DNA from: a virus
Length of the DNA: 64,000 nt
Virus record (IMG/VR): IMGVR_UViG_3300005731_000013
Span: 1 to 64,000 of that record
Reading direction: 5' to 3' (one strand)
Shown: positions 1 to 64,000 of the stretch, piece after piece
Numbering within the stretch: position 1 is the first letter of the stretch
Layout: every line of letters begins with the position of its first letter
The notes under the pieces: model-generated
What the model was told of the DNA's origin: nothing
Database searches by the model: none
The model's input: only the letters and a program-made list of their open reading frames with translations
Position numbers and translations under genes: made by a program

Positions 1-54
1 GGTTCTACAATATCATCTGGTTCTACAATATCATCTGGTTCTACAATATCTTGG
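1..54 (-). repeat. 18-bp tandem repeat encoding DDIVEP
   Basis: Three in-frame copies of an 18-bp unit (ggttctacaatatcatct on the plus strand) sit at the window edge; the array may continue to the left. Each copy encodes Asp-Asp-Ile-Val-Glu-Pro in the C-terminal tail of the membrane protein. The copies are nearly identical at the DNA level, suggesting recent slippage. Confidence 0.85.
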
Positions 55-1286
55 ATATTGCCTACATCATCTATATTTACATTATGCATGATTTCGGGTG
101 AGTTGTCAATGTGATCATTACGATTATGTAATAGACTTATTCCTGCCAATACTAACACCACTGCAAGTGGATCAAATACCAACACAATCAAAATAATAAC
201 AAACCGAACTGATTTTTCTAAAACATCATTGTCAGTGTTTCCATATACTAATTCAGCAATATATTTGACAGGACCTACTTCAACTTCAACTTTACGTAAT
301 TTGGTTTCAAATATATATTGTTCTTCATATAATTTGTCAATAGCAATATTTGCATTAGAAATGATTTCTTCTTGCTTTTCAATTTCATTTGAATTATCTT
401 TTGTTGTGATTGTGATCAATTGAGTTCTAAAAGCATCAATTGCCGTTTGTGCTTTTGCTATTTCTTCATTAGCCATAGTTTGCAACTCTTGAATTTTATC
501 ACGGGCAGCATCGACAGTTATATTGTCAGTTGCTTGTAATTGTGAAAGTTTAGCAGTAATATCTGCTTGTCTTGTTTCCAAATTAGTTTTATATAGTTCA
601 ATAGATCTACGAGTCTGTGGACCTAATACCCCATCAACAGTGACTCCTATTAGTGTCTGTAAGCCTCGTATATCATTTGCTCTTGACATTTGTTCAAACT
701 GCTCAGTTCGTTCTCTAATCAATGTCAGCTCGTCATCTAACGGTTGCAATAATTTTAATTCTTGATTAATAATATTATTTTGTGTTTGGATATCAGTTGC
801 CAATCGTTCTTCAATTGATGATATAATACGTTCTTGTGAATCAATCCTAGATTGAATATTTTCGTCTGTTTTTGAAACCGTTGTTTCAAAACCATCGATT
901 ATTGCTGTGGCACGGGTAATGATTTGTTTTTGTCGTATAATATTATCTTCAACTCGTTCAATTTTTGCTATCAAATCGCTGCCACCTGCACTTTGCTCAA
1001 TATATGCACGAGATAAAAATCCAAAAATGCCCATACTAGTGATAAACATCAAAATAATAGTGGCGATAGTCAAATATGACTTCATCAAAATCGATGCAGT
1101 ATCCCAATAACTATGCAACCAAATAGCAGTTGTTACTTTGGCGATCTCTAATGAAGAACCCATAATAATAACTGGAACCACCGCGGCTGCAAACAATGCT
1201 GTCAAACCGATAATACTATAATATGCTGCTACTACGCTTACCGTCAACGCAACAATTATTGTCCATATACCAAAAATAAATTTCAT
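1..1286 (-). CDS. Coiled-coil membrane protein, C-terminus cut by window edge
   Basis: An open frame runs from an ATG at 1286 to the left edge without a stop, about 428 codons. The start overlaps the stop of the upstream SNase-like gene. Two or three hydrophobic segments occur in the first 90 residues, then a long charged coiled-coil region (about 105-330), then another hydrophobic segment (about 355-385) before an acidic tail with the repeat DDIVEP. A short stretch reading GVTVDGVLGPQTRRSIELY, inside the coiled coil, resembles a peptidoglycan-binding-like motif. It is probably an inner-membrane protein. Large membrane proteins of this type recur in aquatic T4-like phages, but I assign no function. 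Confidence 0.75.
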   Translation of the reverse strand, partial: MKFIFGIWTIIVALTVSVVAAYYSIIGLTALFAAAVVPVIIMGSSLEIAKVTTAIWLHSYWDTASILMKSYLTIATIILMFITSMGIFGFLSRAYIEQSAGGSDLIAKIERVEDNIIRQKQIITRATAIIDGFETTVSKTDENIQSRIDSQERIISSIEERLATDIQTQNNIINQELKLLQPLDDELTLIRERTEQFEQMSRANDIRGLQTLIGVTVDGVLGPQTRRSIELYKTNLETRQADITAKLSQLQATDNITVDAARDKIQELQTMANEEIAKAQTAIDAFRTQLITITTKDNSNEIEKQEEIISNANIAIDKLYEEQYIFETKLRKVEVEVGPVKYIAELVYGNTDNDVLEKSVRFVIILIVLVFDPLAVVLVLAGISLLHNRNDHIDNSPEIMHNVNIDDVGNIQDIVEPDDIVEPDDIVE

Positions 1287-1591
1287 GAGTTAAATTTTTT
1301 AGCAATACCTAGACCAACTAATTGATCGCATATATCAATCAAATTTCCGTCATCATCAATTTTGAAAACATGCCCTAGGACTCGCCCGACCTTTCCTCTT
1401 TTATTATAAACAGTCCGACAAACAAATTCCTTAGGAATATTTTTGACCAAAGCTGCCTTTGTTTCTTCTGTATCATTAATGCCAAATAGCCTGATTTTTT
1501 GTTTGATAACAATATTGAAGCCTAAATCAATATCAGCCTCAATAGTATTGCCATTGATAACTCGTATCAATTGACATGAATATTCATACAT
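1283..1591 (-). CDS. Staphylococcal nuclease-like (SNase fold) protein
   Basis: This 102-residue protein has the layout of an SNase/thermonuclease domain: a beta strand ending in VINGNTIEADIDLGF, then IRLFGINDTEE, which matches the RL.GI..PE core of the family, and a C-terminal LVGLGIAKK strand. The usual Arg/Glu catalytic residues are only partly visible, so activity is uncertain. SNase-like proteins are common in cyanophages. A late-promoter-like box lies about 30 bp upstream, and the stop overlaps the start of the membrane protein gene, so the two are probably cotranscribed. Confidence 0.7.
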   Translation of the reverse strand: MYEYSCQLIRVINGNTIEADIDLGFNIVIKQKIRLFGINDTEETKAALVKNIPKEFVCRTVYNKRGKVGRVLGHVFKIDDDGNLIDICDQLVGLGIAKKFNS

Positions 1592-1617
1592 TTATGTAAA
1601 CCTTTTAATTATGTGTT

Positions 1618-1626
1618 ATGTTAAAT
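1618..1626 (-). promoter_or_regulatory. Late-promoter-like box GATAAATAT
   Basis: The minus strand reads GATAAATATTTA a short distance upstream of the SNase-like gene. It resembles the T4 late promoter TATAAATA and recurs before many structural genes in this window. Confidence 0.5.
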
Positions 1627-1687
1627 ATTTATCCCGCCTACAAAGAATGCAGACGGGATCACAAGTTTACTTATTGTATTGAAATAT

Positions 1688-2254
1688 TTAGGGTTTATAG
1701 AACAAATGGGCACCTACCTTTGCACGTTTCACAAATTGTGCCGCCCAATTTGGTGTTACATATGCTGCATGATAATATGTGCTGCCATACGTGTTATCAT
1801 GATGATCAGTATACACGATTTTATGAGCGATTTGCATCGCATTTTCCCAGGACCGCTGTTCAGTAATATTTCCATTTTGTGCTGGAATATCACTTTTCCC
1901 ATCACAATAATAGCTAAATTGACATTTGTTGCGACGAATTGGCGAGCCATCCATCGGGCCTTGATGCACTACTCCACACAGAGTATTTGGAAATTTGGGC
2001 GAAATCTTGCGATTATATATCACATTGCCGACAGCTTGCATCCCAGCAATTGGTTGGTTCCGGCTTTCCCAATAAACGGCTTCAGCCAAACAATAAACAT
2101 CTTCAACAGTTTTTGGTCTAATGACAGGACGAATAATATTCGGTTCTTCATTGATTTCAGTAATTTCAATTGGAGATTCGTGTGGGGCATTAGGATATAT
2201 CACACCAATTGTTATAATAAACATAATTTGCAAAATAAAAAATGTTGTTCGCAT
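1688..2254 (-). CDS. Cell wall hydrolase, SleB/Hydrolase_2 family (probable endolysin)
   Basis: This 188-residue protein begins with a hydrophobic segment (residues 4-20, a signal anchor or SAR-type signal). It then carries the SleB-type signature: LAEAVYWESRNQPIAGMQAV followed by GNVIYNR, the probable catalytic Glu being in the YWESR motif. The conserved YYCDGKSD and YYHAAYVTPNWA blocks follow. Hydrolases of this family cut peptidoglycan glycan strands. The N-terminal membrane segment suggests Sec export, so a dedicated holin may not be needed. It has its own upstream sigma70-like promoter. I am confident of the family, less of its being the main lysis enzyme. Confidence 0.85.
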   Translation of the reverse strand: MRTTFFILQIMFIITIGVIYPNAPHESPIEITEINEEPNIIRPVIRPKTVEDVYCLAEAVYWESRNQPIAGMQAVGNVIYNRKISPKFPNTLCGVVHQGPMDGSPIRRNKCQFSYYCDGKSDIPAQNGNITEQRSWENAMQIAHKIVYTDHHDNTYGSTYYHAAYVTPNWAAQFVKRAKVGAHLFYKP

Positions 2255-2287
2255 AATTGTATCCTTGTTTGATTATTAGCTATTAAA

Positions 2288-2316
2288 TGTATATTACAAA
2301 TAAAATGTATAATCAA
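2288..2316 (-). promoter_or_regulatory. sigma70-like promoter for the cell wall hydrolase
   Basis: The minus strand has TTGATT, 17 bp, TATACA, about 35 bp upstream of the hydrolase start. The spacing is ideal but both boxes are imperfect. Confidence 0.45.
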
Positions 2317-2363
2317 TCAATATGTATTGCTTTTATACTATGTGGCATATTTACAATACTATT

Positions 2364-2699
2364 TCAAATGTCATTCTTTCTAAAATTCAAATAATTGTTC
2401 AAGTAAGATTCAATATTATGTTTGCCAATTGGATTTTGTGAATGAACATAAAAGGTAAAATCATATGGAATTTGAAAATCAGTATCACCTCCCATATCCA
2501 AATCTACAATAAATTTTGCAATGTCATATCCTGTTATCTTTTCACAAGCCAAATCATGATCAAAACTAATATGCCCAGGCATGCCATGCAGCCTAATCAA
2601 CATCAATACATCTTCCCAATCACGAGCAATGACCCAATTTCGTCCATCATTCCTAGGTGGAGCTCGCTCGTCATCAATGAATAAACTATAACGTGTCAT
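2364..2699 (-). CDS. Cyclic-phosphate-processing receiver (cREC)-like protein
   Basis: This 111-residue protein carries the cREC pattern: LFIDDERAPP near the N-terminus, WVIARDWEDVL, HISFDHDLA (the receiver-like Asp region), TGYDIAKFIV, and FYVHSQNPIGKHNIESYL at the end. cREC domains are receiver-fold proteins without a partner kinase and have been proposed to process cyclic phosphates on RNA ends or nucleotides. A role in phage RNA repair or NAD metabolism is inference. It lies among small early genes. Confidence 0.7.
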   Translation of the reverse strand: MTRYSLFIDDERAPPRNDGRNWVIARDWEDVLMLIRLHGMPGHISFDHDLACEKITGYDIAKFIVDLDMGGDTDFQIPYDFTFYVHSQNPIGKHNIESYLNNYLNFRKNDI

Positions 2700-2711
2700 G
2701 ATGATTCCTAA

Positions 2712-2912
2712 CTAATTATTCAAAACAACATCTTTCAATTTCTGAAATGTTTCGACATCATACCCTAACATTAATCGAAACATTTCCAATGCTTCTGTTG
2801 CAGTATTCCCACCATACACCGCGTCATCTGATTCAGCCCAGACAAGAAATGACATTATTGTAATTAACATATCAGACATTGCTGGCATTTGCTTAGCTTC
2901 AGAAGTATCCAT
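2712..2912 (-). CDS. Small hypothetical protein (66 aa)
   Basis: I do not recognise this acidic 66-residue protein. It has a hydrophobic stretch (MLITIMSFLVW, about residues 15-25), possibly a buried helix rather than a membrane segment. Its start overlaps the stop of the upstream 100-residue gene, so the two are translationally coupled and probably expressed from the early promoter at 3259-3287. Confidence 0.6.
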   Translation of the reverse strand: MDTSEAKQMPAMSDMLITIMSFLVWAESDDAVYGGNTATEALEMFRLMLGYDVETFQKLKDVVLNN

Positions 2913-3214
2913 CAGCTGTCTACTTCAGGGAACAACATTGTGACATGTTCAAATGCATTAGCAATTTGTTTTGGAGTCCAATATTCATTGACAATGTTTT
3001 CCGGCAACATATTGCCTTGCATAGCAACTGTATCCTTTGCTACATTGAATAGTTGGCGTTTATTAAGATTTTTGAAATCGGCCAATGAACGAGGAGCGGG
3101 TTTATGAAATTGTGGGTTTGCAAGAGCAAACATTGCAATTTCACGGACTCCCATTGGGACTACTACTTTGGCTAGAAGACGGCGATTACCGTCTTCACAT
3201 ACTGTTGAACGCAT
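2912..3214 (-). CDS. Hypothetical early protein (100 aa)
   Basis: The ATG at 3214 is preceded by AAGGAATGGACC; a longer frame to 3280 would run back through the promoter, so it is rejected. The protein starts MRSTVCEDGNRR and has a basic, mainly helical N-terminal half. No known domain is visible. The upstream region has an excellent sigma70 promoter, so this is probably the first gene of a short early unit. Confidence 0.6.
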   Translation of the reverse strand: MRSTVCEDGNRRLLAKVVVPMGVREIAMFALANPQFHKPAPRSLADFKNLNKRQLFNVAKDTVAMQGNMLPENIVNEYWTPKQIANAFEHVTMLFPEVDS

Positions 3215-3258
3215 GGTCCATTCCTTATATAACTCATATTTACATTGTGTATAAGTTA

Positions 3259-3287
3259 TATATAAAGTAAAAACTACCACTTGTCAA
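3259..3287 (-). promoter_or_regulatory. sigma70-like early promoter
   Basis: The minus strand has TTGACA, 17 bp, TATATA, about 45 bp upstream of the start at 3214. It is one of the best matches to the bacterial consensus in the window. Confidence 0.75.
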
Positions 3288-3300
3288 CCATAAAATGTTA

Positions 3301-5007
3301 CTAGGCTTCAACAATATCCATAGATATATTCCAATTAACATCATGCCCATCATCGCCTTGTATTTGAATTCGAAATTCAGTATCGGCAACAACATCTAAT
3401 AAAATATCATAGTTTTCTGTTGCAACTGTATCATTAAATATAACCTTATTGTCGTCAGTTCCTAGAATAGATACTGTCCCATTATTATTACTAATTAATC
3501 CAGATACTGTTATAGCCGTAACATTATTTGAAACTACATTATTTGCAATACCTTTTATTGTAAAAAACCACGATTTGTTATTATCTGGTGTTTGGCGGGA
3601 ATCATTGAACATCACTTCGACTAAGGATGATGACGCCGTTTGAACGCTTTTTGTAAATTCAGTTGGCGCATTATTAATCGCATCATAATCAGAAAGTGTG
3701 CTTGTATCATTTCCATTATTAATATACATTATCTGTTGATCTGATCGCCAAACCATTTGTCCTTCTGTCGTATTCAACAATAATTGAGCGGCATCAGAAT
3801 CAACAATAATAGCAACTGCACCATCAACATTTGTAATATTAGTAACATCGTTAACAACTGTATTACTTGTGGCATTTTGTGCTTGGGTGACTGGATTCGT
3901 TGAAATACCTCCAGCATTATATCCTGGTTGATCAATTTCACCAGGAGTCGTTCCATTACTTGTTGTCTGTGCTTCTTGTGACACAACAGTTTGATATCCA
4001 ATTATTTCATTACAATAATTGTAAATAGGGACTTGTTCTGAAATTTCAGGTGTCGGGTCTGGTGTTCGACGTAGAATGCGAAGCAAATCTTCATCTACAA
4101 ATAATTCAAAAATATTATTATAAACTACACCATTGTTATCAACAACTTGATAACTACCTAATTGTTGGTAAGCAGACCATAATGCGCTACCATTTCTAGA
4201 AGCACCTTGAATTCCTTCATCATTTGAATTATATAACGTTCCAAGACCTGTATATGTGGTTCTTGGGGTTTCGGCCAATTCTGAGCCACCAGTATCATAT
4301 ACACTGACCACATTTGTTTCTCGGTCAATCAATGATTCAATATCTGTTACAATTTCATCAATTTGAATGGTAATTGATTCAATTACAATACTATTAAGTT
4401 GGCCTGCAACAATATCGTCATAATTTTCACAAATGGTTTTAAATAACCCTTCACTATATATCCCGCAGTTGAATTCGCCATCAATCAAGCAGCCACTTAT
4501 TTGATCAGGGATTATTGTGCCAATTTTATTAATAATGTCCATTCCAGCGCCTAGAAAACTCTCCATGGCACTTTCTAATACATTTGGAATTTGTACTGGA
4601 TCTATTGGGGCGGAACAAAAATTAATCATATTAGCTATATTCGTGATTTCACCTAGAATATTATTGATTCGCCCTAACACTTGATCCAATTTTAGATGAT
4701 CTAGAAATTGGTCAAAAGCATCATCAAGTTCTTGTAATTTATCATAAAGTGCATCTTGAAGCGTATTAATTTTTAATAATTCTTTGAGATTTAATGATAA
4801 ACAAATTTGTGTGTTTGGCAACATTAAACCGCGGCCTGCCATTAGACTACAAATAATTTCTTTTAAATTAAAATCAAGTTCAGCACTTACTACTAATCTA
4901 CTTATATCAGCAACAGATCCTGTCAATTGTGCATTGACTGAATTTTGTGATTGTAAATATTCGCTTGCATCTGACAAGCCGTTTGGAAAATCTGTAAAAT
5001 CTGTCAT
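3301..5007 (-). CDS. Large virion structural protein (568 aa), probably tail or baseplate
   Basis: The protein begins MTDFTDFPNGLSD. A helical N-terminal third (to about residue 210) is followed by Asn/Thr/Val-rich beta-type sequence with a low-complexity linker (about 360-400). There is no signal peptide or enzyme motif. It follows the PAAR-lysozyme spike gene with a 1-bp gap, so it is probably made with it. Proteins of this kind accompany tail-spike genes in aquatic T4-like phages, so a tail or baseplate component is likely, but the exact role is unknown. Confidence 0.6.
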   Translation of the reverse strand: MTDFTDFPNGLSDASEYLQSQNSVNAQLTGSVADISRLVVSAELDFNLKEIICSLMAGRGLMLPNTQICLSLNLKELLKINTLQDALYDKLQELDDAFDQFLDHLKLDQVLGRINNILGEITNIANMINFCSAPIDPVQIPNVLESAMESFLGAGMDIINKIGTIIPDQISGCLIDGEFNCGIYSEGLFKTICENYDDIVAGQLNSIVIESITIQIDEIVTDIESLIDRETNVVSVYDTGGSELAETPRTTYTGLGTLYNSNDEGIQGASRNGSALWSAYQQLGSYQVVDNNGVVYNNIFELFVDEDLLRILRRTPDPTPEISEQVPIYNYCNEIIGYQTVVSQEAQTTSNGTTPGEIDQPGYNAGGISTNPVTQAQNATSNTVVNDVTNITNVDGAVAIIVDSDAAQLLLNTTEGQMVWRSDQQIMYINNGNDTSTLSDYDAINNAPTEFTKSVQTASSSLVEVMFNDSRQTPDNNKSWFFTIKGIANNVVSNNVTAITVSGLISNNNGTVSILGTDDNKVIFNDTVATENYDILLDVVADTEFRIQIQGDDGHDVNWNISMDIVEA

Positions 5008-5008
5008 A

Positions 5009-5962
5009 TTATGAATTATTCGTTAAAATTCGACCAGCGTCGGCTGCTCGTTGTTGTGTCTCGCCACCTTGTATTCCAAGTTCATATCCTCTATAACGTT
5101 CATATGTACTAAATGCAACCGCAGCATCTGACGCAGTAGATGCATTTTGGAGATTATTATAGGCAGTGCTTTCACTGCCGCCGCCATAATCACCTGTCCC
5201 TCGCAATTCATGATCAACAAATGAAAGTTGGGTGTTAAAATCGCGATAATCAGTTCCTTGAGCGGCAGCATATCCTTGGAGATTCGTCAACCTATCCCTA
5301 TTCCATTGTGCTATACCTTCACTATCTCTGCCTAAACCAGCATCATTTGGATTTACGGCGGTCGGATCTAATGCACTTTCATTCACCAAATTACCAACAA
5401 TACCCGCAGCTTGCTCTGGAGTATAACCTTGTGAGATAAAATAATTATAAGCTTGCTGTTCACGATCTGTTACATCACCAGGGGCAGGGGTGATTTCACC
5501 CCCAGCGCTTGGATCAGCTGCTGCATTGGCTGCACGAACTGCGGCTTCTTCTTCTGACGCTGATGCAGATGATTGTGAATTTGGATCAGGATACAAATCA
5601 TCACCTGATGGATCTGATATCGTTTCGTCTGAACTCCCTGTCAGGCCGCCGCCGCCATTTCCCGCACCTCCTGCAAACACATTGCCTGACGCGCCAGATG
5701 CTACAGGGTTGCAATGCGGAGGGCCAATAACAGGACAAAGGAGATCTGGATCAGCAGAACTCCCTTTTAATACTACTTTCTTGCCATTAACATATATTGT
5801 TCCTGGATTGAGTGATGCATGTAATTTACCTTCACCATGCGTATTAGTATCACCTTCAACACTTATTAAAAGTCCATTTACATATACTGTGCCCTGCCCG
5901 ATGACAGTAGTTTGGGCACCACATGTTCTTAAATCTGTATTACGGTGGATTGGTAAATTCAT
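5009..5962 (-). CDS. PAAR-repeat spike tip fused to a tail lysozyme domain
   Basis: Residues 1-70 form a PAAR-type tip: IHRNTDLRTCGAQT, then repeated VNGLLISVEGDTNTHGEG and YVNGKKVVLKG strands. A Gly/Ser/Asp-rich linker follows (about 85-160). Residues 165-315 match the phage tail lysozyme family (Phage_lysozyme2): YNYFISQGYTPEQAAGIVGN, then NESALDPTAVN and GIAQWNRDRL. PAAR proteins cap the membrane-piercing spike, and here the cap carries its own peptidoglycan hydrolase. In T4 these jobs belong to separate proteins (gp5.4 and gp5). A late-promoter-like box lies just upstream. Confidence 0.8.
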   Translation of the reverse strand: MNLPIHRNTDLRTCGAQTTVIGQGTVYVNGLLISVEGDTNTHGEGKLHASLNPGTIYVNGKKVVLKGSSADPDLLCPVIGPPHCNPVASGASGNVFAGGAGNGGGGLTGSSDETISDPSGDDLYPDPNSQSSASASEEEAAVRAANAAADPSAGGEITPAPGDVTDREQQAYNYFISQGYTPEQAAGIVGNLVNESALDPTAVNPNDAGLGRDSEGIAQWNRDRLTNLQGYAAAQGTDYRDFNTQLSFVDHELRGTGDYGGGSESTAYNNLQNASTASDAAVAFSTYERYRGYELGIQGGETQQRAADAGRILTNNS

Positions 5963-5975
5963 AACTACTCCTATA

Positions 5976-5984
5976 CAAAGTATT
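5976..5984 (-). promoter_or_regulatory. Late-promoter-like box AATAAATAC
   Basis: The minus strand reads TTAATAAATACTTTG about 15-20 bp upstream of the PAAR-lysozyme start, followed by the ribosome site ATAGGAG. Confidence 0.5.
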
Positions 5985-5986
5985 TA

Positions 5987-6316
5987 TTAAGTAATCAATT
6001 TAGATGTCGATTGTTGAGATAGATCAACACCACTTATTTGTTTGACATAATAATCTGCAAATTTCTTACCTGTTTTGATTACAGTAACAACCGAGTGCAT
6101 TGCAAAAGAAATGTTGCCATCACCTTCATTAAGATATTCAACCGACATAATATAAGGTGCCAGGCCAATTGACCCTTCTCTGGTCGGCACAGGTACAAGT
6201 GGTTTTCGCAACACAATTGATGTCAAACTACTTTCTTTATAATATCCCATGATTTCTTCGCCAGTTGATAATTTTACCGTCACTACGTCATTTTCTTTAA
6301 ATTTTGATTCTAGCAT
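5987..6316 (-). CDS. Small beta-rich (LSm-like) conserved protein
   Basis: The first 25 residues read like an Sm/Hfq-type strand pair (NDVVTVKLSTGEEIMGYY), followed by a second run of strands with LRKPLVPVPTREG and SVVTVIKTGKKFADYYV. The protein is 109 residues. Similar proteins occur in T4-like cyanophages beside tail genes. RNA binding is not shown, and the fold could equally serve as a structural adaptor. Its start abuts the stop of the glutaredoxin gene. Confidence 0.5.
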   Translation of the reverse strand: MLESKFKENDVVTVKLSTGEEIMGYYKESSLTSIVLRKPLVPVPTREGSIGLAPYIMSVEYLNEGDGNISFAMHSVVTVIKTGKKFADYYVKQISGVDLSQQSTSKLIT

Positions 6317-6564
6317 TAATTTTTCCTTGATCCATTATATTGTTCACAAAATATTTCTAATTCATTATATCCACCAACATATTCACCGCGGACTAAAATC
6401 TGTGGTACTGTTTTGGCATCTGGGACAACTTCCAATAACTGTTCCTTTGACCATTCATCTGATGATAGATTTCGTTCCTCGAAAGCAATATCATTTTGTT
6501 TCAATAATTGTTTTGCCATATCACAATATGGACACCCGTTTTTACTCCAAACAACTGTATTCAT
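6316..6564 (-). CDS. Glutaredoxin
   Basis: This 82-residue thioredoxin-fold protein has the classic CPYC dithiol motif at residues 11-14 (WSKNGCPYCDMAK), the cis-Pro loop in TVPQILV, and the GGYNEL glutathione-binding segment. It sits just downstream of the ribonucleotide reductase and probably recycles reductants for dNTP synthesis, although class II enzymes often use thioredoxin instead. Its short spacing to nrdJ, with hairpins between, suggests partial cotranscription. Confidence 0.9.
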   Translation of the reverse strand: MNTVVWSKNGCPYCDMAKQLLKQNDIAFEERNLSSDEWSKEQLLEVVPDAKTVPQILVRGEYVGGYNELEIFCEQYNGSRKN

Positions 6565-6615
6565 TATTTTCCTTAAATTTTATAAACAAAGATCTCGTAA
6601 TCTTTTGATATTTTT

Positions 6616-6643
6616 AATATAAGCAATAAGTCTGCTTATATTA
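6616..6643 (-). terminator. Hairpin upstream of glutaredoxin
   Basis: A perfect stem (TAATATAAGCA paired with TGCTTATATTA) lies between nrdJ and the glutaredoxin gene. It lacks a strong T-tract, so attenuation or processing is as likely as termination. Confidence 0.4.
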
Positions 6644-6650
6644 AGTATAG

Positions 6651-6678
6651 GTATAGAGGAGGTAGACCTCCTCTATAC
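6651..6678 (-). terminator. Very stable hairpin after nrdJ
   Basis: A 13-bp perfect inverted repeat (GTATAGAGGAGGT / ACCTCCTCTATAC) with a 2-base loop sits 10 bp past the nrdJ stop. There is no T-run. It probably acts as terminator, attenuator or 3' mRNA stabiliser. Confidence 0.55.
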
Positions 6679-6688
6679 TTGATTTAGA

Positions 6689-9600
6689 TTAAATTTCGCA
6701 TCCGCCGCCGGCACACGCAATTGCACCCATCGTATCAATATCAGTATATGATTTTTCTGCCAATCCTGAATTAAAATCTACTGGTTGCATATTCTGTTGA
6801 ATTTTTGACCACTTATGTAACAAATATACATCTTTTAAGCAATATTCTGCCATTTTCATATCACCATCAAAATAATTAGTAGCAAAATTCTTAAATCTAC
6901 GAATCCAATCTGCGCCCAGATCAGCCTGTTCGCCGCTTTGTGCTTCTTCGTGTTGTGATGTAAATGTTGCTGACCATAAGTCACTAAATCCTTTAGAACT
7001 TTCAACAATCAATCCACTTGCAAATAAGGCTGCGCGACCATATTTCTGAATCAATTCTTCTTCAGTCAATACTTCTATAAATGGTGCTTGATTAAAATCC
7101 TTATCTCCACTAGCAGAAATAAAGCTAATGCCTGCAAAATAAGATCGATTATCAAACAAATATTGTTCTACCTCATCCCAATTATCATCAGCAACTTGAA
7201 CAGTATTCGATACATTATGTCTTACTGTAGGGTCGACACATAACTCTTCATCAGTTCCAAATTCAATCCAAGAATTTTGAACCAATTTTACTTTTTCAAG
7301 CAATTTAACACCATACAATTCTGTTTTAAATAATGACCCTTTTGGTGCAATAACAGGGAAAGATACAACATAATCAGTCCCGTTTGTGCTCCAAACACTA
7401 TCTTCAACCATATAAGGGTTTGTTTTAGCAATCAAATGTGCAACTTCTTGCTCTTTATTCATTTGCACATTTCGCAAGTAACGTGGCGAGTGATCGCCAT
7501 GAATGCCGCTCGATGTTCCTAGTAGTACAGATGCGTTACCACTTGGTTTAACACATGTTGTTCGTGCCGCTGCATTGATGCCTAATAGTGCTGCAACTTG
7601 CTTGTTAACTTTCTTGACAAGCTCTGCACCTTCTTTAAGAATTGCTTCGTCAAACAATACATCTGGGCTATTCATCCAACCAGTGATTGAAACACCAATA
7701 AGAGCTTCACGATCAAAAATCTTTTTGCTAATATCGTCAAGGAATTTAAAATCAGTATATCCAGCTTGTAAGGTTCCTAGGATAGCACCGACACGACATG
7801 CTTTTAGGAATTCTTCACGGGTTGTGCATTTTGCACCATTCAATTCACTAAGATTACAACCTTGCCAACCTGAATGTTTTTTACCTTTTTCATCAATATG
7901 AACAGGATACTTGCCAATCTCCACACAAGGGTTGTAAGTGTGTTCAGTTGATTCAGTAAACACAAACCCAGGTTCGCCGAACTCTTTAATTGACTTCATG
8001 ATTTCTGAAAACTGATCTCTGTCTGCTTCGCCACGAACAATGACTGCTGAATTGTTTGAACGACCGCGCTGAGGATTAGTGTTATACCAATCGCCTGTTT
8101 TCGCTTTAACCATTTCATCATCAGTTGGGCTGAATAGGCAAATAGTTGCTGAGCGGCGGACGCCTCCTGATAGAACTGCGTCTGCGGCATGCATACAAAT
8201 GTCATAAACTTCAATTGGTTTGAGTTTATCTCGACCAGCTAAGACTGCACCTTGGATAAGATGTTCAATTTTATCTAGTGCTTTACGTAGAGGCTCCGGA
8301 CCAGGTGCTTTGAACCCTCCGGAGATCATTGCTCCTTTAGGTCGAACTTTATTTAAATCAAAGTAGACGCGTCGGCCTTCGTATTCAGGGCGTTGGCCGC
8401 CACCAACAAAGAAACTTGCCATTAGAACGTCAAGTGCTGTTGCCCAACCTTCAATGCTGTCTTCAACTTCGTGAATCTTCGCTTGTCCTTTACGTTGAGT
8501 GACTTTTGGTAATTTTGCGACATGATGTGTTTGGACAGAAAAGCCAGCACCTGCGCCACATAGAAGAACGTAAAATAGTTCTCCAAAAAATGCTGCACGG
8601 TCTGCATATGAGCTGGTGCAATTACCTGTTGGAATACCTTTTTCCATAACAAAAGCATGGTCATCTTCAACTTCAAGGCACCAAACTGTTTCAATTTCGT
8701 CAGGAACGATAGATTCAACTTTCCATGATGCTGCAAATTTAGAATCTGTTATTGAAGAAAAACCAAATCTAATTGTATAACCACGCTCACCATAATTTGT
8801 TTTCGTTCCAGTTAAATCGACCTCACGATTTGGGTATATACCTGCGATTGGAAAGGCATTTCTTATAAATTCTGCTGCTTCTACATTTGAAGTTTGAATT
8901 CCTCTAAATTGTCCATGATCAAATTCAGAAACAGTTTTTTCACCATCTGCATCTAAATAACCTCTAACAAATGCACGAATCAAACGAGGGTCATCTTTTT
9001 TTGGATCTGGCAAAGTCTTTTTATATTTTCCAGTATATGCGATGACATCTCCTTCCAGGGATAAACTTGATGATGTTTTGAATCCTAGTTCTTTGAACCG
9101 ATATTCATACCCAACATCTTTATTACATAGTCTAACCATACTATGTGTTTTATTTACAGTGCCGTCACCATATACATATCCATATGCCCAATACAATTTT
9201 TCATCTGTCTCAGCGTCATCAAATTTAAAATCGTTAAATGTATTTTTAGTATGCATTAACGAGTCGCCAACCATCAAATTAGTTGTAATAGATCCATCCT
9301 TCAACAACCAACGGTGATCTTCAGTGAATCTGACAGTATGTGGAATGCCGCCATTTCGTCGAAATGTAATTTTATTGAGCTGTTGTTTGCCATAAGATTT
9401 AACTGTTGCTGATTTCCAATTTCCTTGTGGTGTTTTGACTTTAACAACATCGCCATCATTAAAATCATTGAATGATTGCATTCCATTTGTGGTCAAGAAT
9501 GTTGTTTCTCTCCCGCCACAGTTATACATTCGCATTTGGTGTTTAAGTATTTGTTCACCACCAAATTGCAATGCACGTTGCGCACCCAATACATATTTCA

Positions 9601-9802
9601 ATTTGTATAAGGCTTCAGCTTCGTCAATTAGTAACGACAATTCATCATTCATTTTGTCTTTATAGAACTCACGGTGCATACCCATAACACGGGTGACACT
9701 TTCTTCCCATGTTTCATATCTACCAACTTTGTCATTCCAACGGCTATAGCCTTCGTAAAATTTTGCTTCACCCATAAGGGCTCTTGTGTCGATATCTTTC
9801 AT
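6689..9802 (-). CDS. nrdJ: Class II (adenosylcobalamin-dependent) ribonucleotide reductase with intein
   Basis: The start at 9802 is fixed by AGGAGACGTA before the ATG; the frame stays open 17 codons further upstream without a ribosome site. The precursor is 1037 residues, with an intein at 95-394, leaving a 737-residue enzyme. Host-protein motifs include MRMYN-C-TSSYADR across the splice junction, VLLCGAGAGFSV, LSGGVRRSATI, NPCVEIG, GWQGCNLSELNG, PSGNASVLLG and a cysteine near the C-terminus (AGGGCEI). It reduces ribonucleotides to deoxyribonucleotides for phage DNA synthesis and needs host or environmental B12. There is no R2 subunit in the window, consistent with class II. The adjacent glutaredoxin supports a dNTP role. 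Confidence 0.9.
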   Translation of the reverse strand: MKDIDTRALMGEAKFYEGYSRWNDKVGRYETWEESVTRVMGMHREFYKDKMNDELSLLIDEAEALYKLKYVLGAQRALQFGGEQILKHQMRMYNCGGRETTFLTTNGMQSFNDFNDGDVVKVKTPQGNWKSATVKSYGKQQLNKITFRRNGGIPHTVRFTEDHRWLLKDGSITTNLMVGDSLMHTKNTFNDFKFDDAETDEKLYWAYGYVYGDGTVNKTHSMVRLCNKDVGYEYRFKELGFKTSSSLSLEGDVIAYTGKYKKTLPDPKKDDPRLIRAFVRGYLDADGEKTVSEFDHGQFRGIQTSNVEAAEFIRNAFPIAGIYPNREVDLTGTKTNYGERGYTIRFGFSSITDSKFAASWKVESIVPDEIETVWCLEVEDDHAFVMEKGIPTGNCTSSYADRAAFFGELFYVLLCGAGAGFSVQTHHVAKLPKVTQRKGQAKIHEVEDSIEGWATALDVLMASFFVGGGQRPEYEGRRVYFDLNKVRPKGAMISGGFKAPGPEPLRKALDKIEHLIQGAVLAGRDKLKPIEVYDICMHAADAVLSGGVRRSATICLFSPTDDEMVKAKTGDWYNTNPQRGRSNNSAVIVRGEADRDQFSEIMKSIKEFGEPGFVFTESTEHTYNPCVEIGKYPVHIDEKGKKHSGWQGCNLSELNGAKCTTREEFLKACRVGAILGTLQAGYTDFKFLDDISKKIFDREALIGVSITGWMNSPDVLFDEAILKEGAELVKKVNKQVAALLGINAAARTTCVKPSGNASVLLGTSSGIHGDHSPRYLRNVQMNKEQEVAHLIAKTNPYMVEDSVWSTNGTDYVVSFPVIAPKGSLFKTELYGVKLLEKVKLVQNSWIEFGTDEELCVDPTVRHNVSNTVQVADDNWDEVEQYLFDNRSYFAGISFISASGDKDFNQAPFIEVLTEEELIQKYGRAALFASGLIVESSKGFSDLWSATFTSQHEEAQSGEQADLGADWIRRFKNFATNYFDGDMKMAEYCLKDVYLLHKWSKIQQNMQPVDFNSGLAEKSYTDIDTMGAIACAGGGCEI
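8621..9520 (-). mobile_element. Intein with LAGLIDADG endonuclease in NrdJ
   Basis: The 300-residue insert begins with Cys (CGGRETTFLTTNG), has the block B motif TEDH, and contains two LAGLIDADG-type motifs, YWAYGYVYGDG and RAFVRGYLDADG. It ends VMEKGIPTGN before Cys+1. The acidic residues of both endonuclease motifs are present, so it may still cleave. The penultimate residue is Gly rather than the usual His, which occurs in some active inteins. The junctions follow from joining MRMYN to CTSSYADR, giving an uninterrupted reductase. Confidence 0.88.
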
Positions 9803-9813
9803 TACGTCTCCTA

Positions 9814-10329
9814 TTAATATTGATTTTGATCTAGATACGCTCGGATGTCCCACGATTCTCGTATCTCTAAAAAGTCAACATCATTCAGATCTATGACATT
9901 ACGTTGCATTGAATTCAAAGCATATTTACCATCAAAATTAGCGATCATATATTCGTCGTTGTAAGTCAGATCACGGACGCGATCAAGTGTGATATTAACA
10001 CTATTATCCATATAATACATATTATACGCCATCGCGAGACCTCTACTATACTTACAACATTCGCCTGAATCAATGATCTCCCAGACTGTTGGCCATTGCT
10101 CAGAATTGAAAGGATCTATAGCAACATTGACTTCTGGTGCTTGTTGCCACCAAATGCTAATTGCCTCTAATGAAGATAGCAAAATATTTCTGTTGCATTT
10201 ACTACGATCATTACTATAATGATTATAGTGATCTTGCAGATCAATTCTAAAAGTTCTCCAACTTGCTAGGCGTTCGTCAGGCGACCGCAACCACAAATTT
10301 TGTAACTGATTTATGTTCAGCTGTTCCAA
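9814..10329 (-). CDS. Conserved hypothetical protein upstream of nrdJ (171 aa)
   Basis: No ATG lies at the N-terminus; the only plausible start is a TTG at 10329. It gives a protein beginning LNINQLQNLWLRSPDERLAS after the initiator region. It is helical and Trp/Tyr-rich, with no recognised domain. It ends 11 bp before nrdJ and probably shares the promoter at 10446-10474, which has a 5' leader of roughly 110 nt. Co-expression suggests a role with dNTP synthesis, but this is inference only. Confidence 0.6.
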   Translation of the reverse strand: MEQLNINQLQNLWLRSPDERLASWRTFRIDLQDHYNHYSNDRSKCNRNILLSSLEAISIWWQQAPEVNVAIDPFNSEQWPTVWEIIDSGECCKYSRGLAMAYNMYYMDNSVNITLDRVRDLTYNDEYMIANFDGKYALNSMQRNVIDLNDVDFLEIRESWDIRAYLDQNQY

Positions 10330-10416
10330 AGTGTTGACTATTTTTGTTACAACGTATAGTGTCGCAGCGTGATCATATTAATATATGTTGCGTCTATCCC
10401 GTTTTTGTTACTGTGT

Positions 10417-10435
10417 ATTTAGCATTTTGCTAAAT
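10417..10435 (-). promoter_or_regulatory. Palindrome in the nrd leader
   Basis: The sequence ATTTAGCATTTTGCTAAAT is a perfect 8-bp inverted repeat with a 3-base centre. It lies just downstream of the predicted promoter, so it could be an operator or a 5' mRNA hairpin. Confidence 0.35.
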
Positions 10436-10445
10436 GATTTAAACT

Positions 10446-10474
10446 ATAATAGCATATAACCTATTGATTGTAAA
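10446..10474 (-). promoter_or_regulatory. sigma70-like promoter for the nrd unit
   Basis: The minus strand has TTTACA, 17 bp, TATTAT, about 115 bp upstream of the TTG start at 10329. Confidence 0.55.
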
Positions 10475-10527
10475 GGATATTTTCTACTAAATATGGTGTC
10501 TGATCTGATCGCAAATACATGTAAACA

Positions 10528-11202
10528 TTATGTTTCATAATATTTTCCTACTCGATGGGCCCATTTTTCTGCATAAGCATCAAATTCATCATCCATAATT
10601 TCAAAAAGTTGAAATTCTGCATCTCTACTGCACATAAAAATGGCGACAGATTTTATGTTTGTTCCAAATAATGCATTGTGGGCTAATCCGTATGCTGTGG
10701 CCTGTAAAAGATAATCTTCAATCCACTCACGCTTTTTAGGTTTATTAGTTTGCTTAAAATCACAAATCGTATCTCTTTGTTTCCAAACACCTACTAAGTC
10801 TGTCGTGCCTGCATACAATCCTGGATAATATAGCCCAACTTCAGTTCCCCACATTTCACTTAAATGTGGGGATATATTTTCAATTACTGTATTTGCCATT
10901 CGACCTGCAACACGGTGAATAAGATTATCTTGACGAGTATACTCGTCATTTATAATCCATTTTTCTAAATACCCATGCATCAACGTTCCAACGTTTGCTG
11001 CTTCTTTAAGAATGCTGGCGGCTTGTTCATTGCCTACACGTTTTCGCCAGTTATTCAATGCATCACGGGTTTCTATTGGTTTAGTTTTATCTAGAATAGT
11101 TGTAACACTTGGCAATTTTTCACCAGATGGGGTCAAATATAATCGTTTGCCATTCTCTGAACTTCTAGATATTGATTGATAATTAAATTTTTCAGTTATC
11201 AT
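10528..11202 (-). CDS. PD-(D/E)XK superfamily exonuclease-like protein
   Basis: This 224-residue protein has the layout of RecB/Cas4/MGME1-like nucleases: an N-terminal LPSVTTILDKTKP segment, GTLMHGYLE (residues 72-80), then GLYAGTTDLVG with Asp135 and TICDFKQTNK (Asp148, Lys150), followed by QATAYGLA, the trailing Gln motif. These give the D..DxK..Q active site. Many T4-like aquatic phages carry such a nuclease, likely for recombination or host DNA breakdown. It lies alone between a strong terminator and the nrd leader. Confidence 0.8.
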   Translation of the reverse strand: MITEKFNYQSISRSSENGKRLYLTPSGEKLPSVTTILDKTKPIETRDALNNWRKRVGNEQAASILKEAANVGTLMHGYLEKWIINDEYTRQDNLIHRVAGRMANTVIENISPHLSEMWGTEVGLYYPGLYAGTTDLVGVWKQRDTICDFKQTNKPKKREWIEDYLLQATAYGLAHNALFGTNIKSVAIFMCSRDAEFQLFEIMDDEFDAYAEKWAHRVGKYYET

Positions 11203-11267
11203 AAATTTCTCTTTTTAAGCTGGTCTAAATGACCAATCAGTCTTCACATACCTTTAGTTATTAAATA

Positions 11268-11302
11268 GAAAAGAAGGAGATGATTTCATCTCCTTCTTTT
11301 TT
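11268..11302 (-). terminator. Bidirectional rho-independent terminator
   Basis: A 13-bp perfect stem (AAGAAGGAGATGA / TCATCTCCTTCTT) with a 2-base loop is flanked by T-rich sequence in both directions. It closes the minus-strand late unit ending at 11477. The whole stretch 11203-11476 holds no gene. Confidence 0.85.
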
Positions 11303-11476
11303 GATTGTTTTAAATATATTTGGTGGTCATAAATTCATATTACACTGAACTCATTGATTTGTAAAGAACTTTTTAATATGCACTGTGACCTTTTCTATAA
11401 TTAATCATATTAAATTCACTAGATCGCAATATGTTAATGCACAATGCGGCTGACATCCCAGTCGGCATAATCTACA

Positions 11477-11716
11477 TTACATGTCTGATGCGTCAGGCGC
11501 TACTAATTCTTCAAAATCTTCGGCCAATCTATCAAAATAATTGTGCATCTCATAAACATGGTCTGCACCAATACCTAAATGGTTTGCTGATTCTTGAATT
11601 TTGCCATCAAGTGCGTGAATCATATTCACAATTTCAGCAACAGTCTGTTCCGGGGTTGATTGTGTCTCAGATACTTGCCCAATACCAGCAAGTGATTTCA
11701 TTCGTGTAATATCCAT
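11477..11716 (-). CDS. Small protein with N-terminal R(M/I)KSLAGI motif
   Basis: This 79-residue acidic protein starts MDITRMKSLAGIGQ, then continues as a helical protein with no known domain. The first dozen residues match those of the next gene and of two others in the window (14465-14686 and 42949-43770), though the rest differs. Its start abuts the next gene's stop. It is probably a late, head-associated protein, by neighbourhood. Confidence 0.6.
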   Translation of the reverse strand: MDITRMKSLAGIGQVSETQSTPEQTVAEIVNMIHALDGKIQESANHLGIGADHVYEMHNYFDRLAEDFEELVAPDASDM

Positions 11717-11910
11717 TATTGATCTCCTGTAATTGCTTGCAAACGCTGACCTAGCTTGGTTAAGTGGCGGGCCAAGTAACTTGCGTCATTTGACATATTT
11801 AGTTCATTTGCAATATCATAAATTTCTGATGTGATCGCCATCAGCTCGTTATCTGCTGCATTTGCTTCATCAATGCCAGCAAGAGATTTAATACGTTCTA
11901 AATCTTCCAT
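11716..11910 (-). CDS. Small protein with N-terminal RIKSLAGI motif
   Basis: I chose the ATG at 11910, which puts the protein start at MEDLERIKSLAGIDE, aligning with the start of its neighbour; a frame opening to 11940 adds ten charged residues and is less likely. The 64-residue product is helical, with no known domain. The shared N-terminus suggests a common targeting or binding signal on otherwise unrelated small proteins. Confidence 0.6.
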   Translation of the reverse strand: MEDLERIKSLAGIDEANAADNELMAITSEIYDIANELNMSNDASYLARHLTKLGQRLQAITGDQ

Positions 11911-12012
11911 ATAATTATCCTTATCTTTATAACCATGCATTGCATGAAGTTCATTTGTTTCAGCTTCTTTATAAACATAGTTGTTATATTCCAGTCTGTC
12001 AACTGGTAATCA

Positions 12013-12639
12013 TCACCAATATAATTCCCATATAAATGTATTTTGTGTTACTGTATTCTTCTTCGCTACAATATTATAGCCTAGGCCTTGGAAATGGTTA
12101 ACTACTTGCGCAAATTCATATGCTTTTTTACGATCTTCTGTTTGGCCGTTCCATACATTATAATATGCAACTGATTCAGGATCTGTCGGGGTATATGTTC
12201 CTGCTGTTAACCCGATATCTGTTAACGCGGATCCGGACCCTTCTGCGATTGTAACGGCCCAATTTGATTGGGTTGTTTCATATGTCAATACAATATCTGT
12301 TTCGACTTGTCGAGCTCTCAGCCCTGAAACCAGAACATTATTAATATCTGCTACGACCTGTTTGACACCCGTTCCGTCAGTAGCATCGCCACCCAATACA
12401 ATAGTCTCTGATGCAATTATTACTGTGTCACCAGGTGTGAATGGAGCAAATCCTGTCCCTTCAATTGTGATTGATGGAGTGCTTTCTGTCATCAATGTTC
12501 CGTCGTCAACAGTGACATCTAACTCACCTGCGAGGGCAGCGGTATTGATTGCTCTGTGTATTGCATCAATTTCATCGTAAATGACCTGATCTGATGTTGT
12601 AATAATTCTAGCGGAGGCCGCTGTTAATCCATGTGTCAT
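12013..12639 (-). CDS. Probable virion structural protein (208 aa)
   Basis: The protein is rich in Thr, Val and Gly, typical of beta-sandwich virion proteins (PSITIEGTGFAPFTPGDTVI). It ends with an aromatic helix and strand (FIWELYW). The N-terminal segment (SARIITTSDQVIYDEIDAIH) is helical. There are no enzyme motifs. Its start overlaps the stop of the next gene upstream, so it is translated with the head-region cluster. Confidence 0.55.
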   Translation of the reverse strand: MTHGLTAASARIITTSDQVIYDEIDAIHRAINTAALAGELDVTVDDGTLMTESTPSITIEGTGFAPFTPGDTVIIASETIVLGGDATDGTGVKQVVADINNVLVSGLRARQVETDIVLTYETTQSNWAVTIAEGSGSALTDIGLTAGTYTPTDPESVAYYNVWNGQTEDRKKAYEFAQVVNHFQGLGYNIVAKKNTVTQNTFIWELYW

Positions 12640-12974
12640 AAATCACTTCCTATATCATCTGTTGCTTGTTTTGTTGCCATATTGTTGACATGATCCGCTT
12701 CTATTTCTTCTGCATCTCTACCAACCATCATATTAGTATCAGTAGTGGCTATTTGAATATTATCAGCATTGGCTGTCGAAACAATGTCAATATTGTCTAA
12801 TAGATCGAGCAAGGTTTGCTCATCAATTGCAAAACCTTGCTCTTCTAAGTCTATTAATAGACTCTGGGTGCTTACTTCGTCCAGACCTTCTGCACTTATA
12901 GCTGTTAATAACGTGATTACTTCTGAACGGAGATCATTACTATAATCACTATCAAACAGCTCTCTAAATCTCAT
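12636..12974 (-). CDS. Acidic late protein with MRFRELF N-terminus (112 aa)
   Basis: This acidic, helical protein starts MRFRELFDSD. That opening resembles the short N-terminal motif (M-K/R-L/F-x-x-L/I) seen on many proteins of this cluster. No domain is recognised. Its start abuts the stop of the next upstream gene, and it is overlapped at its end by the 208-residue protein gene. A prohead core or internal head protein is possible but unproven. Confidence 0.55.
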   Translation of the reverse strand: MRFRELFDSDYSNDLRSEVITLLTAISAEGLDEVSTQSLLIDLEEQGFAIDEQTLLDLLDNIDIVSTANADNIQIATTDTNMMVGRDAEEIEADHVNNMATKQATDDIGSDL

Positions 12975-13669
12975 TAGATTTCGTCTTTCATCTCACGGCC
13001 AGTTGGCTCGTCGCCTCCAACTGTTGCGTCATCACCTGCAAATTCATCATCAATTTCCATAGATACGTCACCTTCATCTGACATGTCAGTGTCATCAAAA
13101 TCAGCATCCATTTCAAAATCATCCATATCAGTAGCAACGTCTTCACCTTGTGCAATTGCCAATGCACTGTCATATTCTTCCTTTGCTGACTTCAAAGCTT
13201 CAACTAAGTTTGCCAATGCTGCGTCAGCTTGTTGAGAAAAACTATCGCCTTCAGCTTGTCCAATTTCACTTTTCATTGCATCAACAATAGGAAGTAAGTC
13301 TTGAACTTGCATTTTGGCAGTATCTTCAATCATTGATTGAATCTTATCTGTAATTTCACGAGCAGCAAGAATAACTTTCGCTTCTTCAACTGAATCACCA
13401 TCAATACCTTCAGCAACCATATCAGTTAATTCAGTTTGAACATTAGCTTCCATCCAAAGGTCTAAGCTTTCTGCAATCATTTTGAACTTAATACGCTTGT
13501 TTATGTCATTATTTGACTCTGCAAGTTTTTTAGCCCTTTTACCCATGTTTGTGGCTTGTTTCATGGTCATATTTGACAAGTTCATGTCATAATCGTAATT
13601 CTCTGCTAGTGCTTGTGTCAATTTTTCTAACTTAGTTGCACTATGAGATGTGAATTCATTTAAAATCAT
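12974..13669 (-). CDS. Probable prohead-core-like or virion protein with acidic tail
   Basis: The 231-residue product starts MILNEFTSHS and is almost wholly helical up to about residue 180. The last 50 residues are very acidic (FEMDADFDDTDMSDEGDVSM and beyond). This coiled-coil plus acidic tail composition fits scaffold or core proteins, and relatives are annotated as virion proteins in aquatic T4-like phages. A late-promoter-like AATAAATA box and a clear ribosome site (CGGAG) lie upstream. Confidence 0.6.
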   Translation of the reverse strand: MILNEFTSHSATKLEKLTQALAENYDYDMNLSNMTMKQATNMGKRAKKLAESNNDINKRIKFKMIAESLDLWMEANVQTELTDMVAEGIDGDSVEEAKVILAAREITDKIQSMIEDTAKMQVQDLLPIVDAMKSEIGQAEGDSFSQQADAALANLVEALKSAKEEYDSALAIAQGEDVATDMDDFEMDADFDDTDMSDEGDVSMEIDDEFAGDDATVGGDEPTGREMKDEI

Positions 13670-13686
13670 ATTAAATCTCCGTTGTT

Positions 13687-13696
13687 ATATATTATT
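13687..13696 (-). promoter_or_regulatory. Late-promoter-like box AATAAATAAT
   Basis: The minus strand reads CTTAATAAATAATATATAAC about 20 bp upstream of the start at 13669. Confidence 0.5.
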
Positions 13697-13712
13697 TATT
13701 AAGATCGCATAT

Positions 13713-14303
13713 TTATAAAGATTTCAGGAGGCGCAATTTAGCACTTGCCATTTTATCTTTACAATTTGAATATTTTGCCGACACTACGTCAAATTGTACT
13801 GAACTTTCATCCAGTCGTTGTAACCGTGTTTTGTGGCTATATGTTTCGAGCATTGCCCCAATATAGGCAGCATCTAATTCTAAGATGCGATCAATTTTAT
13901 GTTCATGCTTAGTATAAAGCATATGTTTTACAATTCCCATCGCACTTTCAAATAGGCCTAGATCTTCATATATCATGCTCTTAGTTTTATTATCATAAAT
14001 TGTGTAAAATGTTTTACGCAAGCTTTCATGTACGATCTTCTTTTCTGTGCGGATATCATAATATGAAATTGATACCCCTTCTTCAGTTTTTGTGGCCTGT
14101 AATGCCACACCTAAGTCTGGGGCTTTGCGACTTTCAGTAACCATGTCATGTGCTGATTGACTTGATGCTTTTTGTAACTTTTGCAAAACATCAGCCATTG
14201 CCTTTGTTTCATCTTGTGATGCTACAGTTTTGTCGACTTTGATGGACCCGTCAAGTTTCCCTAGGATATTCGCCATTGCATCAATTTGTGATTGTTCTGT
14301 CAT
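13713..14303 (-). CDS. Conserved late protein (196 aa)
   Basis: The start at 14303 gives MTEQSQIDAMANILGKLDG; an upstream in-frame start at 14312 adds only MKK. Two similar helices, ANILGKLDGS and ADVLQKLQKA, suggest an internal duplication in the first 50 residues. A beta region (GVSISYYDIRTEKKIVHES) then a helical C-terminus follow. No known domain is visible. Position in the head cluster suggests a virion role. Confidence 0.55.
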   Translation of the reverse strand: MTEQSQIDAMANILGKLDGSIKVDKTVASQDETKAMADVLQKLQKASSQSAHDMVTESRKAPDLGVALQATKTEEGVSISYYDIRTEKKIVHESLRKTFYTIYDNKTKSMIYEDLGLFESAMGIVKHMLYTKHEHKIDRILELDAAYIGAMLETYSHKTRLQRLDESSVQFDVVSAKYSNCKDKMASAKLRLLKSL

Positions 14304-14463
14304 CTTTTTCATCCTCTAAATAATACATTTGATTCAACGCTTCTGATAATGCTAATGGATCAATATTACTTAGTCCTTCACACGGCGGGCAGGGTGACCC
14401 TACAATATCTGAACCTTCAAATTGTTGCCTACATTTTGGGCATATTTGTTGAACTGGTATCAT
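14281..14463 (-). CDS. Small zinc-ribbon protein
   Basis: The product has CPKC and CPPC pairs spaced by about 16 residues (QQICPKCRQQF and GSPCPPCEG), the signature of a small zinc ribbon. I start it at the ATG at 14463, two bases after the upstream stop, for translational coupling; a GTG at 14478 is the alternative and would add five residues. Its end overlaps the start of the next gene. Function unknown. Confidence 0.55.
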   Translation of the reverse strand: MIPVQQICPKCRQQFEGSDIVGSPCPPCEGLSNIDPLALSEALNQMYYLEDEKDDRTITN

Positions 14464-14464
14464 A

Positions 14465-14686
14465 TCAAGTTCTATCACCCCACTGTGGCGAATGGACGGT
14501 TGTGTCTTCTTTTTCTAATTCAGCTAAGATAAATTTTGCCATCTTACGTTCAAAACCATATGGCCATCTGTGATCTTTTTCTTGAGATACATAATTTGAA
14601 ATACCTTTACTAATTTTAGATAACGTTTCCTCACTTGTATCATTTTCACAAATTCCTGCCAGATCTTTTATTCTGTCTAAATCCAC
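14465..14686 (-). CDS. Small protein with N-terminal RIKDLAGI motif
   Basis: This 73-residue protein starts MDLDRIKDLAGICEN, the third copy of the LxRIKxLAG(I/V) opening in the window. The rest (ISNYVSQEKDHRWPYGFERK) is a helical segment with no known domain. Start and stop overlap neighbouring genes, so it is part of the compact late cluster. Confidence 0.6.
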   Translation of the reverse strand: MDLDRIKDLAGICENDTSEETLSKISKGISNYVSQEKDHRWPYGFERKMAKFILAELEKEDTTVHSPQWGDRT

Positions 14687-14904
14687 TAACTTATTCCTTT
14701 ATTTTGATTCTTCATATAGTAGATGCCTTTATCAGCATCATTAAACCTTTGAAGAATACCACGGCTGGTCAGCATCCGTGCTAATTCCGCTTGGCGCGCC
14801 GTTAACTCTGATTTGTACACAGACTCATTAATGCTTTCGACAAAATCGTATTCTGGCCCAGACACAAATGTTGGGATACCGCCTTTTGTCATAATTGAAC
14901 GCAT
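14686..14904 (-). CDS. Conserved small protein (72 aa)
   Basis: The protein reads MRSIMTKGGIPTFVSGPEYD, then a helical segment (SELTARQAELARMLTSRGIL) and the end GIYYMKNQNKG. Proteins of this pattern occur in other T4-like aquatic phages, but I know no function. Start and stop both overlap adjacent genes. Confidence 0.55.
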   Translation of the reverse strand: MRSIMTKGGIPTFVSGPEYDFVESINESVYKSELTARQAELARMLTSRGILQRFNDADKGIYYMKNQNKGIS

Positions 14905-16127
14905 TATTTTATTCCCGCTCTATGTTGTAACCACTTAGTCATTTCGGCAATGTTACTATTAAAACTAGCAATTAATGATCCATCATCAAACGATCCTGAT
15001 TTTCCTGAAGTATTTTTCCAAGCATTATCTGGCCAACTCATCCAATAAGCATCGCCATTATTAGTAGAATACTCAAGCCAACCATTCTTATCTTTATCAC
15101 CAGAATAAAAATAATTATGCTTGTTCATTAATGATTTAACTTCTTTTGGAGAAATATATTCTTTAGTTGATTCATACATGTCGTCATCTTTATAGCCTAA
15201 ATTACCGTTAAGCCTATCATATTCATCGTCACCGTATTGTAATCGTAAATTATATTCTTCTTGTTCGCTATCAGCATAATCGTTAATTTCTAGACGATTA
15301 ACGTCAACAAAGTCTATACCGCCATTATAATACGAAACTTGAATCTGTCCGTTTTCTTCACTGCCATAAATTTCACCTGTATTTCCTTGATCATCAATAA
15401 CTGGATCACCATATGCAAACTTAGATGTATCTTCTTCAATTGATGATTCATTAGTTGATGAATTATTTGGTAATTTTACAATACGATCGTTTGACCCTTC
15501 ATATTCTTCTGCTGCCCATTCTGCAACATCAGTAGTGTCAGTTCCAATATCTTTGCCAATTATCATAATCAAACTTCTATCAATTACAAATCCTTTGCCT
15601 TGCAACGCATTGCCTGAAAAGCGTTTAGCTAAACGGGCTGATGGAAAGTCAATTATCAATGCATGAGAAAAGCTTTCATTTGATTGGGTTTCTTCAATCG
15701 GTTCTTCTTGTTTCATTTCTGGTTCGTCCTCATTGTCAATATTTGTTGTCGATACGCCATTCTGAACACCGCCTGAATAATTGCTGGCTGGTTGTGTAGT
15801 TTGGGCGTTACTTGATTTAGTTTGTTTTTGTGCAGTTTGCCCGTTACCAGGCTGGGGGCGTTTGCTGGCTGCGCTTGTGGCCTGGCGGCCTCCTCCCATT
15901 GAATATTCATCTAATTTCAATAATGGATCAAGTATTATTTTAATCTCACTTTTATTATTAGCTTCGTAGGCAGAATCGATATCAAGTAAATCACTTAAAC
16001 TTAAATTATTTACAAGTTCATCGAGTACATCATCATCAACATCATCTTTATAAATATCGTTTATAATATGCTGTAATATTTCATGAATGGTTGCTCCCAT
16101 TTCCTCCATATTTTCAAATAATTTCAT
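14904..16127 (-). CDS. Acidic multi-part late protein with MKLFENMEE N-terminus
   Basis: The 407-residue product starts MKLFENMEEMGATIHEILQ, similar to the cluster's shared N-terminal motif. A Gln/Ser/Asn-rich linker (about 78-150) separates the N-terminal helical part from a middle alpha/beta part. At about 235-280 a small beta domain (FAYGDPVIDDQGNTGEIYG) looks KOW/SH3-like. The last 100 residues are Trp/Tyr-rich. I do not recognise the protein as a whole. Its arrangement suits an internal head protein, but this is speculation. Confidence 0.5.
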   Translation of the reverse strand: MKLFENMEEMGATIHEILQHIINDIYKDDVDDDVLDELVNNLSLSDLLDIDSAYEANNKSEIKIILDPLLKLDEYSMGGGRQATSAASKRPQPGNGQTAQKQTKSSNAQTTQPASNYSGGVQNGVSTTNIDNEDEPEMKQEEPIEETQSNESFSHALIIDFPSARLAKRFSGNALQGKGFVIDRSLIMIIGKDIGTDTTDVAEWAAEEYEGSNDRIVKLPNNSSTNESSIEEDTSKFAYGDPVIDDQGNTGEIYGSEENGQIQVSYYNGGIDFVDVNRLEINDYADSEQEEYNLRLQYGDDEYDRLNGNLGYKDDDMYESTKEYISPKEVKSLMNKHNYFYSGDKDKNGWLEYSTNNGDAYWMSWPDNAWKNTSGKSGSFDDGSLIASFNSNIAEMTKWLQHRAGIK

Positions 16128-16207
16128 CTGTTCAGTGCCTTATGTCATAAATGCGTTGTTCACGGAGCCCATCCTAACTACTCTATCATTACAAAGTAAA
16201 TAACAGC

Positions 16208-16217
16208 ATATGAATAT
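16208..16217 (-). promoter_or_regulatory. Late-promoter-like box GATAAATATT
   Basis: The minus strand reads GTTGATAAATATTCATATGC about 85 bp upstream of the start at 16127. The rest of 16128-16353 shows nothing else I can name. Confidence 0.45.
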
Positions 16218-16353
16218 TTATCAACATTACACTTATTTGATAGTATAGTCAAATTTAGACATATAGTAATACGGAGTGCGGGCCAGTTTGCCACTATCAG
16301 ATTTCTAAATTACATAGTTTACTTCATCAAATTGCGTTAACGAAATAAATTGA

Positions 16354-16638
16354 TTATTTGTTGAGGGCGCGAACCATTTTGCTTGCAGGATTGGTGCGCT
16401 TGGTTCTTTGCGCTTTACGTGCCATCCTAGACCCTTTTTGTGCTTTTGTTTTACGAAGGGTAAACCGTTTTTTCATATTAACAGGTTTACTACATTGTGT
16501 AGGATTACTTACAATTCTGCCTTTACGCTTACCATAAGTGCAACGGAATTTTCGAGCAATGCTTTTACCTTTACGTGCCCAGACCATCTTTGTCTCAACC
16601 AAGTCTTCTACTTCATTCACAATATCTATTAATTTCAT
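16354..16638 (-). CDS. Very basic DNA-binding-like protein, possible internal head protein
   Basis: The 94-residue protein starts MKLIDIVNEVEDLVETK, a short acidic-amphipathic opening. It then becomes extremely basic: RKGKSIARKFRCTYGKRKGR, then PVNMKKRFTLRKTKAQK and RKAQRTKRTNPASK. The charge suggests binding to DNA. Close relatives occur in many T4-like phages. The split between a targeting-like N-terminus and a basic body recalls T4 internal proteins that are packaged with DNA. The role is inferred. Confidence 0.65.
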   Translation of the reverse strand: MKLIDIVNEVEDLVETKMVWARKGKSIARKFRCTYGKRKGRIVSNPTQCSKPVNMKKRFTLRKTKAQKGSRMARKAQRTKRTNPASKMVRALNK

Positions 16639-16656
16639 TATTATTCCTTAAGGCCT

Positions 16657-16953
16657 TTACAAAAATGCAATCAAAATGACAATAATAGTGCTAAGTAATC
16701 CGCCTATTACTGTTGCGGCAGCACCGACAAATATTTTGTTAGTTCCTTGTGTATTTATTGCGTTTTCTTCACGTATTTGTGTCATATTTTCTGCATGTTC
16801 TTTACGAAATGTTGCCAATTCTAATATTAATGCATCCATACGTTCATCCAACGTCTCAACTTTTTCAGACAGAATATGATACCGTTGACGTGACATGTCA
16901 ACGTGAACTTCAAGATTTGTTTTTTCTAATTCACTATTGAACACACCACTCAT
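16657..16953 (-). CDS. Coiled-coil protein with C-terminal membrane anchor
   Basis: The 98-residue protein has a long heptad-type helix (residues about 25-70) and one strongly hydrophobic C-terminal segment (VGAAATVIGGLLSTIIVILI). This topology is of a tail-anchored coiled coil. Holins and spanin-like proteins can look like this, but no relative with known function is apparent. A GATAAATA late box lies upstream, so it is expressed late. Confidence 0.6.
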   Translation of the reverse strand: MSGVFNSELEKTNLEVHVDMSRQRYHILSEKVETLDERMDALILELATFRKEHAENMTQIREENAINTQGTNKIFVGAAATVIGGLLSTIIVILIAFL

Positions 16954-16969
16954 CCTAATTCCTTACTAT

Positions 16970-16979
16970 GAATATTTAT
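16970..16979 (-). promoter_or_regulatory. Late-promoter-like box GATAAATATT
   Basis: The minus strand reads TTTACGATAAATATTCATAG about 20 bp upstream of the start at 16953. Confidence 0.5.
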
Positions 16980-17008
16980 CGTAAATTAAGAAAAAATAAG
17001 AAAAAATA

Positions 17009-17425
17009 TCAACAATGTAATTCAAAATATAAATTTTTATGGTGTGATGTGTCGAAAATATCTACTAGAAAATCAACAGTATTATCTAAATCTGGAGTAA
17101 TAGCAATACCATTTGCATCATCATTTAATATTGCAAAATAATCATTACCATCATCCCAAATCGATTCAGGTTCAATATAAAATTCTAAAACCCAAACAGT
17201 CAAATCATCAGAATTATAAAAATCATGAAATCCATAATCTTTTGACGATACATTTTTTAAAACTTTAATTTTTGGTTCAAGCGGTTGAGTTCGCAGCCCA
17301 ATTGTCTGCAATAATACATTCAAATTTTGTTGTTGATGATATTCTTTTGTATTACTGTCACGAACTTTGGTTGTCCCAGTATCAGTGATATCAACCAATG
17401 TATACGCTTGAATTAAATCTGTCAT
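17009..17425 (-). CDS. Conserved late protein (138 aa)
   Basis: The protein starts MTDLIQAYTLVDITDTGTTK and is mixed alpha/beta with an acidic C-terminal half (ILNDDANGIAITPDLDN). Similar proteins are widespread in T4-like aquatic phages, usually unannotated. The start overlaps the upstream gene's stop (ATGA), so the pair is translationally coupled. Confidence 0.55.
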   Translation of the reverse strand: MTDLIQAYTLVDITDTGTTKVRDSNTKEYHQQQNLNVLLQTIGLRTQPLEPKIKVLKNVSSKDYGFHDFYNSDDLTVWVLEFYIEPESIWDDGNDYFAILNDDANGIAITPDLDNTVDFLVDIFDTSHHKNLYFELHC

Positions 17426-18138
17426 ACCAAATTTTTACCAAGGTGATATCCGCCAGCAAACCCTGCGGCTGCGGCAGCACCTGCTGCGGCGGCAGTTTTC
17501 AATGTCGAATGTTCTGGATTAGTGGCTGATTGATCTACTAAATTTTGACTGTTTGCCAATGATGTCAACAAGTCATATATCTCTGATCGACGGGCATGGG
17601 CTTTATAAAAGAATAACATACGTGTCAAAATTGTTCGTTTCTGACTTGTTTGTAACGTTTGCCAACTTTGTGCCATCCGTCTAACAGATCGATAATTTGA
17701 ATTTTCAATATATAATGATTGTTCTAAACGCTGTAATGTTTGACGCGCCATTTCAGAAGTCAATCTATTGGCAGACGCTGTTCGTAAATATCTAATAACA
17801 TTATTGTTATTAAACGTCACTTTGTCAAGCAACACTGCGTCAGATTCTGATTGTAATAAATCAGTTCGATGCTCTTGAATCACATGCAAGTTCAGATATA
17901 AATCTGTGCTATTTTGTCGGAATTGATTAAAATTATTATATGTGCTTGTTCGGGATGCATATTTAATAGCATCCGCGGCATAATCAAATTCATTTATCAA
18001 AATCCAAATAGCTATCATATCCATAAACGCATGGTCGCAGATTTCACGAGATGTTTGATTTTTGAACGCTTGTTTACTACGATACATTTTACTCTCAGTA
18101 AAATCTGTCACCAATGATAATTCTAGTTTTTTGGTCAT
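17422..18138 (-). CDS. Conserved helical late protein with glycine-zipper tail
   Basis: The 238-residue protein is helical throughout. The end carries an Ala/Gly-rich segment (AAAAGAAAAAGFAGGYHLG) that resembles a glycine-zipper membrane-inserting helix. No known domain is visible. A CTAAATAC late-like box lies upstream, and the next gene overlaps its stop. A membrane-interacting virion protein is one possibility. Confidence 0.55.
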   Translation of the reverse strand: MTKKLELSLVTDFTESKMYRSKQAFKNQTSREICDHAFMDMIAIWILINEFDYAADAIKYASRTSTYNNFNQFRQNSTDLYLNLHVIQEHRTDLLQSESDAVLLDKVTFNNNNVIRYLRTASANRLTSEMARQTLQRLEQSLYIENSNYRSVRRMAQSWQTLQTSQKRTILTRMLFFYKAHARRSEIYDLLTSLANSQNLVDQSATNPEHSTLKTAAAAGAAAAAGFAGGYHLGKNLV

Positions 18139-18149
18139 GTTACTTACCT

Positions 18150-18158
18150 TATATCAAA
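18150..18158 (-). promoter_or_regulatory. Late-promoter-like box CTAAATACT
   Basis: The minus strand reads GGGCTAAATACTTTGATATAAGG about 15 bp upstream of the start at 18138; it also overlaps the 3' side of the upstream gene. Confidence 0.4.
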
Positions 18159-18162
18159 GTAT

Positions 18163-19263
18163 TTAGCCCGGAGTCCAACGATGACGTGGAACCAATTTTA
18201 CTTTGTTTTTCAAACTAACATAACCTTCGCCACCTGCTTGCCCAGCTGTAGATGCTTTAATATCCGTATCTTCAGAATCTACTTGGTCGATGATCATGTT
18301 TTTCGCATCACCCACAGCTTTAAATAATTCAAACAACGCAGGAAATGCCGTTGGATTTTCTTCAGCAATCGCGGCTAATTTTGCCTGTTTATTTGCACTA
18401 ACTTTAGATGTAGCTAACCATTTGAAAAATCCCTCAACATTTACTTTGCTCAAATCACCACCACGGACTGTTTGATTGTTAAAAGTATACAATATATTTG
18501 ATATATCACTCAATCCTTTGCGGCGTTCGATCAATGCATCTACAATAGGTCCTGATTTTTTCGCCAATATTTCTAATTTTTTCAATGCACCGTCATCTAA
18601 TTTTGGCGTTTTTGGCGCATATGTCTGACCCATGGCCAATACTTCATTTGAATTCAATGTTTTTACAGTAGCATCTAATACCACTGCTTTGTTTGGACTA
18701 TTCCATCCATCAAATCGTTGGTGCAATGCGATGCCGACATGTGTTTCGGCTACACGCTTTCCTATAGCGGTTTTTGGGTTTGCAGTATATGTTACTTTAT
18801 TAGGTGTAAACACAATACCATCAGATGTTGATGTTTTTGGAGATAACACTGGAGAATAAATTAAATCACCCATGACAAATCCTTTAAATCCTAGAGGGAC
18901 AGAACGTTCAAGCATAGGGTAAATTTGATAAAAATCTTCGGCCATTACTGCTCGCCAATCTTCACCCTTGCCTGCGGTTTTGATATAGTCACGTATTTGT
19001 TCTGGTGATTGCATTGGTTCATTCTTATGCCAATTACCTTTAGTCCCCATCCCAAAATCGCCGTTTTCATCACGGCCATAAAATAATGCTGCAATTCCAT
19101 CCCATTTTAAACTAATGTCATGATTATCACTAGTTAAATTATGCAAAATTTCAATTGCTTCGGCTGCGCCTTCACTTCCATAAAAAAGAACTAAATCTTC
19201 TAAATGATTAAGGTCACGGCCCATTTTTCTTCGTTCGGCTTCAGTTATCTGTCGTAATCTCAT
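18163..19263 (-). CDS. Protein with ligase-like KWDG motif (DUF6267-like)
   Basis: This 366-residue protein starts MRLRQITEAERRKMGRDLNH. At about residues 52-57 it has ISLKWDGIAALF followed by GMGTKG, resembling the nucleotidyl-lysine motif (KxDG) and second strand of DNA/RNA ligase and capping-enzyme folds. Further motifs include FVMGDLIYSP and SDGIVFTPNKVTY, which resemble later ligase motifs. Phage families of this kind are of unknown function. It is translated with the nucleotidyltransferase upstream (start overlaps its stop), so the two may act together. Confidence 0.6.
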   Translation of the reverse strand: MRLRQITEAERRKMGRDLNHLEDLVLFYGSEGAAEAIEILHNLTSDNHDISLKWDGIAALFYGRDENGDFGMGTKGNWHKNEPMQSPEQIRDYIKTAGKGEDWRAVMAEDFYQIYPMLERSVPLGFKGFVMGDLIYSPVLSPKTSTSDGIVFTPNKVTYTANPKTAIGKRVAETHVGIALHQRFDGWNSPNKAVVLDATVKTLNSNEVLAMGQTYAPKTPKLDDGALKKLEILAKKSGPIVDALIERRKGLSDISNILYTFNNQTVRGGDLSKVNVEGFFKWLATSKVSANKQAKLAAIAEENPTAFPALFELFKAVGDAKNMIIDQVDSEDTDIKASTAGQAGGEGYVSLKNKVKLVPRHRWTPG

Positions 19264-20171
19264 AAATATTTCTCAATTTCATCTGGAACACCTAATTGTT
19301 GGATTGAATAATCTTTAGACAAATCATGTGCTACTTTGGCAGCTATATCCTGACCATGATTTTGTTCGATCGCTGCAAAAACTGTTTCAAAGCTATCTAG
19401 AACATCAGCGCCCCCTAAACCAAGTTTGTTAGCAATTTCTTTGCCCGTCTTCCAAGGACCGCCGATAATTTCATTATGGTGTTGTTTTGTATATCCGTCG
19501 CCACGTTTCTTAGGGACAGGTGTTCGGCGAATTCGAACCAGGCCTTTCTTACTAGAAAACATATAACGTTCTACCCATTCAGGACGACCATCTGGTATTT
19601 TTTCATCAGATTCATTTCTATCAACATATTGGCTCAGCGCACCTATAACAATGTTACGATGTGCCCCTTTATATTTGCTATCATCTTGATGCGGTGCATG
19701 ATAGAACGTTTTAAGCCAATTCGGATCCTCGTCAATCATAAAATCTACTTGCACATATCCAGTGCGGGGGCGATCTGTTTCTAAATCTGGATTATAATTT
19801 TGTATTTCAACACGTGATATAACCACCAATACACTTTGACGAGCATCTTCAACAATAGAACTTTTGTTCACTCGCTCAATAAATGCAGGTATTTGATCAT
19901 CTGGCATTTTTAATGCAACATCAATATCGCCACTGAATTCTTTCTTACCAACAGACCCCAATGTATTATCACGTAAATTGACCCCTAAATCTTTCTCCAA
20001 ACGTGCAATTGTAGGCCCAATTTCACTGATATGGATTGCGCCTACACCTTCCATCGCACCGCCTTCATGCAATTCAATAGGGACTAGATCAACCCCATGT
20101 CGTCGCGTAACCCGTGGGCCACGGTTGTTATGCCGTTTACTACTGCCACTAAGAACGTCTGTTATTTTCAT
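19260..20171 (-). CDS. Polymerase-beta-type nucleotidyltransferase
   Basis: The 303-residue protein starts MKITDVLSGSSKRHNN. The signature LGSVGKKEFSGDIDVALKMP (residues about 84-103) matches the GS....S..D(I/V)D(V/L)A.. motif of Pol-beta-like nucleotidyltransferases. A third acidic strand follows in GYVQVDFMIDEDP. The basic N-terminus (NRGPRVTRRHGVD) may bind nucleic acid. The substrate is unknown; toxins of the MNT type, tRNA-modifying enzymes and polymerases share this fold. The start overlaps the next upstream gene and its stop overlaps the KWDG gene. Confidence 0.7.
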   Translation of the reverse strand: MKITDVLSGSSKRHNNRGPRVTRRHGVDLVPIELHEGGAMEGVGAIHISEIGPTIARLEKDLGVNLRDNTLGSVGKKEFSGDIDVALKMPDDQIPAFIERVNKSSIVEDARQSVLVVISRVEIQNYNPDLETDRPRTGYVQVDFMIDEDPNWLKTFYHAPHQDDSKYKGAHRNIVIGALSQYVDRNESDEKIPDGRPEWVERYMFSSKKGLVRIRRTPVPKKRGDGYTKQHHNEIIGGPWKTGKEIANKLGLGGADVLDSFETVFAAIEQNHGQDIAAKVAHDLSKDYSIQQLGVPDEIEKYL

Positions 20172-20409
20172 TGACTTTCCTTATACCCCGTTCAAACTTT
20201 TTTGGATCTTGTGTTCTGATCGCATTAAGCAATCGTTTAGTTAAGTCTTGTGCAACTTCTGCATCATAAGATTCATTTATTAAATTCAATAAATTTTCGG
20301 TGCCAGCAATAACATTGCGTGCTCGACTCTCAATAAAATGTTCTTTATCCTTATTACGATCAATACGGCTAATTTCTTCCATAATGCTGCGAGTTCGTTT
20401 CTTTACCAC
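20149..20409 (-). CDS. Small conserved helical protein upstream of the nucleotidyltransferase
   Basis: The start is a GTG at 20409 preceded by AAAGGATCTTATT; an internal ATG ten codons in is possible. The 86-residue protein contains MEEISRIDRNKDKEHF and FIESRARNVIAGTENLLNLI, a highly charged helical pattern also found in T4-like aquatic phages. It overlaps the nucleotidyltransferase start by 23 bp. Partner or antitoxin-like roles are speculation. Confidence 0.55.
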   Translation of the reverse strand: MVKKRTRSIMEEISRIDRNKDKEHFIESRARNVIAGTENLLNLINESYDAEVAQDLTKRLLNAIRTQDPKKFERGIRKVNENNRRS

Positions 20410-20420
20410 AATAAGATCCT

Positions 20421-20430
20421 TTATATTAAA
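20421..20430 (-). promoter_or_regulatory. Late-promoter-like box GATAAATATT
   Basis: The minus strand reads AATTGATAAATATTTAATAT about 15 bp upstream of the GTG at 20409, so the 18-20 kb cassette looks late-expressed. Confidence 0.5.
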
Positions 20431-20440
20431 TATTTATCAA

Positions 20441-21820
20441 TTATTCGCTTCTACGCAAAATTTGTTTTAATCTGTCGCCATTAGTAATCGCTTCCGCTGT
20501 TTGATTGGCCATTGACGGGGCATTATTATTTGACTTCTTGGATAATTTGTCATAAAGCCCATTTGCAGTATGTGTTTCTGCATCATCTTCATCTTCTTCT
20601 AAATCTCGTATTCTCAAACTATCAACATCGAATGCCAAGTCAACCTTTTGACCAACACCACTTGAGCTACGTGTTTTCATAAATTGAATTTGAACACGAC
20701 CGCGCTCGCGCATAGCCATGCTTGAAAAGATACCAATCACATTGTCTGCTGTTTGAATTTTAGATAGACCACCTGAAATATGACTGTGATCAAACTCGAC
20801 TTCATCAACAGCGCCCCTGTTCAACTGTGATGCAGTAGCAAAAAGATAGTTGCCTTCCATTGAAAAATTGCGCAATTCTTCTGATACATGTTTATCTTTT
20901 AAGAATACGTTATCTGCACTTACTTTTGCCTTTGCGGGCATCATCAAATCTAAATAATCTACCAAGATTGCATCTACAGTTATATCATTTTGAATTTGAT
21001 ATTCTTTGATATAAGATCTTAGGTCATTGACATTAATACCATTCGGCAATTGAACAATTTGTAAATTACCAGATTTTTTACCTTTCATTGCAATCTTAAG
21101 TGCAACATCATCTTTATTTTTAAAAAGTTGTTTTGTGCTATATCCAGTGAGCATACTATCTAATCGCATGCCACATAAATCTTCACTCAATTCAAGACTT
21201 ACATATACAACATTAAACCCTTTTTCGACCCAATTGAGTGCTAGATTTTGTAGGAATAATGACTTTCCTGCACCAGACCCGCCAGCAAATATATTCAATT
21301 CACCTCTATTGAATCCACCATACAATTGCTTGTCTACTGCTTCCCATCCAGTGCTGGTGCCGCCTTTACTTTCCATAATCCGTTGTAAACGTTCTACAGG
21401 ATTTTCCCAATAATTTGTTCCAAGTTCCTTTGCCAAGCCAATTTGGACTGCCTCTTTAATCAGTTGTTCAACAGCCCCATATTCTTGTCGTTCCAATTTA
21501 TCTGTTGATTTAAGAATTGCTGCTTCAAGTGCTTTATGTCTACAGAATTTTTCAAAATCATCTAAGAACCATTTTCTATGTTCTTCACCAGCTTTGCCTA
21601 AAACTTGAAGTTCCAGACCAGTCTTAGCTTTAATCTGGACATTTTCTGGCACTGAACCATAATCATCAACATATTCACGAACAAATTTTACACTTTCACG
21701 AAGTGATCTATGAAAATATGTTTCATTTAAAATACTATTACATCTTACGAACAATTCATGATCACTAGTCAAAAATTCCAAATACAATTTTTGTAATTCG
21801 ACATTATATTCTTCTGCCAC
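20441..21820 (-). CDS. gp41: Replicative DNA helicase gp41 (DnaB-like)
   Basis: The 459-residue protein has a helical N-terminal domain, then the RecA-like core: Walker A AGGSGAGKSLFLQNLA (about 179-194), Walker B DAILVDYLDLM, and an arginine-finger region near QIQFMKTRSSSG. This matches hexameric T4 gp41 and DnaB helicases, which unwind DNA ahead of the polymerase and pair with the primase encoded next. It is intact with no intein. It lies 47 bp downstream of the primase gene. Confidence 0.92.
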   Translation of the reverse strand: MAEEYNVELQKLYLEFLTSDHELFVRCNSILNETYFHRSLRESVKFVREYVDDYGSVPENVQIKAKTGLELQVLGKAGEEHRKWFLDDFEKFCRHKALEAAILKSTDKLERQEYGAVEQLIKEAVQIGLAKELGTNYWENPVERLQRIMESKGGTSTGWEAVDKQLYGGFNRGELNIFAGGSGAGKSLFLQNLALNWVEKGFNVVYVSLELSEDLCGMRLDSMLTGYSTKQLFKNKDDVALKIAMKGKKSGNLQIVQLPNGINVNDLRSYIKEYQIQNDITVDAILVDYLDLMMPAKAKVSADNVFLKDKHVSEELRNFSMEGNYLFATASQLNRGAVDEVEFDHSHISGGLSKIQTADNVIGIFSSMAMRERGRVQIQFMKTRSSSGVGQKVDLAFDVDSLRIRDLEEDEDDAETHTANGLYDKLSKKSNNNAPSMANQTAEAITNGDRLKQILRRSE

Positions 21821-21867
21821 TCACATCTCCTCAACATAAGTTACCCTATGTATAATTATTATTATTC

Positions 21868-22881
21868 TCAATCTTTGAGAAATTTTTTAGCCAATACTCT
21901 GATTTTTGTTGGATTATCAACAATTGCAGCCAACGTAGATTGCAAAACAAAACTGCGACCATATCGTTGTGTAGCTGCATTGGCATCTTTAAATTCTAGC
22001 ATCCATTCAGGAAATGCAACTCCCCATCCTTGCTTGATTGCTGGCTCAATCAAGCCATTACCAGCTTTATCTGCATCAGGCAACAATACTGTTCGTTTAC
22101 CAAATTGATTTATTAAACTGGCCTGCTCATCACTGAGTGAATTGCTGCCTAATGCAACAGCATCGATACTTATGGCGTCAAAGTCTCCTTCGACCACAAT
22201 TAATGTATTTCGTTCAGATGATTGATTGTCTAGATTAAATACAAAATGTTCAGGCTTTTTGACCAAATATTTAGGAGTTGTACTATCAGGAAGTTCACCA
22301 ATAAATCTAGAATTATATCCGACAATTTTATTTTGATACCTATATGGTAATATCATTCTGCGCCTGAACTTAAAATCCTGGCTTGTGTAATACCAATCAG
22401 TCCAATGCAATAACTTTCTATCATTTAGCATACCAATGCCTTTGACGAAATTTGTATTAGAATCTGTGTCTACGCTCAAAATATCTGTTGCCCCATCAGG
22501 CAATTCTATAATTGGCCAATTTGGCTTAAACAATGGCTGTGCTGTTGGTATTGGATTTAATAAACGGGCAGTTTCTTCTTCTCGCAATAATTCTAAACTA
22601 GCTCGTTGAATTTCTGCTTCATCACATCCAAAATATTTTAGTAACTTTTTTGTTCGCCATGACATATTTTCGCCTGGAGCCCACCCAGCATTATAATGAC
22701 AATTGAAACAATTGTATCTCCAACTGTCATTCTCAAATAGGAATCCTCCACGCTGTTTTTTATCTGGTCGCGGCTCGCCATTTTCAACACACATGGGACA
22801 ATTTCCAGATATCCAACCTGTGCTGTTCTGTTTCCAATTTGATGGTATACGTTTACGAATAAAATCTATAAAAAAATGCAT
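21868..22881 (-). CDS. gp61: DNA primase gp61
   Basis: The 337-residue protein has a zinc-ribbon with two CxxC pairs (CPMC at 28-31, CFNC at 58-61) and a TOPRIM domain: LIVVEGDFDAIS (Glu231) and LLPDADKAGNG. It synthesises RNA primers for lagging strand replication with gp41. The neighbour downstream is gp41 itself, the usual T4 partner. Confidence 0.9.
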   Translation of the reverse strand: MHFFIDFIRKRIPSNWKQNSTGWISGNCPMCVENGEPRPDKKQRGGFLFENDSWRYNCFNCHYNAGWAPGENMSWRTKKLLKYFGCDEAEIQRASLELLREEETARLLNPIPTAQPLFKPNWPIIELPDGATDILSVDTDSNTNFVKGIGMLNDRKLLHWTDWYYTSQDFKFRRRMILPYRYQNKIVGYNSRFIGELPDSTTPKYLVKKPEHFVFNLDNQSSERNTLIVVEGDFDAISIDAVALGSNSLSDEQASLINQFGKRTVLLPDADKAGNGLIEPAIKQGWGVAFPEWMLEFKDANAATQRYGRSFVLQSTLAAIVDNPTKIRVLAKKFLKD

Positions 22882-22917
22882 TAATATCAGTATATTACAT
22901 TATTAGTGCGATGTCTA

Positions 22918-23355
22918 TCAGATGTTTAAAGAAAGTGTAGTCTTATCAAGCACTTCAACAACAAACCTATTTAAGCTTTGAGATGTATTAGCAATGAGTG
23001 TGCGGCCTCTATCATCGTCATATTCAATAATAAGACTATACAACCCTGGCAAAAATGCGCTGGTAGTTACACTGTTGATAATTAATTGTGCTGCCCCGTC
23101 TGTTAATACATCACTTACCATTTCGCCTGACCATACTTCAACATTTTCCATATTATACAGCCGCCCAAGAACAGAACGACCATGCACATGAAATGGTCGT
23201 TGTAAATGATTACGAAAAGCAAAATATAATACCGCATCCCATCCTTTATTGATCTGTATAGGATCAGGGGTATTACTTCCAATACGATAGGTTCCTGCCC
23301 GTCTATCATTTATTGGGCTGGCAATATACGGCGTGTGATATGCAAAAACAGTCAT
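22918..23355 (-). CDS. Probable virion protein (145 aa)
   Basis: This is a beta-rich protein with the pattern IQINKGWDAVLYFAFRNHLQ and LPGLYSLIIEYDDDRGR, reminiscent of immunoglobulin-like sandwich domains in phage structural proteins. A GATAAATA late box and AGGAG ribosome site lie upstream. No exact role can be given. Confidence 0.5.
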   Translation of the reverse strand: MTVFAYHTPYIASPINDRRAGTYRIGSNTPDPIQINKGWDAVLYFAFRNHLQRPFHVHGRSVLGRLYNMENVEVWSGEMVSDVLTDGAAQLIINSVTTSAFLPGLYSLIIEYDDDRGRTLIANTSQSLNRFVVEVLDKTTLSLNI

Positions 23356-23371
23356 GTTAATCTCCTACCAA

Positions 23372-23381
23372 TATTTATCAG
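23372..23381 (-). promoter_or_regulatory. Late-promoter-like box GATAAATATT
   Basis: The minus strand reads CTCTGATAAATATTGGTAGGAG just upstream of the start at 23355. Confidence 0.5.
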
Positions 23382-23402
23382 AGTAAAGAAGAATATTTAA
23401 CA

Positions 23403-23410
23403 TATAAATA
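23403..23410 (+). promoter_or_regulatory. Perfect TATAAATA late-promoter-like box
   Basis: TATAAATA on the plus strand lies 6 bp before the only plus-strand gene of this region. The leader would be extremely short, so it could be coincidental. Confidence 0.35.
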
Positions 23411-23415
23411 GATGC

Positions 23416-23790
23416 ATGGATGATAATTTAAATAACTTACTTGACGAATATCCGTTCTTAACTGTTGCAGTTTACGGTAATAATGAATATATTGGTATAA
23501 TTCAAAATCAAGATGCTAATATTATTAGTATGTATGTTTTTGAAGATATCAAAGAACCTGACTTGAAATCAATTTTCCTTGAATTTGGAGCAGAATGGTG
23601 GTGGGAAACCAATCGGCTGATACCTATCAATATTATATTAGGCAGTAAATTTCATCCGTTCAGACATTGTTTGCGCACATTCAACATCAAAGATTTTGAA
23701 ATCAAATACGGCCCAAGTGTTTGTTTAAAAAATATTATACAAAAAAGAGTCAAACGGAAAAATGTACAACTCATTCGAAAAACAGACTAA
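23416..23790 (+). CDS. Conserved hypothetical protein (124 aa), plus strand
   Basis: The protein begins MDDNLNNLLDEYPFLTVAVY and contains EYIGIIQNQDANI, WWWETNRLIPINI and FNIKDFEIKYGPSV, with a basic end. The pattern is highly conserved in aquatic T4-like phages, but its function is unknown to me. It stands convergently against the 23792-24376 gene with a 1-bp gap, in an otherwise minus-strand region. Confidence 0.65.
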   Translation: MDDNLNNLLDEYPFLTVAVYGNNEYIGIIQNQDANIISMYVFEDIKEPDLKSIFLEFGAEWWWETNRLIPINIILGSKFHPFRHCLRTFNIKDFEIKYGPSVCLKNIIQKRVKRKNVQLIRKTD

Positions 23791-23791
23791 G

Positions 23792-24376
23792 TTATATTTG
23801 TTGTATTTGTTCTACTAGAAGATTCATATGAGTTCGCACTGCAACAGCATATGATATAGAATGGGCTTTTTTGAAATAGTATGCATTATCTGAAGGCCGT
23901 TGCCAGACCTCCTCTAGCACCTGATCCCAGCTCTTGCCTATTAGATGGCGCTTAGATGGGCGGATCATAGCTAATACAGCCGCTAATTGCAAATTGTCCT
24001 TAGGTTGCATACACTTACAAATATCATGATGATTGCGCATATGAAACACCATATCACAGAAATCTTTTTCTTGCAATAATTCCCAAATTGGTTCTTGTTC
24101 TATTAATTTATTTAAATGTGCTTCATCCCTGATGTCTTTATAGATAGACACATTCAATACGTCAATTTTAAAATATCCTAATTCTTCTGCTGCTTGATAA
24201 TCTAAACTACATCTGCCAGTAAACGGATCTTCTGGCACTTTGTGGAAGTATACCCCAGTATTGTGTTGTCTAGGTTTGTTCTTACTATGATTGCTTGCAA
24301 TTGTATGCCTGAATAACTGCAACACTTTGTCGCGATCAGGAACATCAATATCAATATCAGTCACAACTGGTATCAT
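23792..24376 (-). CDS. DNA polymerase III alpha fragment-like protein
   Basis: This 194-residue protein has motifs like the fingers region of bacterial DnaE: FKIDVLNVSIYKDIRDE, LAAVLAMIRPSKRHLI, and YFKKAHSISYAVAVRTHMNL, matching the RPGP and (F/N)KSHA..YA patterns. It is far too short for a polymerase and lacks the palm with catalytic Asp residues. Such mini-proteins occur in cyanophage-like T4 relatives. It may be a domesticated domain used in template or nucleotide binding; the role is unknown. Confidence 0.55.
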   Translation of the reverse strand: MIPVVTDIDIDVPDRDKVLQLFRHTIASNHSKNKPRQHNTGVYFHKVPEDPFTGRCSLDYQAAEELGYFKIDVLNVSIYKDIRDEAHLNKLIEQEPIWELLQEKDFCDMVFHMRNHHDICKCMQPKDNLQLAAVLAMIRPSKRHLIGKSWDQVLEEVWQRPSDNAYYFKKAHSISYAVAVRTHMNLLVEQIQQI

Positions 24377-24615
24377 TTTACTCTGTCATCCATTTCAATA
24401 ATTGCAATTTTTGCTTTGTCTCTATACATCTTACTTTCAGCCCATGCTCCTCCAGAATTCTTACTACCTAAAGTTTGGGCTTTCTTGAAATTTGTATCAA
24501 TATAAGATTGTAATTCCCCAATTGTCATATTATTACATTGTGCTATTACTCTATTGGCTAGCTTTTCATCCAATCCAATAATATATACTCGTTTACTTGA
24601 TTTAATAAACATCAA
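24373..24615 (-). CDS. Small hypothetical protein (80 aa)
   Basis: The protein starts MMFIKSSKRVYIIGLDEKL and has basic helical sequence without a known domain. Its stop overlaps the start of the DnaE-like gene by 4 bp, so the two are coupled. Confidence 0.5.
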   Translation of the reverse strand: MMFIKSSKRVYIIGLDEKLANRVIAQCNNMTIGELQSYIDTNFKKAQTLGSKNSGGAWAESKMYRDKAKIAIIEMDDRVK

Positions 24616-24642
24616 TCATTCCATTTCTATATCTTTAAAATA

Positions 24643-25305
24643 TTAATTTAACATTTCTTGTATCCACTCTACTGTTTGTTTATTGAGATCTAATTTGCGA
24701 TTCCAATATTCCAAGTCTAGTGTTTCTGCAATTTCATTCAACACTCCATCAGGAAATTCTTCAAGAACACTCCGCGCTGGCGGATATCCTAAAATTATCC
24801 AAGGAGAAATCTTTCCCATCTTGATATCAAATAATATTCGATTCTGGCCTGCACATTCCCAATATTCTGTCCAATGCCTGCCTGATTTCTCAGACCATTT
24901 ATCAGCATGTAATACAAAACGTTCGAGGGCGCGCTCGACAGTTTCTTTTTTAGTATGTTCTGCCAGATAACGGTTGTAGATAGAGTCTTTACACCATGCG
25001 TCCACAGATGTTTGCTCTTTGATTAACCATTCCAAATATCGTTCTGGCGCCAATACTCGAGTTTCCAATACATATAATCCGAATCGGACAAACGCACTGT
25101 AATATTGACTTTTCATAAATGTGATATAATTCTTAGGAGATGATTGTCCCATTGCAATACGATACCAATCATTAAAGAATTTAAGCCCTAACTTCACATG
25201 TTGCTCATCACGTTGCAAAAATCGTTTTTTATTACGACACATATGCGCCGCAAGCGTTCGTTCACGTTTGAATGTCTTATTGCAATATTCACATTTAAAT
25301 GTCAT
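24643..25305 (-). CDS. C2H2 zinc-finger protein
   Basis: The N-terminus is a single C2H2 finger: CEYCNKTFKRERTLAAHMC, with the second ligand pair formed by His and Cys/His. The remaining 190 residues are helical with aromatic residues (WYRIAMGQSSPKNYITF) and no recognised domain. Similar finger-plus-helical proteins are found in aquatic T4-like phages. DNA or RNA binding is likely, target unknown. Its start overlaps the next gene. Confidence 0.6.
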   Translation of the reverse strand: MTFKCEYCNKTFKRERTLAAHMCRNKKRFLQRDEQHVKLGLKFFNDWYRIAMGQSSPKNYITFMKSQYYSAFVRFGLYVLETRVLAPERYLEWLIKEQTSVDAWCKDSIYNRYLAEHTKKETVERALERFVLHADKWSEKSGRHWTEYWECAGQNRILFDIKMGKISPWIILGYPPARSVLEEFPDGVLNEIAETLDLEYWNRKLDLNKQTVEWIQEMLN

Positions 25306-25523
25306 CAGCTAACCAAAATCACCTTAGTTAAATCTTCAGGTTCAAACTCGTCAATATCTTCGTCTGCAATAAGGTCTGTGTCACAAATGTATGCTACTTG
25401 AACATAATATGACTGCTCAACTGTTTGACCATGATCAGCATACACATATACTGGCAAATCACCATGTTCTTTACGCAATTCACTAATTTGTTCATATAAG
25501 TCGTTACAAGTCAATCCGCTCAT
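25305..25523 (-). CDS. Small acidic hypothetical protein (72 aa)
   Basis: The protein reads MSGLTCNDLYEQISELRKEH and then GDLPVYVYADHGQTVEQS, ending with a strongly acidic stretch. The DLPVYV pattern is seen in several phage small proteins of unknown role. It overlaps both neighbours by a few bases, so it is in one operon with them. Confidence 0.5.
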   Translation of the reverse strand: MSGLTCNDLYEQISELRKEHGDLPVYVYADHGQTVEQSYYVQVAYICDTDLIADEDIDEFEPEDLTKVILVS

Positions 25524-25993
25524 TTAAAATAATCCTTCACTCTTTCTTTTGGTATTCCTGCTTCTTCAAGCATATCTTTTATTTCATCTTTAGACATTGC
25601 ATCCAATGCAATCACGATTTCATCATCCTTGAGATGTGGAAATAACGTAGTGTAAAAATCTTGTAACTTAGCATTACCTTGTTTTGATTTCTTTCTCTTT
25701 CCTGGAGCAATCCAAGGATGAAATTGATTTGAACCGATTCCTGCTAATTGTAACAACCGATGTTGTAATTTTGGATGTTTTGCAAATTGACTAAAGTGAA
25801 CATTGACTGCATCATTCACAGTTGTTAAATAATGTTCGTTAATTTCATGAACATTACTGCCAGTCGAACTAGTATACCGCATCAATACATATAAGCTAAG
25901 TTTTTTGCGTTCTTCTTCAGTTAATGAATCATACCAATCAAAATCTCGTTGATCAATGACTCGCATTTCTTCTTTAATTGAAAGTTTTGACAT
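25520..25993 (-). CDS. Possible clamp-loader A subunit (gp62-like)
   Basis: The 157-residue protein has DFDWYDSLTEEERKKLSLYV followed by MRYTSSTGS and HPWIAPGKRKKS, resembling the small subunit of the T4 clamp loader family (helical, with a basic PRGKR-like segment in T4 gp62). I give this name tentatively: gp44 is not in the window and similarity is judged by eye. A ribosome site (AAGGAAAAGAA) precedes the ATG at 25993. Confidence 0.4.
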   Translation of the reverse strand: MSKLSIKEEMRVIDQRDFDWYDSLTEEERKKLSLYVLMRYTSSTGSNVHEINEHYLTTVNDAVNVHFSQFAKHPKLQHRLLQLAGIGSNQFHPWIAPGKRKKSKQGNAKLQDFYTTLFPHLKDDEIVIALDAMSKDEIKDMLEEAGIPKERVKDYFK

Positions 25994-26242
25994 TTCTTTT
26001 CCTTAAATTGAATTAACCATATCCATGATAACATTTTATGTGTCCAAAAGCTATAGCTAATATTGCCGCAAAATGTTTCACTATATCCCGGGAATTGTGA
26101 GGCTCGTAAATTGATCTGCGGTGTTATTTCTATTGGATCTGTCATAATGAATGGTTGTGTTTTGGTGACAATAGGGAACAATTCCAGAAGTAATTAACCG
26201 TTGTCTGTTTATAAATCCCCCTAGATAGCTACCATCTCTAGA

Positions 26243-26743
26243 TTACCAAAGTTGTGCTATATCCATTACATCAGGAATTTTACTTGTCTCTTTTACAAAA
26301 AAAGCACATTCTGATTTGTCGTCATCACCTAATGGAACAGCTAATAAATGCCCTTGTTTGAGTTTTGGAAAATGCCATTTAACTTCGTTATAAACATTTA
26401 CAATTTCAATTGGTTGATAGCTAGGCATATAACTGCTAATAGGATTAATAGTAAATGCTGTGAATCCTCTATCATTCAAAGAAGTGATTGGTATTACTTC
26501 CGGTTCACCTATTTCACTATCACAAATTACCAAACTCCAATCAATTGGCATTTTAAAAGTATGATTGCCAATTCGTAATACGGCAGCTGGTGCATTGAAG
26601 ATTTCTAAAAACACCAAAGGCATAAAATAATAATCAGCATTTGTTTTATCACTATAATCCAATACACAATAACGTATATCGTCAATTTCTTCTGGGACCA
26701 AATCTAGATTATATGTTTGGTTCTCGCTTGTTAGAATTTTAAT
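26243..26743 (-). CDS. Conserved hypothetical protein with probable ATT start
   Basis: The nearest standard start is a TTG at 26701, but the frame stays open to 26746 and reads IKILTSENQTYNLDLVPEEI, which looks like the true N-terminus. A strong AGGAG lies 7 bases before an ATT at 26743, within the last codons of the upstream endonuclease gene. The protein contains MPLVFLEIFNAPAAVLRIG and VKWHFPKLKQGHLLAVPL, a pattern shared with aquatic T4-like phages. Function unknown. See the finding on the lost ATG. Confidence 0.6.
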   Translation of the reverse strand: MKILTSENQTYNLDLVPEEIDDIRYCVLDYSDKTNADYYFMPLVFLEIFNAPAAVLRIGNHTFKMPIDWSLVICDSEIGEPEVIPITSLNDRGFTAFTINPISSYMPSYQPIEIVNVYNEVKWHFPKLKQGHLLAVPLGDDDKSECAFFVKETSKIPDVMDIAQLW

Positions 26744-26746
26744 TTT

Positions 26747-28471
26747 CTATCTCCTGTTTAATATCCATTTTGAATGACCACAATCCCAAACTCGACTTAA
26801 ACCGAGACCTGTCATTATTTGTTTTTCTGATTGCGTAGGATCAAATCCTTCAGCGACCAATTTTTCTTTTTGTACATTCATACGATTTATTCGTTCACTA
26901 AAATTATATCTGTCTATATAAAAATATCCTGGATTTCCTCTAGAAACTAATTCAAATCCAATTTTATTATAAAAATCAGTATAACCCCAACAATTATTAG
27001 AAAATGTGATTATAACGGCAGGATCAACATCTTTAATAAATCTTGACAACAGTTTACTCGCACCACCGACAATATTTACACCTACACTGGAAGCAAACCG
27101 CACAATCTCCCATTCATTGCCATTTTTGAATCTATTCTTAGAAAATGTCATTACTGCCAGTAATTTGTCATTTTCGAATAAACCATATTTTAATTTTGAA
27201 TTGGCATACCCATCTAAATGATTAATGTCTAAAAAATCTCGGGCTTGTTGAACTGTCAATTCTTGTATTGTTGTATTACGTGCATAGATATTTATATTTT
27301 TTGATGTTATTGATTTAAGTCTAGACTTTACAATATCTTTATTTTTGTCCCATTCATCAGAAAAAATTTGTATTAACTTAACATTTTTTTCATTAGCGAG
27401 CTTTGTTTTATTATAATGGTAGAACTTATCTTTATCACATTCTTCAACATGCCAATAAAGCCCGTTTACTTCAATACCCAAATTTAACGTCGGAACATAT
27501 ATATCAATTTCTTTACCATCTAATATTTTACGATCTGAGCGTTGTATTTCAAAGCCTAGGCTTTCGATATATTCGCCAATTTCAAATTCAATATTGCTAT
27601 ATTTTAATGGTTTGCAAACAATACATCTAGATATTTGTCCATTTAAAATACGAGCTTGATAACTATTTCCACATTTCAAACATGTTACATTGTTATAAGT
27701 TGATGGGACATAATTTTCATCTATTTGAATATTATACTTTTCCTTATACCTCTGGACAAATGTTTTCTTTAAATTATTTGAAATCTTTTTTCTGACTACT
27801 GCATTTTTGGCAGGATTTTCATTTCCATATTTTTTTAAATTTGTTTTTTTAATTTGTTCAATATTGCAATAATTCTGATTTCCATATTTTTCTTGCTTTG
27901 TCTTCATACCACGTGTTGCAGCTAAATCATAATTGCGGTCTGCATGATTTTTTTCAATTATATCTGAATGCTGCATTACATTATCCACACCATAACGAGT
28001 TTGCACTGTTAATTTTGCTTTTTGTTTGATGCTGATATCTTGCATTGGATTCTCAACACCATAACGGTCTAAATTGGTCTGAGTTATTTTTTCTTTTACA
28101 GAATCATTTTGAAAAACATTCTCATTACCATACCGTTCTAGATTAGTGTCGGCTCTTTTTTTATTAATTGCGGCCTGTTCTTCTTGGGTATATTGTGCTT
28201 TTGTTTTTTTGACAGCCAATGATACTCTTTTAACATGACATGGACAATTTCTTTGACAAGCTCTGTAGCCGACACTGAATGAAATAAACCTGCTTTTGTC
28301 ACAATCCATTATTTTTTCTGGATAAACTAAATCAAATAATTCTTGTCCTGTCATTTTAAAGGAAAATAATGTTTCAATTTCTTTTAAACTTTTTCTAGAA
28401 CCCCACTGTCTAATCTGATTAAGATTTTTTCCAATCCACTTTTGTAACTTTGTAGGGATAATTTGATTCAC
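26747..28471 (-). CDS. Vsr-like homing endonuclease next to split UvsW
   Basis: The start is a GTG at 28471, overlapping the end of the UvsW C-half gene by 53 bp. The 574 residues contain five or six RYGVENP-type repeats (105-225), a zinc ribbon (CLKC at 264, CIVC at 283), the EDxHD-type nuclease core EIDIYVPTLNLGIEVNGLYW followed by His (321-341), then a GNAT-like region and the family C-end SRVWDCGHSKWI. The family matches the nuclease described with fractured genes. It probably mobilises the UvsW intein site. Confidence 0.85.
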   Translation of the reverse strand: MNQIIPTKLQKWIGKNLNQIRQWGSRKSLKEIETLFSFKMTGQELFDLVYPEKIMDCDKSRFISFSVGYRACQRNCPCHVKRVSLAVKKTKAQYTQEEQAAINKKRADTNLERYGNENVFQNDSVKEKITQTNLDRYGVENPMQDISIKQKAKLTVQTRYGVDNVMQHSDIIEKNHADRNYDLAATRGMKTKQEKYGNQNYCNIEQIKKTNLKKYGNENPAKNAVVRKKISNNLKKTFVQRYKEKYNIQIDENYVPSTYNNVTCLKCGNSYQARILNGQISRCIVCKPLKYSNIEFEIGEYIESLGFEIQRSDRKILDGKEIDIYVPTLNLGIEVNGLYWHVEECDKDKFYHYNKTKLANEKNVKLIQIFSDEWDKNKDIVKSRLKSITSKNINIYARNTTIQELTVQQARDFLDINHLDGYANSKLKYGLFENDKLLAVMTFSKNRFKNGNEWEIVRFASSVGVNIVGGASKLLSRFIKDVDPAVIITFSNNCWGYTDFYNKIGFELVSRGNPGYFYIDRYNFSERINRMNVQKEKLVAEGFDPTQSEKQIMTGLGLSRVWDCGHSKWILNRR

Positions 28472-29279
28472 GATAATATTTCTTTCGTTCTGTTAAATGA
28501 CGTTTTGAATATTTTGCTGAGCTGCATAAATCATAAATTTCAACATGATCTTTATCAAACCCTTTTCTTAGTCCGCGGCCAATACTCTGGATTACTCTTA
28601 CAAAACTTTTTCCTGGTTCCAATAATACCATGTTATTTATACGAATAATATTGATACCTGTAGATGCAACTCCAAACGTTGCGATAACAATTTTACCATC
28701 ACCATCTTTAAATTTATCGTATTCTGATTTTCTATCTTTACTATCCATTTTACCTGATACAAAAATAATATCGTCTATACCTAATTCATTCAATGCTTCA
28801 ACAATCATTTCTCCAGTTTTGATATTATTAACCAACACCAAAGTATTTGAATTATTAGAAATATTGTCAATAAATGAGGACAGCCAAACCATACGTTCTT
28901 TATTTGATGTCAAATATTTCATTTCTGAATGATAATTGTCATAAACAATATCATCTTTCAATTGTATAACATTAATATCACAGCTACTCAAAATTCCTTT
29001 ATCTTGTAATACGCTAGATTGTAATGATCCAACTGTTGGTCCTATGCCAACAGCAATCGACATCTCGAAATGTTTTTCTTTTGGAATTGTTCCTGTCAAC
29101 CCCCACCTAATAGGAACATTTGCAAATGGTCCGGTCAATAGTTTTTTCAAAACATCTGCTTTACCTAAATGGCAGTTTTTTACCACAGCATTATTAGCTA
29201 TATAATTATGATCATTTTCAACATGTAAATTATATACGGTGTCAGGCTTTGTTATTTTTGTTTTTTTTATAAGTTTCAT
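28419..29279 (-). CDS. uvsW: C-terminal half of UvsW helicase with N-terminal split intein C-piece
   Basis: Residues 1-35 are the C-intein (MKLIKKTKITKPDTVYNLHV, then ENDHNYIANNAVVKN). The extein follows with Cys+1: CHLGKADVLKK, completing the DEAH-type motif split as VDE/CH. The rest holds helicase motifs GLTGTIPK, TLVLVNNIKTG, VSGKMDSKDR, TFGVASTGINI and QSIGRGLRKG. It supplies motifs III-VI of the UvsW branch-migration helicase (508 residues after splicing). Partner gene is 63 bp upstream. Confidence 0.92.
   Translation of the reverse strand: MKLIKKTKITKPDTVYNLHVENDHNYIANNAVVKNCHLGKADVLKKLLTGPFANVPIRWGLTGTIPKEKHFEMSIAVGIGPTVGSLQSSVLQDKGILSSCDINVIQLKDDIVYDNYHSEMKYLTSNKERMVWLSSFIDNISNNSNTLVLVNNIKTGEMIVEALNELGIDDIIFVSGKMDSKDRKSEYDKFKDGDGKIVIATFGVASTGINIIRINNMVLLEPGKSFVRVIQSIGRGLRKGFDKDHVEIYDLCSSAKYSKRHLTERKKYYRESNYPYKVTKVDWKKS
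29175..29279 (-). mobile_element. C-piece of split intein in UvsW
   Basis: These 35 residues end in VVKN before Cys+1. Length and pattern (NLHVENDHNY, block F-like; terminal Asn) match DnaE-type C-inteins. The penultimate Lys replaces the usual His, as also varies in natural split inteins. Confidence 0.9.
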
Positions 29280-29342
29280 AAAAATGTTCTACTTTTTTCT
29301 TTGTATTTGTATCAAAATATTCAATTCGATAAATTAATCACA

Positions 29343-30425
29343 TTACCTTTTGGCATATGTATGTATGTCAATAATTTCCATTTCATTGGTAATTTGATCT
29401 GCTCTGACCCAACCAATGTTTTCTACTAGAAACTCATGATTTGCTGTGACACGTATTTTACTATTATCATCAAACTCTAATTCAAGCATATCTTCAGATT
29501 CTGATTTGGTTAAATTATTATGCACTTTAACAATAGTATCTTCTTTATATGTTAACGTTTTTTCATCTAAATTAATAATTTTATCACCAGGTTGTAAGTT
29601 TGATATCTTTTTCTCGCCATCTGGTGTTAAAATTAATGTGTCGCCATCAAGACACTCATCTACAATTACAGCATACACTCCTTCGATAAATTCTTCCAAA
29701 GATAGCTCACTTTTGCCTTCTTGGAAATTTTTGCGCATGACTTCTAAACTTTGCCACGTACATATCGTATGAGTTTTGCCTACATCTTTTCTATCACCAT
29801 AATAAACACCAACATCAAGTCCAAGGTTAATGTAGTCTTCTTCAGTTTGCGTTACAAGATCTTTATTCGGAACAATGACTATTGTCCTTGCGCCCGCACG
29901 ACCTGACGTTATTTTCTGCATCACCTCATCTTCAGGAGTGATACTTTTTTCGACCAAATCACTTAACGCAGCCGTGACGATTGTCTTACCAGCACCAGTA
30001 CCAACAACTTGGACTGCTTTTTCATTAGTAATGAAATTATTGATAACATCAAGCTGATAATCACGTAAAATGACAGGTTGGCCTGCCACTGGATGACCCT
30101 CTGGCCAAAGTCTGTCTTTGAAATGATCAATTGTGATAGGTTTTAAGTCAATTTTATAACGTTCACGACAATCATCTAATGAAACTTCGTATCCTTCTGC
30201 AATCAGAATAGGCAAAATTTCTTCAAGCAAGTTGATAAATGTTTTGCCACCTAATTGGAAGAACTGCACTTTACCATCCCACCGCCCCATTTTATAGGCA
30301 GGGACATGGTAAGCATGTGGTAACATGAAAGAAAATTTGTCATATAATTTTCTTCGCGTAGAGGTGTCTAAGTTATGAATTTTACAGTTTGTTTCATCCA
30401 GTAATTCAATTTTTGCTGTTTTCAT
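29343..30425 (-). CDS. uvsW: N-terminal half of UvsW helicase with split intein N-piece
   Basis: The 360-residue product has 257 extein residues: the UvsW N-terminal domain, the Q-like motif DYQLDVI, Walker A VGTGAGKTIV (142-148) and motif Ia to Walker B ending in VIVDE. Right after VDE the intein begins (CLDGDTLILTPDG) and ends in AKR-stop. T4 UvsW remodels recombination forks and ends origin-dependent replication. Here it can only be active after trans-splicing with the downstream gene. An excellent sigma70-like promoter is at 30509-30537. Confidence 0.93.
   Translation of the reverse strand: MKTAKIELLDETNCKIHNLDTSTRRKLYDKFSFMLPHAYHVPAYKMGRWDGKVQFFQLGGKTFINLLEEILPILIAEGYEVSLDDCRERYKIDLKPITIDHFKDRLWPEGHPVAGQPVILRDYQLDVINNFITNEKAVQVVGTGAGKTIVTAALSDLVEKSITPEDEVMQKITSGRAGARTIVIVPNKDLVTQTEEDYINLGLDVGVYYGDRKDVGKTHTICTWQSLEVMRKNFQEGKSELSLEEFIEGVYAVIVDECLDGDTLILTPDGEKKISNLQPGDKIINLDEKTLTYKEDTIVKVHNNLTKSESEDMLELEFDDNSKIRVTANHEFLVENIGWVRADQITNEMEIIDIHTYAKR
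29346..29654 (-). mobile_element. N-piece of split intein in UvsW (103 aa)
   Basis: The piece starts with Cys1, has a block B motif (VTANHEFLV, T..H) and ends where DnaE-type N-inteins end, at about 103 residues. With the 35-residue C-piece it forms a canonical split intein without an endonuclease domain. Confidence 0.9.
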
Positions 30426-30508
30426 TTATTTCCTTACAGTTGTTTCTGAGCCATATTATATAATTCTATCATCGGCATATCTTATGAAATTCATCTAACA
30501 TATTGATA

Positions 30509-30537
30509 AATATACACTTTTTATGTAATGATGTCAA
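30509..30537 (-). promoter_or_regulatory. sigma70-like promoter for uvsW
   Basis: The minus strand has TTGACA, 17 bp, TATATT, about 85 bp upstream of uvsW-N. Confidence 0.75.
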
Positions 30538-30552
30538 GTAATTAGTCAAATG

Positions 30553-30581
30553 AAAAGGACAGGCATAAAGCCTGTCCTTTT
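30553..30581 (-). terminator. Rho-independent terminator
   Basis: A 12-bp perfect stem (AAAAGGACAGGC / GCCTGTCCTTTT) with a 5-base loop ends the early unit 30645-32492, just before the uvsW promoter. Confidence 0.85.
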
Positions 30582-30644
30582 ATTAATGTTAACTTGTAGT
30601 TACATTAAGCTATTTAATGTCATAATGATTTAACATTATATGTC

Positions 30645-30923
30645 TTAGAATACCATTTTTGCTATCACAAACGCTTCTTTATTTAAAATTCCAAGTTCAT
30701 ATGAACAGCGAAAACCCACACATCTAGACGGATCGATGTCAGTCACTGATACGCCATGCTCTGATAAAATTTGCAACATTTTAATCATAATTTCAGCATC
30801 TGTAAACATATTTAATCCTAATCCATACAATTGTATGGAGAAGCCGTCCGGCTTTTCAGAATCACCATGCACATAATATGTAGAGCTCACTTGAACTCCC
30901 ATAAATTTAAATTCATCAGACAT
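30645..30923 (-). CDS. Hypothetical early protein (92 aa)
   Basis: The protein begins MSDEFKFMGVQVSSTYYVHG and has alternating strand and helix with DAEIMIKMLQILSEHGVSV. No domain is recognised. It is the last gene of an early unit that starts with the AAA+ ATPase, only two bases from the gene before it. Confidence 0.5.
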   Translation of the reverse strand: MSDEFKFMGVQVSSTYYVHGDSEKPDGFSIQLYGLGLNMFTDAEIMIKMLQILSEHGVSVTDIDPSRCVGFRCSYELGILNKEAFVIAKMVF

Positions 30924-30925
30924 GA

Positions 30926-31246
30926 TTATGTCCAGTGTGTAAAAACTATAATTTGAAATTGCGTAGGTTTAATAAACGGAAAACGTTCTGCAACAGCCGT
31001 TGCAATTGCAGTCTTGTCAAGATCAGCGTAAGGCCGGGCGAGCTCTACAACAGGAAAGCCTTCAAACTCATCTGACTCCGCTATAATCTTGCCTGCAAAA
31101 ACATAGTTGCCGCTCATGCCATCATACACCATGTCAAATGGTGCGCCGTCTAATCCTTCAATCACGTCTTCATTGTCATCATAGTCAACCTTATCGTATC
31201 CGATATTGACTGCCCACATTACATAGTCACGTCTACTTGTACTCAT
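30926..31246 (-). CDS. Hypothetical early protein (106 aa)
   Basis: This acidic protein starts MSTSRRDYVMWAVNIGYDKV. It is alpha/beta in composition (AGKIIAESDEFEGFPVVELA) and resembles no family I can name. It directly abuts the preceding gene, so it is expressed with the AAA+ ATPase. Confidence 0.5.
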   Translation of the reverse strand: MSTSRRDYVMWAVNIGYDKVDYDDNEDVIEGLDGAPFDMVYDGMSGNYVFAGKIIAESDEFEGFPVVELARPYADLDKTAIATAVAERFPFIKPTQFQIIVFTHWT

Positions 31247-31465
31247 TTATATCTCCCAACTGTTATCATGGTGTGTGCCGCGCACATCAACTTTGTAGCG
31301 ACGTCCGTCGCTCACGCTCACGCCTTGTTCAATAAGCCCGCGCAAAAAGACTGATGCTTCCATATCTGCTACTCTGATAGCTTGCTCTGCTGTTTCACAA
31401 AGAGCCATAGTTTGCTCTTTGCAGTCACGGACACGATATTTCCAACGGGGGTTTAGTTTCCACAT
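31247..31465 (-). CDS. Small hypothetical early protein (72 aa)
   Basis: This small mixed-charge protein starts MWKLNPRWKYRVRDCKEQ; the middle has a helix (AEQAIRVADMEASVFLRGL). It lies a base from both neighbours in the early unit. Function unknown. Confidence 0.5.
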   Translation of the reverse strand: MWKLNPRWKYRVRDCKEQTMALCETAEQAIRVADMEASVFLRGLIEQGVSVSDGRRYKVDVRGTHHDNSWEI

Positions 31466-31466
31466 A

Positions 31467-32492
31467 TTATTTCCCTTTCATACATGTTGCCGCAGCATAC
31501 ATCTGCCAATTGTGTGGCGCCATTTTTGCAAGATCTGCAATTTTTTTCACACAACGAAGACTTAGTTCACGAAGTTCATGCTTATGCTCATCAATATAAT
31601 CAATGATCATTGCTTCGTCATATGAAGTAAAATTATAATCAGACAACATACCATCACGAATAATTTGTTTGCAACGCAAAAACTTTTCATGTGTGCTATG
31701 AATTCCCATATCCAAATAATGGCAACGACTTACAATCGCTTGCAAATGAAGCCCAATTCTTCCACGTGCTTTTTCAAAATCCAAATTAGTGATGAACATG
31801 ATTGCTCCCTCAAATTCAAACATATCAGGAATGCCACGTTCTTCAAGAATTTTGCTTTCAGTCCGCCAAGTTAACCGGCGGTGCTTACCACTGTCAGTTG
31901 CCGCTTTCAACATGTTCAATGCTGCTTCATCATAAAGAATAGAATCACTGTCATCCAACACAAGCACACTACCTGGATTACGATATTCCCATAGCAGTTG
32001 ATACAATCCCAACGGACTAGCACTTGACACTTTTTCAATGCCAAGCTTGGCATCAATGTTGGTAACACCTTCATGCAATTCCATTTTGGCCATCACGTCC
32101 ATGGATTCAATGATTGTCTCAACACCAAAACTTTTCCCAACGCCTGGAGGACCTGTTACAATAATTGCATTAACATTGCCTTCAATCGCTGCCAAAGTCA
32201 TTGCATCCAAAACTTGAAATTTTTGACGCAGACGTTGCATGATCTCTTTATCAGTTTCAACAACTTCATCCGCAACCATTGGCTCTTGTGGTTCTTGCAA
32301 ATTATCAGTTGGAACAACATGATTTTCATTTTCAATAAGAACACGAATGTTACGTTTTTGGCCTAGAGGGCCGCCATCTACAGTTACATACAACCCCTTC
32401 TTTCCCTTGCGGGGAGTAAGGTGCATATTGAATTTTTGATGTTCAATTGTTTTGGAACCATATGTTCCTTTTTTGATAACAACTTCAGTCAT
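31467..32492 (-). CDS. AAA+ ATPase
   Basis: The 341-residue protein has a Walker A IVTGPPGVGKSFGVETI (111-127), Walker B VLVLDDSD and a sensor-type FITNLDFEKA, with a conserved downstream RCHYLDMGI. The N-terminal 90 residues form a small beta-rich region. Phage ATPases of this type are usually unannotated in aquatic T4-like phages. It is not the clamp loader gp44 by its motifs. It heads a unit with its own early promoter. Confidence 0.8.
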   Translation of the reverse strand: MTEVVIKKGTYGSKTIEHQKFNMHLTPRKGKKGLYVTVDGGPLGQKRNIRVLIENENHVVPTDNLQEPQEPMVADEVVETDKEIMQRLRQKFQVLDAMTLAAIEGNVNAIIVTGPPGVGKSFGVETIIESMDVMAKMELHEGVTNIDAKLGIEKVSSASPLGLYQLLWEYRNPGSVLVLDDSDSILYDEAALNMLKAATDSGKHRRLTWRTESKILEERGIPDMFEFEGAIMFITNLDFEKARGRIGLHLQAIVSRCHYLDMGIHSTHEKFLRCKQIIRDGMLSDYNFTSYDEAMIIDYIDEHKHELRELSLRCVKKIADLAKMAPHNWQMYAAATCMKGK

Positions 32493-32521
32493 ATTATCCT
32501 CTGCGTTTAGATCATACTTTA

Positions 32522-32550
32522 GGTATATAATATAATAGGAGAGTTGTCAA
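32522..32550 (-). promoter_or_regulatory. sigma70-like promoter for the AAA+ ATPase unit
   Basis: The minus strand has TTGACA and an AT-rich -10 (TATACC at 17 bp, TATATA at 15 bp) about 30 bp upstream of the start at 32492. Confidence 0.6.
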
Positions 32551-32573
32551 CCATTCAGATGGATTTAAATCAG

Positions 32574-32606
32574 AATAAGTGCAAGGATTCCTTGCACTTA
32601 TTTTTT
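32574..32606 (-). terminator. Hairpin terminator
   Basis: A 14-bp stem (AATAAGTGCAAGGA / TCCTTGCACTTATT) sits right after the stop of the 255-residue gene and before the AAA+ promoter. Confidence 0.75.
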
Positions 32607-33372
32607 ACTCTTCGATTTTTACACGATTAAACATAGTTTCTTGACACTTGGAATATTCATTGACAGAATGTTTTTTCACCGTGCCTTTGATTTCAATGCT
32701 TTTACCATCAATGTTTTTTGCAAGTGTTTCTTGATTATTGTTCAAGAAAAATCTTCCAATTTTATTATCTTGTGTCGTAAATGTTACAAGATGAACGCTA
32801 TGACGGGGGATATATTTGACATCCAAAATATTGGCTGTCATATTCATGCGCTGCTTCAATTCACCAATATATCCATTCAATGGATTTTCGGCATAAAATC
32901 TTTCGATAGCTTCACGTTTATGTGCAATGCGAAAACTATTCGGCAAGCTAGCAACCATTGCCATTTCCACATTGATATCTACATTGCCTGAATTAAAAAT
33001 ATGATACAGATCATCATTGTAGGTATTCATGGTGCCGTCTTTATGACGTTTAATCAATGAATCTGAAATTTTCTCCATCATCAACAATTGATCAAAGTAA
33101 TCATAAATTTCACGGGCCTTAATATGATCTTCATCAATAATTTCAATTGCAAAATCGTCCAGCAACGTATCTTGCTTTCCATTCATGTGACGAATTTTAT
33201 GAAGAATAATTGTCCGGTTATCATGAATATGGGTTTGGCTTTCAATATCATATGACTTTTGTTTGCTAGTCACAAAGCCTTGTTTACGATCAACTGCGAC
33301 GGCCAATTGCAACACTTCCATAATAGGATATTGCTCGTTGGCACGTTTGCGTTTATTGTAGGTATAATACAT
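32605..33372 (-). CDS. Hypothetical early protein (255 aa)
   Basis: The protein starts MYYTYNKRKRANEQYPIMEV and ends with a strand-rich segment (SVHLVTFTTQDNKIGRFFLN, GKSIEIKGTVKKH) that could be a small beta-barrel (OB-like) nucleic-acid binding fold. The basic N-terminus and helical middle (HIKAREIYDYFDQLLMMEK) agree with a nucleic-acid protein. I cannot name the family. Confidence 0.5.
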   Translation of the reverse strand: MYYTYNKRKRANEQYPIMEVLQLAVAVDRKQGFVTSKQKSYDIESQTHIHDNRTIILHKIRHMNGKQDTLLDDFAIEIIDEDHIKAREIYDYFDQLLMMEKISDSLIKRHKDGTMNTYNDDLYHIFNSGNVDINVEMAMVASLPNSFRIAHKREAIERFYAENPLNGYIGELKQRMNMTANILDVKYIPRHSVHLVTFTTQDNKIGRFFLNNNQETLAKNIDGKSIEIKGTVKKHSVNEYSKCQETMFNRVKIEE

Positions 33373-33659
33373 TATACAATCTCCAGCAACGATGCATCAA
33401 CATTCCATACACCTGTTGGGGTTTTCACTTTAATTTTCTTCGGGTTTACTTTTTGTACTGTGCCAGTAATGACACCGCCGCGACGGGGGCCAACATCAAA
33501 TTTAACTTTTTGGCCAAGAACAAAACTCATTGTTGCTTGGCGGGAAACACAATCACTTTGTGTTTTGATCATTTTGAATGCTAGATCCAAATCTTCACGA
33601 GTTGTACAAGTTGCAATTGCTTCACTCAGTTTACGAATTTGTGCATTTGTAAGGGCCAT
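33372..33659 (-). CDS. Small protein with KOW/SH3-like C-terminus (95 aa)
   Basis: The N-terminal half is helical (QIRKLSEAIATCTTREDLDL). The C-terminal half reads VLGQKVKFDVGPRRGGVITG then TVQKVNPKKIKV, resembling a small KOW-like strand pair for nucleic acid or protein binding. A good early promoter lies at 33691-33719. It shares its stop/start junction with the 255-residue gene. Confidence 0.55.
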   Translation of the reverse strand: MALTNAQIRKLSEAIATCTTREDLDLAFKMIKTQSDCVSRQATMSFVLGQKVKFDVGPRRGGVITGTVQKVNPKKIKVKTPTGVWNVDASLLEIV

Positions 33660-33690
33660 GTATCACCTATTTTGTCTAATTTACTAATTC

Positions 33691-33719
33691 AACATACATT
33701 GAATATTCTGTGTTGTCAA
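33691..33719 (-). promoter_or_regulatory. sigma70-like early promoter
   Basis: The minus strand has TTGACA, 17 bp, TATGTT, about 30 bp upstream of the start at 33659. Confidence 0.65.
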
Positions 33720-33726
33720 CTGGTTT

Positions 33727-33840
33727 TTAGCCAACCAGGTTATATTCTGGACGCCAATGTGCGCCGCGCTTCAGGGCATACAGATAACCTACTGCGACAG
33801 GCATGGCGGCAGAAGCGAGAATTACGAGTGCATACGACAT
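33727..33840 (-). CDS. Small single-pass membrane protein (37 aa)
   Basis: A short frame with ribosome site GAAAGGAAATCAA before its ATG encodes a hydrophobic segment (ALVILASAAMPVAVGYLYAL) then a basic tail (KRGAHWRPEY). This gives an N-out or N-in single-pass membrane peptide. Its size and good ribosome site argue for a real gene. Function unknown. Confidence 0.55.
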   Translation of the reverse strand: MSYALVILASAAMPVAVGYLYALKRGAHWRPEYNLVG

Positions 33841-33855
33841 TTGATTTCCTTTCAG

Positions 33856-34149
33856 TTAGTCGTTAATCAACAAAAGTGTTAGGTCGGAATGTTCAGCGCT
33901 CAAGCTACGGTAGCGAGCACCAAAAATTTCACCTTCAGCATCTACGTCATATTTGACAAACTTGAAGGTGACAAGGTTTCCGTTGTCATAGTTTTTGATC
34001 ATGATGGACGACGGAAAGCCAGCAAACGAACCGTAAAATCCTAAGCTTGACAGCTCTGCGGAAAGCAGGCGCTGATCTTGGGTGTAGGTGAAAAATTCGA
34101 GATCATGATGAACATGCAACGGATTCCAGTTACGTTCTGCAATAGCCAT
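33856..34149 (-). CDS. Hypothetical early protein (97 aa)
   Basis: I start it at the ATG at 34149 (MAIAERNWNPLHVHHDLEFF), right after the previous stop; a longer frame overlaps the upstream gene. The remainder is alternating strands (GSFAGFPSSIMIKNYDNGNL). No domain recognised. Confidence 0.5.
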   Translation of the reverse strand: MAIAERNWNPLHVHHDLEFFTYTQDQRLLSAELSSLGFYGSFAGFPSSIMIKNYDNGNLVTFKFVKYDVDAEGEIFGARYRSLSAEHSDLTLLLIND

Positions 34150-34150
34150 A

Positions 34151-34318
34151 TTATACTTCCACCACACGAAGATCGGAAAATTTTGCAGCTAGTTCTTCTG
34201 CACTAGCTTCACATTGTGCTTTGGAACCAACCATGACTTCAACACGATCAGAGCCACCGTTGAACTGCGGGAACATAGTTTCTCGTGTCAATTTGTGTGT
34301 TACAGCATATTTAGGCAT
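34151..34318 (-). CDS. Small hypothetical early protein (55 aa)
   Basis: The ATG at 34318 has a perfect ribosome site (AAAGGAGATATAA). The protein starts MPKYAVTHKLTRETMFPQFN and ends in a helix and strand (EELAAKFSDLRVVEV). It is the first gene after the promoter at 34344-34372. No domain recognised. Confidence 0.6.
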   Translation of the reverse strand: MPKYAVTHKLTRETMFPQFNGGSDRVEVMVGSKAQCEASAEELAAKFSDLRVVEV

Positions 34319-34343
34319 TTATATCTCCTTTGCTTACAATACC

Positions 34344-34372
34344 AATATAAGCAAAAGGCATTGGTAAGTCAA
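34344..34372 (-). promoter_or_regulatory. sigma70-like early promoter
   Basis: The minus strand has TTGACT, 17 bp, TATATT, about 25 bp upstream of the start at 34318. Confidence 0.7.
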
Positions 34373-34373
34373 C

Positions 34374-34401
34374 AAAAAAGGTGGGATTAACCCACCTTTT
34401 T
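34374..34401 (-). terminator. Rho-independent terminator
   Basis: A stem (AAAAAAGGTGGG / CCCACCTTTT) with a 5-base loop separates the UvsY-like gene from the downstream early unit. Confidence 0.8.
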
Positions 34402-34463
34402 CTTCTTACAACTCAATATGTTACATTTTTTTTAGAAAATCATTAAACCCGCATTGGCCAGCG

Positions 34464-34925
34464 TTAATCTAGTGAAATATCTTCCATGCCCGCTGTTCGT
34501 AGTTTGGTAATATTATTAATTTGAAATTGTTTTGCATCCAATCCTTTCATTAATGCCAAATAACGATTACGAATCAAAGCGAACTCATTTACAATATGTT
34601 CCATATCGATATATTCTTGTTCGCCTTCAGCAAATTTTTCAGCGTCACGACTACTTAATGTTCTGTTGTAATGTTCTAAATATTTTCGATAATGTTTACG
34701 TAAAATTGTTCGTAATTCAATATTCAAATGTTCCAAAATTGCATCAACTTCTTGAAGCTGAGAGAAACGGTGTTCTACAATTCCTGGAATGTCTCTACTG
34801 ATGCGCTCTAAATGTCCATGAATGAATGTTTCATTGCGGGCAGCATTTAATTCATTATCATAATAAATGATAGCATCAACAACATTTGCCGTATTTGCTT
34901 TAACTTTATTATACCAACCGGCCAT
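34464..34925 (-). CDS. uvsY: UvsY-like recombination mediator
   Basis: The ATG at 34925 (MAGWYNKVKANTANVVDAII) is preferred over an upstream frame start inside a hairpin. The 153-residue helical protein ends ALMKGLDAKQFQINNITKLR, matching the C-terminal helix of T4 UvsY (kinks around GF.I..I..MR). It also has charged central helices (EAILEHLNIELRTILRK-like). UvsY loads UvsX on gp32-coated ssDNA; the position one gene after uvsX supports the call. Confidence 0.6.
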   Translation of the reverse strand: MAGWYNKVKANTANVVDAIIYYDNELNAARNETFIHGHLERISRDIPGIVEHRFSQLQEVDAILEHLNIELRTILRKHYRKYLEHYNRTLSSRDAEKFAEGEQEYIDMEHIVNEFALIRNRYLALMKGLDAKQFQINNITKLRTAGMEDISLD

Positions 34926-34951
34926 CTTTAATCCTTGTTTGTTAAATGTCA

Positions 34952-34988
34952 ATTTCTTCAATAGATGGCTGGCACCTATTGAAGAAAT
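34952..34988 (-). repeat. Inverted repeat between uvsX unit and uvsY
   Basis: A 13-bp inverted repeat (ATTTCTTCAATAG / CTATTGAAGAAAT) with an 11-base loop lies between the 84-residue gene and uvsY. It could attenuate or terminate. Confidence 0.45.
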
Positions 34989-34991
34989 ATA

Positions 34992-35246
34992 TTAATCCCA
35001 TTCATTGAATGATGACTCTGTATCGTCTAAGAGATTTTCCTGACAATATGCCTTTAATGCCTTATCGAATACATCACAAATTCCATAAAGTTCATAACTT
35101 ACAATAGATAAATCTACCAATCCAGAGTCATCAACCATAGCAAGAAATTGTTCTGCTGCTGGTCGCCTATCTTTGGCAGGCACATAATTTTTAATGCCTG
35201 CCCAAATTTCAACTAATGCAGTTGCGTCAGTTGCATGTAATGTCAT
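34992..35246 (-). CDS. Conserved hypothetical protein between uvsX and uvsY
   Basis: This acidic 84-residue helical protein starts MTLHATDATALVEIWAGIKN and contains DRRPAAEQFLAMVDDSGLVD. It is conserved in position in related T4-like phages, next to uvsX, but the function is unknown. Confidence 0.55.
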   Translation of the reverse strand: MTLHATDATALVEIWAGIKNYVPAKDRRPAAEQFLAMVDDSGLVDLSIVSYELYGICDVFDKALKAYCQENLLDDTESSFNEWD

Positions 35247-35259
35247 ATTTTACCTCGTA

Positions 35260-36372
35260 TTATTCTTCAGAAGAATCGTCTTCAAGGCTATTTAGTTCCT
35301 CGTCTGATCCAATTGGTTGACCTAATTTTTCTAGAACATCATAATTATCAAATTCGTTCATAATTAGATCTAGACAGCCATTGGCATTGCCTTCCCAATA
35401 TTTGCGGAATTCTTTAATTATTTCGCCAGTCTCCCAGCTAGTATATTCAAGTTTGTTGCCAACTTTAGTCAAGACTCCAATAGCTTCAAAATATTCAACC
35501 AAACCACTATATGGGTTCATACCTGAGTCCCAAGGAATTTTAATTTGTACAGATTCAAATGGTTTGCTATAACGGGTTTTCATTACCTTACATGCTGCAC
35601 GAATACCATGCACTTGTGAAGTCTTATTGCCATCTGCATCTTCTTTTAGTTTAAGCTTTTTAATAGCAACCACAATACTTGATGCATATACCATACCTGA
35701 TCCGCCAGAAATTTTATCATCTGGATCAAACATATCTTGACTTGCATATGTGTGGTTAGTTGCCACCAAACCAATGTTTAAATCACCAAACATATTGACA
35801 CAATTTGTGACTAAAGCTTTAAGTTGTTTTGCTTTACGTCCCATGTCACCTTTCATATCACCCTTTTCAAATTGAGCGATTTCTGTAGGACTCATAAGCA
35901 TACCTAGCGAATCAACAACAAATAAAACTTTTGGACGATTTTCTTCATCTTCACTTCCATATTCAGTTCGATAATTTTTAACAAAATCGTTAACAACTTT
36001 AGCAACATCATCAATCATTGCCATATTGAGTTTTAACAATTTTTCTTCATCAGTGTCTACTCCAAGGGCATGAAGCCATGATTCATCCAACGCATTTTCA
36101 CTATCGATCAACACAACATAAATGCCTTGTTCTTGCGCATTACGGACCAGGTTTCCTGACGCAATAAATGATTTCCCAGCACCACTTTCGCCAGCAAACA
36201 TTGTTACTTTTCCTAATGGCACACCTTTATCAAACTCACCTGATATCAGTTTATTCAATGTGTAATTACCTGTTGACACCCAAGTATCAGGATCACGAAA
36301 TCCGACAGATAACCCATTTACACTTTTTGTAATCGACTTGCGAAATTTTGAAACATCAAAAGCACGACTCAT
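35260..36372 (-). CDS. uvsX: UvsX recombinase (RecA-like)
   Basis: The 370-residue protein has Walker A FAGESGAGKSFIA (60-70), Walker B KVLFVVDSLGMLMSP, and an L1/L2-like region (MKGDMGRKAKQLK, NHTYASQDMFDPDDKISGGSG). It matches T4 UvsX, which catalyses strand exchange in replication-coupled recombination. The acidic C-terminal tail is typical. It is intact with no intein. The downstream gene lies 13 bp away. Confidence 0.93.
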   Translation of the reverse strand: MSRAFDVSKFRKSITKSVNGLSVGFRDPDTWVSTGNYTLNKLISGEFDKGVPLGKVTMFAGESGAGKSFIASGNLVRNAQEQGIYVVLIDSENALDESWLHALGVDTDEEKLLKLNMAMIDDVAKVVNDFVKNYRTEYGSEDEENRPKVLFVVDSLGMLMSPTEIAQFEKGDMKGDMGRKAKQLKALVTNCVNMFGDLNIGLVATNHTYASQDMFDPDDKISGGSGMVYASSIVVAIKKLKLKEDADGNKTSQVHGIRAACKVMKTRYSKPFESVQIKIPWDSGMNPYSGLVEYFEAIGVLTKVGNKLEYTSWETGEIIKEFRKYWEGNANGCLDLIMNEFDNYDVLEKLGQPIGSDEELNSLEDDSSEE

Positions 36373-36450
36373 ATTATTTTCCTTTATGTAAATATGGGCA
36401 TTATATTCAATTGATCAATTTTCATCAGAAAACATCAAGAATATTCCCAA

Positions 36451-36501
36451 TCATTTTAATATATCCTATTAAAATGATCACAGGGCCTAAGGCCCTGTGA
36501 T
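36451..36501 (-). terminator. Double hairpin between gp32 and uvsX
   Basis: Two adjacent stems, TCATTTTAAT/ATTAAAATGA and ATCACAGGGCC/GGCCCTGTGAT, end the gp32 unit. The second is strong; the T-tract is modest. Confidence 0.7.
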
Positions 36502-36520
36502 ATATTATTGTGTGTTTTTA

Positions 36521-37486
36521 TCAGCTATTTTTACTGCGCTGTTGGATTTTTGCTAGAATATCCTTAGCGTCAGTAACTGGACGTGAATTTTGTGTTTCAC
36601 TTGCGTCTGGCTGATTGACAGGCGCAGTAGGTGTGATTGGCGCTTCAGCTTTTGGTGTTACATTAGCTGCACGATCACTTGAGTCTTTCTTCGGTGCTTC
36701 CATACCGTATGGACGATAATAATCTGCAAACCGTTCTGGATCATATAACTCACCATCTACGCTTGCTTCAAACATATTGAAGATAACTTGCAATTCTTCA
36801 GCATTTGGCTTTTTAGGTAAGAAATCATTCAAATCATACAGCCCATGCGTTGCAATAATGTCACGTTCTTCTTGATTCAACGAGCGTTCTTTACGAGCCC
36901 AATTACTTGTTGTATAATCCGCATATTGACCTTTTTTGGTTTTGGTAATACGGAAATCAACACCTTGATCATAATCTGTTGGCAAATATTCACCAAAATC
37001 TGGATCCATCAATGCACTTTTAATGATGTTATTAATTTGTGTATTGATGATCAAACGACGAATTGGATTCTCTGGTGTTTCTTCTTCAGTAAATGCACTG
37101 TTTACAACTAATGCCTGATAAATGAAGCTACGCTTTTTCCAATATTTACGAGCCATGTCTTCCATGCTCGGATCCTTGAACCAAGGACGAATTTCGTCAT
37201 GAATAGGGCATTTCATACCATCCCACATTTCTACACATGGAACCTTAATAGTAACAGGTTTATTTTCGTCACCACCTTTAATCCCACTAAATGTGATATT
37301 AATCATTTGACGCTCACGCCAAAAGAAATCATTGTTCGTATTACCGTCTGGTAGGAAACGAACTACAGATGTTTCATTTTCAGGAGTATTCCAATGTGGG
37401 TAAATTGCGTTATCTGAACTGCCTTTTACGCCTTTTTGCTTCTCTTGTGCTAGAAGCTTTTCTCTAATTTCAGCTAGTGTTGCCAT
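36521..37486 (-). CDS. gp32: Single-stranded DNA-binding protein gp32
   Basis: The 321-residue protein has a basic LAST-like N-terminus, an OB-fold core with a zinc site (VPCVEMWDGMKCPIHDEI, Cys/Cys/His ligands), and an acidic, Pro-rich linker leading to a short C-terminal tail. It coats ssDNA and recruits UvsX/UvsY, gp41 and the polymerase. It has its own early promoter. Confidence 0.9.
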   Translation of the reverse strand: MATLAEIREKLLAQEKQKGVKGSSDNAIYPHWNTPENETSVVRFLPDGNTNNDFFWRERQMINITFSGIKGGDENKPVTIKVPCVEMWDGMKCPIHDEIRPWFKDPSMEDMARKYWKKRSFIYQALVVNSAFTEEETPENPIRRLIINTQINNIIKSALMDPDFGEYLPTDYDQGVDFRITKTKKGQYADYTTSNWARKERSLNQEERDIIATHGLYDLNDFLPKKPNAEELQVIFNMFEASVDGELYDPERFADYYRPYGMEAPKKDSSDRAANVTPKAEAPITPTAPVNQPDASETQNSRPVTDAKDILAKIQQRSKNS

Positions 37487-37567
37487 TTTTATTTTTCCTA
37501 TGTTAGTAACCGGTTATCCGGCTCATGTTGGTTGTTAGACAAGCATGTTATCTATTGTAACATCTTG

Positions 37568-37596
37568 AATTTACAGTATTTTTCGGCGTCTGTCAA
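37568..37596 (-). promoter_or_regulatory. sigma70-like promoter for gp32
   Basis: The minus strand has TTGACA, 17 bp, TAAATT, about 85 bp upstream of the gene start. Confidence 0.6.
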
Positions 37597-37608
37597 GTAA
37601 GTTCTTGA

Positions 37609-39204
37609 TTATACGCCGAAAATTTTCTGTACGTTATATTTATCGAATGCCTCAGTAATTTTCTCCATTTCTTCAAGATCAATAGCATTTTTTTCACTAC
37701 CAATCGTGTTTACTTCTGAAACGATTGCTTTTTGCCCTATCACATTCAATGCTGTTAGTGCTATTTTAATATGTGCATTGCCTACTTCAAATACAGTATC
37801 TGACAATTGCATCATTTTATTTGCTAGCTCGTCATCTTTAATTTTTGGAGCAAGGTATGTTACCATTGCTGAAATCTTAGCCGCAGGATCTTTGAACTGT
37901 CGATTTGCAGGATTTTCAGGATCATCATCATCAATTGACGAACTAATTGTAATGTTATCACCCATATTCATCACAAGCTTTGCAAAGTCCATAATTTCTT
38001 TTTCTTTCTCTTTACGAGTGCGAAAACCTTCAATTATCTTAGCCACATATGGCAGACTATCTGCAATGCTTTCATCAAAATATCTGATTGTGACATTATC
38101 TTTTAATTCATCTAATTTTTCAGGTGCAACATTATGCTGTTCTTTAGTAAAGTTTTCATAATGATGGTTATATCCTTTTGGGCCTGACATTTGCTTCAAA
38201 TTCTTACGAATTGACTCAATGCGCAATCCAATCTCTTCAGTAATAGCAACATCTTCAAAAAAGTTATTGCGTTTGTTTTTACGATTAAATTTCTTAAGGT
38301 GATCTAATTCAGCCATGCATTCATATATGTGCTGCCCAAAATCGTCATGTGGCGCGCCGCCTTCTTGAACATGGCGCAACATTGCTTTCGCTGCGGTCAA
38401 ATTCTTGCTTGGAAATTTAAAACGTTCGCCTTCTGCATTCTCAACAAAAATGCTTTCAATTTGGCGTGTTCTTGCCCCGCGTTTTGTTTCATCAACTGAA
38501 CGCTTATGTCTGACAACCAAACGAGCATCTCCTAGTTCATTCATGCTTTTACGAGCAGAACCATGCCATCCACTGAAGCCTTCTTTTAAGGCTGCTCTAG
38601 CTTGGGTATATCCTGGAAACTTTTTTGAAGGATATTTTGCTGCCCATTTTCTTTTTAATTGACGTTGCATAATGTATTCAGAGTCTGATTGGGCAATATC
38701 ATTTGATCTGGCAGATTTTGACATACCTTGACCTAGCACACGCCCAGAATTTGAGTTGTCTGTCTCTGTTTCTTCTAGTTTTCCATAATCACCGCCGCAT
38801 TGCGGGCATTCATCTACATTTTTAGTTGCATCACAAAATTCACATTGTTCATTCATTTCCGATTCCTTGACTGTTCTGGCTTGATATGCAAAATCCTTAG
38901 GTGAAATTGATTTACCATATGTCTTGACAGTAAACTCAACAATGTACCTATTTGCTAAATTTCGCAAACTTGTAATTAATGGTTTAATTTCATCAATCAC
39001 TACATCTTTTGATAAATTGATGATAATTTCTGATTTCGAATCACTGACTTCGAAATTAATCATCACCTTTATGTCTTTTATATAAAATCGTCGAGCCTGT
39101 TCAGGGTCAACTGTTTTTTTGCCGTCCTCCGTAAAAAGAACGATATTATGACCGAATCCTTTGACGATCTTAAAAATTTGTTCTGCAATTTGTTCTGTAG
39201 CCAT
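37609..39204 (-). CDS. Virion structural protein with zinc-ribbon insert (531 aa)
   Basis: The N-terminal 110 residues resemble a mixed beta domain. A CxxC...CxxC zinc ribbon (CEFCDATKNVDECPQC) follows, then a low-complexity linker, a basic region with GSARKSMNELGDARLVVRHK and a helical C-terminal part. The DARLVVRHK...ARTRQIESIFVENAEG pattern is conserved in aquatic T4-like phage structural proteins. The exact role is unknown. A late-like GATAAATA box lies immediately upstream. Confidence 0.55.
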   Translation of the reverse strand: MATEQIAEQIFKIVKGFGHNIVLFTEDGKKTVDPEQARRFYIKDIKVMINFEVSDSKSEIIINLSKDVVIDEIKPLITSLRNLANRYIVEFTVKTYGKSISPKDFAYQARTVKESEMNEQCEFCDATKNVDECPQCGGDYGKLEETETDNSNSGRVLGQGMSKSARSNDIAQSDSEYIMQRQLKRKWAAKYPSKKFPGYTQARAALKEGFSGWHGSARKSMNELGDARLVVRHKRSVDETKRGARTRQIESIFVENAEGERFKFPSKNLTAAKAMLRHVQEGGAPHDDFGQHIYECMAELDHLKKFNRKNKRNNFFEDVAITEEIGLRIESIRKNLKQMSGPKGYNHHYENFTKEQHNVAPEKLDELKDNVTIRYFDESIADSLPYVAKIIEGFRTRKEKEKEIMDFAKLVMNMGDNITISSSIDDDDPENPANRQFKDPAAKISAMVTYLAPKIKDDELANKMMQLSDTVFEVGNAHIKIALTALNVIGQKAIVSEVNTIGSEKNAIDLEEMEKITEAFDKYNVQKIFGV

Positions 39205-39332
39205 GTTAATATTTATCCGGATCTCTTATTTCAATGTCTTAATTTTCTTGTTTTAACATATGACAGGTTAAATGTTTCTGTCCTAATTTGCCATGAGAGC
39301 TGCTATGTAACTCTTTACCAGGCATTGACTTT

Positions 39333-39385
39333 AATTGGAGTTTTGACTCAATTAAATTACGATAATGCATCACAAAACTCCAATT
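39333..39385 (-). terminator. Inverted repeat spanning the TerL stop
   Basis: AATTGGAGTTTTG at 39333-39345 pairs with CAAAACTCCAATT at 39373-39385, which includes the last TerL codons. The 27-base loop is long. It may be a processing or termination structure. The rest of 39205-39369 holds no gene. Confidence 0.45.
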
Positions 39386-40458
39386 GGCATAGGACGACGA
39401 AGATCACTATCATCAAAACTATCTTTCAAATCATCAAATGCTTCTGGATCGTATTTTGCAACTTGCATCGCCATTCTAACAGCCAACAATGTTGACATAA
39501 CCAAATCATCTGTTTCGCCTTCTTTTGCTGCATAGCTATTGCCTTTTGCAACAAATGTTTTAAGTTCACGAGTTAAATTCTTACTACGGATTTTCATGGT
39601 ATCTTCTTCAACCCATCGCTTTAACTTTGCACATGCAGCTAGTTTTGAAGAATGTGTTGTGTTGAATCCTTTACGGTAACGTTTAACATTACCCCGCCGT
39701 TTCGGCTCGCTTAAGAACACACCTGGAATGTTTTCTTCGCCCATCTCCTCAATAGAGACTAGTGCTGCCTCGCCTAACGTATTGTTTTCAACTGAATAAT
39801 AGATTTCACTATTGGGTGCTGACTCTTCTAACTCTTCTAAAATGCCACGCATGATTTTAATTTGACTTTGCACTGTTGTTTTGTTATGCTGCCATTCACC
39901 AATTTGTTTCATCCCAGGGATTGCATAAATTTGAATGGCAGATGGGTCGCCACCTGTACCTAAACTAGGGTCAAGTGACACGATGTAAGTCTGTCCATCT
40001 TTGATTGTGTCATACCAACGCACCTGTCCTGAACGACGCATTGGTTCCATACCTAAATCCATATCAGTCAGGAATAAGGCGCTAATAAGTGTTTCATCAA
40101 ACGCAATAAATTCGCAGTTTGAAACTAAAATATCATTGCCATAAAATCTATTTCCGCCGTCAACACCAATTAAGTCATATACTGCTTCGATTCGACCAGT
40201 ATATTTTGCTGCTGTCACTATTAATGGATCACCCAAAGCTGATACTTTATCACCAACTTTAAATAAATCAGCGGATCGTTTGTTCCCGTCAACATCATAA
40301 ATTTCATGATTATCAGTGCATTCAATAAATTGACCATTATCAAAATCAAGACGGTATATGGGCTTATCACCCATATATGATATTCCTTTGAAATGTTGAT
40401 AACCATTATGGGTTAAAATTTTTAACCCTTTTGTGTTTTCTTTAAAAATCTGAGTCAT
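39370..40458 (-). CDS. terL: C-terminal half of terminase large subunit with atypical C-intein
   Basis: I choose the ATG at 40458 (MTQIFKENTKGLKI), 8 bp after the endonuclease stop. Residues 1-114 are a long C-intein with block B motif CTDNHEIYD and terminal LVSN. The extein (248 residues) starts CEFIAFDETLISALFL and carries the nuclease: SLDPSLGTGGD, the Glu in YYSVENNTLGEAAL and the Asp in ETDDLVMSTLLAV. T4 gp17 cuts concatemeric DNA and powers packaging. The joint EHL-CEFIAFDE restores a continuous terminase. Confidence 0.92.
   Translation of the reverse strand: MTQIFKENTKGLKILTHNGYQHFKGISYMGDKPIYRLDFDNGQFIECTDNHEIYDVDGNKRSADLFKVGDKVSALGDPLIVTAAKYTGRIEAVYDLIGVDGGNRFYGNDILVSNCEFIAFDETLISALFLTDMDLGMEPMRRSGQVRWYDTIKDGQTYIVSLDPSLGTGGDPSAIQIYAIPGMKQIGEWQHNKTTVQSQIKIMRGILEELEESAPNSEIYYSVENNTLGEAALVSIEEMGEENIPGVFLSEPKRRGNVKRYRKGFNTTHSSKLAACAKLKRWVEEDTMKIRSKNLTRELKTFVAKGNSYAAKEGETDDLVMSTLLAVRMAMQVAKYDPEAFDDLKDSFDDSDLRRPMPIGVL
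40117..40458 (-). mobile_element. C-piece of atypically split TerL intein (114 aa)
   Basis: The piece starts soon after a short N-piece would end and carries block B onward, as in the AceL-TerL type, where the N-piece is only about 25-30 residues. It ends VSN before Cys+1, with Ser in place of the penultimate His. Confidence 0.92.
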
Positions 40459-40466
40459 GCATATAT

Positions 40467-42029
40467 TTATGCATGCCATACCCATTTGATTTTTCCTGAA
40501 TCCCAGGTACGTAAAATGCCAGCATTGTTAGTCATTTGAAATTCTGTTAAATCATCTGAATAATATTCAGGCAATTTGTTTTTAATTCCTTTACGTGTGA
40601 AATAACTACAATGTCTCCATTTATTATCATACAAGTATCTATATGTTGGGCGTTGTTCTTCAATTTTTGTAAACCCTGTTTTTTCATATAAGTCACCAGT
40701 AAACCAATCATTCATTGAAAATGATACTACTTTATCGAATTTCAATTCGTTCTGTGCAAATTTAAAAGTTTTACTGAATAGACCTGGATGTGTATATTCA
40801 TCTGTCACCCACCGTTTTAATTCAAAATGTTGATTGCGTGACATACCAAATGACATTACACCTATTATTCGATGCATTGCATCAAATGCCGCAAAATGCG
40901 TTCCTGCTACATATCCTTGAAGGTGATATTTATTTAAAAAAAGTTTGGCAGCCTTACCTGAAATTTTATCAATTGTTGCTTTTCTAGCAGGGACGCCACG
41001 ATTCTTTAAATTCAATGAAGATTGGATCATTCTTTTGAATTTATCTTTATTATTATTCCAATCTGTCTCCCAAATCTGAATTAATCTTATTCCTTGATTG
41101 CGGGCTGAGTTCCATTTGTCTTGATGATATTTTTTATCTCTTTTTAAATCACTATGCCAATAATCGCCATTCATTTCAATTGCAAGATTATGACTTGGCA
41201 TGTAGAAATCCAATTCATAAGGAGGTATAATAGTTCTTATATTTTGATCAAATGTCACATTACAGTCATTCAAAAATGTTGCCATTTCCTGTTCTAAATA
41301 TGATGTTTTTAAAAATTCTGTTAAATTATGTTCGTGAATTTTTCGAATGATTGTAGATTTATTAACGCCAATTTCTTGAGCTAACTCACGGATAGATTTA
41401 GTTGTCAGTTCATGTTTTAGATTTGATTTATCTGATAAAATTAATTGGTATTTTGTCTCAATATGCTTATTATTGAAATGTGAATTTCCATATCTATCGT
41501 AATTAGTCTGAATTTTTTTATGCTGTATCGCTGCACTTAAAGATGGATTTTCAACACCATAGTTTTTTATTAAAGTCTCTGTTTTTCTTTGTTTTATAAT
41601 ATCACATTGTGACGGATTTTCAACACCATATTTGGACAAATTAGTTTGAAGTCTAATTTGTTGACCATGTTCAGTTTGTGAATGATATTTGACTCCAAAA
41701 TTTTGTAATGAGGTTTGCTCTTTTTTCAGCTTGACTTCAGAAGAATTATTACTGCATTTTGAACTACAATAACTTCTATAATTACCTCGTTCAGTCTGAT
41801 AGTGCGGGTTAACCACATTGTCCCATTTAACAGGTTGATTACAAGCAGAATTCATACAAGTCAACACACTATTATGTCCAGACATCAAATGCCAAACAAT
41901 TTGTTTGGGTGTAGCATTTATCTGTATTTCTTCATCTAATACTGATAGATCGTATGATTTTAATAATGAACGAGCAATCCTTTTTTGAGCATATAACTTT
42001 TGTAATTCAGACTGATTCATAATAATCAT
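40467..42029 (-). CDS. Vsr-like homing endonuclease inserted in the terL locus
   Basis: The 520 residues (ATG at 42029 or three codons later) contain a Cys-rich finger (C58, C63, C88, C92), YGVENP repeats (104-190), a helix-turn-helix (KSIRELAQEIGVNKSTIIRK), the nuclease core YELDFYMPSHNLAIEMNGDY followed by WHSD (271-294), a GNAT-like region and the family end TWDSGKIKWVW. It lies between terL-N and terL-C, 16 and 8 bp from them. It is the mobilising enzyme of the split-intein locus. Confidence 0.88.
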   Translation of the reverse strand: MIIMNQSELQKLYAQKRIARSLLKSYDLSVLDEEIQINATPKQIVWHLMSGHNSVLTCMNSACNQPVKWDNVVNPHYQTERGNYRSYCSSKCSNNSSEVKLKKEQTSLQNFGVKYHSQTEHGQQIRLQTNLSKYGVENPSQCDIIKQRKTETLIKNYGVENPSLSAAIQHKKIQTNYDRYGNSHFNNKHIETKYQLILSDKSNLKHELTTKSIRELAQEIGVNKSTIIRKIHEHNLTEFLKTSYLEQEMATFLNDCNVTFDQNIRTIIPPYELDFYMPSHNLAIEMNGDYWHSDLKRDKKYHQDKWNSARNQGIRLIQIWETDWNNNKDKFKRMIQSSLNLKNRGVPARKATIDKISGKAAKLFLNKYHLQGYVAGTHFAAFDAMHRIIGVMSFGMSRNQHFELKRWVTDEYTHPGLFSKTFKFAQNELKFDKVVSFSMNDWFTGDLYEKTGFTKIEEQRPTYRYLYDNKWRHCSYFTRKGIKNKLPEYYSDDLTEFQMTNNAGILRTWDSGKIKWVWHA

Positions 42030-42056
42030 ATTACTATCATTTTAGTTATTTGTCAA
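42028..42056 (-). promoter_or_regulatory. sigma70-like promoter inside the N-intein
   Basis: The minus strand has TTGACA, 17 bp, TAATAT, with the -35 in the last intein codons. It would express the endonuclease early, independently of late terL transcription; the predicted start is very near the ATG. Confidence 0.45.
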
Positions 42057-42948
42057 TGGTTTCAAACAGATCACCAATTGTCTGATCATATTCGCCATTT
42101 TCATCCATTAATTTCAATAGTGTATTGTATGTCAAACAAAGGTGTTCACGACGGAATCTCTCATCACCAATCTTTTGTTGTTCTTCATCTGCCCATGCCT
42201 GGTCTCGATCTGGGTGCTCTTCCCACGTAACAATATATGGACGGAATCCATTTGTTCCGACTTCTGTTTCATTACCATAATCATCAAGGCGTTTATTAGC
42301 CTGCTTCCAAATTTGAGCAAATTGGTCATCATCTTGGTTAGGCGTAGAAGTGATAATACATTTACCACCTGTAGATAGAGTTGGTGAAATAGAGGTCCAA
42401 AATTCCTGCGCAACACGAGGTGGTACAAACGCAAATTCGTCCAAGTAAACTAGCGAAAGTGACAAACCTCGGCCTGTGTTTTCTGTAGTAGCCTGTGCAA
42501 TAATCTTGCTACCGTTGTCAAATTCAATGCTACCTTTATTATATGCAGTAACACCTGCACGAATATGATCTGGGCAACTTTCATACATGTAACGCAATCG
42601 TGTCATGATTTCATTTGCACCATCACGTTTATGTGCAGCCACAAGAATTGTTTTATCAGACTGAAACATTGCAAACCAAAGTAAGTATGCAGCCGCACAT
42701 GTTGATTTACCAGTTTGCCTAGAGAGCAAACTGATTGAATATCTGTAATCGTTATAGGAATTAATCAATCCTACTTGATAATCATATAACTCGAATGGCA
42801 TACGACCTTTAGTAGGATGTTGAATATAACAATAGTTACGGATAAAGTGCAACGGATTGATTGAACATAATGCCAATTCTTTAAGTTGATGTTGACTGAC
42901 CGTTTCTTCTTGGTATGGTTTTTTGATTAAGTCTGTATTGACAGCCAT
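42046..42948 (-). CDS. terL: N-terminal half of terminase large subunit with short N-intein
   Basis: The 300-residue product has 270 extein residues: the gp17 ATPase with Walker A LLSRQTGKSTCAAAY (76-83), Walker B LSLVYLDEFAFV, and motif TSTPNQDDDQ, ending RFRREHL. A 30-residue N-intein follows (CLTYNTLLKLMDENGEYDQT and on to TIDK-stop). Alone it has no nuclease. Packaging needs trans-splicing with the partner 2 kb downstream. It is preceded by gp16 and two late genes. Confidence 0.93.
   Translation of the reverse strand: MAVNTDLIKKPYQEETVSQHQLKELALCSINPLHFIRNYCYIQHPTKGRMPFELYDYQVGLINSYNDYRYSISLLSRQTGKSTCAAAYLLWFAMFQSDKTILVAAHKRDGANEIMTRLRYMYESCPDHIRAGVTAYNKGSIEFDNGSKIIAQATTENTGRGLSLSLVYLDEFAFVPPRVAQEFWTSISPTLSTGGKCIITSTPNQDDDQFAQIWKQANKRLDDYGNETEVGTNGFRPYIVTWEEHPDRDQAWADEEQQKIGDERFRREHLCLTYNTLLKLMDENGEYDQTIGDLFETIDK
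42049..42138 (-). mobile_element. N-piece of atypically split TerL intein (30 aa)
   Basis: The piece begins Cys1-Leu-Thr and is only 30 residues. Such tiny N-inteins are known from AceL-TerL-type inteins. Confidence 0.9.
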
Positions 42949-43770
42949 TTATTTGCCTAGATTCGAATCTTCTTTAAACGCATTATATTCATTCAACATT
43001 GATTCATCAGTGTGGCTTTCTTGAACAGATACTTTCATTGCCTCTGCATTCAAATAACGACGCAATGAATTATCAATTGTTTCACCATCTGGTTGTTCTT
43101 GATAATTACCACGATCTTCAACATCACCAGCTACTGAGTTTGACCATTCACGCATTTGACCTTGTTCCGTTCGGATATTCATTCCGCCATTCATAGTTGT
43201 ATAACCTGGTTCGATCTGTGGTTTCATACCTTTTTCTGCATATTTTTGCATCAAATATTCTGCTCGTTGATCTGCTTCTTCTTTTGTTCGTCCCAAAGCC
43301 ATAGCAGTAGCTCTGGATCCTTCAGGCTTGTTATGCGTAGCACGCCATTTATCATGTCCAATAAAAGTAACCTTTCGCATATAATTTGCAGCATGAACTC
43401 CAATAGATTTACTTGGGTCAAAATCAACAGTTTCTTCTGATACCTCATCTTTGTCTATGCGTTCGTTATGCTTTTTCATATCAGTATCAAATTGTTCATC
43501 TAGATCATAATGTAACATCATTAAATCATTAATAAGTGCTTTAATTTGATCTGTTGGCAATCTGTTTACTTGGTCTTTTAAATATGATTCTGAATCAGAT
43601 GTTAAATAATTATCTATGATTTGATCGAATTCAGCTCTGTCTTCTTGATTCACAGATATATCTAACTCTTCAACATATTCGCCTGCTGTTTGACCATCAA
43701 TATCATATGATTCAGTAATCAACGTCGGGACACCTGCTAGCTGGCGCAATCTATTTAATTCAGTTGTCAT
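42949..43770 (-). CDS. Late protein with LxRLRxLAGV N-terminus (273 aa)
   Basis: The protein begins MTTELNRLRQLAGVPTLIT, the fourth example of the LAG motif. The rest is acidic and helical with little predicted fold; KSIGVHAANYMRKVTFIGHD may be a small domain. It directly precedes terL-N with no gap, and overlaps the next gene's end by 4 bp. Head-associated role by position. Confidence 0.55.
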   Translation of the reverse strand: MTTELNRLRQLAGVPTLITESYDIDGQTAGEYVEELDISVNQEDRAEFDQIIDNYLTSDSESYLKDQVNRLPTDQIKALINDLMMLHYDLDEQFDTDMKKHNERIDKDEVSEETVDFDPSKSIGVHAANYMRKVTFIGHDKWRATHNKPEGSRATAMALGRTKEEADQRAEYLMQKYAEKGMKPQIEPGYTTMNGGMNIRTEQGQMREWSNSVAGDVEDRGNYQEQPDGETIDNSLRRYLNAEAMKVSVQESHTDESMLNEYNAFKEDSNLGK

Positions 43771-44282
43771 TTGCTTTCCTTATACTCAGTATTATGTGTT
43801 TTCTGTTCTTTAGTAAGTTCGTTAATAAAGGTTGATTTAAATTCTTCACCATAGAAATCTGTAGCTGTTGGATTTTCTACATCAGTATATGCGTCATCAG
43901 TTAGTCGGACTGAGTATTTTTCATCCGGAAGTTCTTCTGATTCATCTTCAACATGCAACGGTTCCATTTTATTACGAACAATCATAAAGCGTTCATGAAT
44001 TCCCATCTTTTGTGTTAACTCTGCTAGTAATTGTAAAGGTGCGGCAGGTTGACGTGTTTTGAAATCAATCATATATATTTCTGCTGCATCAATACTACGG
44101 AAATCACGTGGGTTACGTTGGATAATTGTTTTCTTCGGCGTTGTAATATCAAAGCCGTCATATTTACGTAGGTGCAACTCCAAGGCGTCGAGTTGCTCAT
44201 CTGTGGCGTCACAAGCAATTTTAAGACGGAATTCATGCACCGTTTCACTTTCTGCCAAATATTGACTTAAATCTTTTCTCAT
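43767..44282 (-). CDS. Conserved late protein upstream of terL (171 aa)
   Basis: I start it at the ATG at 44282 (MRKDLSQYLAESETVHEF), 7 bases after AGGAG; the listed TTG one codon up is less good. The N-terminus resembles the head-targeting pattern, and the alpha/beta domain (RLKIACDATDEQLDALEL) is conserved in cyanophage-like T4 relatives. A late-like CATAAATA box lies upstream. Structural role probable but unnamed. Confidence 0.6.
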   Translation of the reverse strand: MRKDLSQYLAESETVHEFRLKIACDATDEQLDALELHLRKYDGFDITTPKKTIIQRNPRDFRSIDAAEIYMIDFKTRQPAAPLQLLAELTQKMGIHERFMIVRNKMEPLHVEDESEELPDEKYSVRLTDDAYTDVENPTATDFYGEEFKSTFINELTKEQKTHNTEYKESK

Positions 44283-44298
44283 CAAGAGTCTCCTATTA

Positions 44299-44308
44299 TT
44301 ATATATTT
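44299..44308 (-). promoter_or_regulatory. Late-promoter-like box CATAAATATA
   Basis: The minus strand reads ACCGCATAAATATATAATAATAG about 20 bp upstream of the start at 44282. Confidence 0.45.
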
Positions 44309-44339
44309 ATGCGGTATGTTCCAAATACATCATATCAAC

Positions 44340-44873
44340 TTATGACTCTTCATCTCGTTTGATTCCAGCCAAGATATCATCTAATATATCATTTCGAGTT
44401 GCAATTACACGGCCTTCTGTTTCTTCAACAGTATCTCCATCATCATTATTTTTAAGGTGGCGTTTTTTCAAATAGTCCAATTTCTCGTTTTCATGTTCAA
44501 GTTTGGCCTTTTGTATTTGCAATTTTACCATCTCTAATTTTTTTTGAGCTTTATTGGTTTTTGCATTCAATGCATTTGACATCATATTGCTAGCTGCATT
44601 AAAAATATCAGCTGCATGACGATCTTCGACATTTTTACCTAAATCTACTAATTCATCAAATGTATCCATAGCTTTTTGTGCATAGTTATCATAATCAACA
44701 TCAACATTTTGCAGGCCTCCGACTTGTGGTAATGCTGCATCGATCTTATCTGCCCGTTCCATTATGGCATGCATTTCGTCTTCATTATAGACTTCGACTT
44801 CATGCACCTCTTCTTCAATCTTATTCATTGCAGGAAGGTCAAATGTCTCTTCTAATTTTGTTCTAGATGCCAT
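44340..44873 (-). CDS. gp16: Terminase small subunit gp16
   Basis: The 177-residue helical protein has AQKAMDTFDELVDLGKNVED then AADIFNAASNMMSNALNAK, and a coiled-coil (KKLEMVKLQIQKAKLEHENE), the pattern of cyanophage-type gp16. It recognises DNA and stimulates the large terminase. It lies between the ART-like gene and the late gene before terL, consistent with T4 order. Confidence 0.75.
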   Translation of the reverse strand: MASRTKLEETFDLPAMNKIEEEVHEVEVYNEDEMHAIMERADKIDAALPQVGGLQNVDVDYDNYAQKAMDTFDELVDLGKNVEDRHAADIFNAASNMMSNALNAKTNKAQKKLEMVKLQIQKAKLEHENEKLDYLKKRHLKNNDDGDTVEETEGRVIATRNDILDDILAGIKRDEES

Positions 44874-44890
44874 GACGGCTACTCCTTATT

Positions 44891-45445
44891 TTAGAAATTA
44901 AGTGGTGTTACTTGTATTGCAGGGTTATTAATTGTATATATATTATTTTGAGGATTAAACATTCCATCTATTCGGATAATTTTATTCCATCCAGTTACAA
45001 ATGAATTAATATCCACTGCCATTGCTATTTCAATTTGCCAATTACGAATTTCTTCAAATTTCATTATATTATATAATCGGACAAGATGACTTGGGTTGAC
45101 TTCTTCTTGGCTTTGAACCTCTATATTATAATCAGTCAACAAATACCAAAAATCATCGTTTGTTTTATTAATATAATCTAGAAACTTAACAGCTTTATTT
45201 GTTGTTATTAGCTTATCCGTGGCTTCTCTAGAATTTACTAAGGTTAACTTCGATGGATCAATTGAAATAATTTTGCTACCGTACGATTTGGCTACATTTA
45301 TGTCAGGACTGAAATAAATGCCAACTCCTTCTAGATTATTACTTGTATCATGAATCATCCATCTTATATCTAAGTGTTTGGTCCCAAAATCATCTCCATG
45401 ATATAATAGTTGGGGATTTTCTAATAAATGTTGATATCTCATCAT
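44891..45445 (-). CDS. ADP-ribosyltransferase-like protein
   Basis: The 184-residue product starts M(M)RYQHLLENPQLLYHGDDFG. LLYHG followed by GVGIYFSPDINVAKSYGSKI matches the first two motifs of ART folds (H.G/T and Y.S/P..A..Y). The remaining half has no clear catalytic Glu that I can assign. Such proteins transfer ADP-ribose to host targets. The N-terminus resembles the T4 capsid-targeting sequence, and the gene lies in the packaging operon. An encapsidated effector is a reasonable but unproven idea. Confidence 0.5.
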   Translation of the reverse strand: MMRYQHLLENPQLLYHGDDFGTKHLDIRWMIHDTSNNLEGVGIYFSPDINVAKSYGSKIISIDPSKLTLVNSREATDKLITTNKAVKFLDYINKTNDDFWYLLTDYNIEVQSQEEVNPSHLVRLYNIMKFEEIRNWQIEIAMAVDINSFVTGWNKIIRIDGMFNPQNNIYTINNPAIQVTPLNF

Positions 45446-46269
45446 ACTCTCCTAACATCAAACATATCGCGAATATCACTGTGCCAAAATTTCCCTTTAC
45501 TTGGGGCTTTTAGCCATCGTTTAAAGGTGTTAGGCAATACATTGTGAATACGATATTGCCGTCCATTGTTTAATGTCATCATAACAGAGTTATCTTCATA
45601 AGTTAAATCTGCAATCCAACTTGACATAACCTCAACTTCTTCTATCTTTTGTGTTTCGCCCAAGGTTTTTGTTACTGTGACCATCTCCAATGCATTAGCA
45701 TATTTTTGTTGATGATTTTTGCTACGTGAAATCATTTGTTTAATATCTTCTTCACTTCCTAAATGCACTTTCTTTTGTCTGTCAGTTTCAATCTTAACAA
45801 ACTTTTCTCTAGGTTTGTGCCAAAAATAACCACGGTGCAGCATAAAGATTCTCTTCTCTGCATTATCAATAAAATTTTGCTGTTGAATCATAACTTGCTC
45901 CATTTTATCGTATGTATTTTGATCTACTTCAATACGCTTAACTGTTGTTAACGGAATTGGGCCTTTTGCGATTTCCTCACTTTCCCAACGAGCCTTATTT
46001 CCTGTTAGTGTGTCATCAGTATTAGATCCTGCTGCTACACGCTGATCAGCATATGGTGTTAATTTGTGTCGTTGCTTCAGTTCATCGCGATCAAACACAA
46101 GTCTTACTTTGTCATGTCCTGGTCCGCCACCTGGTGCGTGGTGATAATTTTTGTCTCGCGTAAGGGAGACACGTTGACCTTTGCCAACTTGGCCATCGTC
46201 AATTATACCTAGCAATCCATAAACGTCTGTGTTGTGATATAGCTCTGTGGCAAAATCGCCAAGTCTCAT
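45442..46269 (-). CDS. ART-like domain plus KTSC domain protein
   Basis: The N-terminus reads MRLGDFATELYHNTDVYGLL, then RVSLTRDKNYHH, VRLVFDRDELKQRHKLTPY, and RWESEEIAKGPIPLTTVKRIEV. The YHNT plus SLTRD plus ESEE layout resembles ART-like phage proteins. The C-terminal 65 residues are a KTSC domain: SSWIADLTYEDNSVMMTL then PNTFKRWLKAPSKGKFWHSD. KTSC domains are of unknown role. The gene lies between gp4 and the smaller ART-like gene, overlapping both. Confidence 0.5.
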   Translation of the reverse strand: MRLGDFATELYHNTDVYGLLGIIDDGQVGKGQRVSLTRDKNYHHAPGGGPGHDKVRLVFDRDELKQRHKLTPYADQRVAAGSNTDDTLTGNKARWESEEIAKGPIPLTTVKRIEVDQNTYDKMEQVMIQQQNFIDNAEKRIFMLHRGYFWHKPREKFVKIETDRQKKVHLGSEEDIKQMISRSKNHQQKYANALEMVTVTKTLGETQKIEEVEVMSSWIADLTYEDNSVMMTLNNGRQYRIHNVLPNTFKRWLKAPSKGKFWHSDIRDMFDVRRV

Positions 46270-46742
46270 TTCTTTTTCCTCTTAGTGCCTTTGCGCGGAC
46301 CGCGACGGGCGGTTGGTTTCTGTGGATTATTGAAGATATCATGTTCAGTAACAATACGGAATCCTATTCCTTGTTGTTTACAAAATTGACGTGCATAATT
46401 CCATTTTGCTTCATTTACAACTGCTTGTGCTTTATCATATTGTCCTTTGGCTTCGCCCATCACCTGACTGCTTGGCTTAACTTCAATCATTTCAGCGTGT
46501 CGTTGGCCATTTTTATCATCATATATGACAAAAAAATCAGGAATGTAATTTGACCGTTTTCCAGTAATAGGATGGATATATGGGATACGGTGGCTTTCGC
46601 TTGCCCATCCTATAATATTTGGATGATTATCAAATAGTCTCATCATAGTCAATTCCCATCCGCTTCTATATGTAGGCAAATGTTTCCCTAAATATTTTTC
46701 TGTATTAATTGGTTGATAAGATCCTTGTTGATAATTTCCCAT
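46266..46742 (-). CDS. gp4: Head completion protein gp4-like (TnsA-fold nuclease)
   Basis: The 158-residue protein begins GNYQQGSYQPINTEKYLGKH and has YRSGWELTMMRLFDNHPNI, RIPYIHPITGKRSNYIPDFF and AEMIEVKPSSQV. These are the E..D..ExK residues of the TnsA-like nuclease fold found in gp4 homologues. In T4, gp4 completes filled heads and may trim DNA. The basic C-terminal tail is typical. Confidence 0.75.
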   Translation of the reverse strand: MGNYQQGSYQPINTEKYLGKHLPTYRSGWELTMMRLFDNHPNIIGWASESHRIPYIHPITGKRSNYIPDFFVIYDDKNGQRHAEMIEVKPSSQVMGEAKGQYDKAQAVVNEAKWNYARQFCKQQGIGFRIVTEHDIFNNPQKPTARRGPRKGTKRKKK

Positions 46743-46743
46743 A

Positions 46744-47373
46744 TTATTCGTCTCTATATGTATACACTGTCACATCATCTGAAAAATCACCGTCGTAATA
46801 AACTTGCACCTTTTCAGGTTGAAATGTTACTGTTAGCATTGCAGGATTACTATCACTATAATCTAACGTATCACCTACAATGTCAGTTATTAAAGGATTT
46901 TTCAAAACAGTAGTTCTAATAAAATCATTATGTCCAGGCTGGACTATTCTAATATCTGTAAAAAAATTACGATCACTTGTCGGTGTATATCCGGCATCAG
47001 ATGACAATACATCATTAATAGTAGATACGCCCACATGTAAGTCTGTCTGCTCTATCCCTAAATTGTCATTATAATAATGCTTGATATATCTACGTAAAAT
47101 TCTGAACCATTCACTATCATATGTGTCATAAAATGAAATAGTAATCGGACTATAATTCATTTTTGTTTGCACTACTCGCTTATTATTATATTGATTTGCA
47201 ATCATAGTATCGAAATTGAAACTCGGTGTTGTGACAGATGCCACACGATCAATTATCGTATATGTGCCGTCATAAATTGAAAACCCCAAAGTAAATTGGA
47301 ATTTTTGACGTGGCACTCTTACTTGCTCTGCATCACTACGATATGTTTCTTGTGCAAAATTACGAATAGCCAT
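46744..47373 (-). CDS. Tail tube-like / tail structural protein
   Basis: I start at the ATG at 47373 (MAIRNFAQETYRSDAEQVRV); the codons before it encode the ribosome site AAGGAG. The body reads VPRQKFQFTLGFSIYDGTY, then SVTTPSFNFDTMIANQYNNK and KMNYSPITISFYDTYDSEWF, matching a gp19-like beta protein common in aquatic T4-like phages. It may be a tube or baseplate tube-initiator protein. It stands between gp19 and gp4. Confidence 0.55.
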   Translation of the reverse strand: MAIRNFAQETYRSDAEQVRVPRQKFQFTLGFSIYDGTYTIIDRVASVTTPSFNFDTMIANQYNNKRVVQTKMNYSPITISFYDTYDSEWFRILRRYIKHYYNDNLGIEQTDLHVGVSTINDVLSSDAGYTPTSDRNFFTDIRIVQPGHNDFIRTTVLKNPLITDIVGDTLDYSDSNPAMLTVTFQPEKVQVYYDGDFSDDVTVYTYRDE

Positions 47374-47388
47374 ATATATCTCCTTCAT

Positions 47389-47398
47389 ATATTTAGTC
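47389..47398 (-). promoter_or_regulatory. Late-promoter-like box CTAAATATAT
   Basis: The minus strand reads CTGACTAAATATATGAAGGAG just upstream of the tube-like protein gene. Confidence 0.45.
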
Positions 47399-47400
47399 AG

Positions 47401-47432
47401 AAAAGAACCGTAGCAAAATCTACGGTTCTTTT
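47401..47432 (-). terminator. Rho-independent terminator after gp19
   Basis: A 13-bp stem (AAAAGAACCGTAG / CTACGGTTCTTTT) ends the gp19 unit, 7 bp past the stop. Confidence 0.85.
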
Positions 47433-47438
47433 AATATA

Positions 47439-48044
47439 TTAAACTGTTGAGCCTGATTGTGTATTGGTATCAACATTAAATGTTGGGTCACTCAATGTAT
47501 CTAAGCTTCCAACATAATGTGCAGCGTTATCATAACGCAATTGAACTGAGATAGATTGATATTCACCACCACTTGCATAGTTTGTTTCATTGTATGCTAA
47601 ATTCGAAATATAACAGCCACTTAGAACCCATGTATCCAATACCGTTGGATTCGGATTAGCACCATTAAGGTTTTCAATAGCTATTTCAAATTTATAGCTA
47701 GTTCCTGCTTGTGGTGAGCTTTGGTTTGCCATATCAATTTGTTTTGCAACTTGTTGATCAAGCAATGTGCTGGTTGCTGATGTAATGTCATCACGCAACT
47801 CAATTGTCACTGGGTCCCAGGTATGTTTTCCTGCCAAATAAATTCGTGAGTTGTATGTGTCTACAAGAACTTCATCATGAGTCATATTTGGGCGGGTGAC
47901 ACTTATAACGTTGTTTGTTGCAACTTTTGTATCGCCTGAACCCATGTTGATAAAGTTAACGCGGAAACGGTATTGTAGTTTAGGCATAAGTGTTCCGCTT
48001 GACTCTCCATTAACTGGAACACTCAATTTATCTAATACGGCCAT
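47439..48044 (-). CDS. gp19: Tail tube protein gp19
   Basis: The 201-residue protein has KLQYRFRVNFINMGSGDTKV, then SVTRPNMTHDEVLVDTYNSR, KHTWDPVTIELRDDITS and YEIAIENLNG-like strands, as in T4 gp19. It forms hexameric rings of the inner tail tube. A perfect late-promoter box lies about 34 bp upstream. Confidence 0.88.
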   Translation of the reverse strand: MAVLDKLSVPVNGESSGTLMPKLQYRFRVNFINMGSGDTKVATNNVISVTRPNMTHDEVLVDTYNSRIYLAGKHTWDPVTIELRDDITSATSTLLDQQVAKQIDMANQSSPQAGTSYKFEIAIENLNGANPNPTVLDTWVLSGCYISNLAYNETNYASGGEYQSISVQLRYDNAAHYVGSLDTLSDPTFNVDTNTQSGSTV

Positions 48045-48077
48045 AATGATTATCTCCTAGTAAATATTTCATATAAG

Positions 48078-48085
48078 TATTTATA
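48078..48085 (-). promoter_or_regulatory. Perfect T4-type late promoter TATAAATA for gp19
   Basis: The minus strand reads CTTATAAATACTTATATG, identical to the T4 late consensus, 34 bp before the start at 48044. Confidence 0.75.
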
Positions 48086-48089
48086 AGAA

Positions 48090-48118
48090 TTGACAAAAAA
48101 ATCATTCTAGTTTAAAAT
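48090..48118 (+). promoter_or_regulatory. sigma70-like promoter for the plus-strand endonuclease
   Basis: The plus strand has TTGACA, 17 bp, TAAAAT. The predicted start lies close to the ATG, so the leader would be very short. Confidence 0.5.
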
Positions 48119-48125
48119 CAAAGGT

Positions 48126-49643
48126 ATGAAAATAATGAGAACACCTAAACGATTATTCTGGATTCACGTTAAAGACCTTGACTTATCTAATATAGACCCA
48201 AACATCGTTGCATCTAAAAATGCAGCTCGTGTAAAATGGCACTTAGATAATGAAATTGCATCTACTCCGCATTGCATCAATCAAAATTGTAATAATGAAG
48301 TTAAATGGAAGGCAGGGCATGGTTACCAAACATTTTGCAGTCGTAAATGTAGTGCGCAAAATGAATCAATCAAACAACAAAAGAAAAATACATGTGAACA
48401 AAAATATGGTGTGTCAAATCCGAGCAAAAACACAGAAATTAAACAAAAAATAAAAGATACAACGAATAAACGATTTGGTGTTGACCATCCGTTGCAAAAT
48501 GACGATATTATGACTAAAACCAAGAATACGAATATAGCCAAATATGGTGTGTCGTCATACTCACAAACTGCTAAATTCAAAGAATTGGTCTCAGGTGACA
48601 GTAATCCGAATCGTCAACGGTTTTCACAAGACACATTAGATATCTTGAATAGTAAATCAAAATTTAATAGTTTGGCTGATGGTAAATCGATTTATGAGTT
48701 AAGTGACGCTTTAGAAAAGTTTGATATATCTACTTTACGAAAGTATATTCATCAATATGACAGTAATGTATTATTGCGACGGTCACAATTAGAACATGAA
48801 ATGGCTGATTTTTTGAATGATTTAGATGTTAAATTTATTCAAAATGAACGCAATATTATATCTCCACAAGAACTAGATTTTTATTTACCTGATCATAATA
48901 TTGCTATCGAAATGAATGGTATCTACTGGCATTCCGAAAAGTTTATTTCTGATAAATTTTACCATTATAATAAATGGAAATCATGTCATGATAACGATAT
49001 CCACCTGATATCTATTTTTGAAGATTTATGGATAAATCATCCAACTAAAGTCAAACAAGCATTAATATCATTATTGGGATTGCGACATAGTCCAGTAATT
49101 GGGGCGCGAAAGTTGCAAATCATGCAAATAAATGCAACCATTGCACGGCCATTTTTAAACAAATACCATTTACAAAATTTTGTGAATGGAACACATTTTG
49201 CTGCATTCAACTATCAAATGCAACCAATGGCAATCATGACATTTGGAATGTCACGAAATCAACATTTTGAACTTAAACGGTTTTCTACAAATGGCGGGAA
49301 TTTTCCAGGTGTGGCCTCTAAATTATTCAAATATGCACGCCAACAATTAGCATTTGATAAGGTTGTCAGTTTTAGTGATAATACATGGTTTACAGGCAAG
49401 ATGTATGAACATTTAGGTTTTGATTTTGAAAATGTAATTCAACCGTCATATAAATATTTTTATAAAGGAAATTTAGTTCATTGCTCGACTTTTACAAAAC
49501 AAAATATAGTTAGGAAATTTCCATATATGAAAGAAGCAATAGATAACGGAATGACTGAAAAAATTGCCATGCAGCAACTTGACATACCACGTGTATGGGA
49601 TTGTGGCAAGAAAAAATGGTTATGGACTGATAGAAACGGTTGA
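48126..49643 (+). CDS. Vsr-like homing endonuclease next to gp19
   Basis: The 505-residue protein (ATG at 48126 or 48135) shares all family parts: Cys finger (C50, C55, C71, C75), YGVSNP-type repeats, nuclease core QELDFYLPDHNIAIEMNGIY followed by WHS, GNAT-like region (LNKYHLQNFVNGTHFAAF, MTFGMSRNQHFELKRF) and the C-end RVWDCGKKKWLW. It is closest to the terL endonuclease. It is inserted divergently next to gp19 on the opposite strand, and no split gene is present there. Confidence 0.85.
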   Translation: MKIMRTPKRLFWIHVKDLDLSNIDPNIVASKNAARVKWHLDNEIASTPHCINQNCNNEVKWKAGHGYQTFCSRKCSAQNESIKQQKKNTCEQKYGVSNPSKNTEIKQKIKDTTNKRFGVDHPLQNDDIMTKTKNTNIAKYGVSSYSQTAKFKELVSGDSNPNRQRFSQDTLDILNSKSKFNSLADGKSIYELSDALEKFDISTLRKYIHQYDSNVLLRRSQLEHEMADFLNDLDVKFIQNERNIISPQELDFYLPDHNIAIEMNGIYWHSEKFISDKFYHYNKWKSCHDNDIHLISIFEDLWINHPTKVKQALISLLGLRHSPVIGARKLQIMQINATIARPFLNKYHLQNFVNGTHFAAFNYQMQPMAIMTFGMSRNQHFELKRFSTNGGNFPGVASKLFKYARQQLAFDKVVSFSDNTWFTGKMYEHLGFDFENVIQPSYKYFYKGNLVHCSTFTKQNIVRKFPYMKEAIDNGMTEKIAMQQLDIPRVWDCGKKKWLWTDRNG

Positions 49644-49668
49644 CAACCAAAATGTTTTACGTTATATT
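49640..49668 (+). promoter_or_regulatory. sigma70-like early promoter, plus strand
   Basis: TTGACA, 17 bp, TATATT just after the endonuclease stop, driving the small plus-strand gene. Confidence 0.7.
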
Positions 49669-49724
49669 GATAATATAATTAATGCAACAAACTGTTGCCA
49701 ATGCTGTTTATTAGGAGACAAGCA

Positions 49725-49865
49725 ATGATGAACCCTATTTTCTTCGTATTTAATATTGCAATCATGTGTGCAATGCTGACGTTCCTCCCCCAGATTGCAT
49801 TTGCGTTTGCAAATACCACTTCTGCATCTGGCCGCATGTTTTGGCCAATCTTGACTCAATTTTAA
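49725..49865 (+). CDS. Small membrane or secreted peptide (46 aa), self-contained unit
   Basis: The ATG at 49725 is preceded by TTAGGAGACAAGCA. The peptide (MMNPIFFVFNIAIMCAMLTF, then LPQIAFAFANTTSAS) has one long hydrophobic segment and could be a signal peptide with cleavage after AFA or a membrane peptide. It has its own early promoter and terminator, an organisation like a moron. Function unknown; superinfection exclusion or host membrane effects are possible. Confidence 0.65.
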   Translation: MMNPIFFVFNIAIMCAMLTFLPQIAFAFANTTSASGRMFWPILTQF

Positions 49866-49892
49866 TATATAAGTTGATTTGCAAAGTTAGAT

Positions 49893-49924
49893 AATGGGAC
49901 TAGAAATCTAGTCCCATTTTTTTT
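49893..49924. terminator. Strong terminator after the small plus-strand gene
   Basis: AATGGGACTAG / CTAGTCCCATT stem followed by eight T residues on the plus strand. It also faces the minus-strand unit ending at 49931 and is likely bidirectional. Confidence 0.9.
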
Positions 49925-49930
49925 GAGTAA

Positions 49931-50359
49931 TTAATCTTTATTTACAGTGTTTGTCAAGGGTTTCCATTCATTCAATGATAACCCGTCAGCATAATTGTCA
50001 TCAAATGATAATTGAACTTCATCACCATTTTGTATTTTAGCACCTGCATCATTCATCTTCTCCATCATTTCCCTATTATATGCAAATTCATATAATTTAT
50101 GATATTCTTGATCATCAATTAACCAAATTAAGATCATGTTGTCTGAAGTCACAATGTGATGTATGTAAACAAAATTGCCTTCAGGCACTGATTTGATCGG
50201 TGTTCCCAATAATTGTTGATATGTTGTAAATGCAACTGTTCCTAATAACAGCATACCAATAAGAATTAATGATTTGAATATATCATTCATATTTGAAAAA
50301 TATGATGTATATGCCATCAAAATTGCAACTGCCACTCCGCATACAATTAATATTGTCAT
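49931..50359 (-). CDS. Small membrane protein of the channel-like cassette
   Basis: The 142-residue protein has two N-terminal hydrophobic segments (about 4-20 and 27-45) and a soluble acidic domain after (about 60-142). Its start overlaps the stop of the ExbD-like gene by 4 bp. The operon placement suggests an accessory subunit of the channel cassette. No known domain. Confidence 0.6.
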   Translation of the reverse strand: MTILIVCGVAVAILMAYTSYFSNMNDIFKSLILIGMLLLGTVAFTTYQQLLGTPIKSVPEGNFVYIHHIVTSDNMILIWLIDDQEYHKLYEFAYNREMMEKMNDAGAKIQNGDEVQLSFDDNYADGLSLNEWKPLTNTVNKD

Positions 50360-50970
50360 CTAGATCTCCCTTGCGAATTTCCATTAAATACAATATTTCG
50401 TCGAAATGGCATTTGAATATCTGTACGCATGTCACCAATATCTCCATTTTCATTGACTTCAAATGATGCAACTGTCAATTCTTTATCAGGTGTTAATGTT
50501 ATACTGTCTACAAATTTAATCGCAAAAGGATCAATTTGTGTTACTGTTATTGTCGAATCAACTGCATCGCCAGCAGGAGTATAATAATGAACGTTTATAA
50601 AATATTCTCCGGCCGGTAAAGTTGTAAAAGATATTACTTCATAATTTCGAGCAATAATTTCTTCTTCACCATTTACTATAATAGTATCATTTGATACACC
50701 GCGGTCATCTCTTTCTAAATTGAAATATTTTCCATCCATTTTAGAAAATCCAACCCACGTCTGATCATAACCTCTTACCCATAAATCCATATCTTCAGTC
50801 AATGCAGGATCCCATTCTAATGTGATTAATAGCCGAACAGGAGGATCAATTGTTCCTAATGTTTCTGGAGGATTAATCATTAGAAAAGAAATGATAAACA
50901 TCATCGATATACCAAGTAATAAATTGAACAATAAATCAATGAATGCTAATATTGCTGATGTTCGTTTCAT
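50356..50970 (-). CDS. ExbD/TolR-like membrane protein with soluble beta domain
   Basis: The 204-residue protein has one N-terminal transmembrane helix (residues about 7-33, ILAFIDLLFNLLLGISMMFI) with an Asp at position 12, the site expected for the proton-binding Asp of ExbD/TolR/MotB. The periplasmic part (LEWDPALTEDMDLWVRGYDQ, then DDRG) resembles DUF2135/YfaP-like beta domains. It overlaps both neighbours. I infer an energy-coupled membrane complex with the TolQ-like protein; its job is unknown. Confidence 0.65.
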   Translation of the reverse strand: MKRTSAILAFIDLLFNLLLGISMMFIISFLMINPPETLGTIDPPVRLLITLEWDPALTEDMDLWVRGYDQTWVGFSKMDGKYFNLERDDRGVSNDTIIVNGEEEIIARNYEVISFTTLPAGEYFINVHYYTPAGDAVDSTITVTQIDPFAIKFVDSITLTPDKELTVASFEVNENGDIGDMRTDIQMPFRRNIVFNGNSQGRSR

Positions 50971-51416
50971 GATTCAAGCACCACAATTTGTAAATTGATG
51001 ATAACACTTGCAACAATTCCTGATAACGATGTGATAAGAGCAGCACTCATTCCTTGTGCCATCATTGCCAAGGCCGTCGTCATTGCCAATGTATCTGATG
51101 GGTCTAGAATTACGCCCGGACCAAATACTGCCCACAAGACTATCATAAACCCACTTAACGTGCCTATCAGCCCTATAGATATTACGCTCTCACTCATAAA
51201 ATATAACATATCGTTATTAGTATATTGTTTGGTATAATATTTCCATCCGAGCAATATATGAGATGACACCAGAATTCCTATGTTTACAAATGTCAACATT
51301 GTTTGATCATAAATTTGAATAAATTCAAATAAACCAAAATAAAAGTGACCAGTTGCTAATACAAATACCATTAGGACTAAAATTGTCCAGAATTTCCAAA
51401 ATTTAATTTTTTCCAT
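50967..51416 (-). CDS. ExbB/TolQ/MotA-like membrane protein
   Basis: I start at 51416 (MEKIKFWKFWTILVLMVFVL); the frame stays open 18 codons upstream into the endonuclease gene. Three to four hydrophobic segments occur. The C-terminal part ISIGLIGTLSGFMIVLWAVF plus LAMMAQGMSAALITSLSGIV and IINLQI matches the MotA/TolQ/ExbB family signature. ExbB-type proteins form a pentameric stator for proton flow. The ExbD-like gene is directly next. Confidence 0.75.
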   Translation of the reverse strand: MEKIKFWKFWTILVLMVFVLATGHFYFGLFEFIQIYDQTMLTFVNIGILVSSHILLGWKYYTKQYTNNDMLYFMSESVISIGLIGTLSGFMIVLWAVFGPGVILDPSDTLAMTTALAMMAQGMSAALITSLSGIVASVIINLQIVVLES

Positions 51417-53022
51417 TATTTTTCCAAATATATTTTGCATTTCCACAATCCCAAATTCGAAGCCAGCCATTATTTGTCATATTATCATATTGACTTTGCG
51501 TGTTGTCATAATGCTTTAAAAGTGTAGTTAAATTTGATCTTACTGCTTTGTTTCGTGATATTACGTCATATGTTCCTCTTCCTGTTTGCTTGGCATACAT
51601 ATAGCCTGGTTTTGAAAATGACACAAATTCAAACCCGTAACGGCTATAAACATTATCAGCATTGCCAAATCTAAGATTGGCGTATGTCAATAATGATTCA
51701 AAATCTTCTTCCTTGCATGAGTTGACCAACAATTTACTGAACCCGCCAGGAATATGATATCCATTTTTGATAGCAAATCTTGCAATTTCAAAAGTATCAG
51801 GGCCTTTGTTAAATCTGTCATGAATGAATGAAATCGCTGCTACTAATTCACCAGATGAAGTTTTCAACCCATAATTTATTTTTGTTTTGACATCACCCAT
51901 CAAATGATTTTCATTCATAAACACTTGCTTGTCAGAATGTTGAAGTTTGACAAACTTCAATTTCCTAGCATATATCTTTGTTTCATATTTGCCCAAACAA
52001 TGACTGATCATGCCTGTTACTAAATCAAATTTATTTTCAATCTCATGTTCAAAAAACGTCAACAATCTGATATTCTTATCTGAACACATTTTGAACTTAT
52101 CTTTCGAAGTATGTTTATTACGAGGATCAATTAAATCTGAATGCCAATAAATTCCATTCAATTCAATAGCAAGATTATATTCTGGTATCCAAATATCCAA
52201 TTCACGTTCTATTACATCTCTGTTATTTGTTTCAAAATACACATTTTGTGATATCAAATAATCTGCAATATAACTTTCTATTTTTGATACAGGTTTACGT
52301 GTTATTTTTAAATCATGCTTTCGAATATAACTCAGCAATGTTTTTGGTGTTATTTGAAGGTCGTCAGCATATTGTGTAAATGTCTTAGATTTGTCATCAC
52401 AAATTTGTTTACAAAACTCTACATTTGATAATTTTTCTAATAGTGATTCAGACATATGTTGCTGCGTATAATATTTGTTTCCAAACATTTTATTATGTGA
52501 ATCTCTGATTTTATCTATTACGAGTTGTGATTTTGCAGGATTATCATAACCATAACGTTCAATATTGGTCTGCTTAATCTTTTCTCGAATTTCAGGCGAG
52601 CTCGCTGGAGTTTTGGTCCCATAACGTTTTAAATTAGTCTGTTCACGAATAGTCTTTGTATGATTAAATGTATGCGTATCTCCATACTTATTTAAATTTG
52701 TTTGTTTGATTTTTTCAAATTTTGTTGATTTTGGATCATTTGAACATTTATTCGAACAAAACTTACGAAACTCTTTTTTGACCGTATCTAATGTGGTCTG
52801 TTTCCCACAAATCATACAATGATTAGTAATGGCTATATCATTGATGATAATCATAATCACGGCAGATAATTTATAATTTTGTAAGTTGTGCTTCTTGACA
52901 AATGGACTAACTATTGTTATGATATCGTCATAATGCTTCGAAGTTGTTCGAACAGTATTGGCATTGACCCTTCCTTTTGAATCAATTATCTTTGGAATTT
53001 TTAATAGTTCTGCCTTCGTCAT
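51403..53022 (-). CDS. Vsr-like homing endonuclease between gp18 and the ExbB-like gene
   Basis: The ATG at 53022 (MTKAELLKIPKIIDSKGRVN) follows an AAAGG site; a frame open to 53040 is less likely. The protein has a cysteine finger, RYGTKTP and RYGYDNP repeats, an HTH-like KTFTQYADDLQITPKTLLSY, nuclease core ERELDIWIPEYNLAIELNGI followed by YWHSD, and the family end RIWDCGNAKYIW. Unlike the terL and uvsW cases, gp18 is intact. A perfect late box precedes it. It overlaps the ExbB-like start. Confidence 0.85.
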   Translation of the reverse strand: MTKAELLKIPKIIDSKGRVNANTVRTTSKHYDDIITIVSPFVKKHNLQNYKLSAVIMIIINDIAITNHCMICGKQTTLDTVKKEFRKFCSNKCSNDPKSTKFEKIKQTNLNKYGDTHTFNHTKTIREQTNLKRYGTKTPASSPEIREKIKQTNIERYGYDNPAKSQLVIDKIRDSHNKMFGNKYYTQQHMSESLLEKLSNVEFCKQICDDKSKTFTQYADDLQITPKTLLSYIRKHDLKITRKPVSKIESYIADYLISQNVYFETNNRDVIERELDIWIPEYNLAIELNGIYWHSDLIDPRNKHTSKDKFKMCSDKNIRLLTFFEHEIENKFDLVTGMISHCLGKYETKIYARKLKFVKLQHSDKQVFMNENHLMGDVKTKINYGLKTSSGELVAAISFIHDRFNKGPDTFEIARFAIKNGYHIPGGFSKLLVNSCKEEDFESLLTYANLRFGNADNVYSRYGFEFVSFSKPGYMYAKQTGRGTYDVISRNKAVRSNLTTLLKHYDNTQSQYDNMTNNGWLRIWDCGNAKYIWKNNGKN

Positions 53023-53040
53023 TACAATACCTTTTAGCAT

Positions 53041-53048
53041 TATTTATA
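53041..53048 (-). promoter_or_regulatory. Perfect late-type box TATAAATA
   Basis: The minus strand reads TGTATAAATAATGC about 19 bp upstream of the endonuclease ATG. It would drive endonuclease and channel cassette late. Confidence 0.6.
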
Positions 53049-53063
53049 CAGGTATTCAGACTG

Positions 53064-53090
53064 AATGCCAAGCAAAAAATGCTTGGCATT
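53064..53090 (-). terminator. Terminator after gp18
   Basis: AATGCCAAGCA / TGCTTGGCATT stem lies 28 bp past the gp18 stop. Confidence 0.75.
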
Positions 53091-53117
53091 CTATTTTAAT
53101 TTAAATGTGCGCTATTA

Positions 53118-55589
53118 TTACAGCGAACCAGTGTTTACAATCCTAATAGGTATGTATATAAATTCAACACTTTTTGTTGGTGCAATTGCGATATCGATAT
53201 ATAGTTCGTTACGGTCAATTCGCAATGATGTGTTATTGCTTTCGTCACAGACAACTGCGAAATCTGACAATGCTCGTTTTGTCAAAAGATCACTTAAGAA
53301 CGAGTCAAACAATTGTTTTGCACGGTCACGAGTCAATTTATCATTTTGTTCAAACAATAATGGTCTTGCAATTTCATCAAATCGCTCACGTAGATATGCA
53401 ACAAGGCGTGCCACGTTAACTCGGTCCAAAGCACTTGATGTAGGGTGCAATGTTTTTTGTCCAAATACAACCACACCTTCTAATGGGAATTGTGCGATTG
53501 GGTTCATATTATTCAAATACATTGCATCACGTTGGCCTTGGCTCAATGATACAGTTTTAAATTCATTTTCAGTTGTAATATATCCAACTGCTGAACCATT
53601 TTGAACTACACCACGAGTCAAGCCAGCAGGCGCGAACCATGGATATGAAATATTATCATTATAAGCATATGTATACAATACAACATGACTTGCTGGGACT
53701 GTAACTGTGTCTCCTGCAGGTGTAGTTGAACGTGCAGATGGATAATAAACAGCACTATATGTATTTTTGGTAACTAGACCATCTTCACCATTTTCAGATG
53801 CTGATGTTCCTAATACCCATTCAGTTGCTTCTGCAGGAGTTTTGCGCATAGGTGCATCAATAATAATAAATCCTGTTTCGCCACGGTCACTATTAAGTGT
53901 TACTAATTCGTCAGTTAATTCTGGGAAATTAGGTGCAGCAAGCAATGTAAATTCACGATACGGATCACGAAGATCATCATTTCCTGCTACTGCTGCTTGC
54001 ATTGATGTTGCGATGATTTTATGTTGTGCCAATCTGCCAAATACACCAGATCCATCAACATTATTTCCTGCGCCATTAACCCAGGCATCAACAGTAGATG
54101 CGCCATCATTTACTGAAATATTTTCTTCCCATACACGAACAGTATTGCTACTAAATGCCATGTTTACAGCCAACATATCAGTTGGATAAATTGCAGCTTG
54201 AGGAGCATCATCAAATAAGTTTGCGCCTGTTACAGCACCACTTGCTAATGTAGTTCTGTCAGTCGATGTAAAATCAGAAAACAAAACGCCGCGTTCGGTG
54301 CTTTGATCAGTATTATCATAAAGCAACCATTGTGTTGATGCAGAATCATATCTATATAATTTTGGATAAGCACTATCTTCAGCACTTGTGTCTACCCAAA
54401 TATCATTATCACTAAGTGAACCAGTCGGCTCAGTAACTGAATAAGTGATATCAGCTGCTGCAACCCGTGTCCAATCACTTCCGTCATGAATCAAGATATC
54501 CAAATCATCTACAGAATCATCATACCAATAAGTTCCTGCAACTGCGGTTCCTGTTGGTTCATCATCTTGTGCATAAATCACTGAATCAATTGCAGATGCA
54601 GTAGTGTCTACTTGTTCTAATGCGATTCCTGCGGCTGTAGATGCCATTACTGCTAATGCTAGATTTGTATCTGTCATTGTTGCAGTAATATTAGTTGCAC
54701 TCAATCCATCTTGTGCCACATAAATTGATCCACCTTCTGTTAATGTTACACCTTCAACAGTCAATAAATCAAACACGCCTGAAGAATTTGACTGATAAGC
54801 AACAAGGTTTATACCATTGCCAGGCTGGGTTGTTTTGATCCATACATCATTATCAGCTGGAGAGCTAGGTGTATTATAATGAGGATTAAATGTAACGGTT
54901 TGTGTTTGTGCAGTTTGCCACGCATCATTTAATGCTGTCCATGTTCCGTCTTCATTTACAAAATAACCTAATGAAACACCTGTTGTGCCATCACTAAGAA
55001 TTGCAACTAGAAAATTTTGATCATCTGGCGATGATGCTGCTGTTGTGGTTGGTGAATATGTGCTTGGATTGGCAATTTCACCAGCACTTGCACTGAGGTC
55101 AACCTCGACAGTTACAGATTGTAATACCCAAGATGCACTTGACGCAACCCATTTATGAACACCATAAGAACTGGCATCTGTATCAAACCAAATTTGATTT
55201 GCATTTGCTGGACCTGTTGGCGCAGTGTCTGTCGCTTCAAGTTGATCTAAATCAATTGCAGCACGGACAACATATGCTTGAGAACCTTGACCTAAATAGC
55301 TATATGCAGCCAACAAACCATACTCACTTGTCTCTGCTGCCTCAATGCTTGAAAATGTCGGATCTCCGAAATATTGTGTTAACTCACGCTGACTTGTTAC
55401 TGGAACAACCTGCCCTGCATAGGCAGCTTTCGTATATTTGGCAATTCCATCTGTCTCTGTTCCTGTTGGATCTGTTTTGTCTTGCGCCGTAGCAAGAATG
55501 ATTAGAGGAATTGTCCCAGCACCTGGGCTGGCATAGGCGCTTTCGTCTACAACTGTTACGTCGACACCTGGGGATACTAATGTAGCCAT
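53118..55589 (-). CDS. gp18: Tail sheath protein gp18
   Basis: The 823-residue protein starts MATLVSPGVDVTVVDESAYA and ends with the conserved sheath C-terminal domain (TLHPTSSALDRVNVARLVAY, then PTKSVEFIYIPIRIV). Between residues 120 and 425 it has four similar short modules (PTG..NDIWVDT...W) that probably form the exposed outer domain. T4 sheath contraction drives DNA delivery. It is larger than T4 gp18 (659 residues), mainly through these modules. A CTAAATATT late-like box and AGGAG lie upstream. Confidence 0.9.
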   Translation of the reverse strand: MATLVSPGVDVTVVDESAYASPGAGTIPLIILATAQDKTDPTGTETDGIAKYTKAAYAGQVVPVTSQRELTQYFGDPTFSSIEAAETSEYGLLAAYSYLGQGSQAYVVRAAIDLDQLEATDTAPTGPANANQIWFDTDASSYGVHKWVASSASWVLQSVTVEVDLSASAGEIANPSTYSPTTTAASSPDDQNFLVAILSDGTTGVSLGYFVNEDGTWTALNDAWQTAQTQTVTFNPHYNTPSSPADNDVWIKTTQPGNGINLVAYQSNSSGVFDLLTVEGVTLTEGGSIYVAQDGLSATNITATMTDTNLALAVMASTAAGIALEQVDTTASAIDSVIYAQDDEPTGTAVAGTYWYDDSVDDLDILIHDGSDWTRVAAADITYSVTEPTGSLSDNDIWVDTSAEDSAYPKLYRYDSASTQWLLYDNTDQSTERGVLFSDFTSTDRTTLASGAVTGANLFDDAPQAAIYPTDMLAVNMAFSSNTVRVWEENISVNDGASTVDAWVNGAGNNVDGSGVFGRLAQHKIIATSMQAAVAGNDDLRDPYREFTLLAAPNFPELTDELVTLNSDRGETGFIIIDAPMRKTPAEATEWVLGTSASENGEDGLVTKNTYSAVYYPSARSTTPAGDTVTVPASHVVLYTYAYNDNISYPWFAPAGLTRGVVQNGSAVGYITTENEFKTVSLSQGQRDAMYLNNMNPIAQFPLEGVVVFGQKTLHPTSSALDRVNVARLVAYLRERFDEIARPLLFEQNDKLTRDRAKQLFDSFLSDLLTKRALSDFAVVCDESNNTSLRIDRNELYIDIAIAPTKSVEFIYIPIRIVNTGSL

Positions 55590-55619
55590 ATTTGACTCCT
55601 TTTGCTAATATTGTTATAT

Positions 55620-55629
55620 CAATATTTAG
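55620..55629 (-). promoter_or_regulatory. Late-promoter-like box CTAAATATTG for gp18
   Basis: The minus strand reads TTGCTAAATATTGATATAAC about 35 bp upstream of gp18. Confidence 0.45.
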
Positions 55630-55694
55630 CAATCCCATACTTATTATAGCACAAAACAGAATAAACTACGTATGAAATAACAAATTACAAAAAA

Positions 55695-55901
55695 TCAGTG
55701 ATATTGACTTAGTTTGTTAAAAATGATTTTTTGAATTTTTTGGTCATAATAATCGTGTAGTTCTATCAATTTCGCAATAGTTGTTTCATGCATAATAAGT
55801 TGTTCTTCATAATATTGGTCCATTTGATCTATTGGTTGCAGAGCTATGAAATCACAAAATTTACTCATCGTTTCATTTCGTTGTTGTTCAATATTCAACA
55901 T
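55695..55901 (-). CDS. Small hypothetical protein (68 aa)
   Basis: This 68-residue helical protein starts MLNIEQQRNETMSKFCDFIA and is rich in Gln, Tyr and Ile. It overlaps the stop of the dNMP kinase gene by 7 bp, so it is probably in the same early unit. No domain recognised. Confidence 0.5.
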   Translation of the reverse strand: MLNIEQQRNETMSKFCDFIALQPIDQMDQYYEEQLIMHETTIAKLIELHDYYDQKIQKIIFNKLSQYH

Positions 55902-56530
55902 TTATCTATCATTTGCCGTTGTATCTGTTGTGCTAAATCTTCAATAGTTCCCTCATTATGAATTGTTTTATCAAATTCCGTCGGATGATCAATCCATCGC
56001 CATTCACTTTCATGAATGTCAGGATGATATTCATGCATCCAATCCGTATCATACCGATTGTCGTTAATGGCATTATTAATCCATTCTGGATCTGGACCCT
56101 TTTTAATACGCCACACTTGACCATTCATGTTACGCACCAATTCACGCTCATTAAAAAATCTAATGTCAGGTATTACAAAATTAGTATTCGGATTTTCAAT
56201 CAATTCTTTCTTAACAAATAAAATCCATATTTGATCATCCAATCCTTTTCGCATACAATCAGTTCCGACCCGCTGCAATATAGACCTCGGCGTGACATCA
56301 TATCCTAATTCATTTGTCCAAAATTCATCTGGCTTTTCACGCCATTTTCGACTATGTGGTGTTTGACCTTCAATCATATCACGATCCCAATCAAACATTG
56401 TCGCAATAGTATCTTTCAATCGATCAGCATAGCTAAGTTTTTTAAAATTGTAATTGTCAACGAGAATATCACCGACAGTGTCTTTACCACTGCCGATGAA
56501 TCCTGCTAGCCCTATAATGTGTCGTTTCAT
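55895..56530 (-). CDS. gp1: Deoxynucleoside monophosphate kinase
   Basis: The 211-residue protein has Walker A GLAGFIGSGKDTVGD, then the LSYADRLKDTIATMFDWDRD substrate-binding region, RVGTDCMRKGLDDQIW and the VIPDIRFFNERELV motif, as in T4 gp1. It phosphorylates dNMPs for DNA synthesis. A clean sigma70 promoter and ribosome site (GGAGATTAT) lie upstream. Confidence 0.85.
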   Translation of the reverse strand: MKRHIIGLAGFIGSGKDTVGDILVDNYNFKKLSYADRLKDTIATMFDWDRDMIEGQTPHSRKWREKPDEFWTNELGYDVTPRSILQRVGTDCMRKGLDDQIWILFVKKELIENPNTNFVIPDIRFFNERELVRNMNGQVWRIKKGPDPEWINNAINDNRYDTDWMHEYHPDIHESEWRWIDHPTEFDKTIHNEGTIEDLAQQIQRQMIDKC

Positions 56531-56548
56531 ATAATCTCCTATGCGTAA

Positions 56549-56577
56549 ATTATAGCATAAAAGTTAAATGAAATCAA
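56549..56577 (-). promoter_or_regulatory. sigma70-like promoter for dNMP kinase
   Basis: The minus strand has TTGATT, 17 bp, TATAAT, 19 bp before the ATG. Confidence 0.7.
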
Positions 56578-56581
56578 GTAG

Positions 56582-56815
56582 TTACTGTGACATTTTTTTA
56601 AATAACGCATTCTGATTTTGAATATCTAAATCAGCCATTAATTTATCAATTTCATCCTCAGTGCCACAAAGGATGTCTCGTTTTAACCCCCACAAAATGA
56701 CACTGTCATGTTTGTTCATAGAACTAAGATACCAATCTTTAAACTTGTTCAACTTGTCCAACGCATCAGAACGTTTTGAAATCAAACGGCGGGCGGCGAT
56801 AGCTTTGCCCGTCAT
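56582..56815 (-). CDS. Small hypothetical early protein (77 aa)
   Basis: A basic N-terminus (MTGKAIAARRLISKRSDALD) is followed by an acidic helix. It overlaps the next upstream gene by 4 bp and lies in the small-gene early block. No domain recognised. Confidence 0.5.
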   Translation of the reverse strand: MTGKAIAARRLISKRSDALDKLNKFKDWYLSSMNKHDSVILWGLKRDILCGTEDEIDKLMADLDIQNQNALFKKMSQ

Positions 56816-57090
56816 TTATCTTTAAGCCTGTTCATAAATTCTTCTTGTCCAAGTGCATCTACAGTCTTGCGGATCTCTTCCAAAATATGTTCAGGGAGGT
56901 TGCTATCTTCAGGAACCTCAGCAATCAATGCTGTGATAAAGTATCGCCAAGATCCAATCATATGAGAATAGAATTTTCCACGATTGATTGAATTTATGCT
57001 TTTGTTTTCTTCGCTACGTTCAAGTGACCTGACAAGATTTGAATAGTCTTTAAGTAATGGTTCAAGTTGGGATGCAATTTCTTTGTTCAT
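56812..57090 (-). CDS. Small hypothetical early protein (92 aa)
   Basis: The acidic helical protein starts MNKEIASQLEPLLKDYSNLV and includes YSHMIGSWRYFITALIAEVP. It overlaps both neighbours by 4 bp. No known domain. Confidence 0.5.
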   Translation of the reverse strand: MNKEIASQLEPLLKDYSNLVRSLERSEENKSINSINRGKFYSHMIGSWRYFITALIAEVPEDSNLPEHILEEIRKTVDALGQEEFMNRLKDK

Positions 57091-57347
57091 GTCATGAGCT
57101 TTTTAATTACAATGGCTTCTTCAGCAAATTTAATATCTTGGTCTGGAACAAACTCGTTACACGCATGAACGCTTGAAGATGGGCCGCGGCTTCGACCACG
57201 AACATTGTGTTCTTTCGGACACATTGATGATTTCATCCAATTATAACAATTTCCACATTTGCGACGGCGGGCCAATTCTTGCAGCGAAGCCAATGAATTG
57301 GATTTAATCAAATTATCAATTTGACGTTGTTTAAAATCGTCACTCAT
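57087..57347 (-). CDS. Small zinc-binding early protein (86 aa)
   Basis: I start at 57347 (MSDDFKQRQIDNLIKSNSLA), where ATG overlaps the end of the preceding small gene; a longer frame to 57461 is rejected. Four Cys residues (CGNCYNWMKSSMCPKE and a later C) form a probable zinc knuckle. Basic stretch (VRGRSRGP) follows. Nucleic-acid binding likely. Confidence 0.55.
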   Translation of the reverse strand: MSDDFKQRQIDNLIKSNSLASLQELARRRKCGNCYNWMKSSMCPKEHNVRGRSRGPSSSVHACNEFVPDQDIKFAEEAIVIKKLMT

Positions 57348-57498
57348 CAAATTTTCCTTTATGCTTTCGTTTACGAGGAATAATTTTTTCCTTGCACTTC
57401 TTAGAAGGCACTGCCTTAGGACGATATGGTCCGTTCGGATCACGGACCAACATAGCGGCATAATTGCGCTCTTTTGGGATTTTAGGTTTCTTCGCCAT
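57340..57498 (-). CDS. Small very basic early protein (52 aa)
   Basis: A frame of 52 codons starting at the ATG at 57498 encodes MAKKPKIPKERNYAAMLVRD, then a Lys/Arg-rich end (RKRKHKGKFDE). It overlaps the zinc-binding gene start by 8 bp and the end of the gene upstream by 17 bp. The high charge suggests nucleic-acid binding. Confidence 0.5.
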   Translation of the reverse strand: MAKKPKIPKERNYAAMLVRDPNGPYRPKAVPSKKCKEKIIPRKRKHKGKFDE

Positions 57499-57706
57499 AA
57501 TTCTCAAGCTTCACAAAAGTATTGCGGACAATCACTTCATTTTCATCAACCCGTCCTGGGCGGTTGTGTTTGACCACTTTAACAAACATAGATTTGGCTG
57601 TAAAACGAGTTACAACACAAACGCGGGATTCTGCATAGCGGCCTGTTGTACTATAAAAGATATAGTCGCCAACGTCAACGCTTTTACCAATAAAATCAGT
57701 TTTCAT
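57482..57706 (-). CDS. Small early protein with SH3-like strands (74 aa)
   Basis: The protein reads MKTDFIGKSVDVGDYIFYST, then ESRVCVVTRFTAKSMFVKVV. Repeated short strands resemble a small beta barrel. It is expressed in the early block; no family name. Confidence 0.5.
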   Translation of the reverse strand: MKTDFIGKSVDVGDYIFYSTTGRYAESRVCVVTRFTAKSMFVKVVKHNRPGRVDENEVIVRNTFVKLENYGEET

Positions 57707-57721
57707 TTTTTACCTTTTGTA

Positions 57722-57997
57722 TCATTCAAGCACTGTCGCAATATCTGCAACATAGGATGCGAAGTTACAATAAAACTCGCCATTCAAGTCTTCTGGGGCA
57801 AACTCATCTAGATCAACTTCATAAAATTCAAGCAATGAGCCATCAAGATTTACAACTACTGCAACACTTACAGGACAAGCGCCATATGTGTAACTGAAGC
57901 CGTAAGGCTGTTCAACTAAATCTTCTACAACGTTCATCAATGATGGCGCTTGGTTTACGATTTGGTAAATAAACTTATTTACATTTTCTTTTTGCAT
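57722..57997 (-). CDS. Small acidic early protein (91 aa)
   Basis: I start at the ATG at 57997 (MQKENVNKFIYQIVNQAPSL), which overlaps the end of the next upstream gene. Its end is very acidic (LDEFAPEDLNGEFYC), a feature of some phage DNA-mimic proteins but not proof. No known domain. Confidence 0.5.
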   Translation of the reverse strand: MQKENVNKFIYQIVNQAPSLMNVVEDLVEQPYGFSYTYGACPVSVAVVVNLDGSLLEFYEVDLDEFAPEDLNGEFYCNFASYVADIATVLE

Positions 57998-58350
57998 TAC
58001 ATTGCTCCAGTCCAATGGACTTTATAATTACCTTCAAGTATATTGCCACGTGCAAAATTACGAGCAGGTGCGTTCCAGCCTGCTGCTTTCAAAATATCAC
58101 CGCGACGGAATTGTTTGTCATTTTCGCCAATAATAATGAAGCCCCAAACGCTGCCGTTGGAGACAATTTTGATATATTTGCGGCCAGCTATAACTTCAAT
58201 ACTGTTATTAAACTCTGCAATCATCTGTTTACGGAGTTCAGTGTATCCGCCGCGGGAAAAAGTAGCATAATCTGCTTTGATCTTTTCAATCAAAGTGTCA
58301 ACACCTTCTCCGAATTTATTGGCGTCAGCTGACATTTGTTTAATATCCAT
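57997..58350 (-). CDS. Hypothetical early protein (117 aa)
   Basis: The ATG at 58350 is preceded by CACAGGAAATGATTTG. The protein starts MDIKQMSADANKFGEGVDTL and has strands with basic ends (AGRKYIKIVSNGSVWGFIII). It heads a unit with a strong early promoter. Function unknown. Confidence 0.55.
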   Translation of the reverse strand: MDIKQMSADANKFGEGVDTLIEKIKADYATFSRGGYTELRKQMIAEFNNSIEVIAGRKYIKIVSNGSVWGFIIIGENDKQFRRGDILKAAGWNAPARNFARGNILEGNYKVHWTGAM

Positions 58351-58377
58351 CAAATCATTTCCTGTGCTTACAATATC

Positions 58378-58406
58378 AATATAAAGCAAAGCCTATTGCT
58401 AGTCAA
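58378..58406 (-). promoter_or_regulatory. sigma70-like early promoter (repeat family)
   Basis: TTGACT, 17 bp, TATATT, 28 bp before the ATG at 58350. The box and spacer closely match the promoter at 59189-59217. Confidence 0.7.
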
Positions 58407-58426
58407 CCAATAATTTAAATATTGTG

Positions 58427-58702
58427 TTAAAAATCTAAGTTTTGTTCAAGTTTTGCTTTCATTATTGATTCATTAGCTGTATTGTATCCATCAATGATAT
58501 GTTTCAATTCATAAATGTCATAACAATTATGAATTTCTAAGAATTGAGGATATGACATTGCTTCTGACAGAATATCATAGTCTTGACTATGTGGCGATGT
58601 CCAGCGCAAATTATCAACAAATGCAGCCCAAGCTAATTCTCTATATTCAACAACAACTTTCATATAATCGTTGTAAAGTTTTTCAATATTTTGTTTAGAC
58701 AT
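58427..58702 (-). CDS. Hypothetical early protein (91 aa)
   Basis: The start at 58702 gives MSKQNIEKLYNDYMKVVVEY; a longer frame extends into the next gene. The helical protein is rich in aromatic residues (WAAFVDNLRW). It overlaps the end of the zinc-finger gene by 8 bp. No domain recognised. Confidence 0.5.
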   Translation of the reverse strand: MSKQNIEKLYNDYMKVVVEYRELAWAAFVDNLRWTSPHSQDYDILSEAMSYPQFLEIHNCYDIYELKHIIDGYNTANESIMKAKLEQNLDF

Positions 58703-59147
58703 GATGTTTGTTCGCACAAATTGGGCCAAGACCAGTTTCAATTGATTCAGGTGCAGTAAGTAGACGGCCGCAGGCGCCACATTTGTTGGCATGATAAAAT
58801 TCGAGTTGTTCAGGATTTCTGCCTAGGTGAATATTACCAACAAGCCAATCGATTGCTTTGAACCCAACTAAATTTGGTGATCCTTTTTTACCAGCATACA
58901 TCATGCCTTTATGATCTGTTAGCAAATATCCCAAATAAGTATAATTTGTTTCATTGTCTGGGCCTGTCAACATTTTAACAAAACGCACAGAAGATGTGTC
59001 ATTCATATTATGCATTTTAGTCACTCGATACGTAAACCGTTTCGACGTCTTATTACTAACAATAGTAAATGTTGCGTTGCCTGCATATATAAACCGTTCA
59101 ATAGATTTTGGGTCGATAATTTGATATTTAAAAACTTCACATGACAT
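58695..59147 (-). CDS. Early protein with C-terminal zinc finger (DUF6011-like)
   Basis: The 150-residue protein has an N-terminal beta-rich part and a C-terminal finger CGACGRLLTAPESIETGLGP followed by IC, the C..C...GLGP.C pattern of DUF6011-like proteins in phages and actinobacteria. It probably binds nucleic acid. A near-consensus early promoter lies upstream. Confidence 0.65.
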   Translation of the reverse strand: MSCEVFKYQIIDPKSIERFIYAGNATFTIVSNKTSKRFTYRVTKMHNMNDTSSVRFVKMLTGPDNETNYTYLGYLLTDHKGMMYAGKKGSPNLVGFKAIDWLVGNIHLGRNPEQLEFYHANKCGACGRLLTAPESIETGLGPICANKHHV

Positions 59148-59188
59148 TGTCGAATCCTGATATGAACATTTGTTGGTGTTTACATATC

Positions 59189-59217
59189 AATATAAAGCAA
59201 AGTAGATTACTTGTCAA
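59189..59217 (-). promoter_or_regulatory. sigma70-like early promoter (repeat family)
   Basis: TTGACA, 17 bp, TATATT; the spacer (AGTAATCTACTTTGCTT) is nearly the same as the promoter 800 bp away. Confidence 0.75.
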
Positions 59218-59230
59218 TCATTTTTAAAAA

Positions 59231-59968
59231 TTATCCAATTAATATTCCTAAGCCTGCGCTTCCATCTTTGTATAGTTTGATATCTTCTTCCAATTGATTC
59301 ATTATTTCAATTGCCTCAGCTTTAAGTTGGTCACCATTCAATGTTGTGCCGCCTTGAGGGCCTGCCAACGTTGCAAATTTACTTCTTGCTTCTCCTAGCA
59401 TCATTTTACTCATAGCAAGGGCATATTCTTTAATCCAAGGCAATGCATAATGATCTGCAAACAAATCATCTTCCTCACGATATTGATAAACATGTGCATA
59501 GATATCTTTTTTATATGTTGGTCGACGATGAATACGAAGTTGATGTTGTGTTCGATTCCAAGTATAGGTATATTCAGCACCAAATAATCGACCTAATAAT
59601 TCATGATGCTGTGCTAAGAAATCATACATAGCCAAACTACCAGATCCACTACCATTACCATATCCACGTAAAAATGTATTCCAATAATTGGCTTCAAATG
59701 GTTCAAAATCCACGCCATTGCTTGAACCTGCAACTGATCCATAAAGATCTCTTACGTCTATTATATTATGCGGCATAGTGTATACATCTTTATATGGTTC
59801 AATTTCAAAATGATAAAAATTTTCTTCAACCGCATTTTCACTGCGCTGTCGGAATTTTTCCAAGGCTTTGTCAATTGCCAATTGAAAATGTTCTGGGTCA
59901 AGTTCTACATCGACCATCTGCCCACCTAGTCGTAATTCAATTTCTTTTGTTATTTTTGCACGATTCAT
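59231..59968 (-). CDS. gp13: Neck protein gp13
   Basis: The 245-residue protein has LGGQMVDVELDPEHFQLAID, RQRSENAVEENFYHFEIE, and VYTMPHNIIDVRDLYG plus FEPFEANYWNTFLRG, the pattern of cyanophage gp13. It joins the head portal to the tail. A GATAAATA box lies about 25 bp upstream. gp14 and gp15 are on the opposite strand next door. Confidence 0.85.
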   Translation of the reverse strand: MNRAKITKEIELRLGGQMVDVELDPEHFQLAIDKALEKFRQRSENAVEENFYHFEIEPYKDVYTMPHNIIDVRDLYGSVAGSSNGVDFEPFEANYWNTFLRGYGNGSGSGSLAMYDFLAQHHELLGRLFGAEYTYTWNRTQHQLRIHRRPTYKKDIYAHVYQYREEDDLFADHYALPWIKEYALAMSKMMLGEARSKFATLAGPQGGTTLNGDQLKAEAIEIMNQLEEDIKLYKDGSAGLGILIG

Positions 59969-59988
59969 TTAATCATCTCCGCTTCTAA

Positions 59989-59998
59989 AATATTTATC
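59989..59998 (-). promoter_or_regulatory. Late-promoter-like box GATAAATATT for gp13
   Basis: The minus strand reads TTATGATAAATATTTTAGAAG about 25 bp upstream of gp13. Confidence 0.55.
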
Positions 59999-60005
59999 AT
60001 AATAC

Positions 60006-60013
60006 AATAAATA
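60006..60013 (+). promoter_or_regulatory. Late-promoter-like box AATAAATA for the plus-strand late unit
   Basis: AATAAATACT lies 18 bp before the ART-like gene and back-to-back with the gp13 box, forming a divergent late promoter pair. Confidence 0.5.
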
Positions 60014-60030
60014 CTATAAAGGATATGTTT

Positions 60031-60717
60031 ATGCGGTTACATCAGTTGACAGAAAATAAAGACTATAATGATGCTAAAAAAATAAAACCATTATTGTCAC
60101 GAGATGCAGAACGCGCCCTTAATAGTTGGGAATTTTCAAATTGGGATTCAGGCGAATTATCAAACCACTTTGAAAACAACACTGCTATCGCACAAGAACT
60201 TATTACTGCTTTCGAACCTGTTCGTAACAATATGCGTAAACGATATGGCAACACAATCAAATTATATCGAGGAATCGATGAATATGCAACAGGAGTTCGT
60301 GATGACAGATTACTTTTCTCTTGGACAATTGACCCTGCAATAGCCAAGGAGTTTGCAGGGCAAAATCGTAATAAACAAAAGGCAGCTTTGAAAAAAGTGC
60401 CTGATGACACTGCGGTCAATGCTGCAATTGAAAGATTTCACAAGACAGGGTTCACATCATTCTTAGGATACAAATATATTTTAAATAAAAATAATCCTAA
60501 ATATTATGACATTTATAGAGGTAAAAGTTACCAAACAGATGGAGATAATATTGAACGCGAATTATTTCGACAACGTGATTACATGAAACAACGTACTAAA
60601 GATTATAGTAATATCCCAGGTCAGGTTATTGAAAAAAATATTCCAATTGATGATATAATTTGGGTTTTGATGGGCGGCAATGCTCAAGAATATATTGTAA
60701 AAGGTCATGCTGAATGA
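60031..60717 (+). CDS. ADP-ribosyltransferase-like protein with head-targeting-like N-terminus
   Basis: The second ATG (60031, 9 bases after AAAGG) gives MRLHQLTENKDYNDAKKIKP. The ART layout follows: LYRGID (about residue 75), LFSWTIDPAIAKEFAGQ (S-T-S like), and IIWVLMGGNAQEYIVKG with a possible catalytic Glu. This resembles R-S-E ARTs such as T4 Alt/ModA, which modify host RNA polymerase. T4 Alt is packaged in the head. The gene is between gp13 and gp14 under a late promoter, and its N-terminus matches other head-region proteins here. Confidence 0.65.
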   Translation: MRLHQLTENKDYNDAKKIKPLLSRDAERALNSWEFSNWDSGELSNHFENNTAIAQELITAFEPVRNNMRKRYGNTIKLYRGIDEYATGVRDDRLLFSWTIDPAIAKEFAGQNRNKQKAALKKVPDDTAVNAAIERFHKTGFTSFLGYKYILNKNNPKYYDIYRGKSYQTDGDNIERELFRQRDYMKQRTKDYSNIPGQVIEKNIPIDDIIWVLMGGNAQEYIVKGHAE

Positions 60718-60744
60718 TCAATATTATAGATAAAGGAATAGCCA

Positions 60745-61800
60745 ATGCCACGACTTAGTATGTGGAGTCCTAATAAGACAAATGATTATAAATTCCATGA
60801 CAGGCAAATTCGTGAGCAATTTCATGTTGGCGGGACAGGAGCCATCATTCACAAATATCTTGGTCCTGAAGATGGAACAATCACTGATGATCCAACTAGA
60901 CCAGATTATCAAAATGACAGTCAAATCAATGAAACCTCAATACAAGATTTATTACTGCTTGAAAATAGAGATCGTAAATATGACAAAGATTTGTATGAAT
61001 TGCGGGGTGTCTATAATGTAAGTGATAATGATTTTGATCTAACACAATTTGGTTTATTTCTTACAAACGATGTGCTTTATATAACATTCCATATGAATGA
61101 AATGGTTGAAATCTTGGGTCGAAAATTAATGAATGGTGATGTAATTGAATTACCTCACCTGATAGACGATATTGGTTTAGATGCAGATACACCTCCTATT
61201 CCAAAATTTTATGTAGTTGAAGATGGAAATAAAGGTGGCGAAGGGTTCAGCGCAACCTGGTGGTCACATATTTGGAGATGTAAAATAGCACCAATTACTG
61301 ATAGTCAAGAATATGACGACATATTAGGAACCGCCGTTGATGATGAATCACTTAAAAATATTTTCAGCACATTTAGTGCAGAATTGGATATCACTAATGC
61401 TGTAGTTGAAAGTGCAAGTAATCATGATCCCATTGGGGGCGGAACACAATTAGTAGATCATTTATACAATTATGTTAATGACCAAGGGTATGAGTGGAAT
61501 CCTGGTGAAACTATCGATCAAGGTGACAATTTCCCATCAAATCCAAATCAAGGTGATTTTTTTATCCGAACTGATTTTCAACCAAATAGACTGTTTTCCT
61601 TTAATGATAATAAATGGATTCGCATGTATGACAATATAGATGACCAATTATGGAGTGACCGAACATTTAATGCTTCAACGTTTGTTAATAACAAAGAAGA
61701 AGATGTTGCGAAAGGTCAACGTTACGATTCCAGACAAAGTATTACTGATGCAATCTTACCTCGTAACGATTTTGATGATGATACTGGTCTTGATAATTAA
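60745..61800 (+). CDS. gp14: Neck protein gp14
   Basis: The 351-residue protein has FHDRQIREQFHVGGTGAIIH, LLLENRDRKYDKDLYELRGV and FDLTQFGLFLTNDVLYITFH, plus GRKLMNGDVIELPHL, the cyanophage gp14 signature. The C-terminal part has a short module similar to those in gp18 (FPSNPNQGDFFIRTD). It joins head to tail with gp13. Ribosome site is ATAAAGGAAT. Confidence 0.85.
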   Translation: MPRLSMWSPNKTNDYKFHDRQIREQFHVGGTGAIIHKYLGPEDGTITDDPTRPDYQNDSQINETSIQDLLLLENRDRKYDKDLYELRGVYNVSDNDFDLTQFGLFLTNDVLYITFHMNEMVEILGRKLMNGDVIELPHLIDDIGLDADTPPIPKFYVVEDGNKGGEGFSATWWSHIWRCKIAPITDSQEYDDILGTAVDDESLKNIFSTFSAELDITNAVVESASNHDPIGGGTQLVDHLYNYVNDQGYEWNPGETIDQGDNFPSNPNQGDFFIRTDFQPNRLFSFNDNKWIRMYDNIDDQLWSDRTFNASTFVNNKEEDVAKGQRYDSRQSITDAILPRNDFDDDTGLDN

Positions 61801-61828
61801 CCATCATAAAAATATATGTCGAAACCAC

Positions 61829-61836
61829 GATAAATA
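61829..61836 (+). promoter_or_regulatory. Late-promoter-like box GATAAATA for gp15
   Basis: GATAAATAATATTAAAGG lies about 20 bp before the gp15 start. Confidence 0.55.
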
Positions 61837-61855
61837 ATATTAAAGGATTTACTTT

Positions 61856-63208
61856 ATGCAGCATTTTTATGATGAATCTATTAGACGATACTTATTGCAA
61901 TTTGTCAGAATCTTTGGTTCATTCACTGTCCAAAAAGGCAAGGATGTCCAAGGAAATCCAGTTTATGAATCTGTGCCTGCACGATATGGTGACATGAGCC
62001 GCAATGTAGGTCACATTTTGAAAAACAATAGTGAAAATACATTGAATGCTGTTCCTTTTATTAGCTGTTATGTTAACAATTTAGAAATGAATGCTGATTT
62101 ACGACGCTACCCACAATTTCAAGAAACATTACAGGTGATTGAAAAGGAATTTGATGAAAATCAACACAAATATGTTGATGAACCTGGTCAGAGTTATGAT
62201 GTGACACGTTACCAACCTGTGCCATATATGTTAACTATGACTGTCGATATATGGACAAGCAACACTGATCAGAAGTTACAACTATTAGAACAGATCCTCG
62301 TATTATTTAACCCAGGCATAAATTTACACACTAATCAAAATACACTTGATTGGACAAGTTTAACATATTGTGAATTGACCAGCACTAATTGGTCAAGTAG
62401 AACTATGCCATCAGGGACTGACACTGTGATTGATGTCGCAACATTAACTTTTGAAATTCCAATCTTTATCAATCCACCAGTGCGTGTCCAACGAATGAAT
62501 ATTATCCAAACAATATTAACTAAAATGCATACATTGGATTTAGTTGATTTTGAGACATGGTCAATCGACGACCTTACCCCTGACTCACCAAATTTTGTCA
62601 TTACAACATTAGAAGATTTTTGGCTTAAATTTGAAGATGGAGATGCATTGTTATTAAAATCTGATGGATCTGACCAAGGCGGGGATGGTTCTATTCTGAA
62701 TTGGAACGATGATGTGTTTACAGCATATGGCGAGCTACGCCCAGGAATCAGCCAGATACGCTTACGACAAGGCGGTGACGTTACTGATCCAACAAATGAT
62801 GTTATAGGGACTATCGACTATCACCCTACCAATACACAAATGTTATCTGTTACTATTGATACTGATACTTTACCTTCTAACACACAAACTGCTATCAATG
62901 CAATCATTAATCCTCAATCAAATTATCCTGGTGATGGAACATTAGATGCTGCAATTAGTGGCCAACGATATTTGATATTAGATGAAATTCCAACAGGCGG
63001 GGCTTGGGGGAATATAATCGCTAATACCAATGATATAATTGAATATAATGGATCAAATTGGGTCGTAAGCTTTGACGCCAAAGCCAATAATGATACAGAA
63101 TATGTGACCAATCTTGCTACGTCAGATCAATTTGAATGGTCTGGTTCCTATTGGCAAAACAGTTATGAAGGCATATACAGAGAAGGCTGGTGGCGCTTAT
63201 ACATTTAA
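61856..63208 (+). CDS. gp15: Proximal tail sheath stabiliser gp15
   Basis: The 450-residue protein starts MQHFYDESIRRYLLQFVRIF and has SRNVGHILKNNSENTLNAVP, YVNNLEMNADLRRYPQFQET and PVPYMLTMTVDIWTSNTDQK, as in cyanophage gp15. T4 gp15 is 272 residues; the extra C-terminal half (about 250-450) has a Trp-containing module like those of gp18. It caps the sheath and tube at the head side. Confidence 0.85.
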   Translation: MQHFYDESIRRYLLQFVRIFGSFTVQKGKDVQGNPVYESVPARYGDMSRNVGHILKNNSENTLNAVPFISCYVNNLEMNADLRRYPQFQETLQVIEKEFDENQHKYVDEPGQSYDVTRYQPVPYMLTMTVDIWTSNTDQKLQLLEQILVLFNPGINLHTNQNTLDWTSLTYCELTSTNWSSRTMPSGTDTVIDVATLTFEIPIFINPPVRVQRMNIIQTILTKMHTLDLVDFETWSIDDLTPDSPNFVITTLEDFWLKFEDGDALLLKSDGSDQGGDGSILNWNDDVFTAYGELRPGISQIRLRQGGDVTDPTNDVIGTIDYHPTNTQMLSVTIDTDTLPSNTQTAINAIINPQSNYPGDGTLDAAISGQRYLILDEIPTGGAWGNIIANTNDIIEYNGSNWVVSFDAKANNDTEYVTNLATSDQFEWSGSYWQNSYEGIYREGWWRLYI

Positions 63209-63219
63209 TAAATAAATGT

Positions 63220-64000
63220 ATGAAGACACTACATGAATTATATCATAAACGATCATTGCGTATGAGTGAAATATCTCATTTAGATCTTACGTTATTGCCA
63301 CCAAATATCACTAATTTAAAATCTGCCAGACAAATCGTATGGCATTTATATCATCAAATATATAATATTCCGTCTTGCAAACACCCTAATTGTTCTGAAA
63401 ATGCAAAATGGCATCGATCGTATTATGGTAAATTCTGTTCTAAAAAATGTTCAGCATCTGACCCATCTACTATTACAAAAGCACAAACTACAATTATTAA
63501 TAGATATGGAAGTCACAAGCCATTAATTGAAAAAAGTGCAGCAAAACGGAAACAAACAAATTTAGAGAGATATGGTGTTGAAAATCCTTGGGGTAACAAG
63601 TCTGTCAGAGAAAAAATCACAGCGACAAACTTAGAACGTTACGATGTTGAAAATGCTGGCGGCACAGAAATATCACAATTGAAGGCGCAGCATACTAAAC
63701 AAGAGAAGTATGGCGATAAATTTTACAACAACCGACATCAAGCAAAAAAGACAAATTTAGAGAGATATGGAACTGAACATGCGTCACAATGTGATCGTGT
63801 AAAAGAAAAAACTGCAAATACATTTAATACAAAACATGATGGAATATTTCATAATTCGCCATCGATTTCTGAAAAAATTAAAAATACAAAATTAGAAAAA
63901 TATAATGATGAATCATATTCTAATCGTGAGAAAGCTATACAAACTAATTTAGAAAAATATGGTCATTCTAATGTTATGAATTGTCCTGCAATAAAACTAT
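63220..64000 (+). CDS. Vsr-like homing endonuclease next to gp15, cut by right edge
   Basis: The frame opens at the ATG at 63220 and remains open to the end, 260 codons. It starts MKTLHELYHKRSLRMSEISH, has a cysteine finger (CKHPNC, FCSKKCS), and then at least six RYG(V/T)EN-type repeats (RYGSHKP, RYGVENPW, RYDVENA, KYGDKFY, RYGTEHA, KYGHSN). The nuclease core would lie beyond the edge. An AATAAATA box precedes it by only a few bases. Confidence 0.85.
   Translation, partial: MKTLHELYHKRSLRMSEISHLDLTLLPPNITNLKSARQIVWHLYHQIYNIPSCKHPNCSENAKWHRSYYGKFCSKKCSASDPSTITKAQTTIINRYGSHKPLIEKSAAKRKQTNLERYGVENPWGNKSVREKITATNLERYDVENAGGTEISQLKAQHTKQEKYGDKFYNNRHQAKKTNLERYGTEHASQCDRVKEKTANTFNTKHDGIFHNSPSISEKIKNTKLEKYNDESYSNREKAIQTNLEKYGHSNVMNCPAIKL

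What the first reader, a model, noticed from the sequence alone, without database searches (positions are those of the whole stretch)
39370..42948. Terminase large subunit split by an atypical split intein with an endonuclease gene between the halves
Seen: terL-N ends in 30 codons beginning CLTYNT and terminating; 1.6 kb further on, terL-C begins with 114 codons ending LVSN before CEFIAFDE. Joining EHL to CEFIAFDE restores a full gp17. Known: AceL-TerL inteins have tiny N-pieces, and fractured genes with free-standing Vsr-like endonucleases between split-intein halves were described from marine metagenomes. Inference: this locus shows the intact, mobile-looking arrangement in one phage contig, with packaging dependent on trans-splicing.
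Basis: partly seen in the sequence, partly recalled or inferred. Interest (0 to 1): 0.9.

Follow-up and report, generated by a model that had tools for sequence, protein, structure and literature searches.

The report
Split-intein terminase with swappable endonuclease
In this phage the gene for the DNA-packaging motor is broken in two, each piece carries half of a protein-splicing element that should rejoin the halves, and a DNA-cutting gene that probably helps the element spread sits between them; related phages keep the same splicing halves but carry different, doubled or decayed cutters in that slot.

Summary
terL is broken at codon 270/271. The N half ends in a 30-aa intein-N piece, a 520-aa endonuclease gene follows, and the C half starts with a 114-aa intein-C piece. 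The joined exteins make a 518-aa T4-gp17-type terminase. 24 of 27 terL loci found by sequence search read straight through the same codon boundary. IntC matches the engineered atypical TerL intein Cat (PDB 6dsl, E=8e-15); the endonuclease core matches I-Bth0305I (3r3p, E=4e-4). No intact terL lies elsewhere in the 168-kb contig. So this is a new member of a known kind: an AceL/GOS/Cat-type atypically split intein in a 'fractured gene'. What I have not seen described is the endonuclease slot. In eight contigs where it is visible, the same split intein carries a different nuclease lineage (HEN2, three relatives), two nucleases in tandem (one), a truncated HEN2 (three), or, in the window, a third lineage from an 8-member family in its own genome. 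Between two relatives the cassette is 83-98% identical in DNA while flanking terL is about 74% (third positions, p=1e-9), which indicates recent horizontal movement. Trans-splicing, dependence of packaging on it, and cutting of terL by this nuclease are inferred, not shown.

The parts
42139..42948 (-). terL N-extein, 270 codons: ATPase domain (Walker A SRQTGKST, Walker B VYLDEF, STPN motif)
   Evidence: Terminase_6N E=4.6e-20; T4 gp17 E=1.5e-51, joined query
42046..42138 (-). intein-N, 30 codons (C1; LFETID block) plus stop
   Evidence: same length and stop position in L001 and L002, 29 aa in L034; adding it to IntC raises the Pfam Intein_splicing score from 17.6 to 22.6 bits
40467..42029 (-). 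free-standing homing endonuclease, 520 aa (repeat/HTH DNA-binding part, then nuclease core)
   Evidence: phrog_3339 homing endonuclease E=5.6e-93; DUF7487 7.5e-11, MTES_1575 REase 7.9e-6
41019..41273 (-). nuclease core of the endonuclease (residues 253-337, ELDFYMP...LAIEMNGDYWH)
   Evidence: PDB 3r3p 'Mobile intron protein' E=3.9e-4
40117..40458 (-). intein-C, 114 codons (block B TDNH, C-terminal VSN)
   Evidence: Cat intein 6dsl_B E=8.3e-15 profile, 2.7e-11 single; conservation; coordinates
39370..40116 (-). terL C-extein, 248 codons + stop, Cys+1 first: nuclease domain
   Evidence: phrog_36964 E=1.6e-52; model vs T4 gp17 E=1.1e-7

Best explanation
terL of this T4-like phage carries a mobile, atypically split intein at the end of the ATPase domain (equivalent to T4 gp17 T353|A354). 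The two terminase precursors are made separately; the disordered 30-aa IntN docks on the 114-aa IntC to complete a HINT fold; class-1 splicing (Cys1, block-B Thr48/His51, Asn114, Cys+1) joins L270 to C271 and releases a 518-aa terminase. The endonuclease between the halves is made on its own and is expected to cut intein-free terL of co-infecting phages, so that repair copies the whole IntN-endonuclease-IntC cassette. The split intein is the stable part. The endonuclease slot is refilled: HEN2 lineage in relatives, HEN2 plus an EDxHD enzyme in one phage, N-truncated HEN2 in others, and in the window an EDxHD enzyme of a family with eight copies in this genome. Shown by sequence: anatomy, homology, empty sites, endonuclease replacement, horizontal movement in relatives. 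Inferred: splicing, cutting of terL, need for splicing in packaging.
For: Exact empty sites in 24 loci, DNA shown. IntC vs Cat intein 6dsl (model 89). Invariant Thr48, His51, Asn114 and Cys+1 in five IntC and Cys1 in the IntN set. Purifying selection on IntC (dN/dS 0.08-0.17 where dS is estimable). IntN stop and IntC start keep their positions among homologues although the spacer differs completely. No second terL in the contig (95) or in the L001 and L034 contigs. HEN: 6, 29, 98; independent lineages 72, 103. Mobility: identity block from inside the HEN2 tail to the intein 3' end against about 0.74 in terL, third positions 90/114 vs 112/248, Fisher p=1e-9; L002 is sister of intein-free L011 with support 100/99 (74).
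Against: No splicing or cleavage assay. The joined intein stays below Pfam's curated cut-off (22.6 vs 35.8 bits). The penultimate intein residue is Ser, not the usual His (H in L034), which may slow Asn cyclisation. IntN is too short to be matched on its own. The horizontal-transfer signal is between L002 and L003, not the window itself; window vs L001 shows equal divergence in intein and terL. The window HEN differs in lineage from HEN2, so its target may not be terL.
Confidence: 0.86

Rival explanations
1. The split intein splices, but it is a stranded passenger: the window endonuclease is an EDxHD 'squatter' that landed in the slot after HEN2 was lost, and its recognition site is elsewhere (the intein moves, if at all, only by collaboration or not at all).
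For: Window HEN groups with free-standing paralogues W_80k, W_83k and L029_a, not with the nuclease of L034; L029_a sits in a phage whose terL is intein-free; HEN2 lineage decays to a remnant in L071-L073 while the intein stays; intein and terL of window and L001 are equally diverged.
Against: The HEN is full length with an intact core and lies exactly between the halves in a compact cassette (1, 2, 29); two lineages have entered this same slot, which is easiest if occupants profit from the site.
Confidence: 0.3
2. Genes in pieces without splicing: ATPase and nuclease halves work as two polypeptides, as for T4-like nrdA broken by a homing endonuclease; the intein pieces are dead linkers.
For: The break is close to the ATPase/nuclease domain boundary of gp17 (93), so the halves could fold separately.
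Against: Intein residues needed for splicing are invariant across carriers and the intein is under purifying selection; dead linkers would drift. Relatives without the element have one full-length TerL.
Confidence: 0.06
3. The 1.6-kb insert is an RNA intron carrying an endonuclease gene and the message is spliced, as reported for ICP1 terL.
For: terL of ICP1 is spliced at RNA level next to a homing endonuclease gene (PMC10448857).
Against: No Rfam intron match in 28 kb around the locus; the coding sequence of HEN2 overlaps the IntC start in L001-L003 and L071-L073; both pieces are intein halves by sequence, with stop and start codons at conserved protein positions.
Confidence: 0.02
4. Pseudogene or assembly chimera.
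For: Metagenomic contig.
Against: Same arrangement in independent contigs and in cultured T4-like phages (45-54); all frames open; no frameshift.
Confidence: 0.01

Closest known systems
AceL-TerL, GOS-TerL and the consensus-engineered Cat intein (atypical split inteins; sizes in PMC11766414)
   Same: Short IntN (30 aa here; 25, 37 and 30 in those), long IntC (114; 104, 115, 104), Cys1/Cys+1 as in AceL and Cat, terminase host gene, IntC homologous to CatC.
   Different: Full phage context with endonuclease and empty sites is seen here. Penultimate Ser. Longer IntC. I could not read the AceL-TerL or Cat papers themselves, so the exact insertion site of those inteins is from memory (C-extein CEF), not tested.
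[quoted passage not shown] 2009, NAR gkp095; cited in the papers read, text not held)
   Same: Gene broken by split-intein halves with a free-standing endonuclease between; EDxHD/Vsr-like nuclease.
   Different: As I recall, those had canonical split sites (about 100 + 36 aa); here the split is after 30 aa and the endonuclease identity changes between relatives. AceL NrdHF (PMC7891396) is a fractured gene with a GIY-YIG enzyme.
I-Bth0305I (PDB 3r3p), EDxHD homing endonuclease
   Same: Nuclease core residues 253-337 match.
   Different: I-Bth0305I is an intron-encoded protein; here the gene stands between split-intein halves and has an extra C-terminal domain of about 180 aa.
Fractured terL of cultured T4-like phages: HY03, Yersinia TG1, kaaroe, JK32, phiS; Vibrio phage Va1
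   Same: terL broken by a homologous atypically split intein. In HY03/TG1 a 200-aa TnsA/endonuclease-I-like gene lies between the halves; in Va1 the break is at the same EH/FE|C site as here.
   Different: HY03, TG1 and the Krischviruses are split at Walker B (DE|CAF). In Krischviruses the nuclease is fused to IntN, in Va1 to IntC. None is annotated as a split intein.
Mycobacteriophage TerL inteins (PMC5050341)
   Same: Mobile inteins in TerL with tested splicing and cutting.
   Different: Those are contiguous inteins within the ATPase domain near P-loop, Walker B and C-motif; this one is split and lies at the end of the ATPase domain.

Membership tests
AceL/GOS/Cat atypical split TerL inteins | Split near the N end: IntN of about 25-37 aa, IntC of about 104-115 aa | tested here: met
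   30 + 114 aa; reference sizes PMC11766414
AceL/GOS/Cat atypical split TerL inteins | Sequence homology of IntC | tested here: met
   6dsl_B CatC E=8.3e-15 (profile) and 2.7e-11 (single sequence); Foldseek 6dsl 4e-3
AceL/GOS/Cat atypical split TerL inteins | Homology of IntN | tested here: inconclusive
   30 aa gave no PDB match; position, Cys1 and conservation fit; Pfam score rises when it is added
AceL/GOS/Cat atypical split TerL inteins | Splicing residues: Cys1 (or Ser1), TxxH, terminal Asn, Cys+1 | tested here: met
   alignments A2 and A5
AceL/GOS/Cat atypical split TerL inteins | Penultimate His of block G | tested here: not met
   Ser in window, L001-L003 and L071-L073; His in L034. 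Not universal in inteins, so taken as variation (own knowledge)
AceL/GOS/Cat atypical split TerL inteins | Trans-splicing activity | not testable with these tools
   needs co-expression
Fractured gene | Host gene in two ORFs, each fused to a complementary intein half, same strand, endonuclease between | tested here: met
Fractured gene | Intein-free homologues intact at the junction | tested here: met
   24 loci
EDxHD (I-Bth0305I-like) homing endonuclease | Nuclease core of that fold/sequence family | tested here: met
   3r3p E=3.9e-4, phrog_3339 E=5.6e-93
EDxHD (I-Bth0305I-like) homing endonuclease | Cuts the intein-free allele and drives homing | not testable with these tools
   only indirect: horizontal block in relatives with HEN2
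Group I/II intron | Intron RNA structure in the insert | tested here: not met
   no Rfam match

The most novel reading that the evidence does not exclude
The atypically split intein is a durable landing platform whose endonuclease is a replaceable module: the same intein halves at the same terL site have hosted at least three nuclease lineages (HEN2; an EDxHD enzyme related to the uvsW-side HEN in L034; an EDxHD enzyme from an expanded in-genome family in the window), once two at a time, and pass through decay states, so a fractured gene can restart its homing cycle by recruiting a new nuclease without changing the splicing element.
Probability: 0.55. Interest if true: 0.65.

Novelty: new member of a known kind. 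Interest (0 to 1): 0.52.

Why it matters
AceL/GOS-type inteins are used as labelling tools because their IntN is tiny, yet they are known mainly from metagenome fragments. This locus and its relatives give whole-phage context, exact empty sites, and a natural series (full nuclease, two nucleases, foreign nuclease, truncated nuclease, none) in one gene. That makes it testable whether a split intein keeps homing by changing its nuclease. Homologous, unrecognised fractured terL genes in cultured phages growing on E. coli K-12 type strains (kaaroe, JK32) would allow the experiment with a lab phage.

Tried and rejected
RNA intron: no Rfam hit (only a sub-threshold tmRNA-like match at 36479-36533). 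IntN homology by search: single sequence hit pentatricopeptide repeats through 'TYNTL', a repeat-inflated chance match with per-copy E about 900 or more; profile gave nothing. AlphaFold models were weak (TerL-C pLDDT 60, IntC part mostly under 60; HEN2 pLDDT 56, best PDB matches not significant, nearest named nuclease Vsr E=0.17), so the nuclease nature of HEN2 rests on its DUF7487/phrog_3339 relation and a PD-(D/E)xK-like YYPDIYIP..IIEVK motif. I could not fold IntN with IntC, since joined sequences are not accepted by that tool. Charge complementarity of the halves: both acidic, so no support. HEN2 remnant in the window: none found. Dassa 2009 not held. Loci L035-L044 and L075-L081 pulled in by IntC patterns are other inteins (helicase, polymerase, portal-like and other terminase genes), not this element.
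Full report
OBSERVATION. The reading is right to the residue. On the minus strand: terL N half 42046-42948 (270 aa of terminase, then 30 aa CLTYNTLLKLMDENGEYDQTIGDLFETIDK and stop); a 520-aa ORF 40467-42029 starting 16 nt after that stop; terL C half 39370-40458, whose first 114 residues end LVSN before CEFIAFDE. The IntC start codon lies 8 nt after the stop of the middle gene. An upstream in-frame ATG at 40485 is possible but conserved homologues start at MTQIFKEN.

HOST PROTEIN AND SITE. The N half is Terminase_6N; the joined 518 aa align with T4 gp17 at E=1.5e-51, and the junction EHL|CEF falls between gp17 T353 and A354, at the end of the ATPase domain (residue numbers from the aligned chain 3ezk, whose Walker A lysine falls at 166). 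The N half thus holds all ATPase motifs and the C half the nuclease. Only these two pieces are found in the 168-kb contig. The contigs of L001 and L034 also have only two pieces each.

EMPTY SITES. The first viral-contig scan returned 27 loci besides the window. In 24 the terminase runs uninterrupted through the exact codon boundary, reading RREHE-CEF, or REM(E/D) or REHG before CEF in more distant ones. Close ones are 80-88% identical in protein. Joining the exteins of the interrupted loci restores the same reading. So the insertion is precise and its absence is the common state.

INTEIN. IntC is homologous to CatC, the C piece of the consensus-engineered atypical TerL intein (PDB 6dsl: profile E=8.3e-15; single sequence 2.7e-11; model of TerL-C by Foldseek 4e-3). 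Over five carriers the block-B TDNH, terminal Asn and Cys+1 are invariant, and Cys1 of IntN is too. Fusing IntN to IntC in silico raises the Pfam Intein_splicing score from 17.6 to 22.6 bits, with the match now covering IntN residues 13-30; it stays below Pfam's cut-off. The penultimate residue is Ser in most carriers. Sizes (30 + 114) fit AceL (25/104), GOS (37/115) and Cat (30/104) as tabulated in PMC11766414.

ENDONUCLEASE. The middle gene is a homing endonuclease (phrog_3339, E=5.6e-93) with repeats/HTH in its first half and a nuclease core related to I-Bth0305I (3r3p, E=3.9e-4).

THE SLOT IS VARIABLE. In L001 (144-kb contig) and L002 the same IntN/IntC flank a different enzyme, HEN2 (357-359 aa, DUF7487 E about 1e-31); L003 is a contig end with the HEN2 tail. 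The end of the HEN2 gene overlaps the start of IntC in these loci. In L034 (195-kb contig, terL only 54/44% identical) there are two enzymes in a row: a HEN2 orthologue (about 40%) and an EDxHD enzyme. In L071-L073 the intein (43% IntC) remains but HEN2 is reduced to its C-terminal 122 or 86 residues. The window enzyme is not the orthologue of the L034 EDxHD enzyme: in the tree they are separated by branches with 100/99 support; the window enzyme groups with W_80k and W_83k of its own genome and with L029_a, while the L034 one groups with the uvsW-side enzyme. The window's genome holds eight enzymes of this family. L029_a, 45% identical, is free-standing in a phage whose terL is intein-free. 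So at least three nuclease lineages have occupied one split intein.

MOVEMENT. L002 and L003: terL C-extein DNA about 74% identical, third positions 112/248; IntC 90%, third positions 90/114 (Fisher p=1e-9). In 60-nt windows the high-identity block (0.83-0.98) begins inside the HEN2 tail and stops at the intein/extein junction. Upstream in HEN2, L003 is closer to L001 (0.77-0.85) than to L002 (0.50-0.69), so that gene is a mosaic. L002's nearest terL is intein-free L011 (support 100/99). This shows recent transfer of the cassette in relatives. For the window against L001, intein and terL are equally diverged, so there is no sign of very recent transfer there. dN/dS of IntC is 0.08-0.17 where dS is not saturated, and 0.16 for HEN2 of L001/L002.

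MECHANISM. Shown: anatomy, homology, empty sites, selection on the intein, replacement of the nuclease, transfer in relatives. Inferred from class-1 intein chemistry: docking of IntN, acyl shift at Cys1, transfer to Cys+1, Asn114 cyclisation. Inferred from homing in general: cutting of intein-free terL and copying of the cassette. The main open rival is that the window's enzyme is a squatter with another target.

KNOWN KINDS. Fractured genes with split inteins and EDxHD enzymes (Dassa et al. 2009; text not held, from memory and from citations) and AceL/GOS TerL inteins are described; AceL NrdHF is a fractured gene with a GIY-YIG enzyme (PMC7891396). The homing cycle, in which the nuclease decays after fixation while splicing stays selected, is standard (PMC1654191). 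I found no paper in the held library describing exchange of the nuclease in a split intein or the fractured terL of cultured T4-like phages; that library is partial. Hence 'new member of a known kind', with nuclease exchange as the novel reading.

Noticed in passing
window 26747-30425 (-): Second fractured gene: UvsW-like helicase N half ends in a 103-aa IntN (DE|CLDGDTL...), C half starts with a 35-aa IntC (...VVKN|CHLG), i.e. a canonical split; an EDxHD endonuclease follows the C half instead of lying between. Joined intein passes the Pfam cut-off (45.7 bits). L048-L054 carry the intein, L055-L061 are empty.
   Followed up: partly
window 6689-9853 (-): Ribonucleotide reductase with what looks by eye like a contiguous intein with LAGLIDADG-like motifs (CGGRETTFL...PTGN|CTSSYAD).
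   Followed up: no
G000 contig 26.7, 40.5, 48.1, 51.4, 63.2, 65.6, 80.7 and 83.4 kb: Eight full-length endonucleases of one EDxHD family in one 168-kb phage contig.
   Followed up: partly
L094 (G000 79497-82293): gp46-like AAA gene whose P-loop (GVGKA|QPLYSKIHTPKG) seems interrupted by a further intein; endonuclease W_80k, close kin of the terL one, overlaps its start.
   Followed up: no
L062-L070 (SCTP-2, phiS, JK32, TG1, Los1, Va1, VmeM-32, HY03, kaaroe) and L045 (Atu_ph07): Cultured phages with unannotated inteins in terL at three sites: P-loop (Atu_ph07, VmeM-32 N end), Walker B (HY03, TG1, Krischviruses, Los1, VmeM-32 contiguous), EH/FE|C (Va1). Krischvirus terL-N is fused to a TnsA-like nuclease, Va1 terL-C to a DUF559-like nuclease.
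   Followed up: partly
L066 (Campylobacter phage Los1): terL C half with IntC has no N half next to it in the 2.5 kb upstream shown; the N half must lie elsewhere, so splicing would join products of distant genes.
   Followed up: no
L037, L041, L043, L044 about 6167-6982: Intein in a DEAD/SNF2-like helicase stays open through an overlapping 267-271-aa endonuclease-like ORF in another frame (apparent dual coding); L039 lacks that ORF.
   Followed up: no
window 36479-36533 (-): Sub-threshold tmRNA-like match (14.9 bits, cut-off 47, E=0.029), probably chance.
   Followed up: no
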